In this document: positions 1 through 64,000 of the stretch, one piece after another
How the letters are laid out: each line of letters starts with the position of its first letter
Numbering within the stretch: position 1 is the stretch's first letter
Assembly (NCBI RefSeq): GCF_014646075.1
Contig: NZ_BMMT01000002.1
Span: 124,001 to 188,000, forward strand
Origin: Saccharopolyspora thermophila
Lineage (GTDB): Bacteria; Actinomycetota; Actinomycetes; Mycobacteriales; Pseudonocardiaceae
Reading direction: 5' to 3'
DNA: 64,000 nucleotides
Program-made: the position numbers and the translations under genes
The notes under the pieces: model-generated
Databases searched by the model: none
What the model was told of the DNA's origin: nothing
Seen by the model: only the letters and a program-made list of their open reading frames with translations

Positions 1-1
1 C

Positions 2-1099
2 GCGTCGATGGCCGGCACCACCTCGCAGCCCGCGCTGTCGTCGGTGGTGGCCGCCACCGACCACACCGACCAGGCCACCGGGCTGGACCTGCGGGCGGTG
101 TGCGACCTGGAACCGTACTGGGAGGCGGTGCGCAAGATTTACCAGCCGTTCGAGGCGGGGCTGGCCTCGCCGACCGGCCGGGTCTACACGCACGAGATTC
201 CCGGTGGCCAGCTGTCGAACCTGCGCACCCAGGCCGTGGCGCTCGGCCTCGGCGACAAGTTCGAGGAGATCGAGGCGATGTACGCCGCGGCCGACCGGAT
301 CCTGGGCCGGTTGGTCAAGGTCACCCCGTCGTCGAAGGTGGTCGGCGACCTGGCGCTGCACCTGGTGGGCGCCGGGGTGGACCCGGCCGACTTCGAGGCC
401 GACCCGCGCCGGTTCGACATCCCGGACTCGGTCATCGGCTTCCTGCAGGGCGAGCTGGGCGACCCGCCGGCGGGCTGGCCGGAGCCGTTCCGCACCCGCG
501 CGCTTCAGGGCCGTACCGCGGTCCGCAAGGTGGCGGAGCTGTCCGAAGAGGACCGCGAGGGACTGCGCAGCGACCGCCGCAACACCCTCAACCGGCTGTT
601 GTTCGCCAAGCCCACCAAGGAGTTCACCGAGCACCGCGAGGCGTTCGGCGACACCTCGCTGCTGCGCAGCAAGGACTTCTTCTACGGGCTGCGGCCGGGT
701 GAGGAGTACTCGGTGGACCTGGAGCCGGGCGTGCGGCTGCTCATCGGCCTGGAGGCGATCAGCGAGCCGGACGAGCGTGGCATCCGCACCGTGATGGCCA
801 CGCTGAACGGCCAGCTGCGGCCGATCCAGGTGCGCGACCGCTCGGTGGCGTCGAACCTGCCGGTGGCGGAGAAGGCCGACCGGTCCAATCCGGGCCACGT
901 GCCCGCGCCGTTCGCCGGTGTGGTGACGTTGTCGGTCGGCGAGGGCGACGTCGTGGAGCAGGGGCAGACGATCGCGACCATCGAGGCGATGAAGATGGAG
1001 GCGGCGATCACGGCCCCGCAAAGCGGCCAGGTCAAGCGCGTGGCGATCGGCGGCGTCCAGCAGGTCGAGGGCGGCGACCTGATCATCGAACTCGGTTGA
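2..1099 (+). CDS. pyc: Pyruvate carboxylase, C-terminal part (5' end outside window)
   Basis: Pyruvate carboxylase makes oxaloacetate from pyruvate and bicarbonate using ATP and biotin, an anaplerotic reaction in the cytoplasm. The visible part opens in the carboxyltransferase barrel (M-A-G-T-T-S-Q-P motif) and continues through the conserved carboxylase domain (H-E-I-P-G-G-Q). It ends in a biotinyl domain whose E-A-M-K-M-E motif, about 35 residues from the C-terminus, holds the biotinylated lysine. The frame is open to the left edge, so the start codon lies before the window. A perfect hairpin follows the stop. Pyc is commonly followed by rsmD and coaD in actinobacteria; here about 7 kb of accessory genes separates them. 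Confidence 0.96.
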   Translation, partial: ASMAGTTSQPALSSVVAATDHTDQATGLDLRAVCDLEPYWEAVRKIYQPFEAGLASPTGRVYTHEIPGGQLSNLRTQAVALGLGDKFEEIEAMYAAADRILGRLVKVTPSSKVVGDLALHLVGAGVDPADFEADPRRFDIPDSVIGFLQGELGDPPAGWPEPFRTRALQGRTAVRKVAELSEEDREGLRSDRRNTLNRLLFAKPTKEFTEHREAFGDTSLLRSKDFFYGLRPGEEYSVDLEPGVRLLIGLEAISEPDERGIRTVMATLNGQLRPIQVRDRSVASNLPVAEKADRSNPGHVPAPFAGVVTLSVGEGDVVEQGQTIATIEAMKMEAAITAPQSGQVKRVAIGGVQQVEGGDLIIELG

Positions 1100-1110
1100 C
1101 CCCTGTCCGT

Positions 1111-1145
1111 GAAGCGGGCCGTTCCACAGCGGGACGGCCCGCTTC
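1111..1145 (+). terminator. Hairpin terminator after pyc
   Basis: A perfect 12-bp inverted repeat (arms 1111-1122 and 1134-1145, 11-nt loop) starts 11 nt after the pyc stop. There is no U-tract, as is usual for actinobacterial hairpin terminators. Confidence 0.7.
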
Positions 1146-1284
1146 GCGTGAGCCCCTTCATGGCTCTGGGGTCAACGTCGTTGGGCGTGGTGGCTGGCTT
1201 CGGGGTTTTGGCAACCGGCTGAGGGGGAACGGCGTCCACGAGGTGTCGGCGGATGGTCCGCCATCGAAGGGTGTGGGGGTTGTG

Positions 1285-1815
1285 ATGCGGCGTTGGGTTC
1301 GTGGTTCGCTGGGTGTGCTGTTCGCCTTCGGGTTGGTCGTCGGTGGGGGTGTTGCCTCGGCGCAGGGCGGTTCGGGGGTTCGGGACGTGGACTGGCGGAA
1401 CGCGCAGTACACCGTGCCGCCGGTCGGACCGTGCCCGGAGCAGTTCGTGCCGTTCACCGACGGCGCCGCCGAGGTCGGCAACTGGGTGTACCGGCTCGCG
1501 CCTGACCTGCCGGTCGGGTACGCCGACGTCACCGGGGAGGGCGTGGAGGACGCGCTGCTGTTCGTCGAGTGCGGGCCGCGCAACTCGGAGTACTCGCGGG
1601 CGCTGGTCGGCGTGACGACCGGTTCGGACGCCCGGATCCAGCCGCTGGGCACCGTGGTGAGCCCGCCGGTGTGGACCCAGGTGCCCAACCAGGTGACCGT
1701 GCATGACGGCGACATCGCGGTGCGGATCGAGGACTTCGACACCGGCGCGACCTGGACCGAGCACTACCGGTGGGCGCAGTCCGCCCGGGCGTTCGTGCGC
1801 GTCGACGGGCAGTGA
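1285..1815 (+). CDS. Small secreted protein of unknown function
   Basis: I do not recognise this 176-residue protein. It begins with a basic M-R-R-W-V-R segment and a hydrophobic stretch ending near A-S-A-Q, which reads as a Sec signal peptide cleaved around residue 28. The mature part is acidic with no transmembrane segment, and two cysteines could form a disulfide. Aromatic and beta-prone motifs suggest a small beta-rich extracellular domain. ATG 1285 was chosen because it places the signal peptide at the N-terminus and follows a G-rich ribosome-binding stretch; GTG 1282 is equally possible. A perfect hairpin follows the gene at 1844-1875. Confidence 0.75.
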   Translation: MRRWVRGSLGVLFAFGLVVGGGVASAQGGSGVRDVDWRNAQYTVPPVGPCPEQFVPFTDGAAEVGNWVYRLAPDLPVGYADVTGEGVEDALLFVECGPRNSEYSRALVGVTTGSDARIQPLGTVVSPPVWTQVPNQVTVHDGDIAVRIEDFDTGATWTEHYRWAQSARAFVRVDGQ

Positions 1816-2121
1816 TCCCGCTCGGCGCGCGACCAGCCCCGGGCGCGGGTGCGCGGCCGAGGTCGCGCACCCGCGGATGACCCTCCTCGGCATGCTTTTT
1901 CGGCATGCTTCGCGATTCGCCGCACGGACGCCGCCGCACTCCCCAACTTCCGGCAGACTTCGGACTTCCTGTCCCAAGGTTCGGCAAACCTGGTGGTCGG
2001 TCGCCGGGCGAGCGTCCCACCCGTCACCCCGAGAGGTCTTTGTGATGCGGTTGGTCCGTTTGTCGCTGTCGGCGAGATCACCACCGTGCCACGATCCGGG
2101 TACTGACCCGGGAGGTTCGGC
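1816..2121. other. Intergenic stretch with a hairpin
   Basis: This gap of about 300 bp has no convincing gene. It contains a perfect 11-bp inverted repeat (1844-1854 and 1865-1875, 10-nt loop), the likely terminator of the upstream gene. Near 1886-1915 a short G-G-C-A-T-G-C-T-T word occurs twice in direct orientation. The rest presumably holds the promoter of the peptidase gene. Confidence 0.5.
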
Positions 2122-3531
2122 ATGGGACGGCTGGGTGTCGCGCTGGCTGCGCTGCTGATCGCGGCGAGCGTCCCGGAAGCGGGAGCGGCGGATCGGGACT
2201 GGCTGGCCCACCGGATGACCACCGGTGGCGACGTCGTGGCGCACCTGGTCGCGCTGGACGCGATCGCCGCCGCCCACGGCGGCACCCGCGCGGTGGGCAC
2301 CCCGGGTTACGACGCCTCGGTGCGCTACGTCACCGACCGGCTCACCGCCGCCGGATACCGGGTCACCTACCAGGACGTGCCCTACCACGGGTTCCGGCCT
2401 GACGTGGAGCGGCTGACCACGCCCGACGGGTCGGCCGTGCGCGTCCTGATGTCCCAGTACGCGCCCTCCACCCCGGAAGGCGGCCTGACCGCACCGCTTG
2501 TCGCGCTGCCCGCCGAGGGCGACGCCACGCCCGGCTGCGAGGCCACCGACTTCCCGACCACGGTACGCGGCGCGGTCGCGCTGGTGCGTACCGGTGGCTG
2601 CACCACCCCGGACAAGGCCCGCGCCGCAGGCGAAGCAGGTGCGGCCGCGCTGCTGCTGCATGACGTCTCGCCCGCTCCGTGGGCGGTCCTGCGGTTACGC
2701 GCGCCGGATTCCGCCATCCCGGTCGGGCACATCACCCAGCTCGCGGCCGAGGACCTCGCCGCGCAGGCGGGGCGGCCGGTCGCGCTGGAACTGTGCGGGC
2801 ACGACGAGGACGGCACGATGGTCAACGTCTTCGCCGAAACCGCCGGTGGGGACCCGCGCCGGGTGGTGATGGCCGGTGCCCACCTGGACAGCGCCTACGA
2901 TGGCCCGGGGATCAACGACAACGGCTCCAGCGCGGCGGCCGTGCTGGAGGCCGCGCTGCGGCTGGCGCCCCACCAGCATGGGGTGCCGAACAAGGTGCGG
3001 TTCGCGTTCTGGGGCGCGGAGGAGCTGATCAACGTCGGCTCCCGGCACTACGTCGACTCGCTGACGCCCGCCCAGATCCAATCCATCGCGCTGTACCTGA
3101 ACTTCGAGATGCTGGCGTCCGGCAACTACGCGCACTTCGTGATGGACGGCGACGACAGCGACCACCCGGACACCGGCGGTCCCGGCGCACCGCCCGGGTC
3201 CGGTGCGGTGGAGGCGGTGCTGACGCAGGGGTACCGCGTCCAGGGCGTGCCGGTGCTCAGCGCCGACTTCACCACGATGCCCTCCGACAGCGAGGCGTTC
3301 ATCGCGGCCGGTGTGCCCTCGGGCGGTGCGCACGGCGGCATCCGCGGCATCAAGACACCACAGGAGGCGGCGCTCTTCGGCGGCACGGCGGGCCAGTTCT
3401 ACGATCCGTGCTACCACCAGCCCTGCGACGACCTAGCCCACCTCAACCGGGACGCGATGCGGCAGAGCGCCCGCGCGGTGGCGTGGGCGGTGGGCCGGTT
3501 CGCGGTCTACGCCGACGACGTCCGGCGTTGA
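2122..3531 (+). CDS. Secreted M28-family aminopeptidase with PA domain
   Basis: This is a 469-residue extracellular zinc aminopeptidase similar in layout to the Streptomyces griseus aminopeptidase type. A signal peptide (residues 1-22, ending A-G-A-A) precedes an N-terminal part that includes a protease-associated domain (roughly 110-220). The catalytic M28 domain shows the zinc-ligand signatures A-H-L-D-S, G-I-N-D-N-G, F-W-G-A-E-E and C-Y-H-Q-P-C. The position usually occupied by an Asp ligand (N-F-D-M) reads N-F-E-M, a conservative change that could alter metal affinity. ATG 2122 is 5-9 nt after a GGGAGG-like site. It is convergent with the P450 (no gap), so it could supply N-terminal trimming for that pathway, which is only an inference. 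Confidence 0.9.
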   Translation: MGRLGVALAALLIAASVPEAGAADRDWLAHRMTTGGDVVAHLVALDAIAAAHGGTRAVGTPGYDASVRYVTDRLTAAGYRVTYQDVPYHGFRPDVERLTTPDGSAVRVLMSQYAPSTPEGGLTAPLVALPAEGDATPGCEATDFPTTVRGAVALVRTGGCTTPDKARAAGEAGAAALLLHDVSPAPWAVLRLRAPDSAIPVGHITQLAAEDLAAQAGRPVALELCGHDEDGTMVNVFAETAGGDPRRVVMAGAHLDSAYDGPGINDNGSSAAAVLEAALRLAPHQHGVPNKVRFAFWGAEELINVGSRHYVDSLTPAQIQSIALYLNFEMLASGNYAHFVMDGDDSDHPDTGGPGAPPGSGAVEAVLTQGYRVQGVPVLSADFTTMPSDSEAFIAAGVPSGGAHGGIRGIKTPQEAALFGGTAGQFYDPCYHQPCDDLAHLNRDAMRQSARAVAWAVGRFAVYADDVRR

Positions 3532-4677
3532 TCAGCCGGCCCGCAGCGGCAGTTCGTCCAGTCCGCGCTGCGTGGCGGTGGGGCGCTGCCGCACCGGTCC
3601 GGCGAGTTCGACGCGGTCGAAGGCGTCGGCCATGGCGTGCAGCAGCACCACGCCGATCCGGTTGGCCAGGTGCCCGCCCAGGCACGAGTGGGCGCCGCGC
3701 CCGTACAGCAGGCTCGGTCCCGCGGCCCGGGTGAGGTCCGGTTCGGCCGGGTCCGGGAAGACCGCCGGATCGTGGTTGGCGGCCCCGAGCATGGCGATCA
3801 CGACGTCACCGCGCCGCAACCGGCGACCGCGCAGTTCCACGTCCGCCAGGCAGAACCGGCTCACCGCCTGCACCACGGGGTCGAGCCGCCCGAGTTCGGC
3901 GACGCCGTCCGCGTCGATCCCGCGCACCTGTGAGGTCTTCAGCGGGCCTCGCCGCACCAGCTGGTGCATCACGTTGCCCAGCATGTTGCTGGTCGAGGAG
4001 TAGCCCGCGTCGAACACGGCCTTCGCCGAGTTCACCAGGTACCGGTGGTCGATCGAGGTGATGTCGGCCAGTCCGGCGAACATCCCGCTCCGCGCGGTGG
4101 AAACCCACCGCGCCACGATGTCGTTGAGGACCTCCCGGGCGGCGAGCGCGGGTTCCCGGCGCCGCGGGTCGAGGCCCGAGTCCATGCCGAGCACCATGGT
4201 CCGCGACGCCTCGCGCAGCGGTCGGTCGTCGTCCGGGTACGGCACCTCGCACAGCAGGCACATCGCCTGCAGCGCAAGCGGTTCGGCCACGTCGTCGACG
4301 AAGTCGAAAGTGCTTGCGCGGCGCAGCAGTTCGTCGGCGATCCGGCGCACCTCGACGGCCCAGCGGTCCAGGTCCCGACCGCGCAACGCGCGCACGAAGT
4401 AGTGCCGCACGGCGGGATGTTCGGGCGGGTCCATGGTCTGCAGGCTGATCACCGAATCCGGGATCGGCAGCCCGAGGGCGCGCGGATCGGAGCCGAAGCA
4501 GGCCGGATCGCGCAGCACCCGCACGCAGTCGTCGTGCCTGGTCAGCACCCAGGAGCGCAGCTGCTCGTGCCAGCGCACCGGGTCGGTGGCCCGCAGCTGC
4601 GCGTAGACCCGGTACGGGTCGGCGAGCATCTCGGGGGACAGCGGGCGGAAGATCTCCCCGGTGGCGGACGCGGTCAT
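3532..4677 (-). CDS. Cytochrome P450, probable peptide cross-linking (biarylitide BytO-type) enzyme
   Basis: This is a soluble 381-residue bacterial P450. The heme-binding loop Y-G-R-G-A-H-S-C-L-G places the thiolate cysteine at about residue 332. The K-helix ExxR is E-L-G-R, and the I-helix carries A-G-Y-S-S-T in place of the usual A-G-x-x-T. ATG 4677 was chosen because GAGGAG lies just upstream and the N-terminus matches the family (L-S-P-E-M-L-A-D-P-Y). Upstream in the same direction, 88 nt away, is an 18-bp ORF encoding MSYIH with a strong ribosome-binding site. A P450 directly behind a pentapeptide M-x-Y-x-H gene is the known minimal biarylitide arrangement, in which the P450 couples the aromatic side chains of the core Y-x-H. 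P450 assignment is certain; the substrate is inferred from context. Confidence 0.95.
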   Translation of the reverse strand: MTASATGEIFRPLSPEMLADPYRVYAQLRATDPVRWHEQLRSWVLTRHDDCVRVLRDPACFGSDPRALGLPIPDSVISLQTMDPPEHPAVRHYFVRALRGRDLDRWAVEVRRIADELLRRASTFDFVDDVAEPLALQAMCLLCEVPYPDDDRPLREASRTMVLGMDSGLDPRRREPALAAREVLNDIVARWVSTARSGMFAGLADITSIDHRYLVNSAKAVFDAGYSSTSNMLGNVMHQLVRRGPLKTSQVRGIDADGVAELGRLDPVVQAVSRFCLADVELRGRRLRRGDVVIAMLGAANHDPAVFPDPAEPDLTRAAGPSLLYGRGAHSCLGGHLANRIGVVLLHAMADAFDRVELAGPVRQRPTATQRGLDELPLRAG

Positions 4678-4765
4678 CTGCGCTCCTCGGCACGACTGGG
4701 TGATCAGCACCTGCCCGCATCGGGGCTGGCAGGCACCGACCGCCGGATCAGTTCCCCGGGTGTTC

Positions 4766-4783
4766 TCAGTGGATGTAGGACAT
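4766..4783 (-). CDS. Pentapeptide RiPP precursor MSYIH (biarylitide-type)
   Basis: ATG (4783-4781), then Ser, Tyr, Ile, His and TGA give a complete 18-bp gene. It is preceded by GGGGAGG (4796-4790) six nucleotides before the ATG, one of the best Shine-Dalgarno sites in the window. The peptide fits M-x-Y-x-H, the pattern of biarylitide precursors such as MRYYH, where a two-residue leader precedes a Tyr-x-His core. The P450 gene starts 88 nt downstream on the same strand, so the two are probably co-transcribed. The same reading frame stays open upstream, but the long version has no start with a comparable binding site and an arginine/proline-rich sequence typical of a non-coding frame. The product would be a cyclic Tyr-Ile-His tripeptide linked through the Tyr and His side chains. 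Confidence 0.78.
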   Translation of the reverse strand: MSYIH

Positions 4784-5060
4784 GGCGGACCTCCCCTCGG
4801 TTTTTCGTACGCGAGTGGTGCATTGGGCCGAACCGGTGGCGTGCTGACGCGCGGGTGGAGATGACCGAATTCGGGTTCGTACCGGCGCGGCACCGTTTTC
4901 CCGGGCGCAACCGCCGAATTCTCTGCCCCCAGCGCGATTCGCCCCGCGTCCGCGCGCAACGCTACTCCGGCGTTCCGCGGTTTTTCCAGCAAGTCGCCCG
5001 GTTGGCGCACATGCGGAGAGAACCGGAATTTCCGTTGGGCAGCCCCGTGTTCGGCGAACG
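4784..5060. other. Leader/promoter region of the pentapeptide-P450 pair
   Basis: This non-coding stretch lies between the dehydratase remnant and the pentapeptide gene. Apart from the ribosome-binding site at 4790-4796 it has several AT-richer patches (around 4799-4806, 4898-4922 and 4978-4986), unusual for this genome and suggestive of promoter or operator sequence for the minus-strand genes. No other gene is apparent. Confidence 0.4.
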
Positions 5061-6015
5061 TCAGTGGATGGCGGGCTCGGGCGCGCCACCCGAACCGGCC
5101 AGGAAGTCGAAGTCGCAGCCCTTGTCGGCCTGCGTGATGTGCCTGCCGAAGAGCTTTCCGTAGCCGCGGGTGAACACCGGCTCCGGCTGCTGCCACTCCG
5201 CGCGCCTGCGTTCCAGTTCCTTCGGCGGGACGTGCAGGTCCAGGCGGCGGTTCGGCACGTCCAGCTCGATCAGGTCACCGTCGCGCACCAGCGCCAGCGG
5301 GCCGCCCGCGAACGACTCGGGCGCGACGTGCAGCACGCAGGTGCCATAGCTGGTGCCGCTCATCCGGGCGTCGGAGATTCGCACCATGTCGGTGACGCCC
5401 TGCTGCAGCAGGCGCCGGGGGATCGGCAGCATGCCCCACTCCGGCATGCCCGGCCGCCCAGCGGTCTCGCGCCGCGCAGCACCAGCACGGTGTTCTCGTC
5501 CACGTCGAGGTCCTCGCACGTCGATGCGCGACTCCAGGTGCTCGTAGCCGTCGAAGACCAGCGCGGGACCGGTGTGCCGCAACAGGTTCGGCTCGCCGCG
5601 GTCGTCTTGATCACGCAACCGTCCGGGGCGAGGCTGCCGCGCAGCACCGCGAGCCCGCCCTCTCGGACAGCGGGTCGTCACGGCGGCGGATGTCCTGCCA
5701 GGCGAGCTCGACGGCCAGCCGCCCGGTGGCCACCGCCAGCTGCGGGTGGTGGGAGAACGCGGCCGGGATCGACGACGCGCCGGGCAGCGTCAGGCCCAGC
5801 GCCTCGGCCGCGGCGGTCATGGTGGAGGCGGTGCCCATCGTCATGCAGTGGCCGGGGGAGCGGGCGATGCCGTCCTCGATCTCGTCCCACTCCCGGTCGC
5901 CGATGACCCCGGCGCGCTTCTGTGCCCAGGTGTCCGAGCCGCTGCCCAGCGTGGTGCCCTTCCAGCGCCCCTTGAGCATCGGTCGGGCGGGCAGGCCGGC
6001 GACACTGAGGTTCGT
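5061..6015 (-). pseudogene. Decayed IlvD/Edd-family dehydratase
   Basis: Pieces of a dihydroxy-acid/sugar-acid dehydratase lie in order but in different frames. Around 5979-5700 are P-M-L-K-G-R-W-K-G, S-P-G-H-C-M-T-M-G-T-A-S-T-M and L-P-G-A-S-S-I-P. Around 5650-5590, in another frame, is L-R-G-S-L-A-P-D-G-C-V-I-K, then V-F-D-G-Y-E-H-L-E-S-R-I-D, D-V-D-E-N-T-V-L-V-L-R-G, and finally G-M-P-E-W-G-M-L-P-I-P through D-A-R-M-S-G-T-S-Y-G-T to the stop at 5061. The N-terminal third with its first iron-sulfur cysteine is missing, and roughly 120-150 residues between L-A-W-Q-D-I-R and D-D-P-L-S-E are deleted. Several frameshifts interrupt the rest. The gene cannot make an active enzyme unless the frameshifts are sequencing errors, which would not explain the deletions. 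Confidence 0.85.
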
Positions 6016-6022
6016 CGCGCGA

Positions 6023-8074
6023 TCAGACCGGCTTGAGGACGGTGAGGAGCTGGGTCGCGCGGCTGAGGGCCACGTAGAGCGCCCGGCGGCCGGTCGAGGA
6101 CTCCGCCGCCAGCCCGTCCGGGTCCACCACCAGCACCGCGTCGTACTCCATGCCCTTGGCCTCCAGGCTGCCGACCACCCGCAGGCGGTCGGATTTCGCC
6201 CCGGACATCCACTCCCGCACCTCGTCGCGGCGCGCCATCGTGGTGATCACGCCGACCGTGCCCTCGGCGGCGGCCACCAGCTCCTCGGCCGCCGACCGCG
6301 CCTCCCGCGGCAGCACCTCGGCCGCCGCCTCCCGCACCACCGGCTGCACGCCGGTGCTGCGCACCGCCACCGGAAGGTCGTCGGCAGGCACCAGGTCGCG
6401 CACGGCGTCCGCAGCCAGGTCAAAGATCTCCGCCGAGTTGCGGTAGTTCGTGCGCAGCGTGAAGCGGCGGTGCGTGCGCTGCCCGCTCAACGCCTCCCGC
6501 CGCGCCTCGGCCGCCTCCGCCGGGTCGGGCCACGAGGACTGCACCGGGTCGCCCACGATCGTCCAGCTCGCGTGCCGCCCGCGGCGGCCCACCATGCGCC
6601 ACTGCATCGGTGACAGGTCCTGTGCCTCGTCGATGACAACGTGCGCGTACTCGTCGTAGTTGGCCGGGCGCTGCGGCGACTCGGCGGCCGCGTGCGGTTC
6701 GTCGCGGCGCCGCCTGGGCGGCGGCCCGGCCAGTACCCGCAGCTCGTCGATCAGCGCGATGTCGGCCACCGTCCACTCAGTCACCTCGGTCCACGACTTG
6801 GCCAACAGGTCGACCTCCTCGGCCGACAGCAACCGCCGCGCGGCCTGCGACAGCCGCGCCGGGTCCGACAACCACCGCAGCACCTGCATCGGGTACAGCG
6901 GCGGCCACCAGCGCACCAGGAACCGGTGGAACTCGATGCGCTCGCCGATCTCGCTGATCAGCTGGTCCCGGTCCGGCTGGAAGTCCGGCCCCGCGGCCTG
7001 CCGGGCCTGCTGCCACAGGGCCTCCAGCAGTGCGTCGGCCGCCCGCATCCGGCACCGGTTCGGCTGCCCGCCCTTGGCGTGCAGCGACCGGCGGATCCGC
7101 TTCAGCTCGTCGGCCTCCAGCCTGAGCACCACACCGCGGTAGAACATCTGCAGCTGGTCCGGGGCGTCCGGCGGCGGCAGCCGCAGCGCTCGCCGAAGCA
7201 CCTTCACCATCCGCGACGACCCCTTGATCTCCGCGGTGCGTGGATCGTCGACCTTGTCGGTGCTGATGCCGTCCAGCACCTCGCCCAGCGCCCGCAGCTC
7301 CACGTTGTGCTCGCCCATCGACGGCAGCACCCGCGAGATGTAGGACATGAACACCGGCGACGGCCCCACCACGAGCACACCCGGGCCGCCCAGCCGCCGC
7401 TGCTCCCGGTACAGCAGGTAGGCCGCGCGGTGCAGCGCCACCGCGGTCTTCCCGGTGCCCGGACCGCCGGTGATCTCGGTGACCCCGCCCTCCGGCGCCC
7501 GGATCGCCTCGTCCTGCTCCTTCTGGATGGTCGCGATGATGTTGCGCATCGCGTCGCCGCGCGAGCGGGTCAACGCCGCCATCAGCGCCCCCTCGCCGAC
7601 CACCCGCATGTCCGCGGGCGCGCGGTCGGGGTCCAGCAGGTCGTCGGAGAGGTCCACCACCCGCTCCCGGGAGGACCGGATCACCCGGCGCCGCACCACG
7701 TTCCGCGGCTGCTCCGGGGTGGCCTGGTAGAACGCGGCGGCCAGCGGCGCGCGCCAGTCCACCAGCAGGTTGTTGAACTGCGGGTCGCGGATGCCCAGGC
7801 GGCCGATGTGCACCGTCTCGCCGTCGGCGAAGTCCAGGCGGCCGAACACCAGGCCCTCGGACTCGGCGTCCAGCGCCTGCAACGTGCGGTTGGCGTGGTG
7901 CAGCATCACGTCCCGCTCGTTGAGTGCCTCGGGCGTCGCCTCCCGGCCGTACTCGTAGCTCCTGTCGCGCATCGCTCTGGCTTCGGCGCGCAACTCGTCG
8001 AGCCGTGCGTAGACGCGGTCGACGTGCTGTTGCTCGACCGCGATCTCGGCCTGCTTGATGGACGCTTCGGACAC
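6023..8074 (-). CDS. helR: HelD/HelR-type superfamily 1 helicase-like ATPase, RNA polymerase-recycling factor
   Basis: This 683-residue UvrD-like ATPase belongs to the HelD family, which binds RNA polymerase and strips it from DNA or inactive complexes; actinobacterial HelR members also displace bound rifamycins. The N-terminal coiled-coil prong (residues 1-70) is followed by the HelD-specific region G-R-L-G-I-R-D and D-W-R-A-P-L-A-A-A-F-Y. Walker A is G-G-P-G-T-G-K-T near residue 210, the Walker B-like motif is V-I-D-E-A-Q-D-L, and late helicase motifs are R-T-N-Y-R-N and A-K-G-M-E-Y-D. The start is GTG 8074 behind GGGGAG. I saw no rifamycin-associated element (the GGGGCTT-type inverted repeat known upstream of some helR genes) in 8075-8247. 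Confidence 0.85.
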   Translation of the reverse strand: MSEASIKQAEIAVEQQHVDRVYARLDELRAEARAMRDRSYEYGREATPEALNERDVMLHHANRTLQALDAESEGLVFGRLDFADGETVHIGRLGIRDPQFNNLLVDWRAPLAAAFYQATPEQPRNVVRRRVIRSSRERVVDLSDDLLDPDRAPADMRVVGEGALMAALTRSRGDAMRNIIATIQKEQDEAIRAPEGGVTEITGGPGTGKTAVALHRAAYLLYREQRRLGGPGVLVVGPSPVFMSYISRVLPSMGEHNVELRALGEVLDGISTDKVDDPRTAEIKGSSRMVKVLRRALRLPPPDAPDQLQMFYRGVVLRLEADELKRIRRSLHAKGGQPNRCRMRAADALLEALWQQARQAAGPDFQPDRDQLISEIGERIEFHRFLVRWWPPLYPMQVLRWLSDPARLSQAARRLLSAEEVDLLAKSWTEVTEWTVADIALIDELRVLAGPPPRRRRDEPHAAAESPQRPANYDEYAHVVIDEAQDLSPMQWRMVGRRGRHASWTIVGDPVQSSWPDPAEAAEARREALSGQRTHRRFTLRTNYRNSAEIFDLAADAVRDLVPADDLPVAVRSTGVQPVVREAAAEVLPREARSAAEELVAAAEGTVGVITTMARRDEVREWMSGAKSDRLRVVGSLEAKGMEYDAVLVVDPDGLAAESSTGRRALYVALSRATQLLTVLKPV

Positions 8075-8247
8075 CTGAGTTCGTTCTCCCCGTCTGGCGC
8101 GGTGGGCAGACCAGTCAGCGTACGGCCCGCCGTCGGCCCGCCGTACCGGCTCCCAGGAGCCAAGAAGCTGCGTACCCAGGCGTAAACTGCGCGGAAACCA
8201 GCGACCCGCCGAACGCCGGCCCGCAGGGCGTGCGCGACGATGGACGG

Positions 8248-8823
8248 GTGACGCGGATCGTGGCCGGAAGCGCGGGCGGGCGCCGCATCGAGGTGCCGCC
8301 GCGAGGTACCAGACCCACCTCCGAGCGGGTGCGGGAAGCCCTGTTCAGCGCGCTGGAATCAGCCGTCGAACTGCCCGGGGCGCGGGTGCTCGACCTCTAC
8401 GGCGGGTCCGGCGCGCTCGGTCTGGAGGCGCTGTCCCGGGGAGCCGCGCACGCCACGTTCGTCGAGTCCGACCGCCGCGCCGCCCAGCTGCTGCGCCGCA
8501 ACGCCGCCGCGCTCGGCTTCCGCGAGGTGCGGGTGGCACAGGCCAAGGCCGAGACGCTGCTCGGCGCCCCGGCCGAGGAACCGTTCGACGTGGTGCTGGC
8601 CGACCCGCCCTACGACATCGCCCCCGCCCAGCTGGACCGCGTGCTGGCCGGTCTGGCCGCCAACGGCTGGACGGCCCCGGGCAGCGTGGTGGTGCTGGAG
8701 CGCGCCGTCCGCAGCGGCGAGCCGGACTGGCCGCCGCCGCTGCACGCGCTGCGCAGCAGACGCTACGGCGACACCGCGGTTCACTGGGCCGTGCACGCAG
8801 AGCCCGACCACTCCGCCTGGTGA
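8248..8823 (+). CDS. rsmD: 16S rRNA (guanine(966)-N2)-methyltransferase RsmD
   Basis: RsmD transfers a methyl group from S-adenosylmethionine to N2 of G966 in 16S rRNA. The 191-residue protein starts T-R-I-V-A-G-S-A-G-G-R-R, the family N-terminus. It has the SAM-binding loop V-L-D-L-Y-G-G-S-G-A-L-G-L-E and the catalytic D-P-P-Y motif near residue 125. GTG 8248 was preferred over the in-frame GTG 8230 because family members begin with T-R-I. It is followed by coaD, its normal actinobacterial neighbour. Confidence 0.92.
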   Translation: MTRIVAGSAGGRRIEVPPRGTRPTSERVREALFSALESAVELPGARVLDLYGGSGALGLEALSRGAAHATFVESDRRAAQLLRRNAAALGFREVRVAQAKAETLLGAPAEEPFDVVLADPPYDIAPAQLDRVLAGLAANGWTAPGSVVVLERAVRSGEPDWPPPLHALRSRRYGDTAVHWAVHAEPDHSAW

Positions 8824-8863
8824 CCCGTGCCACGTCGTCGTGGGGGCGGCGGCGTGCTGCTGC

Positions 8864-8869
8864 TACCGT
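8864..8869 (+). promoter_or_regulatory. Candidate -10 element for leaderless coaD
   Basis: TACCGT fits the TANNNT -10 pattern and ends 8 nt before the coaD ATG at 8878, with no Shine-Dalgarno in between. This spacing suggests a transcript starting at or next to the start codon. The -35 region is not obvious. Confidence 0.45.
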
Positions 8870-8877
8870 CCCGGCAC

Positions 8878-9369
8878 ATGAGGCGTGCCGTGTGTCCAGG
8901 CTCTTACGATCCCGTGACCAACGGTCATCTGGACATCATCGAGCGAGCGTCGAAGCTGTTCGACGAGGTCGTCGTCGCGGTGCTCATCAACAAGAACAAG
9001 AAGAGCCTGTTCACCGTCGAGGAGCGGCTGGAGATGCTGCGCGAGGTCACCCACCAGTGGCCGAACGTGCGCATCGACTCCTGGCACGGCCTGCTGGTGG
9101 ACTACTGCCGCGCGCACGAGATCGACGCGATCGTCAAGGGCCTGCGCGCGGTCAGCGACTTCGACTACGAGCTACAGATGGCGCAGATGAACCAGCAGCT
9201 GTCCGGGGTGGAGACGATGTTCATGTCCACCAACCCGCTGTACAGCTTCCTGGCCAGCTCCCTGGTCAAGGAGGTCGCCACCTACGGCGGTGACGTCTCC
9301 AACCTGCTGCCCCCCGAGATCGAGCAGCGCCTCCGCCAACGCCTCGCCCAGCAGAACGCCGACGGCTGA
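8878..9369 (+). CDS. coaD: Phosphopantetheine adenylyltransferase
   Basis: CoaD joins ATP and 4'-phosphopantetheine to give dephospho-CoA, the penultimate step of coenzyme A synthesis. The 163-residue protein has the nucleotidyltransferase signature [10 protein letters not shown] at its N-terminus, with the T-N-G-H motif binding ATP, and [12 protein letters not shown] for the substrate. Family length is about 160, so ATG 8878 is right and the in-frame extension upstream is rejected. There is no ribosome-binding site, consistent with leaderless translation. Confidence 0.96.
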
Positions 9370-9468
9370 TCCGTCCGGATCAGCGGGCTTCGCACGATGG
9401 TGCCCGCTTTGCTTCGGGTTCACGACAGGGCCAGCGGTTGTTCGCATCCGGCTCCTAGCGTGCCGGGC

Positions 9469-9894
9469 ATGAGCCGGATCATGACCAAGACAGTCCAGCT
9501 GGCGCTGGCCGCCCTGCTCGCCGTGGCGGGGCTGGTCGGCTTCCAGGAGAGCGCCCTGTCCGCCCAGCCGGTGGCGGCCGTCGCGCAGGAGCCGTGCGGG
9601 GACACCTCCGGATTCGAGAAGGTGAACCTGTCGGACCTGCCGCCAGAGGCGACCGAGACGGTGAACCTGATCAAGCAGGGCGGTCCGTTCCCGTACCCGC
9701 AGGACGGCCAGGTGTTCCAGAACCGCGAGGGCATCCTGCCGGACTGCGCCGAGGGCTACTACCGCGAGTACACGGTGGAGACGCCGGGCAGCGACGACCG
9801 GGGCGCCCGCCGCTTCGTCGTCGGCGAGGGCGGCGAGTACTTCTACACCGAGGACCACTACGAGACCTTCCGCCTGACCGACATCAACGCGTGA
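9469..9894 (+). CDS. Secreted guanyl-specific ribonuclease, RNase Sa/barnase type
   Basis: This 141-residue protein has a signal peptide (residues 1 to about 37, ending near A-Q-P-V-A-A) and a mature domain very close to Streptomyces RNase Sa. It shows L-P-P-E-A-T-E-T-V-N-L-I, G-P-F-P-Y-P-Q-D-G, V-F-Q-N-R-E, E-Y-T-V with the catalytic Glu, R-G-A-R-R with the catalytic Arg, and E-D-H-Y with the catalytic His. RNases of this family cleave single-stranded RNA 3' of guanosine. ATG 9469 puts the signal peptide at the N-terminus. No barstar-like inhibitor is encoded next to it; the neighbours are coaD and sepIVA. The enzyme class is clear; its biological role (scavenging, competition or development) is unknown. 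Confidence 0.92.
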   Translation: MSRIMTKTVQLALAALLAVAGLVGFQESALSAQPVAAVAQEPCGDTSGFEKVNLSDLPPEATETVNLIKQGGPFPYPQDGQVFQNREGILPDCAEGYYREYTVETPGSDDRGARRFVVGEGGEYFYTEDHYETFRLTDINA

Positions 9895-10077
9895 CCCTCC
9901 GCTCGTGGGTGGGCGCCGACCGCGGTGCCCGCCCGCGGGCTGACACGCGGGCACCGGATTTCCCCCGCCCCGCCTCCCGGCGCGGGCAGACTGGAAGTCG
10001 GAGCGGTCCGGGATCGGTGATCTCGGGCGTTCTGACATGCTTGCCGCTGCGGCGGCTACGACGGCAGGGAGATCAAG

Positions 10078-10833
10078 GTGTACCGGGTGTTCGAGGCGCT
10101 CGACGAGCTGGTCACGATCGTCGAGGAAGCGCGTGGTGTGCCCATGACGTCGGGGTGCGTGGTGCCCCGCGGCGACGTGCTGGAGCTGCTCGACGACGTG
10201 CGGGACGCGCTCCCGCAGGAGCTCGACGACGCCCAGGACGTCCTCGACCACCGCGACGAGGTGATCTCGACCGCCGAGTCGCAGGCCGACAGGTCCGTCA
10301 CCGACGCCCGCAACGAGGCCGAGCGCACGCTGGCGGCCGCCCGCGCCGAGGCCGAGCAGATGCTCGCCGAGGCCCGCGAGCGGGCCGACGAGCTGCTGGC
10401 GGAGGCGCGGGCGCAGGCCGAGCAAACCGTGACGGCGGGGCGCCGCGAGTACGAGGAGCTCGTCAGCCGCGCCCAGTCCGAGGCCGACCGCATGGTGCAG
10501 GCCGGGCGCGCGGCCTACGAGCAGTCGGTGCACGAGGGCAAGGCCGAGCAGGCTCGGCTGGTGGCCGACACCGAGGTGGTGCAGGCGGCGAAGGCCGAGG
10601 CCAAGCGCATCGTGGACGAGGCCAACGAGGACGCCGAGCGGCTGCGCAGCGAGTGCGACGCCTACGTGGACTCCCGCCTCGCCGACTTCGAGGACCTGCT
10701 CAGCCGCACGCTGCGCACCGTCGGCAAGGGGCGGCAGCAGCTGCGCACCCCGGTCGGGGCGCCGTTCGACTACGAGGAGTGGAACCCCGCCCGATCCGGT
10801 TCTTCCGCCAACGGCGGCGACGGAGGCCACTAG
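10078..10833 (+). CDS. sepIVA: SepIVA-type DivIVA-like septum/cell-growth protein
   Basis: The 251-residue protein begins Y-R-V-F-E-A-L-D-E-L and carries A-R-G-V-P-M-T-S-G-C-V-V-P-R, the hallmark start of actinobacterial SepIVA. The middle (about residues 60-215) is a long alanine/glutamate/arginine coiled coil, and the tail is disordered with F-D-Y-E-E-W-N. SepIVA proteins help organise septum formation and polar cell-wall synthesis at the cytoplasmic side of the membrane. GTG 10078 follows AGGGAG by 6 nt. Confidence 0.88.
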   Translation: MYRVFEALDELVTIVEEARGVPMTSGCVVPRGDVLELLDDVRDALPQELDDAQDVLDHRDEVISTAESQADRSVTDARNEAERTLAAARAEAEQMLAEARERADELLAEARAQAEQTVTAGRREYEELVSRAQSEADRMVQAGRAAYEQSVHEGKAEQARLVADTEVVQAAKAEAKRIVDEANEDAERLRSECDAYVDSRLADFEDLLSRTLRTVGKGRQQLRTPVGAPFDYEEWNPARSGSSANGGDGGH

Positions 10834-11075
10834 CGGCCGCTGGGCGACCGATGACCATCCGCCCGGCGTTGCTCACCGGGGAAGCGGCGTACCTCCTTGC
10901 GTGCGTGGGTTCTGCCCAGGGGGCGCGCCGTTCGGGCTGGCGCGGCACCGCGGGTGCGGCGAGGGCCTGGTGTCGTGGCCGGCGTGGTGTCGCGTACCCT
11001 GGGAGAGCTGGCTACGGGCGAGTGCCTTGCCCGCCGATGCCGGCGAACGCCCTGTTCAACCGACCGAAACCTGTG

Positions 11076-11648
11076 ATGTCTCAGAACCACGAAGCGCGCA
11101 CCGCGCATGCCGGGCCCTGGGTGATCGACACCCGGGAGATCGGCCACCGAGCGGGCAGTAGCCGCGCCTACACGCGCCGTGCTCCAGCACCGGCCGGGTT
11201 CGGGTTGGACATGATCAGGGTTCCGGAGGGCGAGCCGGTCGAGCTCGACCTGCTGGCCGAGTCGGTGGTGGAGGGCGTGCTGGTGTCGGGGACCGCCGCC
11301 GCAACCCTGGTCGGCGAGTGCGTCCGCTGCCTGGACCCGATCTCCGAGCAGACCAAGGTCGAGGTGCGCGAACTGTACGCCTATCCGGACAGCGCCACGG
11401 ACGCCAGCACCGATGACGACGAGGTGGAGCGGGTCGTGGACGACCTCATCGACCTCGAACCAGTGGTGCGGGACGCGATGCTGCTGTCGCTGCCCTCAGC
11501 GCCGCTGTGCTCGCCGGACTGCCAGGGGCTGTGCTCCGGGTGCGGCGTGAAGTGGGCCGAGCTCGCCCCCGACCACACGCATGAGACCATTGATCCTCGC
11601 TGGGCCGCGCTGCAGGAGCGGTTCGGCGGGACCGAGGAGGAGAAGTAG
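11076..11648 (+). CDS. yceD: YceD/DUF177 family protein
   Basis: This 190-residue protein is of the YceD family, linked to rRNA/large-subunit metabolism and typically encoded just before rpmF. Recognisable parts are [11 protein letters not shown] near the N-terminus, the central cysteine pair G-E-C-V-R-C-L, and the C-terminal zinc-ribbon-like C-x3-C-x3-C-x2-C cluster ([14 protein letters not shown]). The start is uncertain: ATG 11076 gives a normal length, GTG 11073 is adjacent, and ATG 11037 would add 13 residues. A TACCCT word at 10994-10999 may be its -10 element. The gene ends 2 nt before rpmF. Confidence 0.87.
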
Positions 11649-11650
11649 TC

Positions 11651-11833
11651 GTGGCCGTCCCGAAGCGCAAGATGTCCCGGGCCAACACCCGTCACCGCCG
11701 GTCGCAGTGGAAGACCTCGGCGCCGACGCTGGCGCAGTGCTCCAACCGTGCGTGCCGCGAGCCGAAGCTGCCGCACGTGGTCTGCCCGGCCTGCGGTCAG
11801 TACGACGGCCGCCAGGTCGTCCAGCCCGCCTGA
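11651..11833 (+). CDS. rpmF: 50S ribosomal protein L32, zinc-binding form
   Basis: L32 is 60 residues here, starting [16 protein letters not shown] as in all L32 proteins. It keeps four cysteines (C-S-N-R-A-C and C-P-A-C) and so is the zinc-ribbon C+ form rather than the zinc-independent paralogue. GTG 11651 starts 2 nt after yceD, so the pair is translationally coupled. Confidence 0.97.
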
Positions 11834-11847
11834 GCGGCGGTCGCGTA

Positions 11848-12594
11848 GTGGGGGGAAAGCAGTCGCGGGCCCGGAAGGTCGACCGGGCTCCGCTGTTGGC
11901 AGCGCTCGGCGTCGAGTTGGACGCCGAGCTGCTGACCCTTGCTCTCACCCACCGCTCGTACGCGTACGAGAACGGCGGTCTGCCACCGAACGAGCGGTTG
12001 GAGTTCCTCGGTGACGCGGTGCTCGGGCTGGTGATCACCGATCGCCTCTACAACGAGCACCCGGAACTGCCCGAGGGGCAGCTCGCGAAGCTGCGCGCCA
12101 GCGTGGTCAACATGCATGCGCTGGCCGGGGTCGCGCGCGGGCTCGGTGAGGGCGGCCTGGGCCACTACCTGCTGCTGGGGCGCGGTGAGGAGCTGACGGG
12201 GGGCCGCGACAAGGCGAGCATCCTCGCGGACGGCCTGGAAGCCGTGCTCGGTGCGGTGTACCTGGAGAAGGGCATCGACGTCGCCCGCGACGTGATCCAC
12301 CGGCTGTTCGAGCCGCTGCTGGCCGAGGCGCCGCAGCGGGGTGCCGGCTTGGACTGGAAGACGAGCCTGCAGGAGCTGACCGCCTCCACCGGGCTCGGGG
12401 TGCCGGAGTACCGGGTCGAGGAGCAGGGGCCCGATCACCGCAAGGAGTTCAGCGCCTTCGTGTCGGTCGGCGGCCAGACCTACGGCCGCGGCGACGGCCG
12501 CACCAAGAAGGAAGCCGAGCAGAAGGCCGCCGAGGCGGCCTGGCGGCAGTTGTCGGAGCAGACCGCCGGCGAGGCCGGGACCTCCTCCGCCTGA
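11848..12594 (+). CDS. rnc: Ribonuclease III
   Basis: RNase III cleaves double-stranded RNA in rRNA precursors and structured mRNAs. The 248-residue protein has the signature [12 protein letters not shown] (residues about 40-52) with the metal-binding acidic residues, and [12 protein letters not shown] as the second catalytic part. A C-terminal dsRNA-binding domain follows (K-T-S-L-Q-E-L through K-K-E-A-E-Q-K-A-A). GTG 11848 was chosen because the frame upstream runs through rpmF. It follows rpmF closely and precedes mutM. Confidence 0.96.
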
Positions 12595-12637
12595 CCCTGC
12601 GGGCAAGGCCACGCACCGCGTGGTCGAAGATGGTCGC

Positions 12638-13528
12638 GTGCCCGAGTTGCCCGAGGTCGAGGTCGTGCGCCGCGGTGTCGCCGAACACGCGGTCGGCCGG
12701 AAGCTGTCCAGCGTCGAGGTCCTGCACCCGCGTGCGGTGCGTCGGCACGTGCCCGGGGCCGAGGACCTCGCCGCTCGCCTCGCCGGGCGGTGGCTGACCG
12801 CCGCGCGGCGGCGCGGCAAGTACCTGTGGCTGGAGCTCGGCGACGAGGCGCGGGACCCGGCGTCCGGTGGCGAGGCGCTGGTGGTGCACCTGGGCATGAG
12901 CGGCCAGCTGCTGGTGCAGCCCGTCGGCACCCCGGACGAGAAGCACCTGCGGGTGCGGATGACCTTCGCCGACGGCGGTCCGGAACTGCGGTTCGTCGAC
13001 CAGCGCACCTTCGGCGGCCTGCACCTGGCCGAGCTGGTCGAGGTGGCCGGCATCGCGCTGCCGAAGCCGGTCGCGCACATCGCCCCCGACCCGCTGGAGC
13101 GGGTGTTCGACGTCGAGGCGGTGGCGACGCGGTTGCGGTCGCGGCGCACCGGCATCAAGCGCGCCCTGCTGGACCAGAGCCTCGTGTCGGGGGTGGGCAA
13201 CATCTACGCGGACGAGGCGCTGTGGCGGGCCCGGCTGCACTGGGCCCGGCCGACCGCGACGCTGACCCGGCCCAAGATCCGCGAGCTGTTCGCGGCGGTC
13301 ACCGACGTCATGCAGGAGGCGTTGCGCGCGGGCGGCACCTCGTTCGACGCGCTGTACGTCAACGTCAACGGCGAGTCCGGCTACTTCGACCGGTCCCTGG
13401 CGGTGTACGGCCAGGCGGGGCGGCCGTGCCCGCGGTGCGGCGCGTCGGTGCGGCGGGACGCGTTCATGAACCGGTCCGCCTACACCTGCCCGGTCTGCCA
13501 ACCCAAACCCCGCAACGCGCACCTCTGA
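12638..13528 (+). CDS. mutM: Formamidopyrimidine-DNA glycosylase
   Basis: Fpg/MutM removes 8-oxoguanine and ring-opened purines from DNA and nicks the abasic site. After initiator removal the protein starts P-E-L-P-E-V-E, where Pro1 is the catalytic nucleophile; this fixes GTG 12638 as the start and excludes the in-frame GTG at 12620. Other marks are the H2TH region ([13 protein letters not shown]) and the C-terminal zinc finger C-P-R-C...C-P-V-C. Length (296 residues) is slightly longer than the usual 270-290, with a small insertion after residue 70. Confidence 0.96.
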
Positions 13529-13549
13529 CCCGCGCCTCATGCGCGGCGT

Positions 13550-13570
13550 CCCCGGCGCTCTCGGGGTTTT
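13550..13570 (+). terminator. Weak hairpin with T-tract after mutM
   Basis: A short 5-bp stem (13550-13554 and 13562-13566) is followed directly by TTTT, 22 nt after the mutM stop. The short stem makes it a tentative terminator. Confidence 0.35.
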
Positions 13571-13654
13571 CCCAGCTCTGACCCACGGCTTTCGCACGTC
13601 GGTCCGGCTTGATGGAGGCCGAAACGGCGGAGCCGGAAAGGTTGGTGGTGGGCA

Positions 13655-14908
13655 ATGAGTGTCGTGTCGCAGCTCGGCGAGCATCCCGCGCGTCGCGCGG
13701 CGCCCCGGACCGCGACGGTCGACGTGGTCATCCCGGTGTACAACGAGGAGCGGTCCCTGCCGGGATGCCTGGAGGTGCTGAGTCGGCACCTGGCCGAGGA
13801 CTTCCCGTTCTCCTGGACCATCACGGTGGTCGACAACGCCAGCACCGACGACACGCTGCGCGTCGCGCACGAGTGGGCCGGTGCGCTGGACAACGTGCGG
13901 GTGCTGCACCTGGACCGCAAGGGCCGGGGTCTCGCGCTGCGCACCGCGTGGGGCTACAGCGACGCCGATGTCGTGGTGTACATGGACGTCGACCTGTCCA
14001 CCGGTCTGGAAGCCCTGCTGCCGCTGGTGGCGCCGCTGGTCAACGGGCACTCGGACCTGGCCATCGGGTCGCGGCTGGCCCCGGGCGCGCGCACCGTCCG
14101 CGGCGGCAAGCGGGAGTTGATCTCCCGCTGCTACAACAAGATGATCCGCTGGACGCACGGTGCCCGGTTCACCGACGCGCAGTGCGGGTTCAAAGCCGCG
14201 CGCACCGATGTCATCAGGCCGCTGCTCACGCACGTCAGGGACGACTCCTGGTTCTTCGACACCGAACTGCTGCTGCTCGCCGAGCACAACGGTTTGCGGG
14301 TGCACGAGGTCCCGGTGGACTGGGTGGAGGATGTGGACACCCGGGTGAACGTGGTCAGGACCGCGGCGGAGGACATCGCGGGCCTAATCCGGGTGGCGCG
14401 TGCGAAGGTCACGGGCGCCGCCCGGGTGCCGGGTCTGCCGCGGCGTCCGGAGCCCCGCGCGGTGCATCCGCAGGCGGTACTGGCGAAGCGGGAGAACGGA
14501 CTGCTGTGGCAGCTGGTCTCGTTCGGCCTGATCGGGCTGGTGTCCACAGTGCTCACCTCGGCGCTGTACGCGCTGTTGCGCACGTGGTGGCCGCCGCTGC
14601 TGGCGAACCTGGTGGCGCTGACCGCGACGACGCTGTGGAACACCGAGGCCAACCGGCGGTTCACGTTCCTGTCCCAGCCGGGCTCGTCCGGCCGGGTGCA
14701 CCTGCAGGGCCTCATCGTCTTCGCCCTCTACTACGTGGTCACCTCCGGCGCGCTGCTGGGCCTGCACGCCTGGCAGCCGGATGCCTCGCGGTGGCTGGAA
14801 GTCCTGGTGCTCGTGGTGTCGTCGGTGGTCGGCACCGCGCTGCGCTTCGTGCTGCTGCGGTCGTGGGTGTTCCGCCCGGCGGCCACCGCTGCGGAAGGGG
14901 AATCGTGA
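13655..14908 (+). CDS. GT2 glycosyltransferase fused to GtrA-like membrane domain
   Basis: The 417-residue protein joins two domains. Residues about 20-260 form a dolichyl-phosphate-sugar synthase-like GT2 domain: V-V-I-P-V-Y-N-E-E, N-A-S-T-D-D-T, and D-V-D-L-S-T as the metal-binding motif. Residues about 285-405 are four hydrophobic segments of the GtrA family, ending F-V-L-L-R-S-W-V-F. Such fusions make polyprenyl-phosphate-linked sugars and help move them across the membrane for transferases acting outside. It overlaps by one base (ATGA) with the GT39 gene, so the two act together. ATG 13655 fits the family N-terminus. Confidence 0.9.
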   Translation: MSVVSQLGEHPARRAAPRTATVDVVIPVYNEERSLPGCLEVLSRHLAEDFPFSWTITVVDNASTDDTLRVAHEWAGALDNVRVLHLDRKGRGLALRTAWGYSDADVVVYMDVDLSTGLEALLPLVAPLVNGHSDLAIGSRLAPGARTVRGGKRELISRCYNKMIRWTHGARFTDAQCGFKAARTDVIRPLLTHVRDDSWFFDTELLLLAEHNGLRVHEVPVDWVEDVDTRVNVVRTAAEDIAGLIRVARAKVTGAARVPGLPRRPEPRAVHPQAVLAKRENGLLWQLVSFGLIGLVSTVLTSALYALLRTWWPPLLANLVALTATTLWNTEANRRFTFLSQPGSSGRVHLQGLIVFALYYVVTSGALLGLHAWQPDASRWLEVLVLVVSSVVGTALRFVLLRSWVFRPAATAAEGES

Positions 14909-16965
14909 TGACGTCGGTGGAGACGACGACGGTGCTCAGGCCCGTCGCGGACGAGGTGCCGCGCCATCGGAGCACCCGGTGGCAGCGGCTGGCGCTGGCC
15001 GCGATCTGCGCGCTGGCCGGGGGCCTGTACCTGTGGGGGATCGGTGGTTCGTGGGGCAACGCGTACTACTCGGCCGCCGTGAAGTCGATGTCGCAGAGCT
15101 TCGAGAACTTCTTCTTCGGGTCCTTCGACGCGGCCGGTGTGATCACAGTGGACAAGCCGCCGATGGCCCTGTGGGTGCAGGTGCTGTCGGTGTGGGTGTT
15201 CGGGTTCACCCGGTTCGCCGTGCTGTTCCCGCAGGTCCTCGCCGGTGTCGCGGCCGTGTTCCTGCTGCACTGTACCGTTCGCCGGTGGGCCGGGGAGCAC
15301 GCGGCGCTGCTGGCCGCGCTGGTGCTGGCGGTCACCCCGATCACCGTGGTGATCAACCGGGACAACAACCCGGACACGCTGCTGGTTCTGCTTCTCGTCG
15401 CGGCGGCCTACGCGATGACGCGGGCCGTCGGGGCCCGGCGGCCCACCGGGTGGCTCGCGCTGGCCGCCTTCCTGGTGGGGTGCGGGTTCCTCACCAAGAT
15501 GTTGCAGGCATGGATGGTGCTGCCCGCGTTCGTCGCGGCGTACCTGGTCGGCAGCCGGGCCGGGTGGGGCCGCCGGGTCGTCGACCTGGCGGTCGCGGCC
15601 GGGGTGCTGCTCGTCAGTTCCTTCTGGTGGGTCGTGGCCACGGCGCTGTGGCCGGCTCCGAAGCCCTACATCGGCGGCAGCGAGGACGGTTCCGCGTGGA
15701 ACCTGATCATCGGTTACAACGGGTTCGGCCGGATCTTCGGCGGCGCGGGCAACATGGGCGGCGGTGGCCCCGGCGCGCCCGGCGGTGACGCCGCCGGCGG
15801 ACCTGCGGAGCTCCCCGGCGGTCCGGGGGGCGGCGGTGGTTTCTCCGGCACGCCGGGCGTCCTGCGGATGTTCAACGAGCAGCTCGCCGGGCAGATCAGC
15901 TGGCTGCTGCCGCTGTGCGCACTGGTGCTGGTCGCGATGGTCGCCGTCGGTGTCCGGCGCTGGCGCGGCGGGTTGCCGCTCGACCGCGAGCGGGCCGCGG
16001 GCTGGGTGCTGTGGGGTGGCTGGCTCGTGGTGATCGGCCTGGTGTTCAGCTTCGCCCAGGGCACGATGCACCCGTACTACACGACCATGCTCGCGCCCGC
16101 GGTCGGCGCGGTCGTCGGTGCCGGGCTCGTCCGGTTCTGGCGCTGGTACCGCGAGCCGCGGGGCAGGGCGTGGCTGCTGCTGCCGGTGGGCGTCGCGATC
16201 ACGGTGGCGTGGGCGATGGCGGTCGTGGCCCGCGACCTGAGCTGGCACGCCTGGGCCGGGTACGCGGCCGTGGCGCTGGGGCTGCTCGCGCTAATTGTGC
16301 TGCTGGTCGGCAGGCGCGGCGCGGCGAAGTCCGGGCCGGCGCTCGCCCTGGCGGCGGTGCTGATGGTGCCGACGACGTGGTCGGCGATCGCCGCCACCAG
16401 CGGCCAGACCGGCATGAACGGGACCAACCCGATGGCCGGTCCGGCCACCGGCATGGGTGGCCCCGGTGGCGGGGGACAAAACGGGTTGCCGCCGGGCCCG
16501 GACCGCGGGGACGCAGCGGGCCAGGACCGGCACGGCGCGCGGATGCCCGGCGGTCCTGGCGGTGCGTCGCTGACCGACGAGCAGCGCAGGATGCTCGGCT
16601 ACGTCCAGCAGCAGGCCGGTGACCTGCAGGTCCCGCTGGCCGTGGAGGGCGGTGCGATGAGCGCGTCGTCGCTCATCCTCAACTCCGACGTCACGGTGGT
16701 CGGCATGGGCGGCTTCACCGGCGGCGACGACGCCCCGTCGGTGGCGCAGCTGACCGGGTGGAAGAACTCCGGGCAGCTCGGGTTCGTCCTCCTCGGCGGT
16801 GGTGTCGGGCCCGGCGGCGACGGGCCGCAGCGCCCGGCCGACGCGATGCGCATGCGGGGCAACTCGCCGCGACAGGAGTGGGTGGAGCGCAACTGCACCG
16901 AGGTTGACCCCGCGGTGTGGGGCGGTTCCGCGGACAGCTCCCTGCGGCTCTACGCCTGCACGTGA
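14908..16965 (+). CDS. YkcA/YkcB-like GT39 membrane mannosyltransferase
   Basis: This 685-residue multi-pass membrane protein belongs to the ArnT/PMT-like GT39 group, YkcB type. The first extracellular loop has Y-Y-S-A-A-V-K-S-M and V-D-K-P-P-M-A-L-W with the catalytic Asp region, followed by N-R-D-N-N-P-D-T. About 12 hydrophobic segments are visible. A glycine-rich loop (residues 275-310) ending in L-R-M-F-N and a soluble C-terminal domain with another glycine/proline-rich linker are typical of the family. It should use the lipid-linked sugar made by the upstream GT2-GtrA protein to decorate a surface molecule; the acceptor is unknown. Overlap with the upstream stop fixes ATG 14908. Confidence 0.88.
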   Translation: MTSVETTTVLRPVADEVPRHRSTRWQRLALAAICALAGGLYLWGIGGSWGNAYYSAAVKSMSQSFENFFFGSFDAAGVITVDKPPMALWVQVLSVWVFGFTRFAVLFPQVLAGVAAVFLLHCTVRRWAGEHAALLAALVLAVTPITVVINRDNNPDTLLVLLLVAAAYAMTRAVGARRPTGWLALAAFLVGCGFLTKMLQAWMVLPAFVAAYLVGSRAGWGRRVVDLAVAAGVLLVSSFWWVVATALWPAPKPYIGGSEDGSAWNLIIGYNGFGRIFGGAGNMGGGGPGAPGGDAAGGPAELPGGPGGGGGFSGTPGVLRMFNEQLAGQISWLLPLCALVLVAMVAVGVRRWRGGLPLDRERAAGWVLWGGWLVVIGLVFSFAQGTMHPYYTTMLAPAVGAVVGAGLVRFWRWYREPRGRAWLLLPVGVAITVAWAMAVVARDLSWHAWAGYAAVALGLLALIVLLVGRRGAAKSGPALALAAVLMVPTTWSAIAATSGQTGMNGTNPMAGPATGMGGPGGGGQNGLPPGPDRGDAAGQDRHGARMPGGPGGASLTDEQRRMLGYVQQQAGDLQVPLAVEGGAMSASSLILNSDVTVVGMGGFTGGDDAPSVAQLTGWKNSGQLGFVLLGGGVGPGGDGPQRPADAMRMRGNSPRQEWVERNCTEVDPAVWGGSADSSLRLYACT

Positions 16966-16977
16966 GCACCCGGCTGG

Positions 16978-17007
16978 TTCCCAGCTGCCGTTCAGCGTTT
17001 TCCCAGC
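16978..17007 (+). promoter_or_regulatory. Direct repeats upstream of response regulator, possible autoregulatory site
   Basis: TTCCCAGC occurs at 16978-16985 and again at 17000-17007, exactly 22 bp (two helical turns) apart. A related TTCAGCG lies between them at 16991. OmpR-family regulators bind direct repeats on one DNA face, so this is a candidate site controlling the regulator gene starting 21 nt further on. Confidence 0.4.
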
Positions 17008-17028
17008 AAGGTGCGGGACCCTGGGCAC

Positions 17029-17730
17029 GTGGCAGACGGCAACAACGCGCGGGTCCTCGTCGTCGACGACGAGCCGAACATCCTGGAACTGCTCACCGCG
17101 GCCCTGCGGCTCAGCGGTTTCCAGGTGCGCGGTGTCGGCACCGGGTCGGACGCGTTGCGCGCGGCCGAGGAGTTGCGGCCGGACATCGTGGTGCTGGACG
17201 TGATGCTGCCGGACCTCGACGGGTTCGCGGTGGCCAAGCGGCTGCGGGGAGGCGGGAACAACGTGCCGGTGCTGTTCCTGACCGCGCGGGACGCCGTGGA
17301 GGACCGCATCTGCGGCCTGACCGCGGGCGGCGACGACTACGTCACCAAGCCGTTCAGCCTCGACGAGGTGGTGCTGCGGCTGCGCGCCATCCTGCGCCGG
17401 GTGCGGCCGGAGCAGAGCAGCGACGCGAAGCTGCGCTACCACGACCTGGAGCTGGACGAGGACACCTACGAGGTGCGCCGCGCCGGGCGGCTGGTGAACC
17501 TGTCGCCGACGGAGTTCAAGCTGCTGCGGTACCTGCTGATCAACGCCGAGCGGGTGGTCAGCAAGGTGCAGATCCTGGACCGGGTGTGGAACTACGAGTT
17601 CGCCGGTGACAGCCGGATCGTCGAGTCCTACATCAGCTACCTGCGTCGCAAGATCGACTCCACGTTCCCACCGCTGATCCACACCATCCGCGGCGTTGGG
17701 TACGTGCTGCGGCTGCCGCCGGAGGCGTGA
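17029..17730 (+). CDS. OmpR-family response regulator
   Basis: The 233-residue protein has a receiver domain (residues about 8-120) with acidic pocket D-D-E, phospho-acceptor Asp in V-L-D-V-M-L-P-D, the T-A-R-D switch and K-P-F. A winged-helix DNA-binding domain follows (about 135-228: N-L-S-P-T-E-F-K-L-L and I-H-T-I-R-G-V-G-Y-V-L-R). GTG 17029 aligns best with relatives; GTG 17011 is an alternative adding six residues. The stop overlaps the kinase start (ATGA). Its position after the glycosylation genes suggests it controls cell-envelope functions. Confidence 0.93.
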   Translation: MADGNNARVLVVDDEPNILELLTAALRLSGFQVRGVGTGSDALRAAEELRPDIVVLDVMLPDLDGFAVAKRLRGGGNNVPVLFLTARDAVEDRICGLTAGGDDYVTKPFSLDEVVLRLRAILRRVRPEQSSDAKLRYHDLELDEDTYEVRRAGRLVNLSPTEFKLLRYLLINAERVVSKVQILDRVWNYEFAGDSRIVESYISYLRRKIDSTFPPLIHTIRGVGYVLRLPPEA

Positions 17731-19160
17731 TGAGGCTGTTCCGCACGCTGCGGGGGCGGCTGGTGCTCGTGCTGGTGGGGGCCACCGCGGTGGGGCTGCT
17801 GCTGATGGGGTTCACCAGCGTGGCGCTGCTGGACCGGTCGTTGCTGGCCCGGGTCGACGAGCGGCTGGCCGAGATGTCGCGGCCGTGGGCGGAGGGCCGT
17901 CGGCCGCCGCCGATGCCGCCGGATGACGGTCGGCGCGACGACGTGCCCACCGATTTCCGCGTGCTGTTCTTCGACTCCGCGGGGCGCCAGGTCGACATGC
18001 TCGGCCAGTCCGAAGGGGACACCAGCGGCCCGCTGCTGCGCAACCCGCTGCACGGCCCGGCGGTCGGGACGGTGCCCGACCGGGAGGGTGGTTCGGCGTG
18101 GCGGGTGCGCACGGTGCAGCTGCCGGACGGGGACACCATCGCGCTGGCGGTGTCGCTGCACAGCGTGGCGGCCACGGTGCACCAGCTCGTCATGATCGAG
18201 CTGGTGGTGGGCGTGGTCGTGCTGGCGGTGATCGCGACCGCGACGACCGCGGTGGTGCGGTTAAGCCTGCGCCCGCTGACGCGGATCGAGGAGACGGCGG
18301 ACGCGATCGCGGCGGGGGAGTTGCAGCGGCGCGTGCCCGATCCCGATCCACGCACCGAGACCGGTCGGCTCGGCGTCGCGCTGAACACCATGCTCGGGCG
18401 GCTGGTGGACGCGTTGCAGCAGCGGGAGCACTCCGAGCAGCGGCTGCGCCGGTTCGTCGCCGACGCCTCGCACGAGCTGCGGACCCCGCTGACGTCGATC
18501 CGCGGGTTCGCCGAGCTGTACCGGCGCAGCGACCAGCCGCGCGAGGAGGACGTGCGGTTGATGATGTCGCGGATCGAGAGCGAGTCGGTGCGGATGGGGT
18601 CGCTGGTGGAGGACCTGCTGCTGCTGGCCCGGCTGGACCGGGAGCGCACCATCGAGCTGACCGACCTCGACCTGGTGCCGCTGGTGCAGGACGCCGCACA
18701 CGACGCGCGGGCCCGCGACCCGGAGCGCGAGATCACGTTCACCGCGACGGATTCCCCGGTGCGGGTACTGGCCGACAGCGCGCGGCTGCGGCAGGTGGTG
18801 GCCAACCTGGTCGTCAACGCCCTGGTGCACACCAGTCCGGGAACGCCGGTGCACCTGCGCGTCGGGCACGGCGTGATGTCCGCGGCGGTGCTGGCGGCGG
18901 CGGGTGCCGAGCCGCCGCCGGGCACCCCGATGGGCGTGGTGGAGGTGGCCGACAGCGGGCCGGGCATCCCGCCGGGCCACGCGGAGCGGGTGTTCGACCG
19001 GTTCTACCGGGTGGCGGACAGCCGGGACCGGGCGGCGGGCGGCACGGGCCTGGGCCTGGCGATCACGGCGGCCCTGGCGGAGGCGCACAACGGCCGGGTG
19101 GAACTGCTCCGCAACGCGGCGGGCGGCAGCACCTTCCGCCTCCTCGTTCCCCTCTCCTGA
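17730..19160 (+). CDS. Membrane sensor histidine kinase
   Basis: The 476-residue kinase is partner of the preceding regulator. One transmembrane helix lies near residues 10-30, then an extracellular sensor of about 120 residues rich in proline and arginine near its start. A second helix lies near 155-180, followed by a HAMP segment. The HisKA domain has D-A-S-H-E-L-R-T-P-L with the phosphorylated His, and the ATPase domain shows N-L-V-V-N-A-L, D-S-G-P-G-I-P and G-T-G-L-G-L-A-I. ATG 17730 is coupled to the regulator stop. Confidence 0.94.
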   Translation: MRLFRTLRGRLVLVLVGATAVGLLLMGFTSVALLDRSLLARVDERLAEMSRPWAEGRRPPPMPPDDGRRDDVPTDFRVLFFDSAGRQVDMLGQSEGDTSGPLLRNPLHGPAVGTVPDREGGSAWRVRTVQLPDGDTIALAVSLHSVAATVHQLVMIELVVGVVVLAVIATATTAVVRLSLRPLTRIEETADAIAAGELQRRVPDPDPRTETGRLGVALNTMLGRLVDALQQREHSEQRLRRFVADASHELRTPLTSIRGFAELYRRSDQPREEDVRLMMSRIESESVRMGSLVEDLLLLARLDRERTIELTDLDLVPLVQDAAHDARARDPEREITFTATDSPVRVLADSARLRQVVANLVVNALVHTSPGTPVHLRVGHGVMSAAVLAAAGAEPPPGTPMGVVEVADSGPGIPPGHAERVFDRFYRVADSRDRAAGGTGLGLAITAALAEAHNGRVELLRNAAGGSTFRLLVPLS

Positions 19161-19171
19161 TCTGCTCGGCG

Positions 19172-19213
19172 GTGTGGGGCACCTCCCGCCGAGTGGTCGA
19201 AGGTGCCCCACAC
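19172..19213. terminator. Bidirectional hairpin between kinase and asnB
   Basis: A perfect 13-bp inverted repeat (19172-19184 and 19201-19213) sits between the convergent kinase and asnB stops. An alternative 7-bp hairpin (19165-19171 with 19188-19194) would exclude it. The arms contain GGGGCACCT, shared with hairpins at 21525-21567 and 44559-44597. Confidence 0.75.
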
Positions 19214-19217
19214 GTGA

Positions 19218-21047
19218 TCAGAGCTTGATCGTCGGGTTGTGCAGGTCGAACCACGCCGCCAGGTCCAGGGCTCGTTCGAAGGTGAACCGCGCCGCCGTGT
19301 CGATGCGGTCCGGGGCCTGCGCCAGCGCCTCCCGCAGCCATGTCTCGTTCAGCAGCGACAGTGCCGGGTTGCCCGCGGCCACCAGGTCGGCGACCTGCCG
19401 CTGCAGCACCGCCGCGTACTTCGGGTCCTGTGTGGACGGATATGGGCTCTTCACCCGCTCCACCACCGACTTCGGCAGCACGTCGGCGGTCGCGTGCCGC
19501 AGCAGGCTCTTCTCCCGGCCGTCGAAGGTCTTCAGCGACCACGGGGTGTTGAACACGTACTCCACCAGCCGGTGGTCGCAGAACGGCACCCGCACCTCCA
19601 GGCCGACCGCCATGCTCATCCGGTCCTTGCGGTCCAGCAGGATCCGTACGAACCGGGTCAGGTGCAGGTAGCAGATCTCCCGCATCCGCCGCTCGGCGCC
19701 GCTCTCGCCCTCCAGCACCGGCACCGACCGAATCGCGTCGCGGTAGCCGTCGGCCACGTACGACTGCAGGTCCAGCGCCGCCGCCACGTCGGGGCTGAGC
19801 GGGTTCAGCTGCCCACCGGCCTGCGTCCGCATGGCCGCCAGCCACGGGAACGTCTCGGCCTCGCGGGCCCGCGGGTCGTGGAACCACTGGTAGCCGCCGA
19901 ACACCTCGTCCGCGGACTCGCCGGACAACGCGACCGTGGAGTGCTGCCGGATCGCCTTGAACAGCAGGTACAGCGACTGGTCCAGGTCGCCCATGCCGAT
20001 CGGCAGGTCGCGGGCCTGCACGGCGGCCCGCCGCACCTCGGGGTCGGCCAGGGTGTCCGGGTCAAGCACGATGTCCTGGTGCTGCGAGCCGACGTGCTCG
20101 GCGACGTCGTGCACGTACGGCCCGTCGGGGGTGGCGCGCAAGGGGTCGGGCACGAAGTTCTCGGTCTGGCCGAGGAAGTCGACGGCGAAGCTGCGGACCT
20201 GCTCGCCGGTGCGGCCGAGGTGCTGCCCGGCGAGCGCGGTGATGGCGCTGGAGTCCAGGCCACCGGACAGCAGCACGCAGCGGGGCACGTCGGAGACCAG
20301 CTGCCGGGCGACGATGTCGTCGAGCAGTTCGCGGACGTGCGCCACCGAGGTCTGCTGGTCGTCGGTGTGCGGGAGGGCCCGCAGGGTCCAGTAGGTGTGC
20401 TCGCGCAGGCCCGCGCGGTCGACGGTGACCACGGTACCGGGCTCCACCTCGCGCATGCCGGCCCAGATCGCGTGCCGCGGGGTCTTCACCATGGCGAACA
20501 GCTCGCGCAGTCCGTCGGCGTCGACGACCTTGTCGGCCAGCGGGTTGGCCAGCACGGCCTTGGGTTCGGAGCCGAACAGCACGCCGTGCTCGGTGGGGTG
20601 GTAGTACAGCGGCTTGATGCCCATCCGGTCGCGGACCAGCAGCAGCTGCTCGGTGCGGGAGTCCCACACGGCGAAGGCGAACATGCCGTTGAGGTGTTCG
20701 GCGACCTGCGCGCCCCACTCCAGGTAGCCGTGCAGCACGACCTCGGTGTCGCTGTCGGTGTCGAAGCGGTGGCCTCGGCGGCGGAGTTCGTCGCGCAGTT
20801 CGGCGAAGTTGTAGGTTTCGCCGCTGTAGACCATGGCGACCTCGCCGTCGGGCGTGGTCATCGGCTGGGCCCCGCCCGGCAGGTCGATGATGGCCAGCCG
20901 CCGGTGGCCGAGGGCGGCGTGCCGGGCGACCCAGGTGCCGCCCGCGTCCGGGCCGCGGCAGGTCATGGTCGCGCACATCGCGTCGACCACCTGCTGTTCG
21001 CGGGTCAGGTCGCGCTGGAAGTCGATCCAGCCGGAGATGCCGCACAT
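19218..21047 (-). CDS. asnB: Asparagine synthetase (glutamine-hydrolysing)
   Basis: This 609-residue class II amidotransferase makes asparagine from aspartate, glutamine and ATP. Cys2 (M-C-G-I-S-G-W) is the glutaminase nucleophile, with C-R-G-P-D and Y-N-F-A-E-L in the same N-terminal domain (1-210). The synthetase domain has the ATP pyrophosphate loop L-S-G-G-L-D-S-S and G-E-S-A-D-E-V-F-G-G. ATG 21047 follows GGAGAG. It stands alone and is flanked on both sides by hairpins of the same type. In actinomycetes AsnB can also amidate envelope peptides, so either biosynthesis or cell-wall modification is possible. Confidence 0.94.
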   Translation of the reverse strand: MCGISGWIDFQRDLTREQQVVDAMCATMTCRGPDAGGTWVARHAALGHRRLAIIDLPGGAQPMTTPDGEVAMVYSGETYNFAELRDELRRRGHRFDTDSDTEVVLHGYLEWGAQVAEHLNGMFAFAVWDSRTEQLLLVRDRMGIKPLYYHPTEHGVLFGSEPKAVLANPLADKVVDADGLRELFAMVKTPRHAIWAGMREVEPGTVVTVDRAGLREHTYWTLRALPHTDDQQTSVAHVRELLDDIVARQLVSDVPRCVLLSGGLDSSAITALAGQHLGRTGEQVRSFAVDFLGQTENFVPDPLRATPDGPYVHDVAEHVGSQHQDIVLDPDTLADPEVRRAAVQARDLPIGMGDLDQSLYLLFKAIRQHSTVALSGESADEVFGGYQWFHDPRAREAETFPWLAAMRTQAGGQLNPLSPDVAAALDLQSYVADGYRDAIRSVPVLEGESGAERRMREICYLHLTRFVRILLDRKDRMSMAVGLEVRVPFCDHRLVEYVFNTPWSLKTFDGREKSLLRHATADVLPKSVVERVKSPYPSTQDPKYAAVLQRQVADLVAAGNPALSLLNETWLREALAQAPDRIDTAARFTFERALDLAAWFDLHNPTIKL

Positions 21048-21310
21048 GCCGGTGCTCTCCTGTTCGTCGGGATTGGTGCTCCTGGTCCGTTGTGGACGTG
21101 GTTGCGCGGACTGGGGTGGCGTGCGCCACCCACGCCCTTCATTAGCGATGTTAACTAGATGGTTGCATTGATGAAACCGTATGACGGAGTGAAATCACCC
21201 ACGCACAAAAGGTGTGAGTCGTGAAAACGGTGCGAAAGCTGACGTTTCTCTTCGCCCGATCGGGTGCCAAGTCCCGTCGAGCGGTGTGGGCCCCGTCAGA
21301 GGCCCGTCAT
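21048..21310. other. AT-richer asnB promoter region
   Basis: The 260 bp upstream of asnB include a clearly AT-richer stretch (about 21139-21225) unlike the surroundings, probably the asnB promoter reading leftward. A rightward open frame from 21221 merges into the regulator remnant at 21311 but is not itself recognisable. Confidence 0.45.
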
Positions 21311-21507
21311 GGGCCCGTGGTGGAAACGGCGACGATCACGGTGAACCTGTCGGTGGAGGTTCTGCGCGACGGCGCGCAGGTGCACCTGACACCGGCGGAG
21401 TGGGCATGCTGGAGGTCCTGGCCCGACTCCGCCGCAAGCTGGATCAACCCCAGCCACCCCGCCACCTGATCACGGCAGCGGGCATGGGCTACCGCTTCGA
21501 CCCCTGA
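21311..21507 (+). pseudogene. Remnant of a KdpE-like response-regulator DNA-binding domain
   Basis: Two adjacent frames together give P-V-V-E-T-A-T-I-T-V-N-L, R-D-G-A-Q-V-H-L-T-P-A-E-W and, after a one-base shift near 21405, L-E-V-L-A-R-L-R-R-K-L-D followed by P-R-H-L-I-T-A-A-G-M-G-Y-R-F-D-P-stop. This matches the winged-helix domain of KdpE-type regulators, but about 45 residues between the two parts are deleted and the receiver domain is gone. No kdpD or potassium transporter genes are nearby. Confidence 0.75.
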
Positions 21508-21524
21508 GCGAGTTGTTCGGCAAG

Positions 21525-21567
21525 GTTGGGCACCTTTCGCCCAGTTGCTTGGTCAAAGGTGCCCAAC
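21525..21567 (+). terminator. Hairpin, GGGCACCT type
   Basis: A perfect 13-bp inverted repeat (21525-21537 and 21555-21567, 17-nt loop) lies 17 nt after the KdpE-like remnant. Arms and loop resemble the hairpin at 19172-19213. Confidence 0.65.
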
Positions 21568-21928
21568 ACGCGTCATCCGATCATGGGTCTTTCCGCCCCA
21601 GCCTTCCGGGCTGATCAGCCCGATGCAGCCGTGGCTGCTACGCCGCCAGGCCGAGCATGGTCTTTCCCATGGTGTAGGCAGTGCCCAGCGGGTCCGCCGG
21701 GAATTGTGTCCACATCGTCTGCACCGATGCGGCAACCCGCTGGGGACCGGGCTTGCCGGAGGTGGCTTCCGCACCAGCTACCTCGAAACAGCACCAAGGT
21801 GGAGGCCGACGAGTCGCGCAATGCGCGCTGCTCAGGCGTCAGCGAGAGTCGTAGGGCACGCTGAACCGGCGTACGAGCTCGTCGTGATTCATGGCTGTCA
21901 TCGTGTCTCACGCGTCCTTCAGGACGAC
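21568..21928. pseudogene. Gene-fragment graveyard with pieces of the neighbouring WXG-protein gene
   Basis: No intact gene is present. Positions 21651-21741 repeat 23148-23238, an internal part of the T7SS-substrate gene, with three mismatches and in the same orientation. Positions 21766-21795 match 23745-23774 (28 of 30 bases) but inverted, reading F-R-T-S-Y-L-E-T-A-P against F-R-A-N-Y-L-E-T-A-P. A short minus-strand start M-N-H-D-E-L-V-R-R-F with a frame break follows at about 21891-21840. The stretch looks like debris of a duplicated and rearranged T7SS cassette. Confidence 0.6.
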
Positions 21929-22420
21929 CTAAGGCTGGCCGGTGACGCGGTGCGTGGGCGGGCTGCCGTAGACCCTGGTCCACGCCTGGCTTTCCGGGTG
22001 CTTCCACTGCTTGCGCCACAACATCTGCTCTTCCCAGCTCGCCAGCATGGTCACGTCCTCTTCGGGAGCCAGCGCGTCCACGAGGTCGTCGAGGGGCGGG
22101 CCATCGAGGTTCGGGTAGAGCCGAACCCCCGCGCGTCGAGCGGGGTACTGCTTGGTGGAGAACCAGGCGTCGCGGCGACTCGCCTTGATCAGCAGCAGCC
22201 AGTCGGCCTCGGCGAGTTGGCGGCGGACACCCAGCAGCGCGCAGAACAGGTCGGGCCCGGCCCCGCCGACGCGCGGGCAGGGGCCCTCCGCGCTGGTCCA
22301 GGCGTGGATCTCGTTCCCGGAGAAATACCACTCGATCTGCGTGAGCTGGATCTTCTTGGCGCCGGAGCCGTCCGGCCCGTAGGCCAGCACGTCTCGCCGC
22401 ACCACGTTCTCGTTGGTCAT
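21929..22420 (-). CDS. Hypothetical protein downstream of T7SS substrate; possible immunity protein
   Basis: I do not recognise this 163-residue cytoplasmic protein. It has no signal peptide or membrane segment and is rich in tryptophan and charged residues (I-E-W-Y-F-S-G-N-E-I-H, D-W-L-L-L-I-K, R-L-Y-P-N-L-D-G-P-P). It starts 3 nt after the stop of the WXG-like substrate gene, so the two are translationally coupled. In toxin-type T7SS operons this last position is often taken by an immunity protein, which is an inference from place only. Confidence 0.72.
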   Translation of the reverse strand: MTNENVVRRDVLAYGPDGSGAKKIQLTQIEWYFSGNEIHAWTSAEGPCPRVGGAGPDLFCALLGVRRQLAEADWLLLIKASRRDAWFSTKQYPARRAGVRLYPNLDGPPLDDLVDALAPEEDVTMLASWEEQMLWRKQWKHPESQAWTRVYGSPPTHRVTGQP

Positions 22421-22423
22421 GGG

Positions 22424-24022
22424 TCACCTTCCTCCAAGCAGCCGTTTGAGATCGGCCCGGGCCTGGTCGAGTTCGCGGGAGATGAGGTCGGCATTGGTCC
22501 GCAGCGAAGCGATTTCGTTGGGCGTCAACCCTTCCGGGGACCGGAGCCTGTCCTCCACGTCTTTGAGCGCGGCCTCCAGCCGCTGGACGTGTTCCTGCTT
22601 GGCCATGATCTGCTGCGGGTCCGGGCCGGGTGCTGGTTCGCTGTGTTGCGGCGGGGGATCCAGCTCTGGCTGGGCGTGGTGGCCGCTGCCGTCGTCCATC
22701 CAGCTGTCGGGCGTGTGGTCATCCCAGTCCGGCATCTCCCGTCGTGACGTTGTGGGGCCGGGGTCCGGAGCCGGGTCGGGCTCGGGTGCCGGGTCGGAGC
22801 CCCGGGGGCCGAAGGGCTTTTCGTATTCACCGTCGGGGCGCGGTTCGAACGGCACCGGTGATCCAGAAGCCGGAGGAGCGGGGTGGTGTGCTGGCGGTGC
22901 CTGCGGTGGGGCGGGTGGTTGGGCGTGCGCACCGTGATCGCGCGGTGGTGCGCCAGGCCCTGGCGGTTGCCCGTGATGCTCAAAAATGCCGGGTCGCTGC
23001 CCGATGTCATCGAGCTTTCTGGCGACCTTGCCGAGGCCGCTGGTGAGCTTGCCCGCGGTGCCCGCGCCGGCGGTGGCCGCCGCTGCGATCGCGCCGGGTG
23101 TCATTTCCCCGGCCCAGCGGGCGGGGTTGTCGCGGAGTTGCTCGATGCCGAGCATGGTCTTTCCCATGGTGTAGGCAGTGCCCAGCGGGTCCGCCTGGAA
23201 TTGCGTCCACATCGTCTGCACCGATGCGGCAACCTGCTGGGCCTTGTCCGGGTTCTGCAGCATGTCCCAGAGCCCGAGGGCCAGTTCCCCGCCTGGGGTG
23301 AGCAGGATGGACTTGCCCATCTCCCATGCTCCGGCGCCGAACCCGCCGAGGAACTCGCTGACGGTGTCCGTCGTTGCCTGGAATGCATCGACGGCGATGC
23401 CGAGGTAGTCCAGAAGACCTTTCTCCGGGGCGCCGGTGGTTGTGGCACGCACCGCGTAGGCGGCCTGTTTGGCGGCGTTGGCGACAGCGGCTTTCGCCTT
23501 CGCGATGTCGCGTTCTGCCTGGGCGGCGGCCGCCGCGCCCGGGTCCTGCCACGGCCCCGGATCGACATTGGCCTCCACCTTGGCGTTGTACTGCTGGCGT
23601 GCCTGCTCGGTGCGAGCGTGAGCGTCCTGCAGTGCCTGCGCGGCGGCGCTTGCCGCTTGTTGCTGGCGGGCGAGTTCGTCAGCATAGGTGCGCACTGCGG
23701 TGGCGCCGTCACCAAGCGCGTCAGCGGCCTTCAGCCACATCGACGGTGCTGTTTCGAGGTAGTTGGCGCGGAAGGCGTCTCCGGCGGGTCCGGTCCAGCC
23801 ACCGGTCTCGAGCCGTTTGTAAGCCTCCCCGGCGCTGTTCAGCGTCGTGGACAACTGCTGCAGGCGGTCAGCCAGCTCGTGGAGCCGTGCGGGGTCGCCG
23901 GGGATGGGGCTGCGGTACCCGATGTCGATACCTACGCTGTGGGCGAGGTCCTGAGCCGACTCGGCGGCGGTGGCCCCGAGTTCGGCGAGGTCCTGCTGGA
24001 AGGAGGAGGTGTTGGACACCAT
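22424..24022 (-). CDS. Large WXG100-like T7SS substrate with variable C-terminus
   Basis: The 532-residue protein begins with a four-helix-like T7SS substrate domain: G-D-P-A-R-L-H-E-L-A-D near residue 45, the W-x-G motif in G-W-T-G-P-A-G-D-A-F near 75, then long alanine/glutamine coiled coil (100-190). A central hydrophobic-helical part (190-320) includes A-A-A-A-T-A-G-A-G-T-A-G-K. A proline-rich linker (330-460) leads to a charged coiled coil (475-532). No toxin domain is recognisable. ATG 24022 is chosen since GGAGG lies 9 nt upstream; GTG 24028 overlaps the previous stop. It sits in an operon with SseB-like, EspC-like and possible immunity genes. Confidence 0.83.
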   Translation of the reverse strand: MVSNTSSFQQDLAELGATAAESAQDLAHSVGIDIGYRSPIPGDPARLHELADRLQQLSTTLNSAGEAYKRLETGGWTGPAGDAFRANYLETAPSMWLKAADALGDGATAVRTYADELARQQQAASAAAQALQDAHARTEQARQQYNAKVEANVDPGPWQDPGAAAAAQAERDIAKAKAAVANAAKQAAYAVRATTTGAPEKGLLDYLGIAVDAFQATTDTVSEFLGGFGAGAWEMGKSILLTPGGELALGLWDMLQNPDKAQQVAASVQTMWTQFQADPLGTAYTMGKTMLGIEQLRDNPARWAGEMTPGAIAAAATAGAGTAGKLTSGLGKVARKLDDIGQRPGIFEHHGQPPGPGAPPRDHGAHAQPPAPPQAPPAHHPAPPASGSPVPFEPRPDGEYEKPFGPRGSDPAPEPDPAPDPGPTTSRREMPDWDDHTPDSWMDDGSGHHAQPELDPPPQHSEPAPGPDPQQIMAKQEHVQRLEAALKDVEDRLRSPEGLTPNEIASLRTNADLISRELDQARADLKRLLGGR

Positions 24023-24024
24023 CG

Positions 24025-24369
24025 TCACAGTCCTCCGACGATCCGCAGGACCTCAAGCGCGGTGTTGTCGTCCAAGGTCTGGTACTCGGCGCGGACCTCC
24101 GCGATCAGGTCGGCGGCGGTCAGTCCGTCCTGCACCAGGGTGCGAAGACCAAGCTCCCAGCGGCCGCCAAACTCGCAGAGTGCGGCCTCCAGGTTCGGGT
24201 CTCCGCAGTCGTTGGCCGCGTCACTGCATTCGGTGGCGAGCCCGGCACCCTGCTTGCCCGCCGCTTCGAATCCCCACGGATTCATGTCCGAAAGCTGGCT
24301 GACGGCGGCGCGGACGCTGTCTTCCAGTGATTGCAGTGCGGAGAGGTCTACTCCGAATCCATTGGTCAT
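24025..24369 (-). CDS. EspC-like small T7SS-associated protein
   Basis: This 114-residue helical protein starts F-G-V-D-L-S-A-L-Q-S-L and ends with A-E-Y-Q-T-L-D-D, which contains the Y-x-x-x-D signal recognised by type VII secretion systems. Size and layout match EspC/ESX-secretion-associated proteins that pair with larger WXG substrates. It overlaps both neighbours (ATGA with the upstream stop, GTGA region with the downstream start), so the operon is tightly coupled. Three cysteines are unusual for this group. Confidence 0.8.
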   Translation of the reverse strand: MTNGFGVDLSALQSLEDSVRAAVSQLSDMNPWGFEAAGKQGAGLATECSDAANDCGDPNLEAALCEFGGRWELGLRTLVQDGLTAADLIAEVRAEYQTLDDNTALEVLRIVGGL

Positions 24370-24875
24370 GACTGGTCCTGGTCGTGGTCAAGGGCGAGGC
24401 GGTCGGGGACGATGCCGGTCACCGGAGGGAGGGCGACCGTGTGCTCGGCCCCGGCGTCCAGCAGTACTGCGGTGCCACGCGGCAACTGCGGAAGGTAGGT
24501 GTCGAGTAGCTGTTCACCGGTCGGGGTGCCGTAGCGCACCGGCTGCGTCGGTGAGGACGGTGCGAAGAAGGCTGCGAGCGTGCTCGCACTGCTGAACGCG
24601 ACCAGCCAGTGCAGGTCTTCGTCGGAACGACGCGGAAGCATCAGCGACAGCCCGGATTCGGTGACGACGACCGGGACGAGCAGGGTCGCGGCCCGAAATG
24701 CCGCCACGAGGTCAGGCACTGTGCCGTGTCCGGCGTGCAGGGCGTGCGCGGCTGCCAGCAGGTGCTGGTGTGGTTCTGGCACCGGGTCGGGCTCGTCGAA
24801 GAGCTGGCCCGACAGGCTCAGTGCGTTCTGTGTACGCGGAAAATTCGCGCCGAGACGCGGCCGTGTCGGCGTCAT
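24366..24875 (-). CDS. SseB-like domain protein
   Basis: The 169-residue protein fits the SseB N-terminal-domain family found beside actinobacterial ESX genes. It has a helical N-terminus (H-Q-H-L-L-A-A-A-H), D-L-V-A-A-F-R-A-A-T-L-L-V-P-V-V, a W-L-V-A-F-S-S-A-S-T-L segment and L-L-D-A-G-A-E-H-T-V-A-L-P-P near the end. It is predicted cytoplasmic, perhaps a chaperone or regulator of the linked secreted proteins. ATG 24875 has GGGGAGG 9 nt upstream; it is the first gene of the four-gene minus-strand operon. Confidence 0.8.
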   Translation of the reverse strand: MTPTRPRLGANFPRTQNALSLSGQLFDEPDPVPEPHQHLLAAAHALHAGHGTVPDLVAAFRAATLLVPVVVTESGLSLMLPRRSDEDLHWLVAFSSASTLAAFFAPSSPTQPVRYGTPTGEQLLDTYLPQLPRGTAVLLDAGAEHTVALPPVTGIVPDRLALDHDQDQS

Positions 24876-25299
24876 GCAACCACGCCTCCCCAACGTGGAT
24901 CATGGAATCGACGAGAGGGGACCGTACCAAGTGGACTGGTGCGCCCATGCGTGGTCGCGGTAACTCGCAGTATCGGGTACATCACGGTCGTCATTGCTCC
25001 GTTCGGCGGTAAGCGGGTCGTGAGCGTGGCACCGGGCGGCGCTCACGACCGTCGATGTGCTGGTCAGCGGGCGGCGAGGTCGGCTTCGACCGGCGCCTCG
25101 TCGAAGGCTTGGCGGAACCTGGATGTCTCCCACGGGTGCAGCCGAGTTCCGCGTCGTCCGCCCGCACACCCATCTCGCGATCACTGCCCCCTGGTTTCTG
25201 GGCGGACACTACAGAGTTCGGTCGCGTGCGTTTCTTCGCTCAACTACACGATTCGGTGGTGGATGAAGCGTGCCTCGCGCCTTGCCCTTTTCGCGTCCT
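24876..25299. other. Region without a convincing gene
   Basis: The 424 bp between the SseB-like gene and the next minus-strand gene hold the promoter of the SseB operon but no open frame with normal codon bias. A minus-strand tail at about 25130-25065 (H-P-W-E-T-S-R-F-R-Q-A-F ending A-D-L-A-A-R-stop) looks like the end of a lost protein but has no continuous upstream frame. An 11-bp inverted repeat of CGTGAGCG type occurs around 25018-25050. Confidence 0.4.
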
Positions 25300-25767
25300 T
25301 CAGGGAGGTCTCCGTTGGCACGTCGTGTAGGACCGTCGGTTCATCATGCGGGCTCCGGCATACGTGCGTGGGGTCGTTGGCGCCGTCGCCTGCTCATTGA
25401 CCGGGTACGCGATGTCGATCCACAGGAACCTGGCGATGGCTGCGAGCAGGAGGACAGCCGGAGGGTCCTTGGCGGCCGCGATGACTTCGTCCCGCTGCCC
25501 CTCGGTGAGGTTCTCCGGGTCGTACCCCAACACTTCGGCCGCCCGGCGGGTCTGGACGGACAACGGGCCGTAGGACACCTCATCCGGCGCGCCTCCGAGT
25601 CTGCCCGGCAGGTTCTCCGGCGTGACCGGACTCAGCTCGGAGCTGGCCAGGTCCCGCCCGATCTGTCCCAGGTCATCCCAGATTCGTCCCTTGCCGCCAA
25701 CCTCCACCAGACCGGGCATGGCCTCTTTGAGGAACTCGACGTCCTTGTAGTAGGCCATCCGCGTCAC
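25300..25767 (-). CDS. Hypothetical protein linked to T7SS-type genes
   Basis: I do not recognise this 155-residue protein. Its first 115 residues have good codon use: Y-Y-K-D-V-E-F-L-K-E-A-M-P-G-L near the start, R-I-W-D-D-L-G-Q-I-G, and a hydrophobic A-V-L-L-L-A-A-I-A-R-F-L-W-I-D. The last 35 residues are biased toward arginine and threonine, and the adjacent frame ends A-R-M-P-E-P-A-stop at 25344, repeated at 26494; a frameshift near 25385 may have altered the original C-terminus. GTG 25767 overlaps the stop of the upstream gene; ATG 25758 is an alternative. Confidence 0.65.
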   Translation of the reverse strand: MTRMAYYKDVEFLKEAMPGLVEVGGKGRIWDDLGQIGRDLASSELSPVTPENLPGRLGGAPDEVSYGPLSVQTRRAAEVLGYDPENLTEGQRDEVIAAAKDPPAVLLLAAIARFLWIDIAYPVNEQATAPTTPRTYAGARMMNRRSYTTCQRRPP

Positions 25768-26092
25768 TTCTTTCCCGGTGGTAGCAGGAAACTGTTCGCC
25801 AGGAACCTGTCCAGCTCATCGCGGACCTGGCCGTCGATGGTGACGTGCTCCTCCCCAACGGCTTTGAGCTTGGTGGAGAGAGCCCCGAGAAGTGCGACGA
25901 GGTCGCGGTACTGGTTGTTGGCGAAGGTCGAGAACTTCATGACCTGCTTGACGATTTCGGGATGTGCCCGGGGGCTCTCGACATGGTGGCCAGGTCGCCG
26001 TCGAGTCGACCTTCCTGGACCAGGCCAGCGATTTCGGCGAGCAGGTGCGAGTTCCCGTTAATGGATTCGGGATCGACGTGAAAGCCAGTCAT
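25764..26092 (-). pseudogene. Frameshifted small ESX-type protein gene
   Basis: From ATG 26092 the frame reads T-G-F-H-V-D-P-E-S-I-N-G-N-S-H-L-L through G-D-L-A-T-M. Near 25980 the good coding frame jumps by one base and continues H-P-E-I-V-K-Q-V-M-K-F-S, N-N-Q-Y-R-D-L-V-A-L-L, G-Q-V-R-D-E-L-D-R-F-L-A-N-S-F-L-L-P-P-G-K-K-stop at 25764. Joined, they make a helical protein of about 108 residues resembling WXG/EspC-type proteins. The clean coding on both sides of a single break suggests a recent mutation or a sequencing error. Confidence 0.75.
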
Positions 26093-26626
26093 GGACACCT
26101 CTTTCCGCCACGCAGTGAACGAACGTAGCGCAGGGCGGCAGCGTCCATGACTGGGCAAAAAGGCATTTACTCGTTGTACGCAGCATGATTACCGCGTCGG
26201 CTCCGCGGGTGTTGACCGCGGGTGACTCGGCGCGAGCGCAGAACGCTTTTATTCCCTCGCGTGGCCGTACTCCCAACGGGGCGTGGCCTTGTCGATGAAG
26301 ATCGCTACCGGTTTTCCTGTTCGCCGAGTGTGAGCGCCACCTCGCGGAAAGTGTCACGACGTCAGCACCGGAGCCTCCAGGTGCGTCGAGGTCGACAGGG
26401 CAGACGCGAGTCAGGGTGCGAAACCCAAAGGATCCAGAGGGGCGGTGTGCTGGTGCTTCCCGCTGGCCGGTAGGCCGACCTCGTCGGTGCCTCTCATGCG
26501 GGGTTCGGCATACGTGCGTTCGGTTGGTGTAAAGTTTCCGCGAGTTGCTCCCCGGCGGTGGCGCGCACTGCTAGGGTCGGCGGTCGAACCCGGTGATCAG
26601 ATGCCGCGACCTGGGGGTTTCCCGCG
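26093..26626. other. Divergent intergenic region between two T7SS-type clusters
   Basis: The 534-bp gap separates the minus-strand gene pair from the rightward cluster. It should hold both promoters. A TAGGGT word at 26572-26577 is a candidate -10 for the rightward genes. Positions 26494-26519 repeat 25344-25369 (24 of 26 bases). No gene is visible. Confidence 0.5.
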
Positions 26627-26998
26627 ATGACGACGCCAGCACCGCCGCCACCACCGCCGGTCCCCGGTGGTGAGGGCCAGAAGATCTCCGTCACCAAGGA
26701 CACCGTCCTCGAGGCCCGCAAGATCGTCCTGCAGGCAGCCGAGGACGCCCAGGCGAAGCTGCGGAACCTTCGGCCGAGCCTGGCGATCCAGAGCCCCGCC
26801 AAAGACCAGATCAGCGACACGGCCGCGGCGGTCTGGCGCGCGTTTCTCGTCGGGAACCCGGACTCCCACTTCAATCGGTTGAACCAGTACGTGACCAACG
26901 TTTACAACCTCGGGCTCCAACTCGAGGAAGCGGCCAAGCAGTACGGTTTCACCGACGAAGAGATCGAGGCTTCGTTCAAGCGGAATGCACAGGAGTAA
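26627..26998 (+). CDS. Small T7SS substrate-like protein with Y-x-x-x-D signal
   Basis: The 123-residue protein has a proline-rich N-terminus (residues 4-13), a helical middle (A-R-K-I-V-L-Q-A-A-E-D-A and D-T-A-A-A-V-W-R-A-F) and a second helix ending K-Q-Y-G-F-T-D-E-E. The latter has the Y-x-x-x-D type VII secretion signal. This looks like a WXG100-superfamily helical hairpin, though the W-x-G turn is not canonical (W-R-A). It heads a rightward cluster of lipoproteins, a WXG protein and an EspG-like protein, suggesting a shared secretion pathway. Confidence 0.75.
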   Translation: MTTPAPPPPPPVPGGEGQKISVTKDTVLEARKIVLQAAEDAQAKLRNLRPSLAIQSPAKDQISDTAAAVWRAFLVGNPDSHFNRLNQYVTNVYNLGLQLEEAAKQYGFTDEEIEASFKRNAQE

Positions 26999-27683
26999 GG
27001 GGAGTCTCGTGCGGGCGCGTCACGGGTACGGCTTGATTGCGTTGGCTGCTGCTGTGGCCACACTCAGTGGTTGCACGGGGAACAGATCAGACGTAGATCC
27101 GCCGAGTCCGCAACCCACCACCACGACTGCGGAGTCGTCTTCGTTGAACCTCCCACAACGCCCGAAGGATCTGGCGATTGCGGGGAAGCAGGACGCGGAC
27201 ATCTGCACGTGGCTCACCTCCGAGCAGAAGAAGGCGCTCGATGTAGGGGGCGGCCGTCCGGTGATCAAGGACGGCAACAACTACAACGGTTGCGACTTCG
27301 CGGGTGAGGACGGACCAGCGCTGTACGGGATCGCGTTTCGCGTGGTGCCCGAGGGCATCGAAGACTTCCTGAAGAAGGTCGTTGATCCGTCCGCGGAGAC
27401 GGCCGCGACATACGACATCCAGGGCTTCGGTGCCGTGCAGGGGCAGATTCCGGGAGCCGAAAGCCTCGGCTGCGCCGTGTATGTGGACGCCGCAGAGGGG
27501 CAGACCCTCTACGTCGATATGGCGCTCGACGCCCCCGGAACCATGGACAACCAGCAGATGTGCGAGAAGGCGAAGCAGGCTGCTGACGCGGCTGTGACGA
27601 CCTTGCAGAGCCAGAGCTAGGGGGATGGCTGTGACGAGCATCGATCCGATTCGCGACATCCGGTTCGAGGGATTGGGCATCCC
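26976..27683 (+). repeat. Tandem duplication, copy 1
   Basis: The unit runs from the last codons of the small T7SS gene through the first lipoprotein gene into the first 20 or so codons of the WXG gene. It is repeated directly at 27684-28397 with a constant offset of 708 bp through most of its length. Within it 27131-27289 is identical to 27839-27997, while flanking parts differ at many sites. Confidence 0.88.
27009..27620 (+). CDS. DUF3558 family lipoprotein, copy 1
   Basis: The 203-residue protein has a lipoprotein signal peptide with lipobox T-L-S-G-C (Cys22), then a Ser/Thr/Pro-rich linker and a DUF3558-type domain (D-I-C-T-W-L-T-S-E-Q-K-K-A-L, N-Y-N-G-C-D-F, E-G-I-E-D-F). Two further cysteines in the domain may pair. 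DUF3558 lipoproteins sit on the outer face of the membrane of actinobacteria; function is unknown. GTG 27009 follows AAGGGGAG. A second copy lies 708 bp downstream. Confidence 0.9.
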   Translation: MRARHGYGLIALAAAVATLSGCTGNRSDVDPPSPQPTTTTAESSSLNLPQRPKDLAIAGKQDADICTWLTSEQKKALDVGGGRPVIKDGNNYNGCDFAGEDGPALYGIAFRVVPEGIEDFLKKVVDPSAETAATYDIQGFGAVQGQIPGAESLGCAVYVDAAEGQTLYVDMALDAPGTMDNQQMCEKAKQAADAAVTTLQSQS

Positions 27684-27744
27684 TCAAGCGGAATACACAG
27701 GAGTAAGGAGAGTCTCGTGCGGGCGCGTCACGGGTATGGCTTGA
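27625..27744 (+). pseudogene. Truncated 5' end of the WXG-protein gene left at the duplication junction
   Basis: ATG 27625 begins the same 16 codons as the intact gene at 28339 (M-A-V-T-S-I-D-P-I-R-D-I-R-F-E-G). It then runs into the duplicated tail of the upstream small gene and stops after 39 codons inside lipoprotein copy 2. It is debris of the tandem duplication, although it keeps its start and ribosome-binding site. Confidence 0.8.
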
Positions 27745-28397
27745 TCACGTTGGCTGCTGTGGTGGTTACGCTCAGCGGATGCACGGGGACCACTCCCGAG
27801 GCCAATCCCCCGAGCTCGGAGCCCACGACGACGACCTCGGAGTCGTCTTCGTTGAACCTCCCACAACGCCCGAAGGATCTGGCGATTGCGGGGAAGCAGG
27901 ACGCGGACATCTGCACGTGGCTCACCTCCGAGCAGAAGAAGGCGCTCGATGTAGGGGGCGGCCGTCCGGTGATCAAGGACGGCAACAACTACAACGGGTG
28001 CGACTTCGCGGGTGAGTTGCAGGGCGGAAGGGTGCAGTTCGGGATCGTCCTTCGCGTCGTCCCCGAGGGCATCGAGGACTTCGTGAAGAAGACCGCGGAC
28101 TCGTCACCGGAGACGGCGGCGAACTACGACATCCAGGGCTTCGGTGCTGTGCAAGGCCAGATTTCGGGAGCGGAGAGTCTCGGCTGCCACGTGTTCGTCG
28201 ACGCTGCCGAGGGACAGACCCTGTACGTGGACCTGGCGCTGAACAGCCCCGGCGGGATGGACAACCAGCAGATGTGCGAGAAGGCGAAGCAGGCTGCTGA
28301 CGCGGCTGTGACGACCTTACAGAGCCAGAGCTAGGGGGATGGCTGTGACGAGCATCGATCCGATTCGCGACATCCGGTTCGAGGGGATGGACATTCC
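27684..28397 (+). repeat. Tandem duplication, copy 2
   Basis: This is the second copy of the 26976-27683 unit, six bases longer through a two-codon insertion after the conserved N-Y-N-G-C-D-F-A-G-E. It begins with a fossil of the small T7SS gene tail (stop near 27706) and ends in the intact WXG gene. Confidence 0.88.
27717..28334 (+). CDS. DUF3558 family lipoprotein, copy 2
   Basis: This 205-residue paralogue of the preceding lipoprotein has the same lipobox (T-L-S-G-C), linker and DUF3558 domain. The central segment is identical to copy 1 at the DNA level, while the mature N-terminal linker and the C-terminal half have diverged (for example L-Q-G-G-R-V-Q-F-G in place of D-G-P-A-L-Y-G). GTG 27717 has AAGGAGAG upstream. 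The divergence outside the core suggests different partners or an older duplication with later gene conversion. Confidence 0.9.
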   Translation: MRARHGYGLITLAAVVVTLSGCTGTTPEANPPSSEPTTTTSESSSLNLPQRPKDLAIAGKQDADICTWLTSEQKKALDVGGGRPVIKDGNNYNGCDFAGELQGGRVQFGIVLRVVPEGIEDFVKKTADSSPETAANYDIQGFGAVQGQISGAESLGCHVFVDAAEGQTLYVDLALNSPGGMDNQQMCEKAKQAADAAVTTLQSQS

Positions 28398-29604
28398 CCA
28401 GCTCCAGGAGTGGATCACCCAGATCAAGCAGGGGCGCGGCGCGGAGTCGATGCACGGCGCGGTCCGGGCCCTCGACGAGTGCGTGAAGGTCGTCGTCGAG
28501 CTCGACGAGACGCTGCGCCGGGAGCTCGGGAAGCTACAGATCGCCTGGGAGGGCAACGCCGGGAGCCTGGCCGCGGCCGCGACGCAGCAGCAGAGCGTCT
28601 TCCTCGCCGATGCCCCGGATCCGCTGAAGGCGTCCGCGACCAGCGTCGATGCTCAGGGGCGGGGTTACGAGTCGGCGAAGAACCGGCTGCCGAACAACGA
28701 CGAGCTGCGGCACAAGGAGTCGGAGAACATCTTCGAGAAGGCCGGCGGCTACTTCGGCTACGAGAGCGACTACGACGCCGAAGCCAAGGCGATCGACGCG
28801 CAGAAGAAGGCCGCGCAGGCCGCGTTGAGCTCCTACCGCGACACCTCGGTGCACCAGGCCGACAGCTTCCGGCCGCTGCCGGAGATGCCCGCGCTCACCG
28901 TGGCCGCGGCCGCGGCGCCGCCGAGCGTGGCTGGTTCCGGGATCGGCTCCATCGGGTCGCCCGTCGGCGGAGGTGGCTCCGCGCAGGGTGACGTGTCCGG
29001 TGGTTTCGTCGGCGGGAACACCCGCGGCGGGGACGTCGGCGACGGCACCAAGCGCGGAGACCGCACGCCTCCGCCGCCCGGTGGGGACCGCAGCGGCACC
29101 AAGGAGCCGCAGGAGCGCGACCACGCCGGGTCGGCCGACCCGACGCCGGGCGGCGACGACCAGGGCAGCGGTATCGGCATGCCTGGCGTGCTCGGCATCG
29201 CCGCCGGTGGTGCCGCGGTCGCCGGTCTCGGCGCATACGCGGCGAGCCGCATGCTCGGCGGTCGCAGCGCTGCCGCCGGCGCCGGTGGTGGCACCGTACG
29301 CGGCGGGGGCCTCGAGGGCAGGTCCCCCGGGATGGCGCGCGGCGGGTCGTCCGGCATCGGCGGCGGTCCCGGCGACACCCAGGCCGGGAAGGCCGCGGGC
29401 AACACGCCGGGCAGCCGCCCGGGCGCCGGGTCGATGATGACCCCGGCGGCGACGCGCGGCGAGAAGCGCGCCGAGGACGCCGAACACGAGAACAAGTACG
29501 TCGCCGAGGAAACCCCGTTCGACGACGAACGCCTGGTCGCGCCCCCGGTGCTCGGCCAGGTCGACGAGCCCGACGACGACACCGAGCCGAAGAAGCAGGA
29601 CTGA
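28339..29604 (+). CDS. WXG-domain (PPE-like) T7SS substrate with Gly/Pro-rich C-terminus
   Basis: The 421-residue protein has an N-terminal helical domain (about 1-180) with the W-x-G turn A-W-E-G-N-A-G near residue 70 and E-S-D-Y-D-A-E-A. A low-complexity glycine/proline/serine linker follows (190-340), with one hydrophobic segment (G-V-L-G-I-A-A-G-G-A-A-V-A-G-L-G-A-Y, about 275-295), and an acidic tail with F-D-D-E-R-L-V-A-P-P. The layout resembles actinobacterial PPE/WXG proteins. The next gene encodes an EspG-like protein, the known chaperone type for PPE proteins, so the pair is probably functional together. Confidence 0.82.
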   Translation: MAVTSIDPIRDIRFEGMDIPQLQEWITQIKQGRGAESMHGAVRALDECVKVVVELDETLRRELGKLQIAWEGNAGSLAAAATQQQSVFLADAPDPLKASATSVDAQGRGYESAKNRLPNNDELRHKESENIFEKAGGYFGYESDYDAEAKAIDAQKKAAQAALSSYRDTSVHQADSFRPLPEMPALTVAAAAAPPSVAGSGIGSIGSPVGGGGSAQGDVSGGFVGGNTRGGDVGDGTKRGDRTPPPPGGDRSGTKEPQERDHAGSADPTPGGDDQGSGIGMPGVLGIAAGGAAVAGLGAYAASRMLGGRSAAAGAGGGTVRGGGLEGRSPGMARGGSSGIGGGPGDTQAGKAAGNTPGSRPGAGSMMTPAATRGEKRAEDAEHENKYVAEETPFDDERLVAPPVLGQVDEPDDDTEPKKQD

Positions 29605-29605
29605 C

Positions 29606-30409
29606 GTGCGCCCCGGAGCCGAAGCCGACCCGATCGTTCTGTCCACCTTGGAATTCGATGTGGTGTGCGAGGCGGAGAAGCTCACCGACCACCGCCACAT
29701 CGTGCTGGACGTGCCCAGCCCCGGGACCACCTACACGGAACGCGCCGAGCTGGTCGCCGAGGCGTGGTCGGCGCTGCGCCGGCGCCGCCTCGCCGAACCG
29801 AACCGGGACCGTGTCGACGTCGAGTTCGCCGACCTGCTCGGCCTGCTTGACCGCCCGCAGCGCAGCATCGACGTGCGGATCTGGGCGGACCGCCCGATCC
29901 GCGCCCTGGCCTCGGCGAACGGCGGCAACGGCCTGCTCACCATCGTCGACGGCGACATCGTCGAGCTGACCCCGATCCGGGCCAGCTCGCTGGCCGAGGC
30001 GGCGGTCTCGGTCGCGGGCGACGCGGTACCCGGCCGGGGACGCGCGGTGAGCCTGCCGAATGACGTCCTGCGCGAGGCCAGCGCCTATGCGGGCCAGAAC
30101 AACCCGCTCGGCTTCACCGACGAACTCCGCGCCCTGGGCATCCCCCCGGACGACGCGGCGGATATCGCGAACATGGCCGACGGCATGGGCATCCGCGGTC
30201 AGTTCGGCGCGGAATCCTGCCCGAACCGCGGCGGCAAACCCGAACGCGCCAACCGGGTGGTGGCCTTCCACGACACCCACCAGGGCCGCTACCTCCATGT
30301 GGTCCGCACGAGCGGCGACGGCCGCCGCTGGAGCACCATTGCCCCGGCAGACAACGCCAAACTCGCCGAATACGTCCGGGAACTCCTCGCCGAAGTCTGC
30401 GCGGGCTGA
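29606..30409 (+). CDS. EspG-family ESX secretion chaperone
   Basis: The 267-residue protein matches the EspG family. It starts with I-V-L-S-T-L-E-F-D-V-V, then H-I-V-L-D-V-P-S-P-G-T-T-Y-T-E-R-A, R-S-I-D-V-R-I-W-A-D and a C-terminal half with Y-L-H-V-V-R and W-S-T-I-A-P-A-D. EspG proteins bind PPE-type substrates in the cytoplasm and keep them soluble for type VII export. GTG 29606 lies 1 nt after the WXG gene stop. No EccB/C/D/E or MycP genes are in the window, so the secretion machine must be elsewhere. Confidence 0.88.
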   Translation: MRPGAEADPIVLSTLEFDVVCEAEKLTDHRHIVLDVPSPGTTYTERAELVAEAWSALRRRRLAEPNRDRVDVEFADLLGLLDRPQRSIDVRIWADRPIRALASANGGNGLLTIVDGDIVELTPIRASSLAEAAVSVAGDAVPGRGRAVSLPNDVLREASAYAGQNNPLGFTDELRALGIPPDDAADIANMADGMGIRGQFGAESCPNRGGKPERANRVVAFHDTHQGRYLHVVRTSGDGRRWSTIAPADNAKLAEYVRELLAEVCAG

Positions 30410-30456
30410 CCGGGGCGCGGCAGTAACCTGGGGTTCCGCTGTGGTGGAGGTGGGAC

Positions 30457-31077
<621 letters not shown>

Positions 31078-31269
31078 TCAGCGCCTGGCCAGCTCCGTGC
31101 AAACGTCGTCCGGGATGCGGCCGGTGTGGTCGATCGGTGTCCACGGCTCGCTGCGGATCCACTGCGAGCCGCAGCCCCGGCAGGCCAGCAGCGGCAGCCC
31201 GTTGAGCTGCTTGCGGGTCCGGTGCCACGAGCACAGCGATCGGCAGGCGTGCACGGCCAGCTCCGTCAT
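31078..31269 (-). CDS. Small zinc-ribbon-like protein
   Basis: This 63-residue protein has H7, C9, C13, H16 and C-R-G-C (30-33), a likely zinc site, followed by W-I-R-S-E-P-W. I do not recognise the family. The ATG overlaps the stop of the upstream membrane protein gene (ATGA), so the two form an operon. Its stop directly abuts the convergent kinase stop with no spacer. Confidence 0.65.
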   Translation of the reverse strand: MTELAVHACRSLCSWHRTRKQLNGLPLLACRGCGSQWIRSEPWTPIDHTGRIPDDVCTELARR

Positions 31270-31799
31270 TCGTCGATCCCCGAGGTCTCGGACGGCGTCT
31301 TGGACGTCGTTGGCTTCGACGTCGTCGGGGGCTTGGAGCTCGTCGGAGGCTTGGAACTCGTCGGCGGCTTCGGCCGAGACGTCGACGTCGGGGACGGCTC
31401 GGGGGGAGTGGGCGTCGGCGGCGGTTCCGGGGGCGTGTCGCCGCCACCGGTCGACGTCGGCGTCGTCGACTCGCTGCTGCGCGTGGTGGTGGACGACCGC
31501 GTGGCCGAGGTGCTGCTGTCGATCGGCGGCGGGGGCAGCAGCGGCGGTGGTGTCAGCGACGTGGTGCCCGGCCGCGACGTGGCCGTGGGTTTGAGCGTGA
31601 AGTCCGGTGTGGCGGCGTCCTGCCGTTGCGTGCCCGCGACCATCGCGGCCGTCGTGGCGAACACCGTCGCCACGGCGATGCCGGAGGCGGCCAGCACCAC
31701 GAGGCGCTTCGGCCGATCGTCCGGGTCTTCCAGCAGCATCGGGTCCATGGGTGCCCCACTCGTCCGGTCGGCTGCGCCGATGAAGATCTGGCGGATCAT
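31266..31799 (-). CDS. Single-pass membrane protein with Ser/Thr/Pro-rich extracellular tail
   Basis: The 177-residue protein has a short cytoplasmic start, one transmembrane helix (R-L-V-V-L-A-A-S-G-I-A-V-A-T-V near residues 32-55) and an extracellular tail that is low complexity. The tail has serine/threonine runs, then P-P-E-P-P-P-T-P-T-P and four K-P-P-T-S-S-like repeats near the end. It is probably O-glycosylated or spans the wall. The start may be ATG 31799 or ATG 31748 (M-D-P-M-L-L). Function is unknown. Confidence 0.7.
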   Translation of the reverse strand: MIRQIFIGAADRTSGAPMDPMLLEDPDDRPKRLVVLAASGIAVATVFATTAAMVAGTQRQDAATPDFTLKPTATSRPGTTSLTPPPLLPPPPIDSSTSATRSSTTTRSSESTTPTSTGGGDTPPEPPPTPTPPEPSPTSTSRPKPPTSSKPPTSSKPPTTSKPTTSKTPSETSGIDE

Positions 31800-31855
31800 A
31801 AACCGCGCCTGTCGGGCCCCAGTCTCCCGGGCCGTGGTGCCGCGGGTACGGCATC

Positions 31856-32149
31856 ATGCCGGGCGTGACGGATTCGCAACAGGCACGACTGACCGCGTGG
31901 GTGCACGGACGCGTGCAGGGTGTGGGTTTTCGCTGGTGGACGCGGGCCCGGGCGCTGGAGCTCGGGCTCGTCGGCAGCGCCACCAACCTGCCCGCCAGTC
32001 GGGTTGAGGTGGTCGCCGAAGGCCCCCGCGAGGCGTGCGAGAAGCTGCTGGCCGCGCTGCGGTCCGGGGAGACACCAGGCCGCGTCGACCACGTCGCCGA
32101 ACAGTGGTCCGAGCCACGAGGCGGCCTCACCGGCTTCGTCGAACGCTGA
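31856..32149 (+). CDS. acyP: Acylphosphatase
   Basis: Acylphosphatase hydrolyses acyl phosphates. The 97-residue protein has [13 protein letters not shown] with the catalytic Arg and G-S-A-T-N-L with the catalytic Asn, followed by V-E-V-V-A-E-G. In actinobacteria acyP normally sits between mutM and smc, as here on the smc side. ATG 31856 is used; GTG 31865 would remove three residues and is equally likely. Confidence 0.94.
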
Positions 32150-32285
32150 CCCCACCCGACCGCCGTTGCCGAAATTCGGTGCGTGCAGCGGTTCTGCGTG
32201 GTCGCCGGGTGGGTGAGGGGTAGGCTCTGCCGGATGTGACCCCCGGTCAACCGGACGGACCAGACATCGAAGGGCGATCGCAGCC

Positions 32286-35200
32286 GTGCACCTCAAGAGC
32301 CTGACGCTGAAGGGCTTCAAATCCTTCGCCTCGGCCACCACGCTGCGCTTCGAACCCGGCATCACCTGCGTCGTCGGCCCCAACGGCTCGGGCAAGTCCA
32401 ACGTGCTCGACGCGCTGACCTGGGTGATGGGCGAGCAGGGGGCGAAGGCGCTGCGCGGCGGCAAGATGGAGGACGTGATCTTCGCCGGCACCGCGGGCCG
32501 CCCCCCGCTCGGCCGCGCCGAGGTCACGCTGACCATCGACAACTCCGACGGCGCGCTGCCGATCGAGTACACCGAGGTCTCCATCACGCGCCGGATGTTC
32601 CGCGACGGGGCCAGCGAGTACGAGATCAACGGCAACTCGTGCCGCCTGATGGACGTGCAGGAACTGCTGTCGGACTCCGGCATCGGCCGCGAGATGCACG
32701 TCATCGTCGGTCAGGGTCAGCTGGCCACCATCCTGCAGGCCAAGCCCGAGGAGCACCGCAGGCTCATCGAAGAAGCCGCGGGTGTGCTCAAGCACCGCAA
32801 GCGCAAGGAGAAGGCGCTGCGCAAGCTCGACGCGATGCAGGCCAACCTGACCCGGTTGACCGACCTGACCAGTGAGTTGCGCCGCCAGCTCAAACCGCTG
32901 GGCAAGCAGGCCGAGATCGCGCGCAAGGCGCAGACCGTGCAGGCCGAGCTGCGCGACGCGCGGCTGCGGCTGATCGCTGACGACCTGGTCACCGCGCGCG
33001 CCGAACTGGCCCGCGACGAGGCCGACCAGGAGGCCGCGCGGGCCAAGCGCGCCGAGGTGGAGCGGGCCCTGCAGTTCGCGCAGTCCCAGGAGAAGGAGCT
33101 GGAGGAGCAGGTCGCCGCCGACGCGCCGCGGCTGCACCGCGCGCAGGAGACCTGGTACCGGCTGTCCGCCCTGGAGGAGCGGCTGCGCGGCACCATGCGG
33201 CTGGCCGCCGAGCGGCACCGGCACCTCACCGCGCAGACCGAGGAGCACCGGCCCGGCCGGGATCCCGACCAGCTGGAGGCGGAGGCCGAGGAGGCCGCGG
33301 AGCAGGAGATCGAGCTCCGCGAGCAGATGGAGGAGGCCCGCGAAGTCCTCCACGAGGTTGTGCAGCGGCGCTCGGAGCTGGAGTCGGCGCTGAAGCAGGC
33401 CGAGCAGGCGCACCTGGCCGCCGTCCGGGCCATCGCCGACCGGCGGGAGGGCGCGGCGCGGCTGTCCGGTCAGGTCGAGTCGCTGCGCGGCAAGGTCAAC
33501 GACACCGCCGACGAGATCGAGCGGCTGTCGGATGCGTTGGAGGAGGCCGCCGCCCGCGCCGAGGAGGCCGAGCGCGCGCTGGCTGACGCCGAGGAGGAGA
33601 GCGGCGGCTACGACTCCGACGACGCCGGCCTGCAGGAGCGCCGCGAAGCGGCGGCGGAAGCGCGCGATGCCGCGCGGGCCCGCGTCGAGGAGCTGGTGAA
33701 GGCGGAGCGGGCCGCGGAGCGGGAGATCGCGTCGTGGAAGGCGCGCGTCGAGGCGCTGTCGATGGGCCTGCAGCGCAAGGACGGCGCGGGCGCGCTGCTG
33801 GCGGCCGGGGACCGGGTGCCGGGACTGCTGGGTTCGGTGGCCGCCCTGCTCACCGTCGAGTCGGGTGCGGAAGCGGCGCTGGCCGCGGCCCTGGGCGCGG
33901 TGGCCGACGCGGTCGCCGTCCGCGGTGTCACCGACGCGGTGACCGCCCTGGAGCTGCTCAAGAGCGACGACGCCGGGCGTGCCGGGCTGCTCATCGGTGA
34001 GTCCACTGTGGATGTCGATCGGTCGGGCTGGCCGCAGTTGGACGGCTCGGCGCGCTGGGCGGTCGACCTGGTGTCCGCGCCGCAGGCCCTGCAGGCGGCC
34101 GTGACCAGGGTCCTGGACCGCGTCGCCGTTGTCGGTTCGCTGGCCGAGGCCCGCGACCTGGTGCAGCGCCACCCCGAGGTGCGGGCGGTGACCACCACCG
34201 GTGACGTGCTCGGCTCGCACTGGGCCACCGGCGGCTCCGACGACCGGCAGAGCGTCCTCGAGGTGCGGGCCGCCGTCGACGAAGCCGAACGCGAACTCGC
34301 GGCCGCCGAGCGGCGGTTGGAGCACCACTCCGCCGCGTTGGAGGGCGCGCGGGCCGAGGAAGACGCGCGGCGCGCCGAAGTCCGCGCCGTGCAGGAGCAG
34401 ATCAACGACGCCAAGGTGCGCCGAGCGCGCAGCACGGAACGGCTCGCCAGCCTCCAGCGCGCGGCCCGCGCCGCGGCCGCCGAGGTCGACCGGATTCGGC
34501 AGCAGCGCGTCAAGGTCGAGCAGTCCCGCGAGCACTCCCTGATCAAGCTGGCCGAACTGGAGGAACGGCTGGCCGCGGTCAAGGACGAGCAGGACCAGGC
34601 CGCCGAACCCGACACCGGGGAACGGGACCGGCTCAGCGCCGAGCTTGCCACGGTGCGGCAGCAGGAGATGGACGCCCGCCTTGGGTTGCGGACCGCGGAG
34701 GAACGCGCCCGCGCGGTTCAGGGCCGCGGCGACCAGCTCCGCCGGGCGGCTCGCCACGAGCGCGAAGCGCGTGCCCGCGCCGAAGCGGCCCGCAAGGCCC
34801 GCGAACGCGCGGCGCGCGTGACGCGAGCCGTGGTGTCGGGCTGTGAGACGGCGTTGGAGCGCATCGCACAGTCGCTGCGCCAGGCGACGCAGGAGCGCGA
34901 CGTCGCGCAGGCCAAGCAGAGCGAGCATGAGCAGGCGCTGGGCGCGGTGCGCGCGCGGGTGCGCGAGCTCAGCGGTGAACTGGAGAAGCTGACCGACGCG
35001 GTGCACCGCGACGAGGTCGTGCGCGCCGAGCAGCGGCTGCGCATCGAGCAGCTGGAAACCAAGATCATCGAGGACTTCGGGATCGGCCTGGACGACCTCG
35101 TCGAGGAGTACGGGCCCACCGTGCCGGTTCCGCCGAGCCCGGCCGAACTGGCCGAATACGAAGCCGCCAAGGAACGCGGCGAGCAGGTCAGCGAACCGCC

Positions 35201-35927
35201 GCCGGTGCCGTACGACCGTGCCACCCAGGAGCGCCGCGCCAAGCGCGCCGAGCGGGACCTCGCCCTGCTGGGCAAGGTGAACCCGCTGGCGCTGGAGGAG
35301 TTCGCCGCGCTGGAGGAGCGCTACAGGTTCCTGTCCACGCAGCTGGAGGACCTCAAGGACAGCCGCCGCGACCTGCTCAGCGTGGTCAAGGAGGTGGACG
35401 AGAAGATCCTGGAGGTCTTCACCTCCGCGTTCCACGACGTGGCCAAGGAGTTCGAGACCGTCTTCAAGGTCCTGTTCCCCGGTGGTGAGGGGCGGCTGCG
35501 GCTCACCGATCCCGACGACATGCTCACCACCGGTGTCGAGGTGGAGGCCCGGCCGCCGGGTAAGAAGGTCAAGCGGCTGTCGCTGCTGTCCGGTGGGGAG
35601 AAGTCGCTGACCGCGGTGGCCATGCTGGTGTCGATCTTCCGCGCCCGGCCCTCGCCGTTCTACGTGATGGACGAGGTCGAGGCGGCGCTGGACGACACCA
35701 ACCTGCGGCGCCTGATCACGCTGCTGGACCAGCTGCGCGCCACGTCGCAGCTGATCATCATCACGCACCAGAAGCCGACCATGGAGATCGCGGACGCGCT
35801 CTACGGCGTGACGATGCGCGGCGACGGCATCACCCAGGTGATCTCGCAGCGGCTGCGCGGCGAACCCGTGAACAGGAAACCGGCGGACGCGGAGCCCGCG
35901 GCTCAGCCCGAGACGCCGAGCGCGTAG
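32286..35927 (+). CDS. smc: Chromosome segregation SMC ATPase
   Basis: SMC is the condensin ATPase that organises and segregates the chromosome. The 1213-residue protein has Walker A G-P-N-G-S-G-K-S-N at residues 32-40. A coiled-coil arm (about 165-500), a hinge (about 505-660, with G-L-L-G-S-V-A-A-L-L) and the returning coiled coil (660-1040) follow. The C-terminal head has the signature L-S-G-G-E-K-S-L-T-A and Walker B Y-V-M-D-E-V-E-A-A-L-D-D. GTG 32286 matches the family start (H-L-K-S-L-T-L-K-G-F-K-S-F). The scpA/scpB partners are not in the window. Confidence 0.97.
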   Translation: MHLKSLTLKGFKSFASATTLRFEPGITCVVGPNGSGKSNVLDALTWVMGEQGAKALRGGKMEDVIFAGTAGRPPLGRAEVTLTIDNSDGALPIEYTEVSITRRMFRDGASEYEINGNSCRLMDVQELLSDSGIGREMHVIVGQGQLATILQAKPEEHRRLIEEAAGVLKHRKRKEKALRKLDAMQANLTRLTDLTSELRRQLKPLGKQAEIARKAQTVQAELRDARLRLIADDLVTARAELARDEADQEAARAKRAEVERALQFAQSQEKELEEQVAADAPRLHRAQETWYRLSALEERLRGTMRLAAERHRHLTAQTEEHRPGRDPDQLEAEAEEAAEQEIELREQMEEAREVLHEVVQRRSELESALKQAEQAHLAAVRAIADRREGAARLSGQVESLRGKVNDTADEIERLSDALEEAAARAEEAERALADAEEESGGYDSDDAGLQERREAAAEARDAARARVEELVKAERAAEREIASWKARVEALSMGLQRKDGAGALLAAGDRVPGLLGSVAALLTVESGAEAALAAALGAVADAVAVRGVTDAVTALELLKSDDAGRAGLLIGESTVDVDRSGWPQLDGSARWAVDLVSAPQALQAAVTRVLDRVAVVGSLAEARDLVQRHPEVRAVTTTGDVLGSHWATGGSDDRQSVLEVRAAVDEAERELAAAERRLEHHSAALEGARAEEDARRAEVRAVQEQINDAKVRRARSTERLASLQRAARAAAAEVDRIRQQRVKVEQSREHSLIKLAELEERLAAVKDEQDQAAEPDTGERDRLSAELATVRQQEMDARLGLRTAEERARAVQGRGDQLRRAARHEREARARAEAARKARERAARVTRAVVSGCETALERIAQSLRQATQERDVAQAKQSEHEQALGAVRARVRELSGELEKLTDAVHRDEVVRAEQRLRIEQLETKIIEDFGIGLDDLVEEYGPTVPVPPSPAELAEYEAAKERGEQVSEPPPVPYDRATQERRAKRAERDLALLGKVNPLALEEFAALEERYRFLSTQLEDLKDSRRDLLSVVKEVDEKILEVFTSAFHDVAKEFETVFKVLFPGGEGRLRLTDPDDMLTTGVEVEARPPGKKVKRLSLLSGGEKSLTAVAMLVSIFRARPSPFYVMDEVEAALDDTNLRRLITLLDQLRATSQLIIITHQKPTMEIADALYGVTMRGDGITQVISQRLRGEPVNRKPADAEPAAQPETPSA

Positions 35928-36196
35928 CCGACGCCGAACGCGACGAGCGCGGTCACCAGCGCGAGTCCCACCGCCACCGACCAGCCCGGGCGGGGCTGCC
36001 GCGCGCGTCCCGGCGCGGGTGGCCGAATCACCTGCGGCGCAGCGCGATTCGGCAGGTCGGGGCGCCCGAGTTCGGTGCGGCAGTGGCGGCACTCGGACAG
36101 GTGCGTGTACATCAGCAGCCACTCGACGTCGGTCAACGCACCCGTCGCGTATCCGCCCAGCAACTCCCGGAACTGCTCGTGATCACGAACGCGCAC
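35903..36196 (-). CDS. Anti-sigma factor-like zinc-finger membrane protein
   Basis: The 97-residue protein has the zinc anti-sigma motif H-L-S-E-C-R-H-C (HxxxCxxC) at residues about 32-39, then a proline/arginine linker and one transmembrane helix (S-V-A-V-G-L-A-L-V-T-A-L-V-A-F). These are features of small ZAS-type anti-sigma factors that hold an ECF sigma factor at the membrane. No sigma gene is adjacent. The GTG start follows a G-run. Its 3' end overlaps the smc 3' end by 25 nt on the opposite strand. Confidence 0.8.
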   Translation of the reverse strand: MRVRDHEQFRELLGGYATGALTDVEWLLMYTHLSECRHCRTELGRPDLPNRAAPQVIRPPAPGRARQPRPGWSVAVGLALVTALVAFGVGYALGVSG

Positions 36197-36446
36197 GGCG
36201 CCCCCCGTAGTGCTCGCAGCCGATGTTCGTCGAGTAGTTCATCGACTTTCCGGGAGCCGGGCTGAACAGCTGACCGGAGGCATTAGGGTGGGCAGCCACA
36301 CGGTGTTGGAGAGCCCGATTCCGCGTGCGAGAAGATGTTCGGCGGCCCGGCATCGAGCCGTGGGGGCGGGTGTCGGTACGAAAGAGGGCGCGGGGTTTCG
36401 CCCACATACCCCGAGTGCGGGGTCCCATCAGGTACAGGAGGCTTCC

Positions 36447-37058
36447 ATGACCAACCCGTACGGCCCGCCGCCGGGCAGCCAGCCGTACCCGCAGCAGGGC
36501 CCGATGGCTCCGCCGCCGGGCGCTTACGGCCCGCCGTCCGGTCCGCAGCCGATGCACCCCCCCATGCCGCAGCCCCCGATGCAGCAGGGGATGCCGCCGC
36601 AGGGCTACCCGCAGCCGGGCATGCCGCAGCCGCCCGCGCCGATGCCGCAGCCGATGGCGCCTCCGCCGCCCGGCATGGCGCGCATCATGATCGACTGCTC
36701 GTACTTCTGGCTGGCCTGGATGCTGATGTTCTTCAAGCCGCAGGTCACCATCAACGGCCAGCCCGGCCCGATCCTCAACTGGGGCAAGACGCCGATCGAC
36801 CTGCCGCCCGGGCAGCACCAGATCCAGATCCACGTCAACTACCTGTGGCGGGTCGGTAACGCCACTGCGGTGATCCCGGTGAACGCCGGCCAGCAGGTCG
36901 ACGTCTACTACGCGGCACCGGTGATCGTGTTCGTCGACGGCGCGATCGGACCGGTGCCGCAGAAGGCCCCCGGCATGGGGCTGGCGCTGGGCATCATGGG
37001 CGGCAGCATCGGCCTGTGCTTCCTGATCGTGCTGCTGTCGATCATCTCCGCCCTCTGA
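36447..37058 (+). CDS. Proline-rich N-terminus membrane-anchored protein
   Basis: The 203-residue protein starts with about 75 residues of Pro/Gln/Gly/Met repeats (P-Y-G-P-P-P-G, M-P-Q-P-P). A hydrophobic patch (F-W-L-A-W-M-L-M-F-F), a beta-rich segment resembling PEGA-like folds (V-T-I-N-G-Q-P, L-P-P-G-Q-H-Q-I-Q-I-H) and a C-terminal transmembrane helix (G-L-C-F-L-I-V-L-L-S-I-I) follow. An excellent AGGAGG lies 5 nt before ATG 36447. Such proteins are common in actinomycetes, but no function is known. Confidence 0.8.
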   Translation: MTNPYGPPPGSQPYPQQGPMAPPPGAYGPPSGPQPMHPPMPQPPMQQGMPPQGYPQPGMPQPPAPMPQPMAPPPPGMARIMIDCSYFWLAWMLMFFKPQVTINGQPGPILNWGKTPIDLPPGQHQIQIHVNYLWRVGNATAVIPVNAGQQVDVYYAAPVIVFVDGAIGPVPQKAPGMGLALGIMGGSIGLCFLIVLLSIISAL

Positions 37059-37108
37059 GCTTCGCTGCGCAGATCGGTGGTTCCGCTCGGGTGGCCACGC
37101 TACGTCAG

Positions 37109-37141
37109 AGGGGCCGCGGTTCGCCGGGAACCGCGGCCCCT
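37109..37141. terminator. Bidirectional hairpin terminator
   Basis: A perfect 14-bp stem (37109-37122 and 37128-37141) with a 5-nt loop lies between the convergent proline-rich protein gene and the symporter gene. Confidence 0.85.
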
Positions 37142-37148
37142 CGTTGCG

Positions 37149-38648
37149 TCAGGCGTTGTCGGCGCGCTCGGCGACGGCTTCCCGCGCCGGGCGGGGGTGG
37201 CGCAGCGACAGCAGACCGCCCACCACGAGCGTGACCGCGACGCCGATCGGCGTGTACCAGGGGTAGGCCAGCGGGGCGTTGCCGCCCTCGCCGTCGGGGA
37301 AGGTGACCCCGAGGATCACCACGGCCATCACCGCCACGGTGGTCAGGAACGCGATCACCGCGTCGGTCTGCGTCGCCCGCTTCACCGCCAGGCCCAGGAA
37401 GAACGAGCCGAGCAGCGCGCCGTAGGTGTAGCCGGTGATGCCGAGACCCAGCTCGATGACGGGGTTGTCGGTGCTGGTGAACATCGACGCGAACCCGAAC
37501 AGCACCACACCCCACACCAGCACCCAGATCTTGGCCTGCCGCAGCACCGCACGGTCGTCCAGCGGCCGCCTGGTCAGCCGCTGGTACACGTCGGTGACGG
37601 TGGAGGTCGCCAGCGAGTTCAGCGAGGAGCTCATGGCCGCCGCCAGGATGCTGGCGATGAGCAGGCCCGCGATGCCCGGCGGCATCTCGGTGACGATGAA
37701 CGTGGGGAACAGGTCGTCGTTGGTGGCCATGCCCATGTCCCTGGGCTTCGCCCCCTCGTAGAACGACCACAGCATGGTGCCGATCAGCAGGAACAGGCCG
37801 AACTGGAAGAACACCAGCACGCCGCTGCCGATCAGCGCGCCCTGGCCGGCCCGCAGCGTCCGCGTGGCCAGCAGGCGCTGCACGATCAGCTGGTCCGCGC
37901 CGTGTGAAGCCATCGACAGCATCGCGCCGCCGACGACCGCGGTGACGAACGCGTACGGCTCGGTGACGATCGACGCGCCGAAGTCGAACAGCTGGAACTT
38001 GCCGGCGTCGACGGCGCTGGTGAACCAGTCGGCGGGCAGCTTCCCGGCGAGCACCACGACGGCGATGATGCCGCCGAGGACATAGAGGATCATCTGCAGC
38101 GCGTCCACCCAGACCACGGCGCGGGTGCCGCCGAGGTAGGTGTAGAGCACGGTGACGATGGTGATGACCAGGATGATCTGCCAGAAAGAGACGTCGAAAC
38201 CGGCGGCCGCCAGCATCACCTTGACCGGGATGGCGGTGGCGAACAGCCGCACCCCGTCCGCGAGCAGGCGGGTGATCAGGAACGTCGCGGACGCGGTGAC
38301 CTGCACCCGGGACCCGAACCGCTTGCCGAGGTAGGCGTAGGCGGTGACGAGTTCGCCCCCGTAGTAGCGGGGCAGCAGCACGAAGGCGACCACGATCCGG
38401 CCGATGAGGTAGCCGATGGCCAGCTGCAGGAAGGTGAACGACCCGAGGTAGGCGACGGTCGGCGTGCTGATCACGGTCAGCGTGGAGGTCTCGGTCGCCA
38501 CCACCGCGAAGCACACCGCCCACGACGGCATGTTGCGGTCGCTGACGAAGAAGTCCTTCGCGGAACGCTGTTGACCGGCCAGCAGGACACCGAGCAGCGG
38601 TACCAGGACCAGGTACCCGATGATGATCGTGACGTCGACGGGATGCAC
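37149..38648 (-). CDS. Sodium:solute symporter family transporter
   Basis: The 499-residue membrane protein has about 13 hydrophobic helices in the SSS order. Features include D-F-F-V-S-D-R-N-M-P near the start, T-S-T-L-T-V-I-S-T-P (sodium site region), G-G-T-R-A-V-V-W-V-D and S-S-L-N-S-L-A-T-S-T-V-T-D near residue 350. It starts 8 nt after anmK ends, so both are one operon. The transported solute is therefore probably anhydro-MurNAc or a related amino sugar; this rests on context only. Confidence 0.9.
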   Translation of the reverse strand: MHPVDVTIIIGYLVLVPLLGVLLAGQQRSAKDFFVSDRNMPSWAVCFAVVATETSTLTVISTPTVAYLGSFTFLQLAIGYLIGRIVVAFVLLPRYYGGELVTAYAYLGKRFGSRVQVTASATFLITRLLADGVRLFATAIPVKVMLAAAGFDVSFWQIILVITIVTVLYTYLGGTRAVVWVDALQMILYVLGGIIAVVVLAGKLPADWFTSAVDAGKFQLFDFGASIVTEPYAFVTAVVGGAMLSMASHGADQLIVQRLLATRTLRAGQGALIGSGVLVFFQFGLFLLIGTMLWSFYEGAKPRDMGMATNDDLFPTFIVTEMPPGIAGLLIASILAAAMSSSLNSLATSTVTDVYQRLTRRPLDDRAVLRQAKIWVLVWGVVLFGFASMFTSTDNPVIELGLGITGYTYGALLGSFFLGLAVKRATQTDAVIAFLTTVAVMAVVILGVTFPDGEGGNAPLAYPWYTPIGVAVTLVVGGLLSLRHPRPAREAVAERADNA

Positions 38649-38656
38649 AGGTCCTC

Positions 38657-39820
38657 CTAGCTGGGCTGCACGCGCAGCCGTTTCGGCTGGTGGGTGGCGG
38701 GGTCGGGTAGCCGCAGCGGCCCGGCCCCCGGGGTGATGCTGCCCAGCATGCGGGGTCCGCCGGCGCCGGTACAGCCCGGCGTGTTGCCGGTCATGCCGTG
38801 CCAGGTGAGGAACCCGAGCAGCGCGGACAGGTGGGCTTCCTTGCCGTCGGCGGGCAGCCCGAGCTCGTCGCTGACGAGCACCGGCACATCGAGCCGGCGC
38901 CGCAGCGCGGCGAGCAGGACGGGGTTGCCTACGCCGCCGCCGGAGGCGACGACCTTCCTCGCCCCTTCGGCGCGGCAGGCGTCGGCGACGGTGCGGGCGG
39001 TGAGTTCGGTGAGCGTGGCCAGCAGGTCAGGGCCGTCGACCGGTGTGGGGACCGCGTCCAGGACGTGCGCCAGGTAGTCGGCGTTGAAGTGTTCCTTGCC
39101 GGTGGACTTCGGCGCCGGGCGGCGGTAGTACTCGTCGGCGAGCAGCAGGTCCAGTAGGTCGTGGCGGACGGTGCCGGTCGCGGCGATCCTGCCGTCGGTG
39201 TCCTGCGCGGTGCCGGTCAGCTGGTGGGCGGCGAGGTCGAGCAGCGCGTTGCCCGGCCCGGTGTCGTAGGCCCGCGGGTGCGGGCCGCCGACGACGGTGA
39301 TGTTGGCGATGCCGCCGATGTTGAGCGCGACGGTGGTGCCGGGCTCGTCGGCCAGCCACAGGGCGTCGAGCACCCCGACCAGCGGGGCGCCCTGCCCACC
39401 GGCGGCCACGTCGCGGGCCCGCAGGTCCGACACCACCGGCAGCCCGGTGGCCTCGGCGATCCACGCCGGCTGGCCGATCTGCAGCGTGCCGCGCGCCGTG
39501 CCGTCCGGCTCGACCCAGTGGTAGAGGGTCTGGCCGAGGGAGGCGACGAGGTCCGCGTGGCCGCCCGCGAGCTCCACGCCGACCAGGGCGGCCGTGGCGA
39601 ACGCCTGCCCGACGAGGGTGTCGAGCCGGCACAGCTGCGCCGGACTGCACTGCGCCGGGGGCAGCGCGGCGAGCAGCTGTTCGCGCAGCGCCGTTGGGTA
39701 GGGGACCACGTCGTGGCCGAGGGACCGGCATGCGATGGTGTCGCCGTCCAGCCGCAGCTCGACGGCGGCCACGTCGACACCGTCCATCGACGTGCCGGAG
39801 ATGAGCCCGAGCACCCGCAC
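38657..39820 (-). CDS. anmK: Anhydro-N-acetylmuramic acid kinase
   Basis: AnmK converts 1,6-anhydro-MurNAc from peptidoglycan turnover into MurNAc-6-phosphate with ATP. The 387-residue protein starts R-V-L-G-L-I-S-G-T-S-M-D-G-V-D, the family ATP/substrate motif, and has V-A-L-N-I-G-G-I-A-N, Y-D-T-G-P-G-N and V-A-S-G-G-G-V-G-N-P. GTG 39820 gives the normal N-terminus; a longer frame from ATG 39856 would read through the palindrome at 39823-39840. No murQ or MurR-type regulator gene is adjacent. Confidence 0.93.
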   Translation of the reverse strand: MRVLGLISGTSMDGVDVAAVELRLDGDTIACRSLGHDVVPYPTALREQLLAALPPAQCSPAQLCRLDTLVGQAFATAALVGVELAGGHADLVASLGQTLYHWVEPDGTARGTLQIGQPAWIAEATGLPVVSDLRARDVAAGGQGAPLVGVLDALWLADEPGTTVALNIGGIANITVVGGPHPRAYDTGPGNALLDLAAHQLTGTAQDTDGRIAATGTVRHDLLDLLLADEYYRRPAPKSTGKEHFNADYLAHVLDAVPTPVDGPDLLATLTELTARTVADACRAEGARKVVASGGGVGNPVLLAALRRRLDVPVLVSDELGLPADGKEAHLSALLGFLTWHGMTGNTPGCTGAGGPRMLGSITPGAGPLRLPDPATHQPKRLRVQPS

Positions 39821-39822
39821 AG

Positions 39823-39840
39823 GTGTGGTGTATTCCACAC
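39823..39840 (-). promoter_or_regulatory. Palindromic operator candidate at anmK start
   Basis: A perfect 6-bp inverted repeat GTGTGG/CCACAC with a 6-nt centre lies 2 nt before the anmK start codon. A repressor bound here would cover the initiation region. There is no clear Shine-Dalgarno. Confidence 0.45.
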
Positions 39841-39943
39841 GGCCCGGTAAATGCAAGCATCATCCGCGCATTGTTGGTGAATTGCCCACTCGCCTGCGGC
39901 GGGGCGCTCCGGGGCCGGTCTGTCCAGGTGGGAGGATGGGCGT

Positions 39944-41347
39944 GTGACGACCTCTACCCTGATCCTGATCCTCGTCGTCGTCGCGGTCGTGCTGGCGGTC
40001 GCGGTGGTCGCCGGTGTCGTGCTCAACCGTCGGCGGCGGATCAACCTGAGCGAACGGGACGAGAGCGCGGGCCCGGCCGGGGCCGTCAAGGGCGGCGGGT
40101 ACCGCGCCGACGGCGGCATCAGCCTGTCCAGCGGCGGCGTCACCACGGTCGCCCCTCCGGAGCACCCTGCGGGCGAGCGCACCGAGGTGGAGGGGCAGCC
40201 CGGAGTCGGCGACGACGCGGCCGTGCCGCGCGACAGCGAGCGGCGCGGCATCGTGGACGTGCCGCTGCCGGACAATCCGACCGCGACCGCGCCGGTCGAG
40301 GAGCCGGTGGAGAAGCCGGTCGAGGAACCGGTGGTGCCGCCGCAGGAGCGCGTCGAACCGGTGCCCGAGCCGGCGCCCGCCGAACCGGCCGTGCCGGAGA
40401 TCGAGGAGATCCAGCCGACCACGGGGCGGCTGGAGCGGCTGCGCGGCCGCCTGTCCCGGTCGCGGTCCACGCTCGGCCAGAGCCTGCTGGGCCTGCTCGG
40501 TGCGGGTGACCTCGACGAGGATTCCTGGGAGGAGATCGAGGACACCCTGCTGATGGCCGACCTGGGCGCGGCCACCACCACGGAGATCACCGAGCGGCTG
40601 CGCACCGAGATCGCCAGCCGCGGTGTCCGCACCCCGGAGCAGGCGCGTGCGCTGCTGCGCGAGGTGTTGGTGGACGCCCTCGGCCCGGACATGGAGCGCG
40701 CGGTGCGGGCGCTGCCGCACGGCGACCCCGCCAACGGCGGCAAGCCCGCGGTGGTGCTGGTGGTCGGTGTCAACGGCACCGGCAAGACCACCACCACCGG
40801 CAAGCTGGCGCGGGTGCTGGTGGCCGACGGCCGCAGGGTGCTGCTGGGCGCGGCCGACACGTTCCGCGCCGCCGCCGTCGAGCAGCTGGCGACCTGGGGC
40901 GACCGCGTGGGGGCCGAGGTGGTGCGCGGCAAGGAGGGCGCGGATCCGGCGAGCGTGGCGTTCGAGGCCGTCAGCCGTGGCACCGAGACCGCGGTGGACG
41001 CGGTGCTGGTGGACACCGCGGGCCGCCTGCACACCAAGACGGGCCTGATGGACGAGCTCGGCAAGGTCAAGCGGGTCGTCGACAAGAAGGCCCAGGTGGA
41101 CGAGGTTCTGCTGGTGCTGGACGCGACCACCGGCCAGAACGGCCTGACCCAGGCCCGGGTGTTCTCCGACGTGGTGGACGTGACGGGCATCGTGCTGACG
41201 AAGCTGGACGGCACCGCCAAGGGCGGCATCGTGTTCCAGGTGCAGCGCGAGCTGGGGGTGCCGGTGAAGCTGGTGGGACTCGGCGAGGGTCCGGACGACC
41301 TGGCCCCCTTCGAGCCCGGGGCCTTCGTCGACGCCCTCCTCGACTGA
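39944..41347 (+). CDS. ftsY: Signal recognition particle receptor FtsY
   Basis: FtsY is the membrane receptor that releases nascent chains from SRP to the Sec translocon. The 467-residue protein has an N-terminal transmembrane helix (L-I-L-I-L-V-V-V-A-V-V), an acidic proline/glutamate-rich linker (E-E-P-V-E-K-P repeats, about 95-150) and the NG GTPase domain. The latter shows G-V-N-G-T-G-K-T-T-T-T, D-T-F-R-A-A-A-V-E-Q-L, D-T-A-G-R-L and T-K-L-D-G-T-A-K-G-G. GTG 39944 is preceded by GGGAGG. It follows smc in order, as usual in actinobacteria, apart from the inserted transporter/anmK genes. Confidence 0.96.
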   Translation: MTTSTLILILVVVAVVLAVAVVAGVVLNRRRRINLSERDESAGPAGAVKGGGYRADGGISLSSGGVTTVAPPEHPAGERTEVEGQPGVGDDAAVPRDSERRGIVDVPLPDNPTATAPVEEPVEKPVEEPVVPPQERVEPVPEPAPAEPAVPEIEEIQPTTGRLERLRGRLSRSRSTLGQSLLGLLGAGDLDEDSWEEIEDTLLMADLGAATTTEITERLRTEIASRGVRTPEQARALLREVLVDALGPDMERAVRALPHGDPANGGKPAVVLVVGVNGTGKTTTTGKLARVLVADGRRVLLGAADTFRAAAVEQLATWGDRVGAEVVRGKEGADPASVAFEAVSRGTETAVDAVLVDTAGRLHTKTGLMDELGKVKRVVDKKAQVDEVLLVLDATTGQNGLTQARVFSDVVDVTGIVLTKLDGTAKGGIVFQVQRELGVPVKLVGLGEGPDDLAPFEPGAFVDALLD

Positions 41348-41359
41348 CCAACGACGACC

Positions 41360-41394
41360 ACAGCCCCCGCGCCGATCGATCCCGCGGGGGCTGT
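41360..41394 (+). terminator. Hairpin terminator after ftsY
   Basis: A perfect 12-bp inverted repeat (41360-41371 and 41383-41394, 11-nt loop), 12 nt after the ftsY stop. Confidence 0.85.
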
Positions 41395-41550
41395 TCGCTG
41401 TTTCAGGGATCACATTCCCGCGCGTTCCGACCCGGGTGATCGGGGCCCTAGATTGGTCAGACCGCACGCGGCCGCTGCGGCGGCGCACGCGGTGATCGAA
41501 CCCAGCCTGACGTCCCTGCGGGGAGTGCTCGGCGAGCAGTGGAGGGCGCA

Positions 41551-42750
41551 GTGAGCCGCATCCAGACCCGCCCGGCGGGCACCGCCGCGGTTGTCACCAT
41601 GGTGCTGGTGGCGCTGGCGTTGCGGCCGCCGTTCACCGCGGTCGCACCGCTGCTGTCGCGCATCCAGCACGATCTGGGCGTGTCGACCACCTTCGGTGGT
41701 GTGCTGACCACGCTGCCGGTGGTGTGCCTGGGCGTGTTCGCCTTCGTGACGCCCACGCTGCGGCAGCGCTTCGGCGACGAGAGGGTGCTGGTCGGCTGCC
41801 TGGTCGTGCTGCTGGTCGGCACCTGCCTGCGGGCCCTGGGTTCGGCGTGGACGCTGCTCGGCGGCACGGTCGTGGTCGGGGCCGGCGTCGCGGTGGCCAA
41901 CGTGGCGATGCCCGGGCTGATCAAGCGGGACTTCCCGGACAACGTTCCGGTCATCACGGCCGTCTTCACGATGTGCCTGACCCTGGGCGGTGCCGTCGCG
42001 GCCAGCGTCGTGGTGCCGCTGGGTGCCGTGGTGCGGTCGGCCTGGCAGGCGCCGCTCGGGCTGCTCGCGGTTCCCGTGTTGCTGGCGCTGGTGATCAGCG
42101 TGTTCGCGCTGCGTCGCAGTTCCGGTGCCCCGCCGCGGCCGTCGCGGCCCGGCCAGCTGTGGCGCACCCCGCTGGCCTGGCAGGTGACGCTGTTCATGGG
42201 CCTGCAGTCGGCGATGGCCTACGTGGTCTTCGGTTGGCTGCCGACCATGCTCCAGAGCCGTGGAATGAGTCCGGAGCTGTCCGGGCTGGCGCTGGGCATC
42301 CAGGCTGCGGTGCAGGCCGTGGGGTCGATGTCCGTGCCCGTGCTGTGCCGCCGCTTCCGGGACCAGCGGCCGATCGCCGTGGTGCTGGCCGTGATGGTGG
42401 CGGTGGGGTTCGCGGGCATCCTGGCCGGTCCCGCGGCGGGACTGTGGCCTGCGGCCGTCGTGCTCGGTTTCGCCCAGGGCGCCGGCTTCGGTCTCGCGCT
42501 GACGATGTTCGGGCTGCGGTCGCCGGACAGCGACACCACCACGGCCCTGTCCGGGATGGCGCAGGGCACCGGCTACCTCATCGCCGCGGCCGGTCCGCTG
42601 CTGGTCGGGCTGCTCTACGACGTGTCCGGGGACTGGACCGCCCCGCTGGTCCTGCTCATGGTCTGCACCGCCGGGTGGCTGGCCGCGGGGCTGCTGGCCG
42701 GACGTCCGCGCCACGTGCCGTCGGTGATCGGCGCGGCAACACGCCGGTAA
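41551..42750 (+). CDS. CynX/NimT-type MFS transporter
   Basis: The 399-residue protein has 12 hydrophobic helices. Its first loop L-R-P-P-F-T-A-V-A-P-L-L and N-V-A-M-P-G-L-I-K-R-D-F-P are typical of the CynX/NimT cluster of the major facilitator superfamily, which includes cyanate and nitroimidazole transporters. The substrate is unknown. GTG 41551 is chosen because GGAGG lies 5 nt upstream; GTG 41539 would add four residues. It precedes amtB, from which a regulatory region separates it. Confidence 0.88.
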   Translation: MSRIQTRPAGTAAVVTMVLVALALRPPFTAVAPLLSRIQHDLGVSTTFGGVLTTLPVVCLGVFAFVTPTLRQRFGDERVLVGCLVVLLVGTCLRALGSAWTLLGGTVVVGAGVAVANVAMPGLIKRDFPDNVPVITAVFTMCLTLGGAVAASVVVPLGAVVRSAWQAPLGLLAVPVLLALVISVFALRRSSGAPPRPSRPGQLWRTPLAWQVTLFMGLQSAMAYVVFGWLPTMLQSRGMSPELSGLALGIQAAVQAVGSMSVPVLCRRFRDQRPIAVVLAVMVAVGFAGILAGPAAGLWPAAVVLGFAQGAGFGLALTMFGLRSPDSDTTTALSGMAQGTGYLIAAAGPLLVGLLYDVSGDWTAPLVLLMVCTAGWLAAGLLAGRPRHVPSVIGAATRR

Positions 42751-42786
42751 CCTCACAACACACCCGTAACGCATGGTGAGCTCGAT

Positions 42787-42824
42787 TTCACCGGGGCGAA
42801 ACAACGAAACGGGCCGCCTGAAAC
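42787..42824 (+). promoter_or_regulatory. Candidate GlnR box upstream of amtB
   Basis: Two perfect GAAAC half-sites (42798-42802 and 42820-42824) lie exactly 22 bp apart. A GTnAC-like TTCAC sits 6 nt before the first, and the fourth half-site (42809-42813) is degenerate. Two extra GTAAC words occur at 42747 and 42766. This matches the layout of GlnR sites (GTnAC-n6-GAAAC repeated), which activate ammonium-uptake genes in nitrogen limitation. Confidence 0.55.
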
Positions 42825-42872
42825 AGACATTCCCCAGGATGCGGCGCAACTCGGTCCGCACGGGGAGGCAAG

Positions 42873-44545
<1,673 letters not shown>

Positions 44546-44558
44546 CGTCGTGTGCTCC

Positions 44559-44597
44559 GCGGGGCACCTCCGGCTGGTCCGGCCGGAGGTGCCCCGC
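44559..44597 (+). terminator. Hairpin terminator after glnK, GGGCACCT type
   Basis: A perfect 15-bp stem (44559-44573 and 44583-44597) with a 9-nt loop containing GGTC, followed by GTCGTTTT. Arms share GGGGCACCT with hairpins at 19172 and 21525. Confidence 0.88.
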
Positions 44598-44639
44598 GTC
44601 GTTTTCGCAGGACACGAGCTGGTCTGCGGGCTGTCGCCC

Positions 44640-44935
44640 GGGCCGGATGAGTAACACTACGCACCCGTATTCAGGGGGCTTCACGGTCTCGCCAGAGGCC
44701 CGCCGACCGGCAGACTTCTCAGTGCGACGCGACGAGGAGAGGCAAGCCGGAGGGGGACCCGCCCGTTCTGGGGGTCGGGCGGGAGAACCGGAGCCCTGCT
44801 ATCGCTTCGAGGGGGAGGAGCCCGCGTGGTGGCCCGGAGGTCATCCACGCGGGGATGGTGGTGACTCGACGTACCACCCCAGGGGGATGGGGCGGGAGGC
44901 GGTCCGAAGGGGGAGCGGGCCGCCTCCCGCTTTTC
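44640..44935 (+). ncRNA. Candidate structured non-coding RNA ending in an intrinsic terminator
   Basis: No open frame in this stretch looks coding on either strand, yet it ends in a strong terminator: 14-bp stem 44892-44905/44917-44930 with one wobble pair, then TTTT. Upstream hairpins stand in series: a 7-bp CCCGCCC/GGGCGGG stem around 44759-44783, a perfect 9-bp stem 44821-44829/44845-44853, and a 6-bp stem 44857-44862/44873-44878. It does not resemble RNase P RNA, tmRNA or SRP RNA. It could be a small RNA or a long leader attenuating the gene at 45002. Confidence 0.4.
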
Positions 44936-44985
44936 TGCCCGGTGGCGTTGCCCACGCGCCTCGCCGGCCAAGATCGAGCAACGCG

Positions 44986-44991
44986 TAACCT
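44986..44991 (+). promoter_or_regulatory. Candidate -10 element of the ATPase gene
   Basis: TAACCT fits TANNNT and ends 10 nt before GTG 45002, with no Shine-Dalgarno between, suggesting a very short or absent leader. Confidence 0.4.
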
Positions 44992-45001
44992 TGGTGCCGT
45001 C

Positions 45002-45586
45002 GTGGACTTACCGGACGTACTCCCCGGGGCAGCCAGCCCGCCGCCGGCAGTGCGCATCGAGCGCCGGTCGCTCGTCGTGCTCGCCGGGTTGCCCGGCGCG
45101 GGCAAGAGCACGGTGCTCGGCAAGTTGCACGGCGCCACCGACCTCGCCGCGCTGGACTCCGAGCAGGCCCGGGCCCGGCTGCGCAGGGTGGTGCCCGCCG
45201 CGTTGCCCTACCGCTACTACCGGCCGCTGGTGCACCTGATGCACCGCACCCGCATCGCCTGGTACTGCCTGTGGACCACGGACCCGGTCGTCGCGCACGA
45301 GCCGGCGACCCGCGCCACCACCCGCGCCATGCTGCTGTTGTTCGGCCGCCTCACCAGGCGCCAGCTGGTGCTGGTGTGGCTGCACGCCGACCCGCGTGAG
45401 GCGTTGGCCGGGCAGCGGGCCAGGGGACGGCTCATCCGCCCGCGGTCGTTCCTGCGACACGTGCAGCGCGCCGACCGCATGCACCGCAGGCTGCGCGGCG
45501 GGGACCTGCCGCGCGGCTGGCAGCGGGTGTACCTGTTCACCCGCGATCAGGTCGACGGCGGGTTGCGGCTGGATGTCGCGGGGTGA
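45002..45586 (+). CDS. AAA/P-loop ATPase, kinase-like
   Basis: The 194-residue protein has [14 protein letters not shown] with Walker A near residue 30, the A-L-D-S-E-Q-A-R-A-R-L segment, and V-L-V-W-L-H-A-D-P-R-E-A-L-A-G-Q-R-A-R-G typical of small zeta-toxin/gluconokinase-like P-loop kinases. The substrate is unknown. GTG 45002 is the only start that does not read back through the terminator at 44892-44935. It stands alone between the candidate RNA and the helicase gene. Confidence 0.8.
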   Translation: MDLPDVLPGAASPPPAVRIERRSLVVLAGLPGAGKSTVLGKLHGATDLAALDSEQARARLRRVVPAALPYRYYRPLVHLMHRTRIAWYCLWTTDPVVAHEPATRATTRAMLLLFGRLTRRQLVLVWLHADPREALAGQRARGRLIRPRSFLRHVQRADRMHRRLRGGDLPRGWQRVYLFTRDQVDGGLRLDVAG

Positions 45587-45876
45587 CGTGCGTCCCGTTG
45601 CCCCGGGGCCCGCGGTCCGCGCGTTGCAGACGATCGCTAGGGTAGGCACCTGGTGCGGTGCCACGAAGCCGCACCAGGCTGAGCACGATCGAGCTGCGGG
45701 TGACTGGCAACAGGGTTGAGCGTCCAGCGGTACACGCGGTTCGAACTGCGCGAACGGCGCACTGCGGCGGGCCGAGCTCCCGAGCCCACGACCAGCACCT
45801 CGTGGTCTCCGGGCGGGTAGTGCCGGGCCGTTTCCGTACCCGTCAGCCTGACCCCAGCGAGGAGATCCGCGCCAGC
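45587..45876. other. Long leader of the DEAD-box helicase gene
   Basis: The 290 bp before the helicase carry a TAGGGT candidate -10 at 45638-45643, which would give a leader of about 225 nt. Long leaders are common for CsdA/DeaD-type helicases. No other gene is visible. Confidence 0.45.
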
Positions 45877-47601
45877 ATGCCCACCTTCGACGAACTCGAC
45901 CTCGACCCGCGCGTCCGGCAGGTGCTGGGCGAGATCGGCTACGAGACGCCGTCGCCCATCCAGGAGAAGACCATCCCGCTGCTGCTGGAGGGGCGCGACG
46001 TGCTGGGCCTGGCCCAGACCGGCACCGGCAAGACCGCCGCGTTCGCCCTGCCGATCCTGTCCCGGCTCGACCTCGACGCCACCACCCCGCAGGCCCTGGT
46101 TCTCACCCCCACCCGGGAACTGGCCATCCAGGTCTCCGAGGCATTCCAGCGCTACGCCGCCCACCTGCCCGGTTTCCACGTGCTGCCCATCTACGGCGGC
46201 ACGAGCTACGGGCCGCAGCTGGGCGGTCTGCGCCGCGGCGCGCACGTCGTCGTCGGCACCCCCGGCCGGTTGATCGACCACCTGGAGAAGGGCTCGCTGG
46301 ACCTCACCGGGCTCCGGCACGTGGTGCTCGACGAGGCCGACGAGATGCTGCGGATGGGCTTCATCGAGGACGTGGAGCGGATCCTGCAGGCGGTGCCCGC
46401 CCAGCGGCAGGTCGCGCTGTTCTCCGCGACCATGCCGGGCGCGATCCGCAAGATCAGCCAGTCCTATCTCAACGAACCGGCCGAGATCTCGGTCCGGACC
46501 AAAACCAGCACCGCCACCAACATCAACCAGCGGCACGTGCCGGTGCGGGCGGCCGACAAGCTCGACGCGCTGACCCGGATCCTCGAGGTCGAGCTGTTCG
46601 ACGCGATGATCGTCTTCGTCCGCACCAAGCAGCTCACCGAGGAACTCGCCGAGAAGCTGCAGGCCCGCGGCTTCAGCGCGGCGGCCATCAACGGCGACAT
46701 CGCGCAGGCGCAGCGGGAACGCACCATCGGCCAGCTGCGCGACGGCCGGATCGACATCCTGGTCGCCACCGACGTCGCGGCCCGCGGCCTCGACGTGGAA
46801 CGCATCTCGCACGTGCTCAACTACGACATCCCGCACGACACCGAGTCGTACGTGCACCGCGTGGGCCGCACCGGGCGGGCCGGGCGCAGCGGCGAGGCCA
46901 TCCTGTTCGTCGCGCCCCGCGAACGCCACCTGCTGCGGGCCATCGAGCGCGCCACCCGGCAGAACATCCCGCAGATGGAGCTGCCCAGCATCGACGCGGT
47001 CAACGACCGCCGGCTGGCCAGGTTCGCCGACAGCATCACCGACACCCTGGCCAAGGGTGGGCTGGAGGTGTTCCAGGAGCTGGTCCGGGAGTACGAGCGC
47101 ACCCACGACGTGCCGATGGTGGAGATCGCCGCGGCGCTGGCGGCCATGGTGCAGGGCGACCGGCCGCTGCTGCTGGATCCCGAACCGGGCGCCGAGCCGT
47201 CGCGTGACGGGGACCTGTTCGAACCCAGCACCTCGGAGACCGAGACCTACCGGGTCGAGGTCGGCCGCCGCAACCGGGTCACGCCGCGCGCCCTGGTCGG
47301 GGCGCTGGCCAACGAGGGCGGCGTGCCCAGCAAGTACATCGGGCACATCGACATCCGCAGCGAGCACACCCTGATCGAACTGCCCGCGGACCTGCCGGAC
47401 GAGCTGCTCAGCAAGCTGCGCAACACCCAGGTCGCCGGGCGCGGCCTGCGCATCAGCCGCGCCGAGGACGAGTTCATCAGCCGCCGCCCGCGTCGCCCCG
47501 GCCGCGACCGCGGCGACCGGCGACCGCACCGCAAGGGCCAGCGCGCGCCGCAGTCGCGGTCCTCGGCCGGCAAGCGCGATCTGCGGCACAGCGGCGCGTA
47601 G
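45877..47601 (+). CDS. deaD: DEAD-box RNA helicase, DeaD/CsdA type
   Basis: The 574-residue ATP-dependent RNA helicase unwinds RNA in ribosome assembly and cold adaptation. Motifs in order: Q-motif P-S-P-I-Q, A-Q-T-G-T-G-K-T, P-T-R-E-L-A, T-P-G-R, D-E-A-D, S-A-T, A-R-G-L-D and H-R-V-G-R-T-G-R. A C-terminal RNA-binding DbpA-like domain (Y-R-V-E-V-G-R-R-N, about 465-540) and a basic arginine-rich tail follow. ATG 45877 matches the family start (F-D-E-L-D-L-D-P-R-V). Confidence 0.95.
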   Translation: MPTFDELDLDPRVRQVLGEIGYETPSPIQEKTIPLLLEGRDVLGLAQTGTGKTAAFALPILSRLDLDATTPQALVLTPTRELAIQVSEAFQRYAAHLPGFHVLPIYGGTSYGPQLGGLRRGAHVVVGTPGRLIDHLEKGSLDLTGLRHVVLDEADEMLRMGFIEDVERILQAVPAQRQVALFSATMPGAIRKISQSYLNEPAEISVRTKTSTATNINQRHVPVRAADKLDALTRILEVELFDAMIVFVRTKQLTEELAEKLQARGFSAAAINGDIAQAQRERTIGQLRDGRIDILVATDVAARGLDVERISHVLNYDIPHDTESYVHRVGRTGRAGRSGEAILFVAPRERHLLRAIERATRQNIPQMELPSIDAVNDRRLARFADSITDTLAKGGLEVFQELVREYERTHDVPMVEIAAALAAMVQGDRPLLLDPEPGAEPSRDGDLFEPSTSETETYRVEVGRRNRVTPRALVGALANEGGVPSKYIGHIDIRSEHTLIELPADLPDELLSKLRNTQVAGRGLRISRAEDEFISRRPRRPGRDRGDRRPHRKGQRAPQSRSSAGKRDLRHSGA

Positions 47602-47792
47602 CGCCACCTCGGGGACGGTCGGGCGAGGGCAGGCGTGCTCGCTCACCTGACTCCGCGGTGAGCACCGCCACCCGGGCGGATGTGCGGTGCTCGCCGAACT
47701 CCGCCACGCAGCCGACGCCGGGCGGTAGGCCGCGCCGGTTACCCTCGCAGTGGTACCCAGGTACACCCATCGACTCTGGAGCCCGTGAACCC

Positions 47793-49334
47793 GTGTTCGA
47801 CACTCTCACCGACCGGCTCACCTCGGTCCTGACGAACCTGCGCGGCAAGGGTCGGCTCTCCGACGCCGACATCGACGCCACCGCGCGGGAGATCCGCATC
47901 GCCCTGCTCGAAGCCGACGTGGCGCTTCCCGTGGTGCGCAGCTTCATCAAGGGTGTCAAGGAGCGGGCGAAGGGCACCGAGGTCTCCCAGGCTCTCAACC
48001 CGGCCCAGCAGGTCATCAAGATCGTCAACGAGGAGCTCGTCACCATCCTCGGCGGCGAGACCCGGCGGCTGCAGTTCGCCAAGACCCCGCCGACCGTGAT
48101 CATGCTGGCCGGTCTGCAGGGTTCGGGTAAGACCACGCTGGCCGGCAAGCTCGCCAAGTGGCTCGCCGGGCAGGGCCACACCCCGCTGCTGGTGGCCTGC
48201 GACCTGCAGCGCCCGAACGCGGTGAACCAGCTGCAGGTGGTCGGCGAGCGCGCCGGGGTGCCGGTGTTCGCCCCGGAGCCGGGCAACGGCGTCGGCGACC
48301 CGGTGGAGGTGTCCCGCCGCAGCCTCGACGAGGCCCGCCGGGCGCAGCACGACGTCGTCATCGTTGACACCGCCGGCCGGCTGGGCATCGACGAAGAGAT
48401 GATGAAGCAGGCCGCCGACATCCGGGACGCCATCACCCCGGACGAGATCCTGTTCGTCCTCGACGCGATGATCGGTCAGGACGCGGTGAACACCGCCGAG
48501 GCGTTCCGCGACGGCGTCGGGTTCTCCGGCGTGGTGCTCACCAAGCTCGACGGCGACGCCCGCGGTGGTGCCGCGCTGTCGGTCCGCGAGGTCACCGGCC
48601 AGCCGATCATGTTCGCCTCCACCGGCGAGAAGCTGGCGGACTTCGACGTCTTCCACCCTGACCGGATGGCCAACCGGATCCTGGGCATGGGCGACCTGCT
48701 CACCCTCATCGAGCAGGCCGAGCAGGCGTTCGACCAGGAGCAGGCTGAGAAGGCCGCGGCGAAGCTGGGCACCGGCCAGCTGACCCTGGATGACTTCCTC
48801 GAGCAGATGCAGGCGGTGCGCCGGATGGGCCCGCTGCAGAACCTGCTGGGCATGCTGCCGGGCGCGGGCCAGATCAAGGAGCAGCTGGCCAACTTCGACG
48901 AGAAGCACCTGGACCGCATCCAGGCGATCATCCGCGGCATGACGCCCGCCGAGCGGGCCGATCCGAAGATCATCAACGCCTCCCGTCGTCAGCGCATCGC
49001 ACGCGGCTCCGGGGTGACCGTCACCGAGATCAACGACCTGGTCAACCGGTTCTTCGAAGCCCGCAAGATGATGCAGCAGATGGCCGGCCAGTTCGGCGGC
49101 TTCGGCGGGGGCGGCAGCAAGAGCCGCAAGGGCAAGAAGGGGAAGAAGGGCAAGAAGGGGCGCGGTCCGACGCCACCGAAGGGCATGCGCGGGCTGCCGG
49201 GCGGCTTCCCCGGCCTGCCCCCGGGCGGCCTGCCGCCCGGCATGGGCCCGGACCTGTCCAAGATCGAGAGCGGCCTGAACGATCTCCCCGCCGGGTTCGA
49301 CCCCTCGAAGCTGAAGTTCGGAAAGAAGAAGTGA
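47793..49334 (+). CDS. ffh: Signal recognition particle protein Ffh
   Basis: Ffh binds signal sequences and 4.5S RNA and docks to FtsY. The 513-residue protein has the N domain (F-D-T-L-T-D-R-L), the G domain (G-L-Q-G-S-G-K-T-T, D-T-A-G-R-L, T-K-L-D-G-D-A-R-G-G) and a methionine-rich M domain (about 330-440, R-R-Q-R-I-A-R-G-S-G binding RNA). An actinobacterial low-complexity tail (G-K-K-G-K-K-G-K-K and P-G-G-L-P-P-G) follows. GTG 47793 matches the family start. The stop overlaps the next gene. Confidence 0.97.
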   Translation: MFDTLTDRLTSVLTNLRGKGRLSDADIDATAREIRIALLEADVALPVVRSFIKGVKERAKGTEVSQALNPAQQVIKIVNEELVTILGGETRRLQFAKTPPTVIMLAGLQGSGKTTLAGKLAKWLAGQGHTPLLVACDLQRPNAVNQLQVVGERAGVPVFAPEPGNGVGDPVEVSRRSLDEARRAQHDVVIVDTAGRLGIDEEMMKQAADIRDAITPDEILFVLDAMIGQDAVNTAEAFRDGVGFSGVVLTKLDGDARGGAALSVREVTGQPIMFASTGEKLADFDVFHPDRMANRILGMGDLLTLIEQAEQAFDQEQAEKAAAKLGTGQLTLDDFLEQMQAVRRMGPLQNLLGMLPGAGQIKEQLANFDEKHLDRIQAIIRGMTPAERADPKIINASRRQRIARGSGVTVTEINDLVNRFFEARKMMQQMAGQFGGFGGGGSKSRKGKKGKKGKKGRGPTPPKGMRGLPGGFPGLPPGGLPPGMGPDLSKIESGLNDLPAGFDPSKLKFGKKK

Positions 49335-50404
49335 GCGCGCTGCACCTGCGCGCCGTCGTGCTGCCCGACGGCGTGCACCGCGACATCTGGATCCACGACG
49401 GCCGGATCAGCCTGGAGCCGGTCGCCGACGCCAAGACCGTGTTCGACGGCGGCTACGCGCTGCCCGGCCTCGTGGACGCGCACTGCCACGTCGGCATCGG
49501 CGCGGAGGGGCCGGTCGAGCTCGACGAGGCCGCCACACAGGCGGCGACCGACCGCGACGCCGGGACGCTACTGATCCGCGACTGCGGCGCGCCGATTGAC
49601 ACCCGGCCGCTGCAGGAGCGCGAGGACCTGCCGCGGATCATCCGCGCCGGGCGGCACCTGGCCCTCCCCAAGCGCTACCTCCCGCACCTCGCCGACCAGC
49701 TGGAGGACCCGGCTGAGCTGCCCGCGGCGGTCGCCGAGCAGGCCGCCCGCGGCGACGGCTGGGTCAAGCTGGTCGGCGACTGGATCGACCGGTCGGTGGG
49801 CGACCTGGCGCCGCTGTGGAGCGACGACGTGCTCGCCGAGGCGATCGCGACGGCGCACCGGATGGGCGCCCGGGTCACCGCGCACGTCTTCGGCGAGGAC
49901 GCGCTGCCCGGCCTGATCGCGGCGGGTATCGACTGCATCGAGCACGGCACGGGACTCACCGACGACACCATCGAGCTGATGGTGCAACACGGCACGGCCC
50001 TGGTGCCCACACTGATCAACATCGAGAACTTCCCGTCCTTCGCGGCCGCGGCCACCAGGTACCCGGCCTACGCCGCCCACATCACCGACCTCTACGCGCG
50101 CGCCGACCGCACCGTCGCCAAGGCCATCGAGGCGGGCATCCCGGTGTACGCGGGCACCGACGCGGGCGGTGGCATCGCGCACGGCCTGCTCGCCGAGGAG
50201 GTGCTGGCGCTGTACCGGGTGGGGATGTCCACCGAGCAGGCGCTGGGCGCGGCCTCCTGGGAGGCCCGCACGTGGCTGGGCTGGTCCGGGCTGGAGCACG
50301 GCGCCCCGGCCGACCTGGTGTGCTACGACACCGACCCGCGCAAGGACCTGGCCGCGCTCCGCGATCCGAAGCGGGTCATCCTGCGGGGCGCCGTCGTCCG
50401 CTGA
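49331..50404 (+). CDS. Metal-dependent amidohydrolase
   Basis: The 357-residue protein is of the amidohydrolase superfamily (imidazolonepropionase/dipeptidase-like). Metal ligands are visible as D-A-H-C-H (HxH), W-V-K-L-V (lysine), T-A-H-V-F-G, C-I-E-H-G-T-G and A-G-T-D-A-G (Asp). The substrate is unknown. The GTG start overlaps the ffh stop (GTGA). This neighbour of ffh is conserved in many actinobacteria, but I know of no functional link. Confidence 0.9.
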   Translation: MSALHLRAVVLPDGVHRDIWIHDGRISLEPVADAKTVFDGGYALPGLVDAHCHVGIGAEGPVELDEAATQAATDRDAGTLLIRDCGAPIDTRPLQEREDLPRIIRAGRHLALPKRYLPHLADQLEDPAELPAAVAEQAARGDGWVKLVGDWIDRSVGDLAPLWSDDVLAEAIATAHRMGARVTAHVFGEDALPGLIAAGIDCIEHGTGLTDDTIELMVQHGTALVPTLINIENFPSFAAAATRYPAYAAHITDLYARADRTVAKAIEAGIPVYAGTDAGGGIAHGLLAEEVLALYRVGMSTEQALGAASWEARTWLGWSGLEHGAPADLVCYDTDPRKDLAALRDPKRVILRGAVVR

Positions 50405-50548
50405 CCCCCAGCTCCCACGATCAGGGGACCAGCGGTTTGGCTGGTGAACGCTTAGCGTGGAACCAGCGGCGGCGTCCGGGATGCCGTTGCGGAATCGTCG
50501 ACACGCACCCCGGCGCACCCGGGGTGCGTGCTGTTGAGGGGAGCAGGC

Positions 50549-51349
50549 GTGGGGGAACAGCCCGAGCGGGGCTCGCAGCCGCCCGGGGAACCGGCACCGG
50601 GCACCAGCGACCGGGACCTGCGCCCGCGGTTCTGGGAGGCCCAGCTCGAGGCCGCCCGCCGCGGTTCGCTGGCGTGGGGGTTCGCCGCGTTCTTCCTCGG
50701 CTACGGCGGCTACTACCTGACCGTGCTGATCCTCAACGCGGTGCACCCGGGTCGCCGGGGTGGGTTCGACCCGGCCACGCCGCCGAACACCGGGCCACTG
50801 CTGCTGCTCGCCTTCGCACCGAACATCCTGCTCGGGCTGGTGCCCGCGGTGTTCTCCTGGTGGCGCGGGCGCGGGCTGCGCTCGGACTTCGGCATCCGGC
50901 CCACCCGGCGCGATGTCAGGGTGGGCCTGGTCTGCGGGCTGTGCGCCCTGCTGGGCTCCTGGACGCTGTCCCTGGTGATCATCGCCGTCAGCGGACCGCC
51001 ACCGGAGACCGACCTGGCCAGGCTCATGCAGGGCGAACGGACCATCTGGCTGTTCCTGTTCGCGCTGTTCGCCTTCCTCGGCGCGCCGTTGACCGAGGAG
51101 CTGCTCGTGCGCGGCGCGCTCTGGGGCGCGCTGGAGCACTACCGCATCCCGCGCTACGCGATCCTGGTGCTGACGGCCATGATCTTCGCCCTCATTCACC
51201 AGGAGGTGTGGCGGACCCCGGTGCTGTTCGTCGGCGGCCTGGCCATCGGCGCGGCGCGGATGATCACCGGCCGGGTGGCCGCCAGCATGGTCGCGCACGC
51301 GACCAACAACTTCCTGCCCGCACTACTGCTGTTCACCGTGGCGGGGTGA
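50549..51349 (+). CDS. CPBP family intramembrane metalloprotease, copy 1
   Basis: The 266-residue protein has about seven hydrophobic helices and the CPBP (Abi) motifs: E-E-L-L-V-R-G (EExxxR), F-A-L-I-H-Q (FxxxH) and H-A-T-N-N (HxxxN). These form the metal site of Rce1-like proteases. The N-terminal 45 residues are polar. GTG 50549 follows GGGGAG. A second CPBP gene comes next in the same direction. Confidence 0.88.
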   Translation: MGEQPERGSQPPGEPAPGTSDRDLRPRFWEAQLEAARRGSLAWGFAAFFLGYGGYYLTVLILNAVHPGRRGGFDPATPPNTGPLLLLAFAPNILLGLVPAVFSWWRGRGLRSDFGIRPTRRDVRVGLVCGLCALLGSWTLSLVIIAVSGPPPETDLARLMQGERTIWLFLFALFAFLGAPLTEELLVRGALWGALEHYRIPRYAILVLTAMIFALIHQEVWRTPVLFVGGLAIGAARMITGRVAASMVAHATNNFLPALLLFTVAG

Positions 51350-51478
51350 ACAGCAGCTGCCGCCCGTTGATCAGACGGAGGTAACCTGGCGGCTCCGCCG
51401 GTGTCCGCACGCCGACGTCACCACGCGTGAGCCGGGACGGGAAATGCCCGGCCGCCGACCGGCACCACGGAGGCGCCC

Positions 51479-52204
51479 GTGAGCACATCGCAACCGCTCG
51501 TCCCGACCGAGCCCCCACCCACGCGGACCCACCGGTGGGGGCTCGGTGCGTTCTTCTTCGCCCAGGCCGTGTTCGTGCTGGTGTCGGTCGTCCTCGCCGC
51601 CGCGCTGAGCAGCCCGGACGCGCTGGCCCTGGTCGCGATGCTGGTGCTGCCGACCGTGCTGGCCGGTGCGGTGGCGGTGCTGATCACGCTGGTCCGCGGC
51701 AACGGTCCGCGGCTGGACTTCGGCCTGGAGTGGCGCTGGTCGGACGTGACCACCGGGCTGGCCATCGGCGGCATCGGCCTGGTCACCACCACGATCGCCA
51801 CCACGCTGTGGGTGCGGTGGATGGGTCCGCAGGAGGGGCAGTCCACGGTGAGCAGCCTGCTCGACGGCGTGCAGCTGCCCCCGGCGCTGGCGGTGGTGAT
51901 CTTTTTGCACGTGTGGCTGATCGCCCCGCTCTGTGAGGAGCTGATCTACCGGGGCCTGCTCTGGGGTGCGATGGAACGGCTGCGGTGGAGCCAGCTGCAC
52001 GTGTTCGTGCTCAGCACCGCGGTCTTCGCGATCGGGCACCTGGAACCGGAGCGGACCGCGTTGCTGCTGGTGGTCGCCATCCCGATCGGCGTGGCCCGTA
52101 TGGTGACGGGCCGCCTGACCGCCAGCGTGGTGGCCCACCAGGTGAACAACTTCCTGCCCGCGCTCGGGCTCCTGCTGATCTCCCTGGGCCTGATGCCGTC
52201 CTGA
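51479..52204 (+). CDS. CPBP family intramembrane metalloprotease, copy 2
   Basis: The 241-residue protein is similar in layout to the preceding one: L-C-E-E-L-I-Y-R-G-L-L-W-G-A-M-E, F-A-I-G-H-L and V-A-H-Q-V-N-N-F-L-P-A-L. The shared C-terminal N-N-F-L-P-A-L and W-G-A motifs show that the two arose by duplication, though they have diverged strongly elsewhere. GTG 51479 follows CGGAGG. The target is unknown. Confidence 0.88.
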   Translation: MSTSQPLVPTEPPPTRTHRWGLGAFFFAQAVFVLVSVVLAAALSSPDALALVAMLVLPTVLAGAVAVLITLVRGNGPRLDFGLEWRWSDVTTGLAIGGIGLVTTTIATTLWVRWMGPQEGQSTVSSLLDGVQLPPALAVVIFLHVWLIAPLCEELIYRGLLWGAMERLRWSQLHVFVLSTAVFAIGHLEPERTALLLVVAIPIGVARMVTGRLTASVVAHQVNNFLPALGLLLISLGLMPS

Positions 52205-52387
52205 GGTGGGGTGGCCCGCCGCCCCGTGCATCCCCGACGTGGGGCATCTGGCACAATTGTTGTTCGCCGCGAGGGGTCCCTCTCACCGCTTGTGGCCGAT
52301 TGAGGAACGAGCATTCCACTCCGCTGCCCCACACGGCTTGGCATGCTCACCGGAGCACGAACGAGAGTCTGAGGAGCACCAGCACCC

Positions 52388-52816
52388 GTGGCTGTGAAGA
52401 TCAAGCTCGCGCGGATCGGCAAGATCCGCGAGCCGCACTACCGCATCGTCGTCGCCGACGCCCGCACCCGCCGCAATGGCCGGGCCATCGAGACGATCGG
52501 GCAGTACCACCCGAAGGAGAACCCGAGTGGCATCATCGTCAACTCGGAGCGGGTGCAGTACTGGCTCAGCGTCGGTGCGCAGCCGACCGACCCGGTGCGC
52601 AACATCCTGGAGATCACCGGCGACTGGCAGAAGTTCAAGGGCCTGCCGGGTGCCGAGGGCCGGCTGAAGGTCGCCGAGCCGAAGCCGAGCAAGAAGGAGC
52701 TGTTCGAGGCGGCCCTGGCCGCCGCCAACGAGGAGCCGGCCGTCGAGGCCACCACCCCGAAGAAGAAGGGTGGCAAGAAGGCCGAGGAGCAGAAGTCCGA
52801 GGAAGGTCAGGCGTGA
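52388..52816 (+). CDS. rpsP: 30S ribosomal protein S16
   Basis: S16 is 142 residues here, longer than the usual 80-90 because of an alanine/lysine/glutamate-rich actinobacterial tail (K-K-G-G-K-K-A-E-E). The core starts [10 protein letters not shown] and has [10 protein letters not shown] and G-Q-Y-H-P. GTG 52388 starts the operon rpsP-khpA-rimM-trmD-rplS. Confidence 0.97.
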
Positions 52817-53052
52817 CGGTCCTCGCGGACGCACTTGAGCACCTGGTGCGCGGCATCGTCGACAACCCCGACGACGTCCGCGTCCAGCTGCTCACGACCC
52901 GGCGCGGTCGCACCCTCGAGGTGCATGTGAACCCGGATGACCTGGGCAAGGTCATCGGTCGCGGTGGGCGCACCGCGACCGCGCTGCGCACCGTCATGTC
53001 CGGCATCGGCGGGCGCGGCATCCGGGTCGACGTGGTGGACACCGACCGCTGA
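52813..53052 (+). CDS. khpA: KH-domain RNA-binding protein KhpA
   Basis: The 79-residue protein is a single KH domain with the RNA-binding loop I-G-R-G-G-R-T, starting [13 protein letters not shown]. It lies between rpsP and rimM as in most Gram-positive bacteria. The GTG start overlaps the rpsP stop (GTGA), and rimM starts 8 nt after its stop. Confidence 0.95.
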
Positions 53053-53060
53053 GCACCACC

Positions 53061-53594
53061 ATGGGCGAACGAGAGCCGGAAACCCTCGCCGTGGGCCGCA
53101 TCGTCCGGCCGCACGGTGTGCGGGGGGAGCTCGTTGTCCAGGTGCTCACCGACAGCCCGGAGCTGCGCTTCGCGCCCGGCTCGGTGCTGGGCCTCCAGCG
53201 ACGCGGGGCCGAGCGCGCGGAGAACCTCACCGTGACAGCCGCCCGGCCGCACGCCGGGCGGCTGTTGCTGCGCGCGGAGGGGGTCGAGGGCCGGGACGCG
53301 GCCGAGGAGCTGCGCGGCGCGCTGCTCACGGTCAGCTCCGACGAGCTCGAACCGACCGAGGACCCCGACGAGTTCCACGACCACGAGCTGGTCGGCCTGC
53401 GGGTCGTGGACACCTCCGGTGCGGAGGTGGGCGAGGTGCACGAGGTGGTGCACACCCCGGCCGGCGAGCTGCTGGCCGTGCGCACCGCCGACGACCGGGA
53501 GACCCTGGTGCCGTTCGTGGCCGAGATCGTGCCCGAGGTCGATCTCGAGGCCGGACGCCTGGTCGTCGATCCGCCAGAGGGTCTGCTCGGATAG
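53061..53594 (+). CDS. rimM: 16S rRNA processing protein RimM
   Basis: RimM assists maturation of the 30S head. The 177-residue protein has [14 protein letters not shown] at the N-terminus (the OB-like domain) and a PRC-barrel domain at the C-terminus ([21 protein letters not shown]). ATG 53061. Confidence 0.96.
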
Positions 53595-53612
53595 AACGAC
53601 ACGAACCACGCC

Positions 53613-53636
53613 GCCCTCGCCGTCCGCGGCGGGGGC
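53613..53636 (+). terminator. Hairpin between rimM and trmD
   Basis: A 10-bp stem with one wobble pair (53613-53622 and 53627-53636) and a 4-nt loop, followed by TTCT. Being inside the operon, it may attenuate rather than end transcription. Confidence 0.5.
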
Positions 53637-53654
53637 TTCTCGCTTCGAGGGCCC

Positions 53655-54443
53655 ATGCGCATCGACGTCATCACGATCTTCCCGGACTACCTCAACCCGC
53701 TGCGCGAGGCACTGCTGGGCAAGGCCATCGAGCGCGGGCGGATCGAGGTCGCGGTGCACGACCTGCGGGACTGGACCCACGACGTGCACCGGGCCGTGGA
53801 CGACAGCCCCTACGGCGGCGGCCCCGGCATGGTGATGAAACCGCAGGTCTGGGGCGAGGCACTGGACGCCGTGTGCGGGACGGGGCCGACGCCGCGGCTG
53901 GTCGTGCCGACGCCGGCGGGGCGGCCGTTCACCCAGCAGACCGCCGTCCGCTGGTCCGCCGAGCCGCGGCTGGTCTTCGCGTGCGGCCGCTACGAGGGCA
54001 TCGACCAGCGGGTCATCGACGACGCCGCGGAGCGGATGCCGGTGGAGGAGGTCTCCATCGGCGACTACGTGCTGGTCGGCGGCGAGGCCGCGGTGCTGGT
54101 GATGGTGGAGGCCGTGGTCCGGTTGCTGCCAAGTGTGCTGGGCAACCCGATGTCGGCCGAGCAGGACTCCTTCTCCGACGGACTGCTGGAGGGGCCGTGC
54201 TACACCCGGCCCGAGGTGTGGCGCGGGCGGGCGGTGCCGGACGTGCTGCGCTCCGGCAACCACGCCGCCATCGCCCGCTGGCGGCGCGACCAGGCCCTGG
54301 CCCGCACCTACGAGCGGCGCCCGGAACTGCTGGCCGCGCTGCCGGACGGGACCCTGGACGCAGCCGATCTCGCAGTGCTCGATAAACTCCGGGAGTCGGA
54401 GCGATCCGACGAGTCCCGGAACGCCGGAGACGCACCCCGCTGA
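53655..54443 (+). CDS. trmD: tRNA (guanine(37)-N1)-methyltransferase
   Basis: TrmD methylates G37 of tRNAs with S-adenosylmethionine to prevent frameshifting. The 262-residue protein has [19 protein letters not shown], the trefoil-knot motif [10 protein letters not shown] and [11 protein letters not shown]. The C-terminal 20 residues are polar and variable. ATG 53655. Confidence 0.97.
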
Positions 54444-54638
54444 CCTCGTTCGGCGGGGGGTGCTTCCGACACCGGAAAGCGGATCTGGCACACTGGAACG
54501 GTTGTTGCAGCCGAACGGCAGGTTCGGCGTGCCCAGAAGCAAGTTCATCCCGTGTCGCCAGCGGTGCCCCACCAGCAGGGCGGGCCATCGACATGCAAGA
54601 ACACGGGTGCCTTCGACACGGATGAGGACGGACCACCG

Positions 54639-55001
54639 ATGAACACCCTGGACGCACTGGACGCCCAGTCGCTGCGTTCCGACATCCCGGCCTTCCGGCC
54701 CGGTGACACGCTGAAGGTTCACGTCCGCGTCATCGAGGGTTCGCGCGAGCGGATCCAGGTCTTCCAGGGCGTGGTCATCCGCCGGCAGGGCGGTGGCATC
54801 CGGGAGACCTTCACCGTGCGCAAGGTTTCCTTCGGTGTTGGCGTGGAGCGCACCTTCCCGGTGCACTCCCCGAACATCGCCAAGATCGAGGTCGTCTCCC
54901 GCGGTGACGTCCGGCGGGCCAAGCTCTACTACCTGCGCGACCGGCGCGGCAAGGCGGCGAAGATCAAGGAGAAGCGGGAGACCACCGCGTCGGCTTCCTG
55001 A
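54639..55001 (+). CDS. rplS: 50S ribosomal protein L19
   Basis: L19, 120 residues, has [37 protein letters not shown] and R-R-A-K-L-Y-Y-L-R at the C-terminus. ATG 54639 has GAGGAC upstream. About 195 nt separate it from trmD, enough for its own promoter. A hairpin terminator follows. Confidence 0.97.
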
Positions 55002-55026
55002 TCGACGTCCCTCGTGGAACCACCGG

Positions 55027-55055
55027 ACGGCCCGGGTGCGCTGCACCTGGGCCGT
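55027..55055 (+). terminator. Hairpin terminator after rplS
   Basis: A 13-bp stem with one wobble pair (55027-55039 and 55043-55055) and a 3-nt loop, 25 nt after the rplS stop. Confidence 0.8.
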
Positions 55056-55236
55056 TCGCGTCCGTGCGGACAGCGACCGGTGTCCACCTTCGGGTGATCA
55101 AGGTGGGTGCCGGGTGTCCGGCCTCGCGTCCGGCCACCCGGCTGTACCGGAAAAGCGCACGTCACAGCGGGCCGTCCGGGCGGTCGGCGGGACGCCACGA
55201 GCCGGGGGAGCGCGACGGTGCCGCCGCCGGTTCCAG

Positions 55237-55242
55237 TAGCCT
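55237..55242 (+). promoter_or_regulatory. -10 element for leaderless lepB
   Basis: TAGCCT ends 6 nt before GTG 55249, the distance expected when transcription starts at the first base of the start codon. No Shine-Dalgarno is present. Confidence 0.55.
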
Positions 55243-55248
55243 GGCCGG

Positions 55249-56175
55249 GTGGCCGACGTCATGCGCTCCAGCGGATCAGCGGAAGACCCCCAGGACGAGG
55301 AGCACCGTAGCGGTGCCCCGGGGGGCGACTCGGGAGACAACTCCCCTCGCCGCAAGCCCAGGGAGAAGAAGAAGGGCTCGTTCTGGCGCGAGCTGCCGAT
55401 CCTGATCGTCACCGCGCTGGTGCTGACGGTCCTCATCCAGGCGTTCGTCGCGCGGGTGTACGTGATCCCGTCGCAGTCGATGGAGCAGACCCTGCACGGG
55501 TGCACCGGCTGCAACAACGACCGGGTGCTGGTTGACAAGATCACCTACCGGTTCAGTGACCCCGAGCCCGGTGACGTCGTGGTGTTCCGCGGACCGCAGG
55601 CGTGGGTGCAGAACGAGTTCCAGACCGAGGAGCCGAGTAACCCGGTGGTCGGGTTCTTCCAGAGCGTCGCCTCGCTGCTGGGCTTCGGCGCGCCGGACGA
55701 GAAGGACTTCGTCAAGCGGGTGATCGCTGTCGGTGGCCAGACCGTGGAGTGCTGCGACGCGCAGAACCGGGTGCTGGTCGACGGCAAGCCGCTCAACGAG
55801 CCGTACCTGTACTGGGAGCCGGGCCGCGGCGTCGGCCAGGACGAGTTCGAGCCGGTGACGGTGCCGCCAGGCCACCTGTGGGTAATGGGCGACAACCGCA
55901 ACGACTCGGCGGATTCGCGGGTGCAGGGCGGTGGCGGCATCAATGGCACCGTGCCGGTGGAGAACGTGATCGGCAAGGCCCAGGTGATCGTGCTGCCGCC
56001 GACGCGCTGGCAGGCCATCCCGGAGCCGAACCCGCAGGCCACCGCGCTGGGCGCGCCGAGCTGGCAGTCCGGGTTGCCGCTGGGCGTGGGGTTCGCCGCC
56101 GCGTTCCCCGTGGTCTGGCTGGGTCGTAGGCTCGTCGGTGTGATGGGTGAGCGACGGTCGGTGGAGCGGCGTTGA
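55249..56175 (+). CDS. lepB: Signal peptidase I
   Basis: LepB cleaves signal peptides from exported proteins on the outer face of the membrane. The 308-residue protein has a basic N-terminal region, a transmembrane helix ([12 protein letters not shown], about 50-70), the catalytic Ser motif [10 protein letters not shown], the Lys motif [11 protein letters not shown], and [12 protein letters not shown] second C-terminal helix lies near 280. A C-x-x-C-C-type cysteine group (G-C-T-G-C) follows the active Ser. rnhB starts directly downstream. Confidence 0.96.
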
Positions 56176-56176
56176 C

Positions 56177-56929
56177 GTGACGGTGGCGGAGTTCCGGCCG
56201 CCGCGGTCGGTGATCCGGCGCAGTAGTGGTAACTGGGCCCTCCAGAGCGCGTTGGACCGCCGCGGACTTGGGCCGGTGGCAGGCGTGGACGAGGCTGGGC
56301 GCGGCGCGTGCGCCGGGCCGCTCGTGGTCGCTGCGTGCGTGCTCAAACCGGGTGACGGCCGCCGCTTCGAAGGGCTGACGGACTCCAAGGCGCTCTCGGA
56401 AGCCGACCGGGAACGCCTGTTCGACCGGATCGTGGAGCGGGCGCTGAGCTGGTCCACCATCGTGATCCCGGCCGAGGACGTGGACGCGCTGGGCATCCAT
56501 GTCGCGAACCTGGAGGGCATGCGGCGGGCGGTGGCACAGCTGACGCCGCACCCCGGTTACGTGCTCACTGACGGCTTCCGGGTGCAGGGCCTGGCCACGC
56601 CGAGCGTGGCGGTGGTCAAGGGCGACCTGGTGGCGGCGTGCGTGGCCGCGGCGTCGGTGCTGGCCAAGGTCACCCGGGATCGCCTGATGACCGAGCAGCT
56701 GCACGTCAGCTTCCCGGACTACGGGTTTGACGAGCACAAGGGCTACTGCACGCCGCTGCACTCGGCGCGGCTGAACCGGTTCGGCCCCTGCGTCGAGCAC
56801 CGCTGGTCGTACGCGAACGTGGTGGCGGCGGCCCGGCGGCACGGGATGCGCTCGCCGCGTGCGGTGACCAGCAAGCCCGGCTTGTTCGATGCTGCGGAGG
56901 GGGATGTGGTGGACAATGAGGAGTTGTAG
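56177..56929 (+). CDS. rnhB: Ribonuclease HII
   Basis: RNase HII removes ribonucleotides from DNA. The 250-residue protein has [12 protein letters not shown] (catalytic Asp and Glu), L-T-D-S-K, L-T-D-G-F-R and [10 protein letters not shown] (catalytic Asp residues), then [12 protein letters not shown] 56177 is preferred; GTG 56147 would overlap lepB and add ten residues without similarity. Confidence 0.96.
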
Positions 56930-56962
56930 TCCGAACGGCAACGCAGAAGGGCTCGCACAGCG

Positions 56963-57286
56963 ATGAGCGCCGAGGATCTCGAGAAGTACGAGACCGAGAT
57001 GGAGCTGCAGCTCTACAAGGAGTATCGCGACATCGTCGGGCAGTTCACCTATGTCGTGGAGACCGAACGGCGCTTCTACCTGGCCAACGCGGTGGACGTG
57101 CAGGTGCGCAACTCCGACTCGGAGGTCTACTTCGAGGTGGCGATGTCGGACGCGTGGGTGTGGGACATGTACCGTCCGGCGCGGTTCGTCAAGAACGTGC
57201 GGGTGATCACGTTCAAGGACGTCAACGTGGAGGAACTGGACAAGCCGGACCTCCGGTTGCCCGAGAGCGGGCCGTTCGGTTCCTGA
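56963..57286 (+). CDS. DUF2469 family protein
   Basis: This 107-residue acidic protein is conserved across actinobacteria next to rnhB and yraN. It starts S-A-E-D-L-E-K-Y-E-T-E-M-E-L-Q-L-Y-K-E-Y-R-D and has W-V-W-D-M-Y-R-P-A-R-F and D-V-N-V-E-E-L. Function is unknown. A strong intrinsic terminator follows. Confidence 0.95.
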   Translation: MSAEDLEKYETEMELQLYKEYRDIVGQFTYVVETERRFYLANAVDVQVRNSDSEVYFEVAMSDAWVWDMYRPARFVKNVRVITFKDVNVEELDKPDLRLPESGPFGS

Positions 57287-57300
57287 TCTGCGATACGGCA

Positions 57301-57336
57301 GCTCGGGTGGTCGGTGACGACCACCCGAGCTTTTTT
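57301..57336 (+). terminator. Strong intrinsic terminator after DUF2469 gene
   Basis: A perfect 13-bp stem (57301-57313 and 57318-57330) with a GTGA loop, followed by six T residues. It is the clearest textbook terminator in the window and ends the lepB-rnhB-DUF2469 unit. Confidence 0.95.
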
Positions 57337-57370
57337 CTGCTTTCGTCACGCTTTTCGGTCATTTTTTGAA

Positions 57371-57426
57371 TTGTCCCCATGCATCTGAGTGATCCGAGTT
57401 GTCCACAGGGGACCGGTTTATCCACA
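57371..57426 (+). promoter_or_regulatory. DnaA-box cluster upstream of yraN-comM-dprA
   Basis: TTGTCCACA (57399-57407) and TTATCCACA (57418-57426) are both perfect DnaA-type boxes in the same orientation, 19 bp apart. TTGTCCCCA (57371-57379) is a one-mismatch third site. They lie in an AT-richer stretch 150-210 bp before yraN. Confidence 0.65.
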
Positions 57427-57577
57427 AATTTCCGCTGGCTGGTGGTGATCGATTCTGCGGCCGGGCACCGTGGAGGCATCCACCGCGCTCCCATCCGCCG
57501 GCGCACTCGCGAACTGCGTTCGTGAACCGCGGCGGATACGAGCGCGGGTACCCGAACCAGACCCGCGGAGGACAACC

Positions 57578-57979
57578 ATGCACCGCAAACCGATCACCTG
57601 TCCCCTGTCCGACAGCGACGCCAAGGGGCGCAGGCACGCCCTCGGCATCGAGGGCGAGCGGCTGGCCGCCGCGGTCCTGGAACAGCGCGGCCTGACCGTG
57701 TTGGAGCGGAACTGGCAGTGCCCGCAAGGAGAACTCGACATCATCGCCACCGACGGCGACACCGTGGTGTGCTGCGAGGTCAAGGCCCGTTCCGGCGTGG
57801 ACTACGGCGGGCCGCTCCACGCCATCGGCCCGGAGAAGATCAACCGCATCCGCGGCGCGGCCCGCGCCTGGCTGGCCGAACGCGCCCTGGTGGGCTGCCC
57901 GGTGCGGTTCGACGTGGTCGCGGTGCTGTGGCCGCCGGGCCGAAGAGCGCGCATCAGGCACCTGGAAGGGGTGTTCTAG
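57578..57979 (+). CDS. yraN: YraN/UPF0102 family putative nuclease
   Basis: The 133-residue protein has the PD-(D/E)xK-like fold motifs G-E-L-D-I-I-A and C-C-E-V-K-A-R, which predict a Holliday-junction resolvase-like nuclease. Family members start [12 protein letters not shown] 57578 has GGAGG 6 nt upstream. It is immediately followed by comM. Confidence 0.93.
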
Positions 57980-59497
57980 ATGGTGTTGCGGCGGACCTGG
58001 GCGGTGGCGCTGTTCGGGGTGGACGGCGTGCTCGTCGAGGTTGAGGCGGATGTGCGCAAGGGTGGCCTGCCGTCACTGCAGCTCGTGGGTTTACCGGACA
58101 CGGCGTTGCAGGAAGCGAAGAACCGGGTGCGGGCGGCGATCCAGAACTGCCGCGAGGACTGGCCGGCGAGCTGTGTGACGTTGGCGTTGTCCCCGGCTGC
58201 GCTGCCCAAGGCCGGGACCTCCTACGACCTGGCGTTGGCGTGCGCGGTGCTGGCCGGTGCGGAACTGGTGCCGCCGCACCGGTTGACCGGGACCGTGCTG
58301 TTCGGCGAACTGGCGCTGGACGGCCGGATCCGCCCGGTCACCGGGTTGCTGCCCGCGCTGCTGACCGCGCGCAGGGCCGGGATGGCGCGGGCGATCGTGC
58401 CTGCGGACTGCCTGGCGGAGGCGCACCTGGTCGACGGCATCGAGGTACTGGGTGCGGCGCACCTGCGCGAGGTGGTGGCCTGGTTGCGCGAGCTCGGCGA
58501 CCTCGACCGAAGTCCGCCTCCAACGACGGCGGACCAGGAGGAGGACGTCCCCGACCTGGCGGACGTGCTCGGGCAACCGGAAGCGAGGTGGGCGCTGGAG
58601 GTCGCCGCCGCAGGCGGTCACCACCTGCTCATGGTCGGGCCGCCGGGCACCGGCAAAACGATGCTGGCGAAACGGCTGTGCGGGTTGTTGCCGCCGCTCA
58701 CGCGGCAGGAGGCGCTGGAGGTCACGGCGATCCGCTCGGTGGCCGGGGACCTACCGGCATCGGCCGGGCTCATCCGCACACCGCCGTTCGTGGCCCCGCA
58801 TTCGTCGCTGTCGATTTCCGCGTTGATCGGCGGCGGCACCGGCTGGGCGCGGCCCGGCGCGGTCAGCCGGGCGCACCGCGGGGTGCTGTTTCTCGATGAG
58901 GCATGCGAACTGGGGCCCAAGCGCCTGGAGGCGCTGCGAACGGCGTTGGAGGAAGGCGAGGTCCGGTTGGCGCGGCGGGACGGCACGCTGCGCTACCCGG
59001 CGCGGTTCCAGCTGGTCCTGGCTACCAACCCCTGCCCGTGCGCACCGGCTCGGGAGGTGGACTGCCAGTGCCCGCCGCAGGTCCGGCGGCGCTACCTGGG
59101 CAAGTTGTCCGGCCCGCTGCTGGACCGGGTGGATCTGCGGGTGCGGATGCGGCCGATCACCGCGATGACCGTCCACAGTGGTGCCGGACCGGAATGCACC
59201 GCTGTGGTGCGCGAACGCGTGGCGGACGCGCGGGCCGCGGCGCGGGAGCGCTGGGCCGACCACGGCTGGCAGACCAACACCGAGGTGCCCGGACCGGTGC
59301 TGCGCCGCGAGTTCGCGCTGCCAGGCAGCAGCACCGCGTTGCTGGACAGAGCGCTCGAGGTCGGCGCGATCACGGCTCGTGGCGCGGACCGGTGCCTGCG
59401 CGTGGCCTGGACGCTCGCCGACCTGGACGGGCGGACCGTTCCCGACGCCGAGCACGTCGCGGCGGCGTTGGAGTTTCGTGACCGGCGGGTGGCCTGA
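57980..59497 (+). CDS. comM: ComM/YifB-type Mg-chelatase-like AAA ATPase
   Basis: ComM promotes branch migration of incoming DNA in natural transformation. The 505-residue protein has the N-terminal Lon-like domain (V-E-V-E-A-D-V-R-K-G, L-P-S-L-Q-L-V-G-L-P-D), the Walker A M-V-G-P-P-G-T-G-K-T near residue 220, Walker B L-F-L-D-E-A and A-T-N-P-C-P-C. The C-terminal C-x-C cysteine cluster lies near 350. Directly adjacent to yraN (stop 57979, ATG 57980). Confidence 0.94.
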   Translation: MVLRRTWAVALFGVDGVLVEVEADVRKGGLPSLQLVGLPDTALQEAKNRVRAAIQNCREDWPASCVTLALSPAALPKAGTSYDLALACAVLAGAELVPPHRLTGTVLFGELALDGRIRPVTGLLPALLTARRAGMARAIVPADCLAEAHLVDGIEVLGAAHLREVVAWLRELGDLDRSPPPTTADQEEDVPDLADVLGQPEARWALEVAAAGGHHLLMVGPPGTGKTMLAKRLCGLLPPLTRQEALEVTAIRSVAGDLPASAGLIRTPPFVAPHSSLSISALIGGGTGWARPGAVSRAHRGVLFLDEACELGPKRLEALRTALEEGEVRLARRDGTLRYPARFQLVLATNPCPCAPAREVDCQCPPQVRRRYLGKLSGPLLDRVDLRVRMRPITAMTVHSGAGPECTAVVRERVADARAAARERWADHGWQTNTEVPGPVLRREFALPGSSTALLDRALEVGAITARGADRCLRVAWTLADLDGRTVPDAEHVAAALEFRDRRVA

Positions 59498-59514
59498 TCG
59501 ACGGGAGGGTGGCG

Positions 59515-60657
59515 ATGGGTGACAGGGCACAACAAGAACTGCTGCTGGCGCGGGCCTATCTGGCCGCCGTGGCCGAGCCCCCGGCTCCGGCGCTGGCGGG
59601 ATTCGTCGCGGCGCAGGGCGCGTGCCGGGCAGCGGCGATCGTCCGGCGGGGCAATGCACCTCCGGCGGTCATGTCCGAGGTGGACGCGCGGCGCGAGCAC
59701 GTGTCCGGAGAAGCGCTGCTCGCGGCTGCCGAGGAGGTGGGTGCGCGTCTCGTGGTTCCGGAGGACCCCGAATGGCCGGGCGAGGTGCTCGACGCTCTGT
59801 CCGGGGCGCGGTCGGTGGGATTGTCGGGGCTCGCGGAGCCGATCGCGCTGTGGGTTCGCGGTCGTGCCGGGCTGGGCGGGCTCCTGGAGCAGGCGGTGGC
59901 GGTTGTGGGAGCGAGAGCGGCTTCGGGCTACGGCGAGCACGTGGCCGCGGAGTTCGGCCACGGACTGGCCGCGGCGGACTTCACCGTGGTGTCCGGTGCC
60001 GCGTACGGCATCGACGGCGCGGCACACCGGGGCGCGCTCGGGGCGCCGCGGCCGACGGTCGCGTTCCTGGCCTGCGGGGTGGACGTCGACTATCCCGCCG
60101 GGCACAGCAGGCTGCTGCGGGCGATCGCTGAAACCGGCGCCGTGGTGAGCGAGTACCCGCCGGGCGCGGCGCCGCGCAAACACCGCTTCCTGGCGCGGAA
60201 CCGGCTGATCGCGGCATCCGGCCGGGCCACCGTGGTGGTCGAGGCGGGGCCGCGCAGTGGGGCCGCGAACACCGCGCACACCGCGGATGCCCTGGGGCGG
60301 CCCGTGCTCGCCGTGCCGGGCCCGGTGACCGCGCAGAACTCGGTGGGGTGCCACGCGATGGTCCGATCGGGGATGGCTGTCCTGGTCACGAGCACGGAGG
60401 AGGTGCTGGAGGTGATCAATCCGCTCGGCGCGCGGCCGTCCGCGGAGGTGCCGCGTCCGATGCGCCGTACCGACGGCCTGCATCCGGACGCTCGCCGTCT
60501 GCACGACTCGTTGAGCGGCATGGACGGCGCCAGCGCCGACGAACTCGCCCGGGACTGCGGCCTGCCGCTGGGCAGGGTGCGTGCGCTGCTGCCGGAACTG
60601 GAGTTGTCCGGTCTCGCGATCCGGTCCGAAGGGGGGTGGTCGGTGAAGCGGAGCTGA
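59515..60657 (+). CDS. dprA: DNA-processing protein DprA
   Basis: DprA loads RecA on incoming single-stranded DNA. The 380-residue protein has the Rossmann-like domain V-A-V-V-G-A-R-A-A-S-G-Y-G, F-T-V-V-S-G-A-A-Y-G-I-D-G-A-A-H, E-Y-P-P-G and F-L-A-R-N-R-L-I-A, and a C-terminal winged-helix (D-E-L-A-R-D-C-G-L). ATG 59515 has GGGAGG 6 nt upstream; GTG 59509 is an alternative. Together with comM and yraN it forms a DNA-uptake and repair operon. Confidence 0.95.
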   Translation: MGDRAQQELLLARAYLAAVAEPPAPALAGFVAAQGACRAAAIVRRGNAPPAVMSEVDARREHVSGEALLAAAEEVGARLVVPEDPEWPGEVLDALSGARSVGLSGLAEPIALWVRGRAGLGGLLEQAVAVVGARAASGYGEHVAAEFGHGLAAADFTVVSGAAYGIDGAAHRGALGAPRPTVAFLACGVDVDYPAGHSRLLRAIAETGAVVSEYPPGAAPRKHRFLARNRLIAASGRATVVVEAGPRSGAANTAHTADALGRPVLAVPGPVTAQNSVGCHAMVRSGMAVLVTSTEEVLEVINPLGARPSAEVPRPMRRTDGLHPDARRLHDSLSGMDGASADELARDCGLPLGRVRALLPELELSGLAIRSEGGWSVKRS

Positions 60658-60776
60658 GCGGAACGCCAAAGTTGTGGCTCACCGCACGAGTTCTTCGCGG
60701 TACTCCGGTACGCCTGTGATCATGCTTCGGCGTGGCGATGCTTGACCACTGGCGGTGCAGCGGCGAGCGTCGGGGT

Positions 60777-61751
60777 ATGGCCCGCCCCCGTTCCACCGGA
60801 TCACGACGGCCGGATCTGCGCGCGGTCCGGTCGGCACTGCCCGCGGCGCTGGGCGACGCGGTCGACCGGTTCGAGCGGCATCTCGCCGTGGAGCGGGGGC
60901 TGTCCACCCACACGGTTCGCGGTTACGTGGGTGACGTCGTGTCGCTGCTGGCGCACCTGGCGGGTGATGCGGACCCCGCATCCCTTGCTGAGCTGGACGT
61001 TTTGGTGCTGCGGGACTGGTTGTCGCGACAGCATGCCGACGGCGCGGGACGGGCCACGCTCGCCCGCCGGGCCGCGTCAGCGCGCACGTTCACCCGGTGG
61101 GCTTTCCGGAACGGCCTGCTGTCGGCCGATCCGGGGCCGCGGCTCGCCGCGCCGTCGAAGCAGCGGAAACTGCCCGCAGTGCTGCGCGTTGACCAGGTGG
61201 GTGCCGCCATGCGGGCGTCCGCAGCAGGCGCCGAACAGGGGGATCCGGTGGCGTTGCGGGACCACGCGCTGCTGGAACTGCTGTACGCCACGGGGGTTCG
61301 GGTGGCGGAGCTGTGCGGACTGGACGTGGACGACGTCGACCGGGAGCGGCGGGTGATCCGCGTGATCGGTAAAGGTGACAGGGAACGCGTTGCGCCATTC
61401 GGTGTTCCAGCGGATCAGGCCCTCGGTCGGTGGCTCTCCGACGGTCGGCCCAAACTGGCTCAACTCCATTCCGGCGCCGCGTTGTTCCTGGGTGTTCGCG
61501 GTGGACGGCTCGATCCGCGCGCGGTGCGCCGCGTCGTGCACGACGCGATCGGAGCGGTTCCGGGGGCACCGGACGTGGGGCCGCACGCTTTGCGGCACTC
61601 GGCCGCGACGCATTTGCTGGAGGGCGGCGCGGACCTCCGTAGCGTTCAGGAGTTGCTTGGTCACGCTACGCTCGCAACGACCCAGCTATACACCCACGTG
61701 ACCGTTGAACGGCTGAAGGCGATCCATGACCGAACCCACCCCCGTACCTGA
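60777..61751 (+). CDS. xerC: Tyrosine recombinase XerC
   Basis: XerC resolves chromosome dimers at dif. The 324-residue protein has an N-terminal SAM-like domain (F-E-R-H-L-A-V-E-R-G-L-S) and the catalytic residues Arg (A-T-G-V-R-V-A-E-L), Lys (I-G-K-G-D-R-E-R), H-A-L-R-H-S-A-A-T (HxxR), L-G-H-A (His) and Q-L-Y-T-H-V (Tyr nucleophile). Start is uncertain: ATG 60777, ATG 60738 or GTG 60732. The 3' end overlaps the sigma factor gene by 26 nt. Confidence 0.93.
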   Translation: MARPRSTGSRRPDLRAVRSALPAALGDAVDRFERHLAVERGLSTHTVRGYVGDVVSLLAHLAGDADPASLAELDVLVLRDWLSRQHADGAGRATLARRAASARTFTRWAFRNGLLSADPGPRLAAPSKQRKLPAVLRVDQVGAAMRASAAGAEQGDPVALRDHALLELLYATGVRVAELCGLDVDDVDRERRVIRVIGKGDRERVAPFGVPADQALGRWLSDGRPKLAQLHSGAALFLGVRGGRLDPRAVRRVVHDAIGAVPGAPDVGPHALRHSAATHLLEGGADLRSVQELLGHATLATTQLYTHVTVERLKAIHDRTHPRT

Positions 61752-62700
61752 CCACGCCGGGGGCGGCGCCGACACGGCGGCCGCGAGATCGACCTCGACA
61801 TCGACCTCGGCACAGGTGACCCACCGTGATCAGGGCGGCTCGGCCAACGGCCGGGTCCACGACCGCGGACGGCGGCGCGGGGCGTCGCTGGCGACCGTCG
61901 AGCCGACCGACGACGACCCGGTCGCCGACCAGCGCAGCGCCGACGAGGTCGAGGCGGGCATCGTGGCGTTGTGGCAGGCGTTCGGCGAGCGCCGCGACCA
62001 GGAACTACGGGACCGGTTGGTGCTGCACTACGCGCCGCTGGTCAAGTACGTGGCCGGTCGGGTGGGCACCGGGCTGCCCTCGCACGTCGAGGTCTCGGAC
62101 CTGATCCAGTCGGGCATCTTCGGCCTGGTCGACGCGATCGAGAAGTTCGAGCCGGAACGCGGCCTGAAGTTCGAGACCTACGCGATGCAGCGCATCCGCG
62201 GCGCGATCCTGGACGACCTGCGGGCCCAGGACTGGGTGCCGAGGTCGGTGCGCAGCCGCGCGCGCGACGTGGAGCGCGCCCTGGAGCGGCTGGAGGCGAA
62301 GCTGCAGCGCACCGCCACGGACGCGGAGCTGGCCGCCGAGCTCGACCTCAGCGTCGACGAGCTGCGCGACCTGTTCGCGCAGCTGCAGATGACCAGCGTG
62401 ATCGCGCTCGACGACCTCATCGGCGCCGGAACCGCGCAGGCGTCGCTGGCCGAGACGCTGCCCGACGAACGGGCGGAGGACCCGGTGGCCGCGCTGGTCG
62501 ACCGGGACAGCCGGCGGCAGCTGGCCGAGGCGGTGGAGCGGCTCAGCGAGCGCGACCGCGTGGTCGTGACGCTCTACTACTTCGAGAACCTCACGCTCGC
62601 CGAGATCGGCAAGGTGCTCGGCGTGACCGAGTCCCGCGTCTGCCAGCTGCACACCAGGGCCGTCCTGCGGCTGCGCGCGAAGCTCACCGAGCAGAACTGA
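61726..62700 (+). CDS. whiG: WhiG/FliA-family RNA polymerase sigma factor
   Basis: The 324-residue sigma factor has region 2 (L-V-K-Y-V-A-G-R-V, D-L-I-Q-S-G-I-F-G-L, F-E-T-Y-A-M-Q-R-I-R-G-A-I-L-D-D-L-R), region 3 (V-E-R-A-L-E-R-L-E-A) and region 4 (L-S-E-R-D-R-V-V-V-T-L-Y-Y, T-L-A-E-I-G-K-V-L). It most resembles WhiG, which starts sporulation in aerial hyphae, rather than flagellar FliA, since no flagellar genes are near. The first 60 residues are a Ser/Thr/Ala-rich extension. ATG 61726 overlaps xerC; internal starts cannot be excluded. Confidence 0.88.
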   Translation: MTEPTPVPDHAGGGADTAAARSTSTSTSAQVTHRDQGGSANGRVHDRGRRRGASLATVEPTDDDPVADQRSADEVEAGIVALWQAFGERRDQELRDRLVLHYAPLVKYVAGRVGTGLPSHVEVSDLIQSGIFGLVDAIEKFEPERGLKFETYAMQRIRGAILDDLRAQDWVPRSVRSRARDVERALERLEAKLQRTATDAELAAELDLSVDELRDLFAQLQMTSVIALDDLIGAGTAQASLAETLPDERAEDPVAALVDRDSRRQLAEAVERLSERDRVVVTLYYFENLTLAEIGKVLGVTESRVCQLHTRAVLRLRAKLTEQN

Positions 62701-62736
62701 CCGCGTGGCGGTGCGGCGGCGGCACCGCGGTCCGGC

Positions 62737-63282
62737 TCAGTCGGGCGGGTCGGTCCAGGGCAGCAGCCGGACGTGGCCGCCGCCGAGCAGACGCAGCGGA
62801 TCCAGGTAGTCCGCCCGTCGCCGGGCGCCCCAGTGCAGGCACGCCCGGGGCGGTGGTGCGGAGCAGCCCGGGTGCCCGGGGTCGAGGTGGCCGATCACCT
62901 GGCCGCGGGCGACCTGGTCGCCGACCGTCACCAGCGGGGTGACCGGCTCGTAGGTGGTCCGCAGGCCACCCGGGTGCTCGATCGACACCAGATTGCGCTC
63001 GGCCAGCCACCCCGCGTAAAGCACCCGCCCCTCGCCGGCCGCCAGCACCTCCTGTCCCACGTCGCCGATCAGGTCGACACCGCGGTGACCAGGGCCGAAC
63101 GTGTGTTCCGGCGCTTCGAACGGCCGAGCGACCCCAGGCGGCGGCGTCATCGGCCAATCGAACCGGGGCGGCACGCGCACAGCGGCGGGCGTCGTCGGGA
63201 CGACGGCAGCCGGGGCGGTCGCCCCGAGCAACGTCGAGGCGGCGGCCAGGCCGCCGAGCAGCGCGGAAATCAACAGTCGCAT
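62737..63282 (-). CDS. Secreted M23/LytM-type peptidase, partly degenerate active site
   Basis: The 181-residue protein has a signal peptide (residues 1-27) and a LytM domain: F-D-W-P-M, G-H-R-G-V-D-L (the H-x3-D motif), G-E-V-L-A-A-G-E-G-R-V and C-L-H-W-G-A-R-R. The first His of the catalytic H-x-H motif is Cys here, so the protein may regulate amidases instead of cutting peptidoglycan. It is divergent from rpsB and convergent to whiG. Pairs of DnaA-type boxes lie 52 and 71 nt before its start. Confidence 0.85.
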   Translation of the reverse strand: MRLLISALLGGLAAASTLLGATAPAAVVPTTPAAVRVPPRFDWPMTPPPGVARPFEAPEHTFGPGHRGVDLIGDVGQEVLAAGEGRVLYAGWLAERNLVSIEHPGGLRTTYEPVTPLVTVGDQVARGQVIGHLDPGHPGCSAPPPRACLHWGARRRADYLDPLRLLGGGHVRLLPWTDPPD

Positions 63283-63689
63283 GGTGGAAGGGGACCGCAG
63301 CCGTCGCGCCGTGACCAGGGGCTTGCGGGAATCTGTGGACAAACCGGGTGGCTGTGGACAACTCGCGGTCCACGATCGAGTGGTCGGTCGCGTCCAGTAC
63401 ACTGTCAGCGCGGTTTCGTGTCCGCGCGGACCGACTTCGCGTATCCGCACGCCACACCTGCGCAGGTCGACCGGCCACCGGCCGGCCACCGGGAACAGCA
63501 CCGAGTTCACAACCTCGGGCAGTGCTGCGCCCAGCGGAGTGGGCCGGCGTCCTCGTGGTCCCGCACTCGTCATCGAGTCCGGGTGGGGGCGGCCGGAGCG
63601 GGTACCAGGGCGGCGGGTCACCCGGCTCGTCGCGGCAACCGAATCGCGCGCCACCCGGCGCGCCCGACCCACGAGGTGCGAACCAGGCC
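63283..63689. promoter_or_regulatory. Divergent promoter region of M23 peptidase and rpsB
   Basis: This 407-bp region has the DnaA-type box pair at 63334-63361 and a TACACT -10 candidate (63398-63403) that would give an rpsB leader of about 280 nt. The remainder has no gene; the long rpsB leader may carry autoregulation by S2, which I cannot verify. Confidence 0.5.
63334..63361 (-). promoter_or_regulatory. Pair of DnaA-type boxes upstream of M23 peptidase gene
   Basis: TGTGGACAA at 63334-63342 and 63353-63361 reads TTGTCCACA twice on the minus strand, 19 bp apart, the same spacing as the pair upstream of yraN. Orientation relative to the gene is also the same. Confidence 0.6.
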
Positions 63690-64000
63690 ATGGCCGTCGT
63701 CACCATGAAGCAGCTGCTCGACAGCGGCGTGCACTTCGGGCACCAGACCCGGCGCTGGAACCCGAAGATGAAGCGCTACATCTTCACCGAGCGCAACGGC
63801 ATCTACATCATCGACCTGCAGCAGACCCTGTCCTACATCGACGCGGCCTTCGACTTCGTCAAGCAGACGGTCGCGCACGGCGGGACGATCCTGTTCGTCG
63901 GCACCAAGAAGCAGGCCCAGGAGGCCATCGCCGAGCAGGCCCAGCGGGTCGGCATGCCGTACGTCAACCAGCGCTGGCTGGGCGGCATGCTCACCAACTT
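63690..64000 (+). CDS. rpsB: 30S ribosomal protein S2 (5' part)
   Basis: The visible 103 codons are the N-terminal part of S2: [36 protein letters not shown] and F-V-G-T-K-K-Q-A, ending at W-L-G-G-M-L-T-N. The gene continues past the right edge. ATG 63690 has GAGGTG upstream. Confidence 0.97.

Follow-up and report, generated by a model that had tools for sequence, protein, structure and literature searches.

A biarylitide-type locus of Saccharopolyspora thermophila with an MSYIH precursor gene, an Asp-type cytochrome P450 and an adjoining M28 aminopeptidase

Results

Organization of the locus

Biarylitides are defined by a five-residue precursor, M-x-Y-x-H/Y, an 18-bp gene encoding it and a P450 within about 500 bp, and 277 clusters of this type were listed in a 2026 paper (PMC13417212). 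The window, i.e. the whole stretch of 64,000 nucleotides analysed here, carries such an arrangement. Its features are given below in the order in which they are read from the precursor gene.

4790..4796, minus strand: Shine-Dalgarno motif GGGGAGG of the precursor gene (from the sequence; similar motifs in relatives).
4783-4766, minus strand: precursor gene, bytA-like, 18 nt, encoding MSYIH (from the sequence), with presumed leader Met-Ser and core Tyr-Ile-His; M-x-Y-x-H stands before the P450 in 13 other clade members.
4699..4744, minus strand: stem-loop between the precursor gene and the P450 (score 13; arms of 20 positions with mismatches, 6-nt loop).
4677-3532, minus strand: biarylitide-type cytochrome P450, bytO-like, 381 aa (from the sequence, PDB matches and tree), with Asp223 corresponding to His234 of P450Blt.
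2122-3531, plus strand: M28 metallo-aminopeptidase with PA domain, 469 aa (from Pfam, trees and alignment), convergent with the P450, with Glu329 at the position of an Asp zinc ligand.

The precursor gene reads ATG TCC TAC ATC CAC TGA on the minus strand, and six bases separate the end of GGGGAGG from its ATG. Its stop codon is followed after 88 nt, well inside 500 bp, by the P450 ATG at 4677. The two genes are in different frames, the distance from 4783 to 4677 being no multiple of 3. The P450 contains YGRGAHSCLG and is complete to its stop codon at 3534-3532. Letters and coordinates agree with the original prediction, in which the two genes were described as a minimal RiPP locus. The pairing of precursor and P450 was correct. 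The locus is not limited to two genes, as the last base of the M28 gene (3531) abuts the last base of the P450 gene (3532) on the opposite strand.

Beyond the locus lies a pyruvate carboxylase match in one direction; in the other are a broken dehydratase and a HelR/HelD-like protein. The dehydratase, a remnant of a dihydroxy-acid/L-arabinonate dehydratase (5061-5979, minus), separates the HelR-like gene from the biarylitide locus, and its two frames cover about positions 152-254 and 399-575 of the 578 in the model. A protein with no Pfam or NCBIfam match is encoded at 1096-1815 (plus); its family (F7) recurs close to the locus in G033 and G399 (L113, L114), with shared flanking genes. No promoter or terminator was detected when 3400-5100 was scanned. 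When regions of 16-20 kb around 18 loci were compared, the P450 was present in 18 and the M28 in 14 (by ORF clustering) or 15 (by tblastn). No other gene family was found in more than four of the 18, and hence no transporter or tailoring enzyme is proposed.

The pentapeptide gene in related loci

The MSYIH gene is the sole 18-mer of the form start-x-Tyr-x-His-stop on both strands of the 64-kb window. Across 37 loci fetched around relatives (1,206,290 strand-bases), 28 M-x-Y-x-H 18-mers were found, and no locus had more than one. A Shine-Dalgarno motif is present for all 28 under a loose definition and for 23 under a strict one, and each 18-mer encodes the same pentapeptide that a separate locus analysis had placed by the P450. 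Nine loci had no M-x-Y-x-H 18-mer. Five of these (L202, L205, L209, L210, L214) have Y-x-Y or H-x-Y precursors, L199 has no such P450, and at L215, L216 and L218 a precursor was not found.

In line with the original prediction, the pentapeptide ORF is present at orthologous loci: an M-x-Y-x-H gene stands directly before the P450 in 14 of 14 members of the clade that includes the window. The precursors are MSYIH in the window, MDYPH in ten members, and MYYLH, MFYVH and MYYVH in one each. Among these genes the Pro4 codons vary silently, the stop codons vary and one start codon is GTG.

MSYIH was found in one genome only, and the nearest relatives have MDYPH. The Tyr-Ile-His core had been suggested as one that might not have been described. 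No MSYIH biarylitide was found in print by word search, supplements being outside its reach, and MSYIH, YIH and Tyr-Ile-His have 0 occurrences each in the main text of PMC13417212. The core is not unique, however, since it is also present in MRYIH of the Blt-type locus L207. A word search for MDYPH, with the motif lists of the 277 clusters (supplements) outside its scope, found no related literature.

Family and active site of the P450

The ten best distinct PDB sequences matched the window P450 at 237-285 bits and all belong to the same group; the next match was at 114 bits. Identity to the solved enzymes is 40-43% (41.5% to P450Blt and 40.2% to RufO). Of the structures concerned, 8u2m is P450Blt (PMC12951456) and 8spc features in work on the RufO structure (PMC10442852). 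In an IQ-TREE phylogeny of 48 rows, the biarylitide/RufO family comprised 42 rows with support of 100/100, including P450Blt, RufO and 9jv0. The window P450 is found here, with the biarylitide P450s and not with unrelated families, within a 14-row clade (100/99). The sister of this clade (100/98) is a Val-type clade of 9jv0, L208 (MRYYH) and L125 (MRYVH). P450Blt and RufO are placed elsewhere in the family, the latter with 22yx in a separate clade. 9jv0, annotated as no more than a 'putative cytochrome P450', shares 99.7% identity with the L208 enzyme, from which we infer that it is a published YYH- or YFH-type enzyme. A window-type P450 was found at E 1e-40 in 0 of 21 other genomes of the genus. 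The locus is almost certainly a biarylitide locus, as had been predicted, and in itself it is a new member of a published family.

In P450Blt, His234 steers C-N bond formation, and Val or Leu occupies this position in C-C enzymes (PMC12951456, PMC10929621). Among 40 P450 hits the residue at this position is Asp in 14, His in 13, Gln in 5, Leu in 3, Val in 2, Ala in 2 and Ser in 1. Asp is found in all 14 members of the window clade (Asp223 in the window) and in no other of the 40 hits, so that the window enzyme has none of the residues His, Val or Leu of the characterised C-N or C-C subtypes. No mention of Asp at this position was found in the available text of the biarylitide P450 literature. 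The position of Glu238, the wild-type residue of P450Blt (PMC10929621), is Ser in the window clade and likewise in the Val type. The Asp of the clade P450s could accept a hydrogen bond from His5. Because the Asp branch has the Val type as its sister group and likewise lacks Glu238, we incline towards a C-C link as the product of the Asp-type P450s. The branch may form a different cross-link and be useful for making cyclic peptides.

At Blt position 74, which belongs to the residue-2 pocket, Lys is present in 10 of 10 MDYPH enzymes and Leu in the window, where residue 2 is Ser. The enzymes whose precursors have an aromatic residue 2 carry Arg, Arg and Lys, and Lys is found in no MR-precursor enzyme. 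This pocket has been described (PMC12186263), and the pattern is suggestive of enzyme and precursor varying together at this pocket, the window change being one event.

P450s with Gln at the I-helix steering position were seen at L201, L203, L204, L215 and L218, with the precursors MFYDH and MNYRH where these were found. No description of the cross-link of Gln-type P450s was found in the available text of the biarylitide literature.

A stem-loop follows the pentapeptide gene

The stem score of 13 in the window was reached by none of 40 dinucleotide shuffles. In whole-spacer folding, which was run on 21 loci, the energy in the window is ordinary (z 0.61; 38 of 200 shuffles as low). The claim of a stem rests on the family and not on the window energy. 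In 32 of 34 byt loci, a stem with a score of at least 11 was present within 110 nt after the pentapeptide stop and began 7-28 nt beyond that stop; the same score was attained in 24 of 850 random segments of these loci. The stem fails at L115 and L201. For the weaker stems, shuffles scoring as high numbered 2 of 40 at L115, 1 of 40 at L123 and 21 of 40 at L201. The arms vary from clade to clade. Among the six distinct stems of the M28-bytA-bytO group, both partners are altered at pairs 8, 10 and 12 (C-G/T-G/T-A, C-G/T-A and C-G/G-C); pairs were read by position, MAFFT having misaligned the short hairpins.

The pentapeptide gene is just downstream of the P450 at L212 (MKYWH) and L217 (MRYLH), and the stem-loop is still after the pentapeptide gene. 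At L213, MRYLH lies 1.3 kb upstream of the P450, an enzyme 92.1% identical to RufO; this control fits the published position of the pentapeptide gene upstream of rufNO (PMC12186263). Here too the stem-loop stays with the pentapeptide gene. Because it follows this gene wherever it is placed, the stem-loop seems to belong to the precursor message. Its probable effect is a higher level of precursor message than of P450 message, either by attenuation or by 3' protection. A fold of the same region, beside a terminator, has been shown before in supplementary material on myxarylin (PMC8708641, 2021), and the main text of two newer papers does not mention such a stem-loop. What is added here is its generality across byt loci. 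A stem-loop after an 18-nt gene provides a further handle for finding genes missed by gene callers.

An M28 aminopeptidase is inherited with the P450

The window M28 matched PF04389 at 130.6 bits (cut-off 21.3) and the PA domain at 53.8 bits, and its N-terminus, judged by eye, resembles a Sec signal peptide. In tblastn searches an M28 adjoined the P450 in 14 of 14 Asp-type, 5 of 13 His-type and 0 of 13 other P450 hits. The His-type loci with M28 are L206 (MRYLH), L207 (MRYIH), L210 (MRYIY), L211 (MSYRH) and L128 (MLYDH). The gene order in the 19 loci is M28-bytA-bytO in nine, bytA-bytO-M28 in six and convergent in four.

In 390 genomes of the family, an M28 of more than 450 bits was found in 14, the next best being 364; as four to five candidates were scored per genome, absences in these searches are soft. 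Thirteen of the 14 are exactly the 13 genomes with an Asp-type P450 (E below 1e-100), and the two genes are always adjacent. In the 14th, G137, neither such a P450 nor an M-x-Y-x-H gene accompanies the M28 in 15 kb.

An M28 tree of 44 rows was built by a quick method, with the 19 byt-linked M28s and the G137 orphan set against 24 others, including paralogues from the same genomes (16 next-best loci and 8 of 30 loci, hand-chosen). The byt-linked M28s and the orphan formed one group (SH-aLRT 99). The residue at window position 329 is Glu in 20 of 20 M28s of this byt clade and Asp in all 24 others of the tree; other metal and catalytic positions examined are retained. By alignment, position 329 maps to Asp160 of 1f2o, a zinc ligand (table 1 of PMC7522609). 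In a set of 60 M28 loci, 58 could be aligned at the ligand position, with Asp in 43 and Glu in 15, of which 14 are from this clade. The 15th Glu is in a remote M28 (L164, 41 bits) outside it. When a byt M28 profile made from 14 of the 19 byt-linked sequences was run on 346 genomes of the phylum, only two matches stood out (734 and 669 bits; next 447), namely the window and the L210 genome, the latter identified earlier. Among the 30 M28 loci returned from these genomes, Glu was present in two, and a byt P450 was found in the fetched flanks of those two only.

P450 and M28 distances are correlated (Mantel r 0.96 at 19 loci and 0.91 at the 14 Asp-type loci; 0 of 2000 permutations as high), which owes part to shared descent. 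In the genome of the window, only one of 16 P450 matches is, by its coordinates, within 10 kb of any of its eight M28 matches. The M28 as a mere housekeeping neighbour was rejected in view of the genome co-occurrence, the single clade, the Glu ligand and the phylum-wide coincidence of Glu with the byt P450. A word search found no literature linking biarylitides with M28. As far as these searches go, the Asp-type P450 branch and its co-inherited Glu-ligand M28 would be new.

Discussion

Proposed pathway and product

The 18-nt gene encodes MSYIH. From what is known of the family, the P450 would join the side chains of Tyr3 and His5 with loss of 2 H, and a Tyr-His cross-link is, by this analogy, highly probable. 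The adjacent M28 would then trim Met1 and Ser2 until stopped by the ring, leaving cyclic Tyr-Ile-His. Taken as a whole, a three-gene biarylitide RiPP locus with MSYIH, P450 and trimming by M28 is the probable explanation of the sequence. The computed [M+H]+ values are 430.2085 for cyclic YIH, 472.2191 for its N-acetyl form and 648.281 for cross-linked MSYIH. The published YVH product has m/z 458 (PMC13417212), equal to the computed N-acetyl YVH form (458.2034), and hence the N-acetyl form is plausible to expect.

Role of the M28

Judging from gene content and alignment, the M28 is rather likely to be a leader peptidase that removes the two-residue leader. Leader removal takes two residues off the N-terminus, for which an aminopeptidase halted by the ring would be suited. 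In earlier work, a prolyl oligopeptidase from another strain trimmed a myxarylin intermediate in vitro; prolyl oligopeptidase genes were next to several biarylitide-like clusters, the characterised clusters were stated to have no dedicated protease, and a prolyl oligopeptidase was proposed for the step (PMC12951456, 2026). No M28 adjoins the P450 in 8 of 13 His-type loci or in any Val-, Leu- or Gln-type locus examined, so other biarylitides would be trimmed otherwise. At L206, where the P450 is 87.3% identical to P450Blt, a Glu-type M28 is next door, and because of it the statement on dedicated proteases may fail for the kin of P450Blt. With an apparently secreted M28 and cytosolic P450s, export is needed; no recurrent exporter was found near byt loci (16-20 kb regions, 18 loci).

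The M28 could also be a self-protective copy of the target of the product, with the biarylitides of Asp-type and some His-type loci acting as secreted aminopeptidase inhibitors. Such a copy would accord with the change of the Asp ligand to Glu in 20 of 20 clade M28s, Asp being kept in the same-genome paralogues examined, and with the ordinary M28 paralogues alongside (13 genomes have 8-14 M28 family matches each). Inhibitors are also known among cyclic biaryl tripeptides, OF4949 acting on aminopeptidase B and K-13 on angiotensin-converting enzyme (works cited in PMC10929621). However, biarylitide YVH was without antibacterial, antifungal or cytotoxic activity (PMC13417212), and leader trimming likewise calls for an aminopeptidase. 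Self-protection is an unlikely role. If true, it would give biarylitides, which are without known function, a first biological function, and one that could be read off the gene cluster itself. A peptidase subclass marked by a diagnostic change of zinc ligand, tied to a whole P450 branch and to P450Blt relatives, makes leader removal, the role we favour, and perhaps function, directly testable.

The P450 reaction and the reality of the precursor

Nitration or another oxidation of the pentapeptide, as carried out by RufO, was rejected as very improbable for the window P450. RufO belongs to the same P450 family and the own genome encodes one nitric oxide synthase match, but that match is on contig C17 and the window on C2, RufO and 22yx form a clade of their own, and Blt positions 169/239 are Val/Ser in the window and Asp/Val in RufO. 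Neither mark of the rufomycin type, a nitric oxide synthase at the locus or the Asp/Val pair, is found. The synthase match spans 17062-17967 of its contig (369.6 bits).

There is next to no likelihood that MSYIH represents a chance ORF or the end of a longer protein: a longer frame from GTG 5089 to 4766 does end in MSYIH, and at L121 (G130) no stop separates the M28 frame from the GTG-started pentapeptide (...AAVDYPH), precursor and peptidase overlapping in frame, but the start, ribosome site, Tyr3, His5 and stop are kept in 14 of 14 clade loci in three different gene orders, with residues 2 and 4 variable, which rejects a tail, and such ORFs occur at most once per locus over 37 loci, always beside the P450 and with a Shine-Dalgarno motif, with no second one in the window, which rejects chance.

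Comparison with known systems

The locus resembles those of the C-C biarylitides YYH, YFH and YVH (BytO, SavB) in its 18-bp precursor gene beside a P450, in the sister position of the Val-type P450s and in Ser at Blt position 238. It differs from them in Asp in place of Val at Blt 234 and in the M28, which is absent from the two Val-type loci examined (L208, L125). With the C-N linked P450Blt/MRYLH system it shares the M-x-Y-x-H precursor and 41.5% P450 identity, and the near relative of P450Blt at L206 has an adjoining Glu-type M28 as in the window; His234 and Glu238 of P450Blt, however, are Asp and Ser in the window. The RufO pathway, which provides nitrotyrosine for rufomycin, likewise has an 18-bp pentapeptide gene and a P450 of the same family, and the aminopeptidase RufB cuts the peptide afterwards (PMC12186263). 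Unlike that pathway, the window locus is without a nitric oxide synthase and has other active-site residues. Among M28 aminopeptidases, the window enzyme is similar to keratinase KP1 (8ac9, 265.6 bits) and 1cp7 (173.7 bits) and keeps the other metal and catalytic positions; it differs from both in Glu for the Asp160-type zinc ligand and in its genetic link to biarylitide genes.
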